A stretch of 18,097 nucleotides of DNA from Oscillospiraceae bacterium (GTDB lineage Bacteria; Bacillota; Clostridia; Saccharofermentanales; Saccharofermentanaceae), in the NCBI GenBank assembly GCA_902767145.1, contig CACXGG010000150.1:1-18097 (forward strand), in the 5' to 3' direction. Below are positions 1-18,097 of this stretch, in pieces. Below the pieces are notes generated by a model that was given only the letters and a program-made list of their open reading frames with translations, did no database searches and was not told the origin of the DNA. The translations under genes and the position numbers were made by a program. The first letter of the stretch is position 1. Each line of letters starts with the position of its first letter.

Positions 1-546
1 AAGGGATTTATCTGGGAGTTCGTCAAGGACCCTCTGGAGCTCCTGAAGATCTATGTGCTCTATGTGATCATAGAGTTCGGTATCTGGGCAGTAATCCTGT
101 TTAAGGAGAACAGGAAGAACGGACTGTTCCTGGTATCTCTGGCAGTACTTCTCATCATCCCGGTATATAAGATCTCCGAGGCCAATGACTTCGTAATGAG
201 GGGAACACTGTCCCCCATGTTCGTCATCATGATGTTTGCCCTTCTTTATCTGGACAAGGTCATCGAAAGGTTTAAGAACAGGGGCAATAAAAATGACTTC
301 AAGGCCCTGGGCGTATTCTGCCTCTGCCTTGTCATGGGCATTACGTCCTACATGTTCCTCATAACCGCAGTGGGTGCCAGCCGCCAGAAGTGGACAGGCG
401 AAGATACATCCGAGGGTGCCCAGGATCACATAGGTTCATTTGGTGATATCCATGATGAGGACTTCATCGAAGTAGTCGACAGACAGTTCTACGTCTACGA
501 CTATGATGAGACATTCTTCTACAGGGTATTTGGAAAGACGATTTAA
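1..546 (+). CDS. Polytopic membrane protein, C-terminal part (5' end outside window)
   Basis: The frame is open from base 1 with no stop, so this is the last 181 residues of a longer protein. It shows about four hydrophobic segments (roughly residues 15-36, 43-60, 72-88 and 101-123) and then a polar, acidic tail of about 55 residues rich in D, E, Y and F. A short stretch before the third segment, NDFVMRGTLSPMFVIMM, resembles the '-ND-x-x-MR-x-S-x-P-' pattern I associate with large GT-C-like or YfhO-like clostridial membrane proteins, but this is a resemblance only. Its stop TAA (544-546) overlaps the stop of the convergent glycosyltransferase within TTAA. Because its neighbours make and use lipid-linked sugars, a glycosyltransferase or transporter role is plausible but unproven. 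No function is assigned. Confidence 0.75.
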   Translation, partial: KGFIWEFVKDPLELLKIYVLYVIIEFGIWAVILFKENRKNGLFLVSLAVLLIIPVYKISEANDFVMRGTLSPMFVIMMFALLYLDKVIERFKNRGNKNDFKALGVFCLCLVMGITSYMFLITAVGASRQKWTGEDTSEGAQDHIGSFGDIHDEDFIEVVDRQFYVYDYDETFFYRVFGKTI

Positions 547-1484
547 TCCTCGCTCTTATCTTCTTCAGCTGTGATATATACAGGCCTTCTCTTGACCTCG
601 ATGAAGGTCCTGCCGATATATTCTCCCAGTACTCCGAGAGCCATAAGGATAAGTCCTCCGATGAAAAGGAGGAAGCAGAGAAGTGAAGGGTAACCGGGTA
701 CTTCGTTATAGATCCTCAGGATGATGGCCCTGATGAAGTAGTAGATCATGTATATGAAGCCTGCAAAGGCAGAAGTGAATCCCGCATAGGTGGCAAGCCT
801 CAAAGGTGCTACGGTGAAGGATACGATACCGTCCACGGCATACTTAAAGAGCTTCCAGAAGCTCCACTTCGTCTCACCGGCGACTCTTTCCACGTTCTTG
901 TGCTCCAGCCACTTTGTCCTGAAACCAACCCAGGCGAAGATACCCTTGGAGAAACGCTGTCTTTCTGAAACGGCGATGATGGCATCCACCACGATCCTCT
1001 TCATGAGGCGGAAATCCCTGGCGCCGTCTGCGATCTCCACTTCGCACATCCTGTTGATGAGCTTATAGAACTTCCTGGCGAAAAAGCTCCTGATCTTGGG
1101 CTCGCCCTCACGGGTAACGCGCCTTGCGGCTACGATGTCTGCCTCGTCGTTCTCAAGAGCCTTTACCATCTCCGGGATAAGGGAGGGGGGATCCTGCATA
1201 TCAGCATCCATGATGGCAACATAGTCGCCCTTTGCCTTTTCGAGGCCGGCATACATGGCGGATTCCTTGCCGAAGTTCCTGGAGAAGAAGACATACTTTA
1301 CGTCATCATCCTTTTCCTTGAGTCCGCGGATAACGTCGCTGGTCCTGTCGCGGCTTCCGTCGTTTATGAAGATGAACTCGAAATCATAGGAGTCCAGCTG
1401 TTTCCTGACGTCACAGAGGGCGTCGTAAAGGAAGGGCAGGGCCTCTTCTTCGTTATAACAGGGAACTATAAGGCTGATGAGCAT
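543..1484 (-). CDS. GT2 polyprenyl-phosphate glycosyltransferase (GtrB/CsbB/DPM1-like)
   Basis: 313 residues, the usual length for this family. The cytoplasmic GT-A domain opens with LISLIVPCYNEEEALP (residues 2-17), carries NDGSRD at 41-46 and the metal/nucleotide-binding DAD at 93-95 within MDADMQDPP. Two membrane segments follow (about 232-256 and 265-289), then the family hallmark GEYIGR at 287-292 and a basic VKRRPVY tail. Family members transfer a sugar from a nucleotide donor to undecaprenyl or dolichyl phosphate on the inner membrane face, and the lipid-sugar then serves a transferase outside. The ATG at 1484 has GGAGGA at 1491-1496, six bases upstream on the minus strand. It is divergent from a YfhO-family gene; in Bacillus subtilis the CsbB/YfhO pair glycosylates lipoteichoic acid, so the same partnership is inferred here. 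The sugar is unknown. No GtrA/GtcA flippase gene is visible in the window. Confidence 0.92.
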   Translation of the reverse strand: MLISLIVPCYNEEEALPFLYDALCDVRKQLDSYDFEFIFINDGSRDRTSDVIRGLKEKDDDVKYVFFSRNFGKESAMYAGLEKAKGDYVAIMDADMQDPPSLIPEMVKALENDEADIVAARRVTREGEPKIRSFFARKFYKLINRMCEVEIADGARDFRLMKRIVVDAIIAVSERQRFSKGIFAWVGFRTKWLEHKNVERVAGETKWSFWKLFKYAVDGIVSFTVAPLRLATYAGFTSAFAGFIYMIYYFIRAIILRIYNEVPGYPSLLCFLLFIGGLILMALGVLGEYIGRTFIEVKRRPVYITAEEDKSED

Positions 1485-1511
1485 ATCAGGTCCTCCGTGG
1501 GTGAGTATTTA

Positions 1512-1541
1512 TTGGAACACAATATCACTTTGTATTATAAT
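1512..1541 (+). promoter_or_regulatory. Predicted promoter of the yfhO-like gene
   Basis: TTGGAA (1512-1517), an 18-base spacer and a perfect TATAAT (1536-1541). Transcription would begin at about 1548-1550, roughly 45 bases before the YfhO start and right at the ATG of a possible 15-codon leader ORF. It shares its -10 palindrome with the divergent promoter. Confidence 0.55.
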
Positions 1542-1562
1542 CTAAAATCATGACTTTGAAAA
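1534..1562 (-). promoter_or_regulatory. Predicted promoter of the GtrB-like gene
   Basis: On the minus strand TTTTCA (1562-1557) is followed after 17 bases by a perfect TATAAT (1539-1534). The predicted start near 1527 gives a leader of about 43 bases that contains the GGAGGA site. The -10 hexamer lies within the 8-base palindrome ATTATAAT, which also supplies the -10 of the opposite promoter. Assignment is by motif only. Confidence 0.5.
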
Positions 1563-1597
1563 ATGACCGTCTTCCCGGCGGAAAAGAGGAAAAATGA
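1550..1597 (+). CDS. Possible 15-codon leader peptide coupled to yfhO
   Basis: ATG at 1550 opens a short frame encoding MTLKNDRLPGGKEEK that ends in TGA at 1595-1597, overlapping the yfhO ATG (1594) as ATGA. The start lies eight bases after the TATAAT -10, so the transcript could begin at or next to this ATG and be leaderless. The yfhO Shine-Dalgarno AGAGGA (1585-1590) is only three bases from its ATG, a cramped spacing that termination-reinitiation coupling would relieve. The peptide has no recognisable function, and so short a frame can arise by chance. Confidence 0.22.
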   Translation: MTLKNDRLPGGKEEK

Positions 1598-4452
1598 AGG
1601 AAGTAGGTTCGCTCAAGCCGTCAAAGCCAAAGAAGGCGCTGACCCCCGCGGACAAGAGATATGGCAAAGCCCCGCTCATAGCAGGCATCCTCGCGGCTGT
1701 CTGTTTTATCGCGATGTCCATACTGAGCCGGGTGCATCCCTTAGGTGAATATACCATCCTGGTAAGTGACCTGGAGGCACAGTATGCGCCTTTCCTGTTC
1801 TTCTACAAGAACCACCTTCTCTCACTTCCCCCTTCCCATCTCATATCAGCTCTTTCCTATTCCTTTGCTCTTGGAGCGGGAAAGAATATCATGGGAACCT
1901 TCGGATATTATCTGGCAAGCCCCTTGAACCTTCTGGTGCTCCTGTTTGACGCATCCCAGGTCAACGAATTCGTTCTCCTTCTCATGCTCATAAGGATCTC
2001 CCTGGCATCGTCGTTCATGTGCCTTTTCATCAGGAGAAGGGCGGAGAACAGGCACACCTGGTGGCCGGTGCTCTTCGGTATCATGTATGCCTTCTCTTCA
2101 TATACCACCATCTTCCTCTTCCAGATCATGTGGCTGGACGGCTATATGCTCCTGCCCCTGCTCCTTTATTTTGTGGAGGACTACCTGGAGGAGGAGAAGA
2201 CAAAGGGTCTTATCATCACCCTTCTCCTTCTTTTCCTGACGAACTACTACATCGCATATATGGCAGGCATATTCTCCTTTATCTACCTGCTGGTCAGGAT
2301 GTACATAAGAGGAGACCTTACCAAGTCTGAAAAGCCCTTCAGGAAGATCGGAAAGTTCATACTCACCGCAGTATTCTGCGCCATGACGCTGTGCGTCATC
2401 CTGATCCCCGTAGGACTTGATACCATAAGGAATGCCGATCCCACCCATTCCAGGAATACCGCCAACTATATGTCCTTTACGGCCATAGACCTTCTGGACC
2501 AGATGTTCAACGGAACTCCGGGAGATTTTTCTGATGTGCTCATCGGAAACCTTCCCTTCGTATTCATAAGTACGGTGGTCACCGTCTTCACGGTGATATT
2601 CTTCGTGACAAAGGCCTCTTCAAAGAAAGAGAAGATCGTCTACGGGGTATGTGCCGGCCTTATCTATCTTTCCCTGGCCATCGATGCCCTGGATACGGCA
2701 TGGCAGGTATTTGACTCGCCCAACTGGTTCTGGCACAGGGAGTCCTTCGTATTCATGCCCTTCTTCCTGATCCTGGCATATAAGCTCCTGGAGAGGTTCT
2801 CAAAGGTCACCGTCAGGGAGATCACCATCAGTACGGCCATCGTGCTGGGAGCTCTTTTCCTGGCCCAGAGCCTGGGACAGATAAAGGAGAGGGACGGGGT
2901 ATTCCTGTTCAATCTCATCTTTATCTCCGCCATCGCACTTATCCTGATACTCATGAAGAGGGAGACCTGGCATCCCCAGCTCAAGGATATGCCCCAGATC
3001 CTTCCCTTCCTTCTCAGCCTTCTGACAGTCTTTGAGACAGCCATCATGGGCCCGATCCTGTCAGGCGGCGTATCCACCATGTCACTTCACTATGGTTTCG
3101 CACAGGATTATATCGATTCAGTCCTCGTCATCGAGGACTGTGCCAATGCATCCTCCATCCTGGGTAATTCCTTCAGGAGCGAGATGGAGCAGGACGGCTC
3201 CGGAAAGACTTCCGCCATCGACGACTCCGGCGCATATTACGGCGGATATAACGGCATCTCACTTTTCAATTCCAACTCCAACAAGACCTTCGGCAGGTTC
3301 TTAAAGCAGCTGGGATATAACGTCAACTACAACTACTTCACCGCAGGATATTCCTATGCCGCCCCTGATACGGATGCCTTCTTCTCCATCGGATCCGTAT
3401 ATGTCAGGAGGGATTACACCGCAGCCAGGTTCGTGGCTGAGGACGGCTATGAGCAGGGATTCAAGTTCCTTGTGAATGACGATGTCCTGCCCCTGGCATT
3501 CCCCGTGGATCAGGGCGCCTTTGATTTCGATTTCTATGCTCTTGAGAAGGATGTGACGGACAAGGATTACTTCAGTTTTAGACAGGCCTGGTATGAGTCC
3601 ATGTTCCCCGGATCCTTTGAGGGCGTTTCTTACTTTATCCCGGCAACAGAGGTGGAGGAAGAGGCTGTCAACTACTCCGATTATGACATCAATGCCTACA
3701 TCAATGCCGATGAGGATAAGGAAGAGGATGAGAACGTGGTGGTGGACTTCCTGTCATCAGAAAAGAAGTTCGATCCCGACGATCTTGGCGTGGAGGATCT
3801 TTATGATGCTTCTTCAAGCCTGACCACCATCTACAGGACGAACAAGTCCATCCCCATGATCATCAATTACAGGATCACGGCGGAGTCCTCTGATGAGCTC
3901 TACATGAACCTTTCCTCCCACAGGACCATGAACGGGTGGGTCCTCAGGGTCAACGGCGAGAGATACACGGGATGGCCCGAGTCCACCTTCTATTCCAGCA
4001 TCGTCAGGATCGGATCCTTTGAGGAGGGCTCTGAGATCAATGTCTCCATCGTTGTGGATTCAGACAGCTTCAAGTATCTCTCCGTAAACTTCGCTTATCT
4101 TGATAAAGAGGCCTTTGACGGAGCATTCTCCGGCATCGATACCTCCTCCGTGACAGTGGGCACCACCCAGGACGGCTATGTATCCATGACCTCCGACCTC
4201 ACTGAAGGCCAGGTCATCCTTACCACCATCCCCTATGAAGACGGCTGGACCCTTTATGTAGACGGAGTAAAGACAGATATCACCCCTTATCAGGATGCCC
4301 TTATCGCCATAGATCCCGGAACGGGACACCACGATATAGAGCTGGTATTTACGGCCCCCGGCCTTAAGGCGGGAGCAGTGGTGAGCGTTCTCGGTATCCT
4401 GGGGCTTGTGGGATCTTCTATTATTATCAAAAAAAATAAACAAAGAAAATGA
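1594..4452 (+). CDS. yfhO: YfhO-family membrane protein (probable GT-C type glycosyltransferase)
   Basis: 952 residues, in the normal range for YfhO proteins. A short basic N-terminus (to residue 25) leads into a membrane segment at about 26-46, then the loop SDLEAQYAPF (58-67), an acidic D-x-x-x-Q motif typical of the family and of GT-C first external loops. Around eleven further hydrophobic segments run to about residue 486. A large external domain follows (about 487-922) and a final membrane segment at about 925-944 with a basic cytoplasmic end. B. subtilis YfhO is needed for lipoteichoic acid glycosylation using the lipid-sugar made by CsbB; the divergent GtrB/CsbB-like gene supports a similar role here, though the acceptor is unknown. 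Residues 684-738 form a very acidic insert (21 D/E in 55). The ATG is chosen for the membrane-protein N-terminus; AGAGGA lies at 1585-1590. Confidence 0.88.
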   Translation: MKEVGSLKPSKPKKALTPADKRYGKAPLIAGILAAVCFIAMSILSRVHPLGEYTILVSDLEAQYAPFLFFYKNHLLSLPPSHLISALSYSFALGAGKNIMGTFGYYLASPLNLLVLLFDASQVNEFVLLLMLIRISLASSFMCLFIRRRAENRHTWWPVLFGIMYAFSSYTTIFLFQIMWLDGYMLLPLLLYFVEDYLEEEKTKGLIITLLLLFLTNYYIAYMAGIFSFIYLLVRMYIRGDLTKSEKPFRKIGKFILTAVFCAMTLCVILIPVGLDTIRNADPTHSRNTANYMSFTAIDLLDQMFNGTPGDFSDVLIGNLPFVFISTVVTVFTVIFFVTKASSKKEKIVYGVCAGLIYLSLAIDALDTAWQVFDSPNWFWHRESFVFMPFFLILAYKLLERFSKVTVREITISTAIVLGALFLAQSLGQIKERDGVFLFNLIFISAIALILILMKRETWHPQLKDMPQILPFLLSLLTVFETAIMGPILSGGVSTMSLHYGFAQDYIDSVLVIEDCANASSILGNSFRSEMEQDGSGKTSAIDDSGAYYGGYNGISLFNSNSNKTFGRFLKQLGYNVNYNYFTAGYSYAAPDTDAFFSIGSVYVRRDYTAARFVAEDGYEQGFKFLVNDDVLPLAFPVDQGAFDFDFYALEKDVTDKDYFSFRQAWYESMFPGSFEGVSYFIPATEVEEEAVNYSDYDINAYINADEDKEEDENVVVDFLSSEKKFDPDDLGVEDLYDASSSLTTIYRTNKSIPMIINYRITAESSDELYMNLSSHRTMNGWVLRVNGERYTGWPESTFYSSIVRIGSFEEGSEINVSIVVDSDSFKYLSVNFAYLDKEAFDGAFSGIDTSSVTVGTTQDGYVSMTSDLTEGQVILTTIPYEDGWTLYVDGVKTDITPYQDALIAIDPGTGHHDIELVFTAPGLKAGAVVSVLGILGLVGSSIIIKKNKQRK

Positions 4453-4462
4453 CCGCGGTTTG

Positions 4463-4471
4463 TGGTATAGT
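4463..4471 (+). promoter_or_regulatory. Predicted extended -10 promoter of the phosphohexomutase gene
   Basis: TGGTATAGT (4463-4471) is an extended -10 element of TGn-TATAAT type. No good -35 hexamer sits at a normal distance, as is common for extended -10 promoters. The predicted start near 4478 gives a leader of about 24 bases holding AGGAAGG (4489-4495). The same geometry appears before gmd and manC. Confidence 0.45.
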
Positions 4472-4501
4472 TAGCAACGGCAAAAGAAAGGAAGGATTAT
4501 C

Positions 4502-6289
4502 ATGAACTACAAAGACACATATCTGATCTGGAGTCAGGACCCTTATTTCGACGAGCAGACAAGACTCGAGCTCGAGAAGATCTCAGGGGACGAAAAGGAA
4601 ATAGAGGACAGGTTCTATAAGGATCTGGAGTTCGGTACAGGAGGACTTAGGGGAGTTCTCGGCGCAGGTACCAACAGGATGAACATCTATACAGTGGCAA
4701 AGGCTTCTGCAGGCCTTGCAAAGTATATCGTTTCCAACGGTGAGGAGGCAATGAAGAGAGGCGTAGCCATCTGCTATGACTCAAGGCACTATTCTCCCGA
4801 GTTTGCACAGATCGCTGCCAGCACATTCGCAGCATACGGCGTTAAGGCTTATCTTTCCGACGAGCTCCGCCCCGTTCCCATGTGCTCTTATTCCGTAAGG
4901 TACTTCGGTGCCTTTGCAGGCGTAATGATCACAGCTTCCCACAACCCGCCCAAGTACAACGGTTACAAGGTATACGGCGAGGACGGCGGCCAGGTAACAA
5001 ATGAGGCTGCTTCCGCCATCCTTTCAAATATGGACGAGTTCTCCGACGTGAGGACCATAAAGAAGACTGATTTCAACGAAGCTGTCGCTTCAGGCCTTAT
5101 CCAGAGATTCGGACCCGAGGTGGATGTAGCTTACCAGGATATGCTCACAGAGCTCATCATCGACAAGGAGGCCATCAGGCGCCAGGGCGATATGAGCATC
5201 GTTTATACACCTCTCCACGGTTCAGGCAACAAGCCTGTCAGGAGGATCCTTAAGAAGGCCGGCTTTAACAACGTTTATGTCGTTCCCCAGCAGGAGCTTC
5301 CCGACGGAGCTTTCCCCACGGTAAAGTCACCTAACCCCGAGGATCCCGCTGCCCTTACCATGGGCATCGAGCTGGCAAAGAAGGTAAATGCTTCCCTTGT
5401 ATTCGGAACAGACCCCGACTCTGACAGGCTCGGTATCGCAGCAAGGAAGGAAGAGAACGGTGAAGTGGTCTACAAGTGCTTCACAGGTAACCAGGTAGGA
5501 CTTATGCTCCTGGACTACATCCTCGATTCCAAGAAGCGTCTCGGAACACTTGAGGACAATTCCTTTGCATGCACCACCATCGTTTCCACAAAGCTCTGCG
5601 CATCCGTATGCCGCGAGTACGGCGTTGAGCTCCAGGAGACACTTACAGGATTCAAGTATATCGGTGAGAGGATCAAGTTCGACGACGAGTTCGGCGACAA
5701 GCACTTCCAGTTCGGTTTCGAGGAGAGCTACGGCTACCTTTCCGGAACATCCGTAAGGGATAAGGATGCTGTCGTTGCAGCTATGCTGGTCTGCGGAATG
5801 GCTGCCCAGTCCTTCGATATGGGTGAGACACTCTTCGACAGACTTGAGAGGATCTACAAGAAGCACGGTTACGGCTTCGAGCAGGCAGTAAGCTTTACAC
5901 TTGAGGGCAAGGAAGGTATCGAGAAGATCGTCAGCGCCATGGACAGCATGAGAACTGATCTTGAGAACTGCAAGTCTTCCTCTGATGCACAGGCTCTCAT
6001 CGGCGGACCTTCCGTAGTCGCAGTAAGGGACTACAGCAAGTCCGTAAGATATGATTTCAGCGGCGACGAGGTAAAGACCTCCGAGCTCACACTTCCCAAG
6101 TCCAACGTTCTCCTCTATGAGCTGGGCGGCGACAAGGGACTTGACTGGGCATGCGCAAGACCTTCCGGTACAGAGCCCAAGCTCAAGATCTATTTCGGTA
6201 TCTACGATTCCACTGAGGACGGCGCAAAGTCACGCCTTGAAGAAGTCAAGGAGCAGATGAGCGCATTCGTCGAAGCAAGACTTAAATAA
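4502..6289 (+). CDS. pgm: Phosphoglucomutase/phosphomannomutase (alpha-D-phosphohexomutase)
   Basis: 595 residues, matching the PgcA/PGM2-like branch of about 580-600. It interconverts hexose-6-phosphate and hexose-1-phosphate in the cytoplasm. All four active-site elements are present: the phosphoserine loop TASHNP with Ser146; the Mg-binding loop DPDSDR at 304-309; the sugar-binding loop GFEESYG at 405-411; and the phosphate-binding RPSGTEPK at 553-560. An early FGTGGLRG is also typical. AGGAAGG lies six bases before the ATG. Position next to a GDP-mannose/GDP-rhamnose pathway suggests it may supply mannose-1-phosphate for ManC, but this branch often acts on glucose, and glucose-1-phosphate for other glycans is equally possible. 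Codons look more optimised (more GGT, GCT, GTT, ACA) than in yfhO, suggesting higher expression. The next gene starts ten bases after the stop, so they are probably co-transcribed. Confidence 0.93.
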   Translation: MNYKDTYLIWSQDPYFDEQTRLELEKISGDEKEIEDRFYKDLEFGTGGLRGVLGAGTNRMNIYTVAKASAGLAKYIVSNGEEAMKRGVAICYDSRHYSPEFAQIAASTFAAYGVKAYLSDELRPVPMCSYSVRYFGAFAGVMITASHNPPKYNGYKVYGEDGGQVTNEAASAILSNMDEFSDVRTIKKTDFNEAVASGLIQRFGPEVDVAYQDMLTELIIDKEAIRRQGDMSIVYTPLHGSGNKPVRRILKKAGFNNVYVVPQQELPDGAFPTVKSPNPEDPAALTMGIELAKKVNASLVFGTDPDSDRLGIAARKEENGEVVYKCFTGNQVGLMLLDYILDSKKRLGTLEDNSFACTTIVSTKLCASVCREYGVELQETLTGFKYIGERIKFDDEFGDKHFQFGFEESYGYLSGTSVRDKDAVVAAMLVCGMAAQSFDMGETLFDRLERIYKKHGYGFEQAVSFTLEGKEGIEKIVSAMDSMRTDLENCKSSSDAQALIGGPSVVAVRDYSKSVRYDFSGDEVKTSELTLPKSNVLLYELGGDKGLDWACARPSGTEPKLKIYFGIYDSTEDGAKSRLEEVKEQMSAFVEARLK

Positions 6290-6298
6290 GAACAGGTC

Positions 6299-7474
6299 GT
6301 GTTAGCATATAATCTTCAGCCGCTCGCAGGAAAGGAACTGACGGGCATCGGATTTTACGCAGCAAACGTAATGGATTCACTTCTGAGGGAGCAGACAGCT
6401 CCCTCAGAATTTCATGTGTTCGATTTTCTGGGGAAGAACGGCGGAGCAGAAACTGCCATGTCCCACCTGGGAAGGTCCATAGACCCCGAAGACCTGAAGA
6501 CGGTAAAGGGCATCCCTCTGTCCGTCTACATAAGGATGGGAAAGCTGGGAAGGATCATCCCCTATGAGAAGCTCACCTCCTCAAAGGCAGACCTCACGGT
6601 ATTCTTCAACTATCTGGCGCCCCTGGGCCTCAAGGGAAAGAACATCATCACCATCTACGACATGGTGTGCGAGAGATATCCGGAGACCATGCAGGGAAGG
6701 AACAGAAGGCTCCTTCAGGGCCATCTGAAGCCCTGTGCGCAGAATGCGGATGCCATAGTCACCATCTCCGACTTCTCGAAAAGAGAGATCATGGAGCTCT
6801 ACGGCATCCCCGAAGAGAAGATCTTCGTGGCATACTGCGGCGTGGACAGGGAGTTCTATAGGCCTGCCGATACTGAAGAAGAAAAGCAGGCTGACCTTCA
6901 GATGGCAAAGGATCTTAAGGGCGAGGGGAGATATATCCTCTATGTGGGAACACTGGAGCCCAGAAAGAATATAGTGAACCTGGTAAAGGCCTTTGAGATC
7001 CTGAAGGGCAGTGAAGGCTTTGAGGACGTAAAGCTGGTGCTGGCCGGAGGTCTCGGATGGCAGCCGGAGGTCACCCTCAGGGCCATCGAAGGATCAGGCG
7101 TGAAGGATCAGATCATCAGGACAGGTTATATATCCCAGGAGCAGAAGAGAGCACTTTACAGATGTGCTGACCTTTTCTGTTTCCCCAGTATCTACGAGGG
7201 ATTCGGAATGCCCGTAACGGAGGCCATGGCCTGCGGAACAAATGTGGTGATCTCAGATTCCTCCAGCCTTCCCGAGGCTTCCTGCGGACTTGCTCCCGGG
7301 GTGGAGATCAACGACGAGGCCGGATTTGCCCTGGAGTTCGAAGAGATATTGAGCGGAAAAAAAGAGATGCCTTCGAAGCAGGAGCTCATTGACGCGGTAT
7401 CCCGCTTCAGCTGGGATAAGGCCGCGGAGGTATACAGACAGGCCATTAAGTATTGCGGTGCGGATTTTCAATAA
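6299..7474 (+). CDS. GT4-family glycosyltransferase
   Basis: 391 residues with a two-domain GT-B layout. The N-terminal half has TGIGFY near residue 17-22; the C-terminal donor-binding half has YVGTLEPRKN, the VLAGG strand and the retaining-GT E-x7-E motif EGFGMPVTE with E300 and E308. It is a cytoplasmic enzyme expected to add a sugar from a nucleotide donor, GDP-mannose or GDP-rhamnose being plausible from context. The start is a GTG: the in-frame stop of the upstream mutase is four codons before it and no other start lies between. The Shine-Dalgarno is poor (AGG at 6294-6296, two bases from GTG), so translation probably depends on coupling to the mutase nine bases upstream. It is most like the GT4 at 16545 in this window (shared TGIG-x-Y and LYVGTLEPRKN), indicating paralogy. 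Confidence 0.88.
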   Translation: MLAYNLQPLAGKELTGIGFYAANVMDSLLREQTAPSEFHVFDFLGKNGGAETAMSHLGRSIDPEDLKTVKGIPLSVYIRMGKLGRIIPYEKLTSSKADLTVFFNYLAPLGLKGKNIITIYDMVCERYPETMQGRNRRLLQGHLKPCAQNADAIVTISDFSKREIMELYGIPEEKIFVAYCGVDREFYRPADTEEEKQADLQMAKDLKGEGRYILYVGTLEPRKNIVNLVKAFEILKGSEGFEDVKLVLAGGLGWQPEVTLRAIEGSGVKDQIIRTGYISQEQKRALYRCADLFCFPSIYEGFGMPVTEAMACGTNVVISDSSSLPEASCGLAPGVEINDEAGFALEFEEILSGKKEMPSKQELIDAVSRFSWDKAAEVYRQAIKYCGADFQ

Positions 7475-7494
7475 GCACCCGTATATGATAAAAT
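7465..7494 (+). promoter_or_regulatory. Predicted promoter of the gmd operon
   Basis: TTTTCA (7465-7470), 18 bases, then TAAAAT (7489-7494) preceded by TGA, giving an extended -10 of TGATAAAAT. The predicted start near 7501 leaves a leader of about 23 bases containing AGGGGGA (7511-7517). No terminator precedes it, so read-through from the upstream gene is also possible. Confidence 0.45.
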
Positions 7495-7523
7495 AATACG
7501 ATATCAATTTAGGGGGATTTTTT

Positions 7524-8540
7524 ATGAAGAGAGCATTGATCACCGGTATTACAGGTCAGGACGGTTCCTACCTTGCCGAACTTCTTCTGGAGAAGGGCTA
7601 TGAGGTCTATGGTATCTGGAGAAGAAAGGCATTTGTCGATTACGGAAATATCGGACACCTGAAGGATAAGGTACATCTTATCTATGCCGACATGACAGAC
7701 CCTGTCTCACTCATCTCTGCAATGAAGATCTCACAGGCTGACGAGGTATATAACCTGGCAGCCCAGTCCTTCGTTTCCACCAGCTGGGATACACCCATCG
7801 GAACAGCTGATATCGACGGTATCGGCGTTACAAATATGCTGGAGGCCATAAGGATCGTTAAGCCCGAGTGCCGTTTCTACCAGGCATCCACATCTGAGAT
7901 GTTCGGTAAGGTACAGGCTATCCCCCAGAACGAGGATACTCCTTTCTATCCCAGATCACCCTACGGAGTCGCAAAGCTCTACGGTCACTGGATCACAAAG
8001 AACTACAGGGAGAGCTACGACATGTTCGCATGCTCCGGTATCCTCTTTAACCATGAGTCCGAGAGAAGAGGACTCGAGTTCGTAACAAGAAAGATCACAC
8101 ATGCTGCAGCAAAGATCTCCCTTGGTCTTCAGGACCATGTGGAGCTGGGAAATCTCTCCGCCAAGAGGGACTGGGGTCATTCCCAGGACTATGTAAAGGC
8201 CATGTATCTCATGCTCCAGGCAGATGCTCCTGACGACTATGTCGTTGCAACAGGCGAGACCAGGATGGTCCGTGAGTTCGCTGAGATCGCATTCAGGCAC
8301 GTCGGCTTCGATATCACCTGGGAAGGTGAGGGCGTTGACGAGAAGGGTATCGACAGGAAGACAGGAAAGGTCCTGGTATCCGTCAATCCCGCATTCTTCC
8401 GTCCCGCTGAGGTAGACCTTCTCCTTGGAGATCCCACAAAGGCTGAGACTAAGCTTGGCTGGAAGAGGGAGATCAGCTTCCCTGAGCTCGTTGAGAGAAT
8501 GGTCAGGAATGACCTTGAGATCGTTAAGAAAGAGGTCTGA
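7524..8540 (+). CDS. gmd: GDP-mannose 4,6-dehydratase
   Basis: 338 residues, an extended SDR-family enzyme near the length of compact bacterial Gmd proteins. It converts GDP-D-mannose to GDP-4-keto-6-deoxy-D-mannose in the cytoplasm. The nucleotide-binding G-x-x-G-x-x-G is TGITGQDGSY (G8, G11, G14). The catalytic set reads STSEMFG (T123, E125) and SPYGVAK (Y147, K151), and NHESERRG follows at 176-183, all diagnostic of Gmd. A strong AGGGGGA site lies six bases before the ATG. The gene begins an eight-gene run to 14583 with gaps of 16 bases or less. Its product is the direct substrate of the reductase encoded immediately downstream. Codons look optimised, as in the mutase. Confidence 0.95.
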   Translation: MKRALITGITGQDGSYLAELLLEKGYEVYGIWRRKAFVDYGNIGHLKDKVHLIYADMTDPVSLISAMKISQADEVYNLAAQSFVSTSWDTPIGTADIDGIGVTNMLEAIRIVKPECRFYQASTSEMFGKVQAIPQNEDTPFYPRSPYGVAKLYGHWITKNYRESYDMFACSGILFNHESERRGLEFVTRKITHAAAKISLGLQDHVELGNLSAKRDWGHSQDYVKAMYLMLQADAPDDYVVATGETRMVREFAEIAFRHVGFDITWEGEGVDEKGIDRKTGKVLVSVNPAFFRPAEVDLLLGDPTKAETKLGWKREISFPELVERMVRNDLEIVKKEV

Positions 8541-8542
8541 TC

Positions 8543-9478
8543 TTGGCTGCTGAAGGTAAGAAAGCCCTCATAATCGGCATATGCGGTTTTGCCGGATCTG
8601 CTCTCCGCAAGGAGCTGACAGCTTCCGGATATGATGTATACGGCGTGGATATCATCTCCACGGACGACCGTGTCATACCCGCTGATATGCTGGATAAACA
8701 TACATGCGAGACCATAATATCGGACATGAAGCCCGATATCATCTTTAACCTGGCAGGTCAGGCTTCCCCCATCATCAGCTGGAAGGACATCGACCTTACC
8801 ATGAAGCTCAATGTCAATCTTTCCGTAAACGTGGCAGAGGCAGTTAGAAAGTCCTGCCCGGAGACGCGCATGGTCTTTATAGGTTCTGCAAACCAGTATG
8901 ACCTGAGGATATATAAGGAGGAGCTCATCACCGAGGATGCACCGGTATCAGATGATTCCCCCTATTCCGTTTCCAAGAATACCCAGGAGGCTCTCCTGAA
9001 GCTCCTTAAGGACAGATATGACCTGGATATGGTCTTCACCAGATCCTTCAACCATATAGGCCCGGGACAGAAGCCCGGATTTGTCATCACCGACTATGCC
9101 AAGAGGATAGCCGACCTTGAGAATGGAAGGATCGATACCTTTGAGTACGGTAACCTGGATTCCTGCAGGGACTTCTCTGACGTCAGGGATGTGGCCTGCG
9201 CCTACAGGCTCCTGGGAGAGAAGGGAAAGAGCGGAAAGATCTATAACGTGGGCTCCGGAAAGAGCTTTTATATCAGGGACCTGGTGGGCCACCTCATCGG
9301 GCTGAGCAAAGAGGCATCCGGGAAGACCACCCTTCCCCCGAAGGCTCCCGAAGGATCCCTTATCCACTTCAGGGCCGATATCTCATCCCTTAAGGAAGAT
9401 ACGGGCTTTGAGCCGCAGTTTGATGTATATGAGACGATAGAAAGCGTACTGGAGACATACCGTAGGAATTATGCTTGA
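8543..9478 (+). CDS. rmd: GDP-4-keto-6-deoxy-D-mannose reductase (GDP-D-rhamnose synthesis)
   Basis: 311 residues, an extended SDR. It has the Rossmann motif GICGFAG (G12, G15, G18), a serine motif GSANQY (S115), YSVSK (Y141, K145), and RSFNHIGPGQ at 167-176. The last resembles the RPFNHIGPGQ signature of Rmd and differs from fucose synthase (Fcl/WcaG), so the predicted product is GDP-D-rhamnose. The start is TTG at 8543, two bases after the gmd stop, with AGAGG (8531-8535) seven bases upstream inside gmd; there is no ATG near the required N-terminus. The stop overlaps the next ATG by eight bases. The main alternative is another SDR acting on the Gmd product, such as a 6-deoxy-talose-forming reductase; pairing and motif favour Rmd. 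Confidence 0.85.
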   Translation: MAAEGKKALIIGICGFAGSALRKELTASGYDVYGVDIISTDDRVIPADMLDKHTCETIISDMKPDIIFNLAGQASPIISWKDIDLTMKLNVNLSVNVAEAVRKSCPETRMVFIGSANQYDLRIYKEELITEDAPVSDDSPYSVSKNTQEALLKLLKDRYDLDMVFTRSFNHIGPGQKPGFVITDYAKRIADLENGRIDTFEYGNLDSCRDFSDVRDVACAYRLLGEKGKSGKIYNVGSGKSFYIRDLVGHLIGLSKEASGKTTLPPKAPEGSLIHFRADISSLKEDTGFEPQFDVYETIESVLETYRRNYA

Positions 9479-10250
9479 CGAATTTAAAGAGATATATAAA
9501 TACCGTGAGATGATCTACAGCATGGTAAGGAAAGACCTCCGTGGCAGATATAAAGGATCTGTCCTGGGATTTTTGTGGACCTTTATCAACCCCCTGCTGC
9601 AGCTCCTTGTATACAATATGGTCTTTTCCATCATCCTTCGAAATGACATAGAGAAGTTCTATCTCTTCCTTTTCGTAGCGCTGATACCCTGGATGTTCTT
9701 CTCCGCCTCCATCACCGGCGGATCGGTATCCATCATCTCCCAGAAGGACCTTATAAAGAAGATCTATTTCCCCAGGGAGATAATCCCCATCTCCTATGTA
9801 ACTTCGTGTTTTGTAAATATGCTCCTGAGCTTTATCGTCGTTATCATCGTCGTTTTCGCTTCGGGAGTAAGACCCACCCTGACGGGACTTATCCTTCTGC
9901 CCGCCATTATGATCATCGAATATCTCCTGGCCCTTGGCATCGCCATGATAACATCGGCCGTTACTGTATATTTCAGGGACCTCGAACATATCCTGGGCAT
10001 CATCTCCATGGCATGGATGTATGCAACCCCCATATGTTATCCCGAGAGTCTCTGTCCCGAAAAATACCGTTTCCTTTTCCACCTGAACCCTATGACTTCC
10101 ATCGTGGAGGCCTACAGGGCGGTGCTCTACTACGGAACGGTGCCCGACATGTCCACTCTTCTGGAGTCAGTAGTCCTGGGACTTGTTTTCCTCACGGCTG
10201 GATGTGTCGTTTTTGGAAAGCTCAAGAAGCACTTTGCGGAGGAACTGTGA
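9471..10250 (+). CDS. wzm: ABC-2 type polysaccharide export permease
   Basis: 259 residues, standard for Wzm/TagG/RgpC permeases. It begins with a cytoplasmic amphipathic region (YREMIYSMVRKDLRGRYKGS) followed by six hydrophobic segments, including the conserved LGFLWTFINPLLQLLVY at about 31-47 and a late ATPICYPESL re-entrant-like stretch at about 184-193. Two copies would form the channel that moves a lipid-linked glycan across the cytoplasmic membrane. The ATG overlaps the rmd stop by eight bases with only a weak GTAGGA upstream, so coupling is likely. The ATPase follows after one base. The gene set (D-rhamnose synthesis, Wzt with C-terminal domain) argues for polysaccharide rather than teichoic acid as cargo, but teichoic acid is not excluded by this protein alone. 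Confidence 0.93.
   Translation: MLDEFKEIYKYREMIYSMVRKDLRGRYKGSVLGFLWTFINPLLQLLVYNMVFSIILRNDIEKFYLFLFVALIPWMFFSASITGGSVSIISQKDLIKKIYFPREIIPISYVTSCFVNMLLSFIVVIIVVFASGVRPTLTGLILLPAIMIIEYLLALGIAMITSAVTVYFRDLEHILGIISMAWMYATPICYPESLCPEKYRFLFHLNPMTSIVEAYRAVLYYGTVPDMSTLLESVVLGLVFLTAGCVVFGKLKKHFAEEL
10238..10244 (+). promoter_or_regulatory. Ribosome binding site deciding the wzt start
   Basis: GGAGGAA at 10238-10244 lies seven bases before ATG 10252. The frame stays open to 10183, but a start there would have no such site, would overlap the permease by 68 bases and would add 23 residues unlike the family. Confidence 0.8.
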
Positions 10251-10251
10251 T

Positions 10252-11517
10252 ATGGCAGAGAACGAAAATATCAGCAGCGAGTACGCAATACGTGTAAAGA
10301 ACGTTACAAAGCAGTTCAAGGTCTACTATGACAAGGGCTCCAGCCTCAAGGAGAAGATCATCTTCAGGGGCAGGAACAGATATGAGAACAGGACTGTCCT
10401 GGACGGTATATCCCTTGATATAAAAAAGGGCGACGCCGTTGGTCTCGTAGGCCATAACGGATGCGGTAAGAGTACACTTCTCAAGCTCATGACCAGGATC
10501 CTCTATCCCGACAGCGGTGAGATCGAGGTGCAGGGAAGGGTATCATCCCTTATCGAGCTGGGTGCCGGCTTCCATCCGGATATGAGCGGCAGGGAGAATA
10601 TCTACACCAATGCTTCCATCTTCGGACTCTCCAAGAAGGAGATCGACAGCAGGCTTGATGATATCATCAATTTCTCCGAGCTCGGTGAATTTATAGATAA
10701 CCCGGTAAGGACATATTCCTCCGGAATGTATATGAGGCTCGCCTTCTCCGTAGCCATCAACGTTGATGCGGACGTGCTCCTCATCGATGAGATCCTGGCT
10801 GTAGGTGATGCCAACTTCCAGTCCAAGTGCTTTGCAAAGCTCCAGGAGATAAAGGCTGCAGGCACCACCATCGTCATCGTATCCCACTCCCTGAAGCAGA
10901 TCGAGCAGATCTGCAACAGATCCATCTGGATCCACGGAGGCAAGATCAGGTCCGACGGAGTCCCCAATGATGTCCATATGGATTATCTGGACTACATGAG
11001 CGAGGTCCGTAAGACGAATGCCCTCCTGTCCAGCATGACAGAGGAGCAGAAGGCTGCCTATGACAAGGAGAAGAAGCTCCGCTGGGGCAACGGCGACGCG
11101 ACTATAGAGACCGTAAAGGTAACTGACAAGGACGGCAAGGAGGGAAACCTTTTCGAGGTTGGTGCCGAGATCCATTTCAGGGTGGGCTACAAGGTCAATA
11201 AGCCCATCGACGACGCCGTTTTCGGTATAGGTATCTTCAGGCCCGACGGACTTAACGTGTACGGAACGAATACCAGGATCGACGGATTTAAGCGTTTCGA
11301 TCTCAAGGAGGACGGATATTTTGATATAGTGCTCCCTAAGTATTCACTCCTTCCCTCCAAATATATAGTGGGCTTTTCCATAGAGTACGGGGAGGGCATT
11401 CCCGTGGACTACTGGAAGACAGCGTGTGAGATAGAGACATTTACGAATATCAGCGATATCGGAACCATAAGGCTCGACCACGACTGGGGCTTTTCTGACG
11501 CTGACATAAAGAAGTGA
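10252..11517 (+). CDS. wzt: ABC exporter ATPase with C-terminal glycan-recognition domain
   Basis: 421 residues. The nucleotide-binding domain (1 to about 245) shows Walker A GHNGCGKST at 67-75 (K73), the signature YSSGM at 155-159, Walker B VLLIDE ending at E180, and the switch histidine H212. A linker leads into a second domain (about 277-421) starting RWGNGDATIE and containing a later VYGTNTR. This is the Wzt C-terminal beta-sandwich pattern that, in E. coli O8/O9a-type systems, binds a modified non-reducing end of the finished glycan before export. TagH and RgpD-type ATPases lack this form. It acts with the permease one base upstream. The domain predicts that the glycan carries a terminal modification, yet no methyltransferase or kinase gene is visible in the window. 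Confidence 0.93.
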   Translation: MAENENISSEYAIRVKNVTKQFKVYYDKGSSLKEKIIFRGRNRYENRTVLDGISLDIKKGDAVGLVGHNGCGKSTLLKLMTRILYPDSGEIEVQGRVSSLIELGAGFHPDMSGRENIYTNASIFGLSKKEIDSRLDDIINFSELGEFIDNPVRTYSSGMYMRLAFSVAINVDADVLLIDEILAVGDANFQSKCFAKLQEIKAAGTTIVIVSHSLKQIEQICNRSIWIHGGKIRSDGVPNDVHMDYLDYMSEVRKTNALLSSMTEEQKAAYDKEKKLRWGNGDATIETVKVTDKDGKEGNLFEVGAEIHFRVGYKVNKPIDDAVFGIGIFRPDGLNVYGTNTRIDGFKRFDLKEDGYFDIVLPKYSLLPSKYIVGFSIEYGEGIPVDYWKTACEIETFTNISDIGTIRLDHDWGFSDADIKK

Positions 11518-11522
11518 CCCCC

Positions 11523-11527
11523 GGAGG
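11523..11527 (+). promoter_or_regulatory. Ribosome binding site deciding the start of the first small protein
   Basis: GGAGG at 11523-11527. Two consecutive ATG codons follow at 11531 and 11534; the second gives the better six-base spacing, the first only three. Confidence 0.6.
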
Positions 11528-11533
11528 CATATG

Positions 11534-11941
11534 ATGGAAGAGATCAATGTTGAGAAGATAATGGAGAGCATAAGAGAGGAGATAAAGACCTCGGGAGCTG
11601 ACAAGATCCCGTTGTCCTTTGATGACAGCAGGAACCATCTTCCCTCATCGGAGGATGCATCTGACAGGCTCTCCGCCGCCATCAAGTACCTTTCCTATAA
11701 CTACGAGGTGCAGCCCTACCAGATGCTGACAGGAAACCCTGTAAAGGTATTTATCAAGAAGGTCTTCAGAAAGATCGGAAGCTTCTTCTTTATCCCCATC
11801 GTGGGACAGCAGAATATACTCAACTACCACTTCTTCCTGGTATCCGAGGCTGTTGCTGACCAGAAGAACGAGATAGAGGAGCTCAAGGGTATCCTTGAGG
11901 ACCTTAACGGCAGGATCGATAAGCTGGAGGGCAGGTCATAA
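11534..11941 (+). CDS. Small polysaccharide-cluster protein A (amphipathic helix plus coiled coil)
   Basis: 135 residues; no enzyme motif. In order: a charged helix INVEKIMESIREEI at 4-17; a polar linker; a conserved-looking NYEVQPYQ at 56-63; a basic/hydrophobic stretch NPVKVFIKKVFRKIGSFFF at 68-86 that could lie on or dip into the membrane; then PIVGQQNILN at 88-97 and a heptad-like coiled coil to the end. This order (x-V-x-x-IM-x-x-IR at the start, basic helix, P-x-V-x-x-Q-N-x-x-N, coiled coil) is one I recognise as the N-terminal part of larger methyltransferase or glycosyltransferase proteins in polysaccharide loci, here without any catalytic domain. It lies 16 bases after wzt and one base before a second protein sharing residues 84-132. 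Role unknown; a membrane-bound scaffold or length-setting partner is inference. Confidence 0.85.
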   Translation: MEEINVEKIMESIREEIKTSGADKIPLSFDDSRNHLPSSEDASDRLSAAIKYLSYNYEVQPYQMLTGNPVKVFIKKVFRKIGSFFFIPIVGQQNILNYHFFLVSEAVADQKNEIEELKGILEDLNGRIDKLEGRS

Positions 11942-11942
11942 G

Positions 11943-12320
11943 ATGAGTACCGCCAGAGAAGATATCGCGGCCCTTATCCCCGACGCAGAAGAGCTTAAGG
12001 GAAAGGTATCCATCCCTCTCGAGTTCGAGAAGATAAGCATGCTGGCAGGCGTGTCGGTGGACGATGCCCTGGACGGCACCATGACAAAGCTCCGGGAAAA
12101 GCACGAGGTCATCCCCCAGTACAGGAATATAAAGGAAAAGACCGGCGGCATGATGTACGGTTTCTACATAAACCCCGCCGTCAGGCACCAGAATGATATA
12201 AACAAGGCGCTCTTTGAGGTGTTCGAGGAGTTCGAAAAGCTCACTGAGGAGAAGAATCAGCTCCTGGACCGGATCAATAAGGCCAGGACAAAGCTGGAAA
12301 GACTGGAGAAGGAAAGATGA
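11943..12320 (+). CDS. Small polysaccharide-cluster protein B (coiled coil, related to protein A)
   Basis: 125 residues, no enzyme motif. The N-terminal part (1-70) does not match protein A. From residue 74 it aligns without gaps to A (offset ten): P78, V80, Q83, N84 and N87 match the P-x-V-x-x-Q-N-x-x-N core, and the rest (about 88-125) is a highly charged coiled coil. I count 12 identities in 49 positions, nine of them in the first 22. It lacks A's basic hydrophobic stretch, having MMYGFYI instead. The ATG at 11943 is used because the frame upstream (to 11895) lies inside gene A and AGGT (11933-11936) precedes this ATG. Its stop overlaps the next glycosyltransferase start as ATGA. An A/B heteromeric coiled coil is a natural hypothesis; function unknown. 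Confidence 0.85.
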   Translation: MSTAREDIAALIPDAEELKGKVSIPLEFEKISMLAGVSVDDALDGTMTKLREKHEVIPQYRNIKEKTGGMMYGFYINPAVRHQNDINKALFEVFEEFEKLTEEKNQLLDRINKARTKLERLEKER

Positions 12321-13387
12321 GGATATTCCAGGTACTGACAACCCTTTCCTTCGGAGATGCGGTAAGTAACGACTGTATCGCCATCAAGGAGCTTCTCAAA
12401 AAGAACGGATACAAGACCATGATCTATGCCGAGAATATCGGAAAGAAGGTCACGGATCCTGATGTTAAGCCCTATAACAGGATGCCCAGGCTCAAGAAGG
12501 ACGATGTCATCCTCTATCATCTCTCCACGGGAACGGCACTTAACCTTAAGATAAAGGACCTTCCCTGCAGGAAGTACATGATCTACCACAATACCACGCC
12601 TCCTGATTTCTTCGTTCCCTACAGCGGCAAGCTTGCCAAGCTCTGTAACAACGGAATAGAGGAGACAAAGGCACTTAAGGATACATTTAACGGTGTCTTC
12701 GCCGTATCGCAGTTCAATGCCGGCCAGCTCAGGAGCTTCGGGTATACATGTGAGATGAAGATAAGGCCCATCCTTATCCCCTTTGATGACTATAAAAAAG
12801 AGCCCGATAAAGAGACCGCTGAGCGGATGCGTTCCGATGATGCTAAGAACATCCTTTTCGTGGGAAGGATCGCTCCCAACAAGAAGCAGGAGGATCTTAT
12901 CTCTCTACTTTATGCATACAGGCAGATGTACAGTGATCCCGTAAGGCTCATCCTGGCGGGAAGCCCCTCCGGTATGGAGAAATATATGGCAAGGCTCAAG
13001 TGTTATGCCGATTCCCTGGGGCTTAAGGATATCGTCTTTACGGGACAGATCTCCTTCCCGAAGATCCTGGCTTATCTGAGCACCGCAGACTGCTTCGTAT
13101 CCATGAGCGAGCACGAGGGCTTCTGCGTTCCCCTGGTGGAGGCAATGCAGTTCAATGTGCCCATCCTGGCATATTCCTCCACGGCCATACCCGAGACACT
13201 CGGCGGGACAGGTATCCTTCTGGACAGCAAGGATCCTTCCTATGCCGCAGCACATCTCCATGAGATCCTGAATAACGAAGACCTCAGAAAGAAGATGGTC
13301 CTGGAGCAGTCGGAAAGACTTAAGGACTTTTCCTATGAGAATATATCGGCTCTCTTTATGAAGCAGCTCAAGGAGTTTATCGGATAA
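12317..13387 (+). CDS. GT4-family glycosyltransferase
   Basis: 356 residues, GT-B fold. The N-terminus MRIFQVLTTLSFGDAVSND is a form I associate with GT4 enzymes of ABC-dependent polysaccharide loci. The C-terminal half has ILFVGRIAPNKKQ and the E-x7-E motif EGFCVPLVE (E267 and E275) followed by PILAYSSTAIPETLGG. It probably transfers D-rhamnose or D-mannose from a GDP donor onto the growing lipid-linked chain on the cytoplasmic face; the linkage cannot be read from sequence. ATG overlaps the preceding stop as ATGA with GGAGAAGGAAAG just upstream, and its own stop overlaps the next start by one base (TAATG), so translation along this stretch is coupled. Confidence 0.9.
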   Translation: MRIFQVLTTLSFGDAVSNDCIAIKELLKKNGYKTMIYAENIGKKVTDPDVKPYNRMPRLKKDDVILYHLSTGTALNLKIKDLPCRKYMIYHNTTPPDFFVPYSGKLAKLCNNGIEETKALKDTFNGVFAVSQFNAGQLRSFGYTCEMKIRPILIPFDDYKKEPDKETAERMRSDDAKNILFVGRIAPNKKQEDLISLLYAYRQMYSDPVRLILAGSPSGMEKYMARLKCYADSLGLKDIVFTGQISFPKILAYLSTADCFVSMSEHEGFCVPLVEAMQFNVPILAYSSTAIPETLGGTGILLDSKDPSYAAAHLHEILNNEDLRKKMVLEQSERLKDFSYENISALFMKQLKEFIG

Positions 13388-14583
13388 TGAAGATCTGTTT
13401 TGTGGTACAGAGATATGGTGAGGAAGTAAATGGCGGCGCCGAAGCATATGCAAGGCAGGTGGCCGAGCATATGGTGAGCCTTGGAGGCCACGAGGTGGAA
13501 TGTGCCACCACATGCGCCGTGGACTATATGACCTGGAAGAATGAATATCCTGCAGGTGATACTGTCCTGAACGGAGTTACTGTCCACAGGTTCCCCAACA
13601 AGAGGCAGAGAGATCCCGAGAAGTTCTCAAAGCTCTGCGGAAAGATCCTGGGAAACCCAAATGTCACCAGAAAAGAGCAGGAGGACTGGATGAGGGATCA
13701 GGGCCCCGAATGTCCCGAGCTCGTATCCTGGGTAAAGTCGAAGCATGATGATTTCGACTGCTTTATCTTTGTCTGCTATCTTTATTACTCAACATATTTT
13801 GCTCTCCCCGGGGTCGCCGACAAGGCCATCTTTATACCCACGGCCCACGAGGAGGCTCCCATACATCTCGATATCTTCAACGATATGTTCGACCTTCCTG
13901 CAGGCTTTTACTACAACACCGTGGAGGAGAAGGAACTTACCAACAGGCTCTTTCCCTCTTCCAAGGACAAGCCCGATAACAAGGGAAAGGGCGGCGTAGG
14001 CGTTGAGGTCCCCGAAAACGTGGATCCCGATGCCTTCCGTAAGAAGTTCGGTATCGAGGGAGACTTCATGCTCTATGTGGGCAGGATCGACGAGAATAAG
14101 TGCTGCCCGGAGCTCTTTACGTATTTCGATGAGTTCAGGAAGAGAAATAAAGACCTGGATATCAAGCTGGTCCTTATGGGCAAGGAGGTCATCAAGGTCC
14201 CTAAGAGGGATGATATCATCTCCCTGGGCTTTGTCAGCGAGGAGGATAAGTTCTCCGGCATAAAGGCATCCACCTTCTTTATCCTGCCCTCAAAGTTCGA
14301 AAGCCTTTCCATCGTGGTCCTGGAATCCATGAAGATGGGGATCCCCTGTCTCGTCTCAGGAGAGTGCGATGTCCTTAAGGGCCACTGTCTGAGAAGCAAC
14401 GCCGGCCTTTATTATTCAGGCTATTATGAGTTTGAGGGCTGCGTTAAGTATCTTCTCGGAAATCCCGAAGTCAGGGAGAAGATGGGAAGGAACGGCGTTT
14501 CTTATGTGGACAGGGATTATACCTGGCCTGAACTCGTCAGAGGTTATGAGGATCTGATCACCAGGGTAACCGGTATCAGCTGA
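13387..14583 (+). CDS. GT4-family glycosyltransferase
   Basis: 398 residues, GT-B fold. The start MKICFVVQRYGEEVNGGAE (1-19) and the following CATTCAVDYMTWKNEYPAG are typical of a GT4 subgroup found in O-antigen and capsule loci. The C-terminal half shows MLYVGRIDENK and the E-x7-E motif ESLSIVVLE (E305 and E313). Likely substrate is a GDP-linked mannose or rhamnose by context. It starts one base inside the previous stop, with AAGGAG at 13370-13375. It is the last gene of the gmd operon, and its final eight bases TCAGCTGA are also the final eight bases of the convergent HAD gene. There is no room for an intrinsic terminator between them. Confidence 0.9.
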   Translation: MKICFVVQRYGEEVNGGAEAYARQVAEHMVSLGGHEVECATTCAVDYMTWKNEYPAGDTVLNGVTVHRFPNKRQRDPEKFSKLCGKILGNPNVTRKEQEDWMRDQGPECPELVSWVKSKHDDFDCFIFVCYLYYSTYFALPGVADKAIFIPTAHEEAPIHLDIFNDMFDLPAGFYYNTVEEKELTNRLFPSSKDKPDNKGKGGVGVEVPENVDPDAFRKKFGIEGDFMLYVGRIDENKCCPELFTYFDEFRKRNKDLDIKLVLMGKEVIKVPKRDDIISLGFVSEEDKFSGIKASTFFILPSKFESLSIVVLESMKMGIPCLVSGECDVLKGHCLRSNAGLYYSGYYEFEGCVKYLLGNPEVREKMGRNGVSYVDRDYTWPELVRGYEDLITRVTGIS

Positions 14584-15385
14584 CCTTCGGCAGGATGAAT
14601 TCAAAGACGGCCTTAGCGAAACCGTCATCTTCACAGTTGGATGTAATATAGGAAGCGTGCTCAAAGAGCCTTTCGTCGCTGTTTCCCATGGCGATGCCGT
14701 ATCCTGCATCCTTTATCATGGACAGGTCGTTTTCCCCGTCTCCCAGGGCAAAGGTCATATCCCGTGGGACTCCCAGCATATCTGCCAGCATGAGAAGACC
14801 TTTTCCCTTTGTATTTCCCTCCTTCATAACATCGAAGTAGGTATAGGCGGAACTTACCAGCTCCAGTCCCTCAATGGCCTGAAGAGCTGAAACTATCTCA
14901 TCATCCGGGGAGATGAGGAGGAACTTGTTTACGTCGGGGATGTGGCCGTTTATATCAAAGTCGTATACCGGGGCCTTAAGATCCTCCGGGATACTGTCAT
15001 TGTACTTTTCGAAAAAAGGTCTCCTGGAACTTTTGGGCAGGAAGAAGATGCCCTCGGGGCTGTATGCCGTGGCGTCGGTCCCCTTTTCGATGAAAAGGGA
15101 GGAGAGCTCTTTTACCTTTTCCCTGTCCAGCAGGGAGGAGCAGACTTCTTTTCTTGCGACAGGATCAAAGAGGGACGCACCGTTACTTGTGATGAGGGGC
15201 ACCTTTATATCCAGCTCCCGGGCAAAGGTCCCGGTGGCAAAGGAACTCCTTCCCGTAGCAAGGGTAAGGGCGCCTCCTGCATCCCGGATGGCCCGGACTG
15301 CTTCTATATTTTTGGAAGATATGGGCATACCGGTAACTAAAAGTGTATAATCCATATCTGTTGCAACAAGAAATCTGTAACCCAT
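14576..15385 (-). CDS. Cof-type HAD-family hydrolase (probable sugar-phosphate phosphatase)
   Basis: 269 residues from the chosen start. HAD motifs: I, TDMDYTL with nucleophile D10 and acid D12; II, ATGRS with T44; III, K193 in NTKGKG; IV, GDGENDLSM at 215-223 (D216, D220). The position after D12 is Tyr where Cof members normally have Gly. The long middle cap domain (about 85-185) fits the Cof/IIB class, whose members dephosphorylate sugar phosphates, nucleotides or cofactors; specificity is not predictable. The ATG at 15385 starts directly at the family N-terminus; an in-frame TTG at 15424 would add 13 unlikely residues. No Shine-Dalgarno is visible, and a -10-like TAAAAT ends seven bases before the ATG, so the message may be leaderless. 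It sits in opposite orientation between the gmd operon and manC. Confidence 0.88.
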   Translation of the reverse strand: MGYRFLVATDMDYTLLVTGMPISSKNIEAVRAIRDAGGALTLATGRSSFATGTFARELDIKVPLITSNGASLFDPVARKEVCSSLLDREKVKELSSLFIEKGTDATAYSPEGIFFLPKSSRRPFFEKYNDSIPEDLKAPVYDFDINGHIPDVNKFLLISPDDEIVSALQAIEGLELVSSAYTYFDVMKEGNTKGKGLLMLADMLGVPRDMTFALGDGENDLSMIKDAGYGIAMGNSDERLFEHASYITSNCEDDGFAKAVFEFILPKVS

Positions 15386-15392
15386 GGGAACG

Positions 15393-15424
15393 ATTTTACA
15401 ATAAAAAGTACTTAAATGGTACAA
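15393..15424 (-). promoter_or_regulatory. Predicted promoter of the HAD gene (possibly leaderless)
   Basis: Minus strand TTGTAC (15424-15419) and TAAAAT (15398-15393) with a long 20-base spacer; the bases before TAAAAT include TG. Seven bases separate the -10 from ATG 15385, the spacing of leaderless transcripts. It is superimposed on the manC promoter. Confidence 0.35.
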
Positions 15425-15425
15425 T
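15395..15425 (+). promoter_or_regulatory. Predicted promoter of manC
   Basis: TTTACA (15395-15400, five of six consensus), a 19-base spacer and TACAAT (15420-15425) preceded by TGG, an extended -10. The predicted start near 15432 leaves a leader of about 26 bases with GGGGGA (15448-15453), the geometry seen at pgm and gmd. The -35 overlaps the -10 of the opposing HAD promoter and vice versa. Confidence 0.5.
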
Positions 15426-15457
15426 ATGAGGAAGAACGATCAATGACGGGGGAAGTT

Positions 15458-16540
15458 ATGAAGAAGACGGCAGTTATTATGGCAGGCGGCGGCGGAACCA
15501 GATTCTGGCCCGTATCCAGGATGACCACACCTAAGCAGCTGGCAAAGCTCACAGGCGATGATGTAATGATCAATGAGACCATCAAGCATTTCGACCACAT
15601 CATCTCCAGGGAAGATACATTTATCGTAACTAACGAGAAGCAGGCTGAGCTCATGAGCAACATCCTCTTCGAGGAAGTGGACAGATCCCATATCCTCATC
15701 GAGCCGGTGCAGATGAATACTGCCCCCTGTATCCTCTATGCCGCCCTCACCATGAAAAAGCTCTATGGTGACGCCGTTATGGCAGTCCTTCCCTCCGACC
15801 ACTATATCGGGGATATAAGAGAATATGAGAGAGTCCTGAAGCTGGCCATGGATACGGCTGAGGAGACAGATAAGATAGTTACCATCGGTATACGCCCTTC
15901 CTTCCCCTCCACGGGTTACGGCTATATCAGGTTCTCAAGAGATCCCATCGCTTCGGGATCCGAAGTATATAACCTCAGAAGGTTCGTTGAAAAGCCCGGC
16001 CTTTCCATCGCCAGGGAATATGTGGACTCCGGAAGATATCTCTGGAACTCCGGAATGTTCATCTGGAAGGCTTCAGTCATCCTTGACTGCTTTAAGAGAT
16101 ACCTTCCCGACATGTATGAGAAGATGGAGGCAGTCTACGACAGACTGGAAACACCTGACGAGAAGGCAGCCATCGCAGAAGTATATCCCACTCTTGAAAA
16201 GGTATCCGTCGACTACGGCATCATGGAAAAGGCAGAGGGAGTCCTCTGTATCCCCGCCGAGTTCGGATGGAACGATGTGGGTTCCTGGGATGCCCTGGAT
16301 AAGGTGTTCAAGACAGACAGCAAGGGCAATGTCATCGTAGGAAAGACAGAGCTCATCGACTGCAGCAACAACGTATTCTTCGATAAGTCGGGCGACCGCC
16401 TTATCACCGCCATCGGCATAAAGGACACTGTGGTCGTACAGACTGATGATGCCATCATGGTATGTTCAAAGGACTGCGTCCAGGACGTAAAGCTCATGGT
16501 GGACAGGCTCAAGGCCACGGGAAGAGAGGACCTTCTCTGA
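15458..16540 (+). CDS. manC: Mannose-1-phosphate guanylyltransferase
   Basis: 360 residues, the single-domain form; the C-terminal phosphomannose isomerase domain of the roughly 480-residue bifunctional enzymes is absent. It makes GDP-mannose from GTP and mannose-1-phosphate, feeding Gmd. The N-terminal nucleotide-binding motif is AGGGGTRFWPVSR, followed by TPKQLAKL. Further family signatures are LPSDHYI, RFVEKPG, WNSGMFIW and WNDVGSWDAL. ATG 15458 gives the canonical KKTAVIMAGG opening and has GGGGGA at 15448-15453. An in-frame ATG at 15443 with GAGGAAG (15428-15434) is possible, but that site would fall at the predicted transcription start. A GT4 gene begins four bases after the stop. Confidence 0.93.
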   Translation: MKKTAVIMAGGGGTRFWPVSRMTTPKQLAKLTGDDVMINETIKHFDHIISREDTFIVTNEKQAELMSNILFEEVDRSHILIEPVQMNTAPCILYAALTMKKLYGDAVMAVLPSDHYIGDIREYERVLKLAMDTAEETDKIVTIGIRPSFPSTGYGYIRFSRDPIASGSEVYNLRRFVEKPGLSIAREYVDSGRYLWNSGMFIWKASVILDCFKRYLPDMYEKMEAVYDRLETPDEKAAIAEVYPTLEKVSVDYGIMEKAEGVLCIPAEFGWNDVGSWDALDKVFKTDSKGNVIVGKTELIDCSNNVFFDKSGDRLITAIGIKDTVVVQTDDAIMVCSKDCVQDVKLMVDRLKATGREDLL

Positions 16541-16544
16541 TCCC

Positions 16545-17693
16545 ATGCGCATAGCCATCGATCTGACAGCTACCCCCAAGAGCAAAACGGGTATCGGAAG
16601 ATATATGCTGGGGCTCCTCAAGGGCCTTCAGGAGACTGACGACACAAACGAGTATTTCCTTTTCGCCCACGATGACGACCTGGACGGCTTCGGCATCTAT
16701 AAGGACAATTTCCATATGGTCCCCGTAAAGAGTTCCCTTCTGAGGAAGACATACCTCAGGATCTTATGGGAGCAGCTTGTATTTCCCTTCAGGCTCAGAA
16801 AGCTGGGGGCGGACCTTCTTCACTGTCCCAACTACACCATGCCCTATACCCTGAGGCTCATATCTCCAAAGACAGCGGTGCAGGGGACTTTCCATGACAT
16901 GACTTATTTTATCCATCCGGAGTATCTCATCGGATGGAAGTGCAGGATGTTCAGGGGTTACATAAAGGAGACGGCAAAGAGGGCCGATAAGATCCTTACC
17001 ATCTCCGAGAACTCTAAAAAGGACATCCCACAGTTCTGCAGACCGAAAAATCCTGATATCGCAGTTACATATATGGGGGTCAAGGAGGCGTTCTTTGACT
17101 CTGAGCCCGCCGCGGACGAAGTCCTTTCAAAGTACGGTATAGACGGGGACTACATGCTCTATGTGGGCACCCTGGAGCCGAGAAAGAACGTTCCCGGGCT
17201 TATCAGGGGCTACAGGGAACTTCCCCATGAGATAAAGGACAGATATAAGCTTGTCATCACCGGCAAGAAGGGCTGGTATTATGACGAGATCTTCGATCTT
17301 GTATCCTCAGATGAGGACCTTAAGAAGAGAGTCATCTTCACGGGGTTTGTGGACGATGAGGATATGATGCCCATCATGAAGAGGGCCAAGGTCTTCGCAT
17401 ATATATCCTTCTACGAGGGCTTCGGCATCCCGGTCATCGAGGGAATGGCCAGCTCCGTACCCACGGTAACATCCTACGGTTCATCTCTGGAGGAAGTGGC
17501 AAAGGACTGCTGCTATCTCTGTGACCCCAAGGATACAAAGAGTATCGCAAAGGCCCTTCAGGACGCTTCCGAAAACAGAAATGACACCATAGAAAAAGGC
17601 CTTGCCAGGGCAAGAGAGTTCTCATGGAGAAACTGCGCCGAGGCGACATTAAAGTCCTATGAGGATGCGGTGAAGTTCAAAAAGAAAGCTTAA
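16545..17693 (+). CDS. GT4-family glycosyltransferase
   Basis: 382 residues, GT-B fold. N-terminal MRIAIDLTATPKSKTGIGRY is typical of GT4 mannosyl-/rhamnosyltransferases; the middle has FHDMTYFIHPEY. The donor-binding half has MLYVGTLEPRKN, FTGFVDDEDM and the E-x7-E motif EGFGIPVIE (E291 and E299). Pairing with manC four bases upstream suggests use of GDP-mannose or a derivative. The nearest Shine-Dalgarno-like site, AGAGGA (16525-16530), is 14 bases from the ATG, longer than usual, so coupling to manC translation is likely. It is closest to the GT4 at 6299. Its stop TAA (17691-17693) overlaps the convergent GT2 stop within TTAA. Confidence 0.9.
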   Translation: MRIAIDLTATPKSKTGIGRYMLGLLKGLQETDDTNEYFLFAHDDDLDGFGIYKDNFHMVPVKSSLLRKTYLRILWEQLVFPFRLRKLGADLLHCPNYTMPYTLRLISPKTAVQGTFHDMTYFIHPEYLIGWKCRMFRGYIKETAKRADKILTISENSKKDIPQFCRPKNPDIAVTYMGVKEAFFDSEPAADEVLSKYGIDGDYMLYVGTLEPRKNVPGLIRGYRELPHEIKDRYKLVITGKKGWYYDEIFDLVSSDEDLKKRVIFTGFVDDEDMMPIMKRAKVFAYISFYEGFGIPVIEGMASSVPTVTSYGSSLEEVAKDCCYLCDPKDTKSIAKALQDASENRNDTIEKGLARAREFSWRNCAEATLKSYEDAVKFKKKA

Positions 17694-18097
17694 TGGAGCT
17701 TTTTATAGATCTTTTTTCTCAAAGCATTTGGAAGTATGCATACCAGGGCGTGGGGCAGGGCTCCCGTCATATAGTCACCCATGGTGGTCCACTTTTTCCT
17801 GCGGAGCATCCTGTGGAACCGCAGCATATCCCCTGCGTAGGAAAAGCCGCCCCTTCTTAAGTAGGTATTATCATCCACCCTCATATAAACAAGGGTATCG
17901 GGAAGGTTCCTGCCGATGGATCCTCTCATGAGCATCCTTATCCAGAGGGAGTAGTCCTCGAAAAGAGGATACTCGCCGTTATAGCCGCCGGCCTCCAGGA
18001 CAGAACTCTTTCTCATCATGATGGCGGGGTGGTTAAAGGGATTTCTCTTTTTGGAAAAAGCCAGGATCTCCTCATGTTCAGAGGGGAGCCTTCTGGC
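17690..18097 (-). CDS. GT2-family glycosyltransferase, C-terminal part (5' end outside window)
   Basis: The frame is open from the right edge of the window to a TAA at 17692-17690, giving the last 135 residues. The visible part carries the acceptor-side GT-A pattern of WcaA/EpsE-like GT2 enzymes: KRNPFNHPAIMMRKSSVLEA, then GGYNGEYPLFEDYSLWIRML, where the ED-x-x-LW motif holds the likely catalytic acid, and a late NLPDTLVYMRVDDN. The C-terminus is basic (RKKIYKKLH) with no clear membrane anchor. The N-terminal nucleotide-binding half with its D-x-D is not in the window. It probably adds a sugar to the same or a neighbouring surface glycan; donor and acceptor are unknown. An internal ATG at 18019 is not the start. 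Confidence 0.9.
   Translation of the reverse strand, partial: ARRLPSEHEEILAFSKKRNPFNHPAIMMRKSSVLEAGGYNGEYPLFEDYSLWIRMLMRGSIGRNLPDTLVYMRVDDNTYLRRGGFSYAGDMLRFHRMLRRKKWTTMGDYMTGALPHALVCILPNALRKKIYKKLH

Follow-up and report, generated by a model that had tools for sequence, protein, structure and literature searches.

Stand-alone paired copies of a Bacillota anchoring module as a candidate membrane scaffold beside a predicted D-rhamnose-glycan exporter

Gene content of the locus and features of A and B

The window analysed here is the whole 18,097-nucleotide stretch of contig C150, part of a metagenome-assembled Oscillospiraceae genome that is 78% complete. It encodes, in order, a YfhO-like membrane protein, a phosphohexomutase, the glycosyltransferase GT4a, GDP-mannose 4,6-dehydratase (GMD), an SDR reductase, the exporter components Wzm and Wzt, and two small proteins, A and B, followed by the glycosyltransferases GT4b and GT4c, a HAD-type phosphatase on the opposite strand, a ManC-like protein and GT4d (Table 1); the phosphohexomutase, GT4a and the phosphatase were named by inspection, without a family search. 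The placement of the phosphatase on the opposite strand after GT4c is shared by the window and 11 of the 14 genus-type loci L022-L035. The closest solved structure to the reductase is 2pk3, a GDP-6-deoxy-D-lyxo-4-hexulose reductase (E 1.3e-52); together with the TIGR01472 match of GMD this points to GDP-D-rhamnose as a donor, and the glycan exported by Wzm/Wzt is predicted to be a D-rhamnose polymer. Analysis of Wzt identified a Wzt_C domain (Pfam, E 6.3e-25), and the best solved relative of the protein was 8dku, described as the Aquifex transporter (PMC9445017).

Table 1. Coordinates of features in the window and of partial GT4 genes in related loci
Locus	Feature	Coordinates	Strand	Description
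Window	GMD, GDP-mannose 4,6-dehydratase	7524..8540	+	TIGR01472 above cut-off
Window	Reductase, probably RMD (GDP-D-rhamnose synthesis)	8543..9478	+	Best PDB match 2pk3
Window	Wzm, ABC-2 membrane component of exporter	9471..10250	+	Pfam/NCBIfam
Window	Wzt, ATPase with C-terminal Wzt_C carbohydrate-binding domain	10252..11517	+	Pfam
Window	Gene A	11534..11941	+	135 aa; alternative in-frame ATG at 11531
Window	Gene B	11943..12320	+	125 aa; by profile a paralogue of A, without basic helix
Window	GT4b glycosyltransferase	12317..13387	+	Pfam Glycos_transf_1; proposed partner recruited by A:B
Window	GT4c glycosyltransferase	13387..14583	+	Next after GT4b in window-type loci
Window	HAD-type phosphatase	14576-15424	-	Inspection
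Window	ManC-like mannose-1-phosphate guanylyltransferase	15416..16540	+	Pfam; TIGR01479 below its cut-off
L024	Partial GT4 gene (C-terminal part only)	9492-9953		Wzt-A gap
L025	Partial GT4 gene (C-terminal part only)	2365-2970		Wzt-A gap
L026	Partial GT4 gene (C-terminal part only)	9517-9975		Wzt-A gap
L031	Partial GT4 gene (C-terminal part only)	5876-6940		Wzt-A gap
L072	Partial GT4 gene	11308-11913		Between A and GT4b; C-terminal part only

The two small genes that the original prediction had placed at 11534..12320 are both present, exactly where it put them. They are separated by one base, and B overlaps GT4b by 4 bases. Protein A comprises an N-terminal helix of the IMxxIR type, a basic amphipathic helix at residues 69-86, the motif QNxxN at 93-97 and a coiled coil of five heptads; in B the QNxxN motif lies at 83-87 and the coil keeps the register of A's. 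The statement that neither protein has a catalytic motif is borne out by Pfam and NCBIfam searches, in which no model reached its cut-off in A or B and no catalytic domain was identified. A PDB search with the profile of A returned weak matches only (best E 0.12). No convincing transmembrane segment was detected in either protein, the best 19-residue hydropathy means being 1.35 for A and 0.89 for B; the basic amphipathic helix of A may lie on the inner face of the membrane. Comparison with the nearest relative, L022, gave dN/dS values of 0.047 for A and 0.063 for B, against 0.038 for GT4b and 0.035 for Wzm.

Comparison of the two proteins revealed the ungapped match originally described between residues 84-132 of A and 74-122 of B, with 13 identities in the 49 positions and not the 12 first counted. 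With shuffled A and B sequences, the best 49-residue window had a mean of 9.9 identities and a maximum of 12, with 12 reached in 5 of 60 shuffles, and BLASTP of A against B gave E 0.001; taken alone, the pairwise match is a weak signal of kinship. Alignment of the A family with the B family by hhalign gave a probability of 97.2 (E 4.4e-11, 118 columns), and the HMMs of the two families each recovered members of the other. The profile searches place A and B in related families, confirming the module that they were said to share, and by this measure the two are remote paralogues. Their relationship spans most of their length, and the N-termini are therefore less different than had been proposed. 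The contrast drawn in the membrane-contacting helix stood, with a hydrophobic moment of 0.47 and a net charge of +5 for A 69-86 versus 0.21 and +1 for B 62-79.

Distribution of the module and the search for a terminator

A search of 99 related genomes with A matched 19, one of them spuriously (G035); true matches were found in 18 of the 59 genomes of the genus and in none of the 40 genomes that represent the order's other families. Matches in G031:C155 and G035:C90 (551-aa frames) fell inside unrelated proteins and were rejected. Named relatives carrying A were Saccharofermentans-like Clostridia from rumen and gut. A scan of named genomes yielded 26 loci, all 26 with Wzt, so that homologues do not occur mainly outside glycan loci. 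Twelve of these loci (L036-L047) were of a Ruminococcus flavefaciens type, in which Wzm and Wzt are followed by an additional gene and then by A, GT4b and two more GT4 genes. The additional gene was a coiled-coil methyltransferase in the five loci read (checked against Pfam in one), and its closest PDB entry was 3dli (E 6.5e-48).

We also examined the position of A and B relative to GT4b, for which 36 matches were obtained in 33 of 85 congeneric genomes, with 30 of them fetched as loci. A and B were found upstream of GT4b in 28 of the 30 loci, and the remaining two (L103 and L105) end inside GT4b; in the 28 assessable loci A and B were always adjacent, with an A frame of only 98 aa in L106. 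Presence was counted from stop-to-stop frames because a simple ORF picker drops A or B under longer antisense frames; it lost B in the window and in L026, and one or other of the two genes in several further loci. In G013, G021 and G047, which lie beyond the 30 loci, A-like modules adjoin GT4b. Stand-alone modules thus stand beside GT4b in 31 of the 33 genomes, the other two being cut by contig ends. In a spacing survey of 33 loci, the picker found a stand-alone module in 30, and the last module started or ended -20 to +19 bases from GT4b in 27 of these; in the other three, B was missed by the picker (window and L026) or a partial GT4 gene intervenes (L072). These analyses identify A and B as conserved, coupled genes between Wzt and GT4b in Saccharofermentans-like Clostridia, and their homology and near-constant position between Wzt and GT4b are supported by computation. 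G013 and G021 carry a duplication of the whole module-GT4b pair, in the order module, GT4b, module, GT4b (L070:7344-10600 and L071:10083-12739), as if each GT4b had its own scaffold protein. Single stand-alone modules were present in G232 (99% complete) and G105 (85%), neither of which had a match to the R. flavefaciens methyltransferase. R. flavefaciens and G232 have one stand-alone module, so the A/B pair is not universally needed.

Searches with module profiles gave matches in 10 of 391 genomes at class level and in 11 of 398 at phylum level, both samples containing the window's own genome. In the 15 matched genomes outside the genus, the module was fused to a SAM methyltransferase in 10 and stood alone in two (G232 and G105); in two it was cut by a contig end (L064 of G343 and L127 of G701, which end inside the module and were counted neither as stand-alone nor as fused), and in G830 it was a broken match of 50 aa, which was dropped. 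The original prediction of an N-terminal module on methyltransferases in polysaccharide loci is thereby supported for Wzm/Wzt loci. Its extension to glycosyltransferases is not, as no intact fusion was seen and the only case was an open frame in L031 that joins a GT4 remnant to A. The fused proteins, including L033 and L035, measured 383-527 aa and often began with an IMxxIR-type helix, followed by an SHR-type motif, a basic helix, WY, a QNxxN-like motif, a coil that varies in length and the methyltransferase. Their gene lies directly after Wzt in six of seven phylum-level cases (not L124) and also in L063 and L067. This place and architecture, together with the source label on a distant relative (P0043), make the fused proteins look like chain terminators. 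The module profile matched A and B in their own genome, partly by construction as both are in the profile; independent support for their membership comes from the hhalign comparison of A with B and from the A-family HMM, which matched fused L033 and L035. Neither A nor B carries a fused methyltransferase, in agreement with the claim that the module here is split off and doubled. No Pfam model covered the module in the R. flavefaciens A, L018 or L033 proteins, and a plasmid search with the fused N-terminus gave no matches.

To assess the terminator, the 33 GT4b genomes were searched for a terminator-type methyltransferase, 19 with the R. flavefaciens protein and 14 with the fused protein of L033. 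None was found in 26 of the 33, many of which are incomplete; among the 15 good genomes (completeness of 90% or more, contamination of 5% or less), 11 were without one and 4 had one. Absence of a recognisable terminator in most carriers is likewise a computational result. Matches at E <1e-60 were obtained in seven genomes. In G418, G489 and G499 the methyltransferase was on the same contig as GT4b; in G484 it lay in a Wzm-Wzt locus cut by the contig end (L143); and in G037, G486 and G498 it was on a different contig, those of G486 and G498 being without the module. Four further genomes gave weak, uncounted matches (E 5.9e-5 to 9.9e-4), including the window's own, which is only 78% complete and where the match was generic (E 9.9e-4). 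Wzt_C is retained in the window's Wzt although no capping methyltransferase was found in this search.

L069 and the L033-type loci carry a fused methyltransferase together with A and B. In L025 and L031 Wzt and A are separated by a C-terminal GT4 fragment, present as a small gene or an in-frame extension, whose best match was the full GT4 preceding A in terminator-bearing L069 (E 2e-15 and 5e-12, respectively); L024 and L026 have a similar piece whose origin is less clear. The partial GT4 genes may be what is left of a lost GT4, or they may encode half-enzymes that still work. In L031 the partial GT4 and A share one open frame. From these observations we infer, as the simplest history, that the methyltransferase and an L069-like GT4 were lost and A and B were kept. 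A tree of the module (54 sequences, 76 columns, many forks unresolved) placed B in one group and A in another (99/98 each), with single R. flavefaciens proteins and L072 as the neighbours of A on a long branch (94/83). The A of L069 grouped with the other A sequences, and the B proteins of L069, L033 and L032 with the other B sequences, which indicates that the split of A and B probably predates loss of the terminator. As a candidate marker of this loss we considered a Wzt signature, PVDYW in window-type loci versus PVDYY in most terminator-bearing ones. It also tracks kinship, is broken by L066 and takes neither form in L063, and the solved 8dku sequence aligns up to residue 353 only; no conclusion was drawn from it.

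Coiled-coil pairing and proposed role of A and B

The coiled coil attributed to both proteins was recovered by heptad periodicity and structure prediction. AlphaFold2 modelled A as three helices, the last spanning residues 69-134 (mean pLDDT 72.4, with 71-91 over the long helix; pTM 0.29), and B on a similar plan with its last helix at 63-124 (mean pLDDT 63.6, low in the first half, pTM 0.35); confidence in these models is moderate, and the terminal helices are predicted to be 62-66 residues long. With the residue after QNxxN as the starting point, the coils of both proteins fall in a common heptad register, in which a/d positions were hydrophobic in 85% and 81% of cases (A and B, respectively) versus 13% and 17% elsewhere. 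The observed excess was reached in 0 of 1000 column shuffles, so the periodicity of the coil has computational support, and the coil is short at about five heptads.

Analysis of g-e' charge pairs in a parallel, in-register arrangement across 28 loci revealed 107 attractive and 2 repulsive pairs for A:B, compared with 86 and 16 for A:A and 50 and 30 for B:B. Shifting B by one heptad reduced the A:B fit to 49/49 or 48/24, and 0 of 1600 sampled permutations of the B heptads reached the observed value. In the 15 loci less than 70% alike, the counts were 56/1 for A:B, 44/10 for A:A and 30/12 for B:B. The A:B fit exceeded both homomers in only 17 of the 28 loci, and favourable values were also obtained for A:A shifted by one heptad (92/16) and for antiparallel A:B shifted by +1 (75/24) or -2 (28/5). 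On this charge pattern, A and B likely form a parallel A:B heteromer.

In Gram-negative systems the coiled-coil protein is described as a membrane-associated scaffold whose membrane-proximal region recruits the polymerase; the terminator occupies the far end, which restricts capping to long chains (PMC11231755; for WbdD, PMC3482155). Capped chains are reported to be bound by the carbohydrate-binding domain of Wzt, the Aquifex cap being a methylated rhamnose or mannose (PMC9445017). A and B correspond to the membrane-proximal half without the far end, and A:B is therefore proposed to anchor GT4b beside Wzm/Wzt. We consider it fairly probable that A and B are stand-alone, duplicated descendants of the anchoring module and form a membrane-bound A:B scaffold by which GT4b is brought to the exporter of a predicted D-rhamnose glycan. 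The basic amphipathic helix of A would anchor the pair at the inner face of the membrane; QNxxN would open the parallel, in-register coiled coil; and the pair would keep GT4b, perhaps together with GT4c, close to Wzm/Wzt at the membrane, much as WbdA is recruited by the membrane-proximal end of WbdD. The predicted D-rhamnose polymer would then be built next to its exporter. With no methyltransferase on the distal end of the coil in window-type loci, the length of the chains would depend on stoichiometry, on some capping enzyme or on export. Recruitment of GT4b is suggested here by its gene adjacency to A and B and, like membrane binding and any effect on chain length, by analogy with these systems. 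Points against the scaffold are the favourable A:A charges, the lead of A:B over both homomers in only 17 of 28 loci, the favourable antiparallel shifts, the missing basic helix of B, the moderate confidence of the AlphaFold2 models and the single module of R. flavefaciens and G232; the Wzt_C domain kept in window-type Wzt also counts against it, and suggests that some capped or marked chain end is still recognised. More tentatively, the locus might represent ABC-dependent assembly free of a terminator, in which a scaffold cut from its methyltransferase and doubled acts as an obligate A:B heteromeric coil that alone controls where, and perhaps how long, D-rhamnose chains are made, with Wzt_C reading a different end; we regard this as possible but less likely than not.

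Retention of Wzt_C would also fit a two-part ruler of chain length, in which the A:B rod spaces the polymerase from a separate capping enzyme that is encoded elsewhere or is of another type. Such a ruler is in keeping with the three of 33 genomes whose methyltransferase is away from the A/B contig, and with the loci (L069 and L033-type) in which fused methyltransferase, A and B occur together. The missing methyltransferase family in 26 of 33 genomes, including 11 of the 15 good ones, and the shortness of the coil beside fused forms of 383-527 aa make the ruler unlikely. The A:A charges, the basic helix found in A and not in B, and the single modules that suffice in R. flavefaciens, G232 and G105 could alternatively mean that the scaffold is a homomer of A only, with B, a related but non-pairing protein, acting as an adaptor for Wzt or GT4b. 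This would leave unexplained why the coil of B is kept in the register of A, why A and B adjoin in every assessable locus, and why the A:B charge fit is the cleanest and is lost on a one-heptad shift of B, and we judge it distinctly improbable. That A and B are the eroding remains of a terminator since lost, as the apparent loss of the methyltransferase and part of the adjacent GT4 and the short A frame of L106 might hint, is scarcely credible given dN/dS values of 0.05-0.06 near those of Wzm and GT4b, frames for both genes in 28 of 28 assessable loci and a conserved coil.

Comparison with known systems

According to a 2025 review, descriptions of the ABC-transporter-dependent capsule mechanism are confined to Gram-negative bacteria (PMC12220298), although Gram-positive rhamnose wall polysaccharides and S-layer glycans are reported to use ABC exporters (PMC4931226, PMC2943079). 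For the methyl-capped Gram-positive rhamnan, the S-layer review leaves the length factor open, stating for the WsaE-type glycan that an additional one may be needed (PMC2943079). In the open-access literature covered, we found no description of the module. In several Bacillota families its anchor and coil are joined to a methyltransferase; detached and doubled as it is here, the module offers a naturally occurring split between scaffold and terminator and, in A and B, a pair of tiny proteins suited to probing scaffold function by itself.

Chain-length regulators of the Wzz/PCP type resemble A and B in being non-catalytic, in having coiled-coil motifs and in their place in polysaccharide loci. 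They are described as having transmembrane regions and a periplasmic domain (PMC12220298), whereas A and B have no convincing transmembrane segment. WsaE of the Geobacillus S-layer glycan, compared here by its description only, is one trifunctional enzyme with a methyltransferase and two GT domains; its system shares a Gram-positive rhamnan, Wzm/Wzt and methyl capping (PMC2943079). The stand-alone A of R. flavefaciens is 36-42% identical over the aligned part and also lies directly before GT4b, but it is present in one copy, and in the five loci read a coiled-coil methyltransferase is encoded separately upstream of it. The Bacillota fusion (L063, L067, L122-L126, L128 and L129) has the same module by profile and, in most cases, the same place after Wzt; it is one protein with a methyltransferase, whereas A and B are two separate proteins, both lacking it.

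WbdD of E. coli O8/O9a, to which the pair was first likened, is a chain-terminating methyltransferase or kinase-methyltransferase. The comparison is the right one in that A and B would work like part of a WbdD. They share with it a coiled coil, a membrane-proximal helix (predicted, in A), a Wzm/Wzt locus with the cap-binding type of Wzt and, by analogy, the proposed scaffold role for polymerases that is described for WbdD (PMC11231755, PMC3482155). To call them a WbdD would be unfair, as they lack the catalytic terminator that WbdD possesses. In WbdD the catalytic part comes first and the membrane and recruitment part last, and this order is reversed in the Bacillota fusion. Coiled-coil scaffold and terminator proteins of ABC-dependent glycan assembly are thus already known; what is new is the Bacillota form with its reversed order, along with the version of it that is detached, doubled and free of a terminator.
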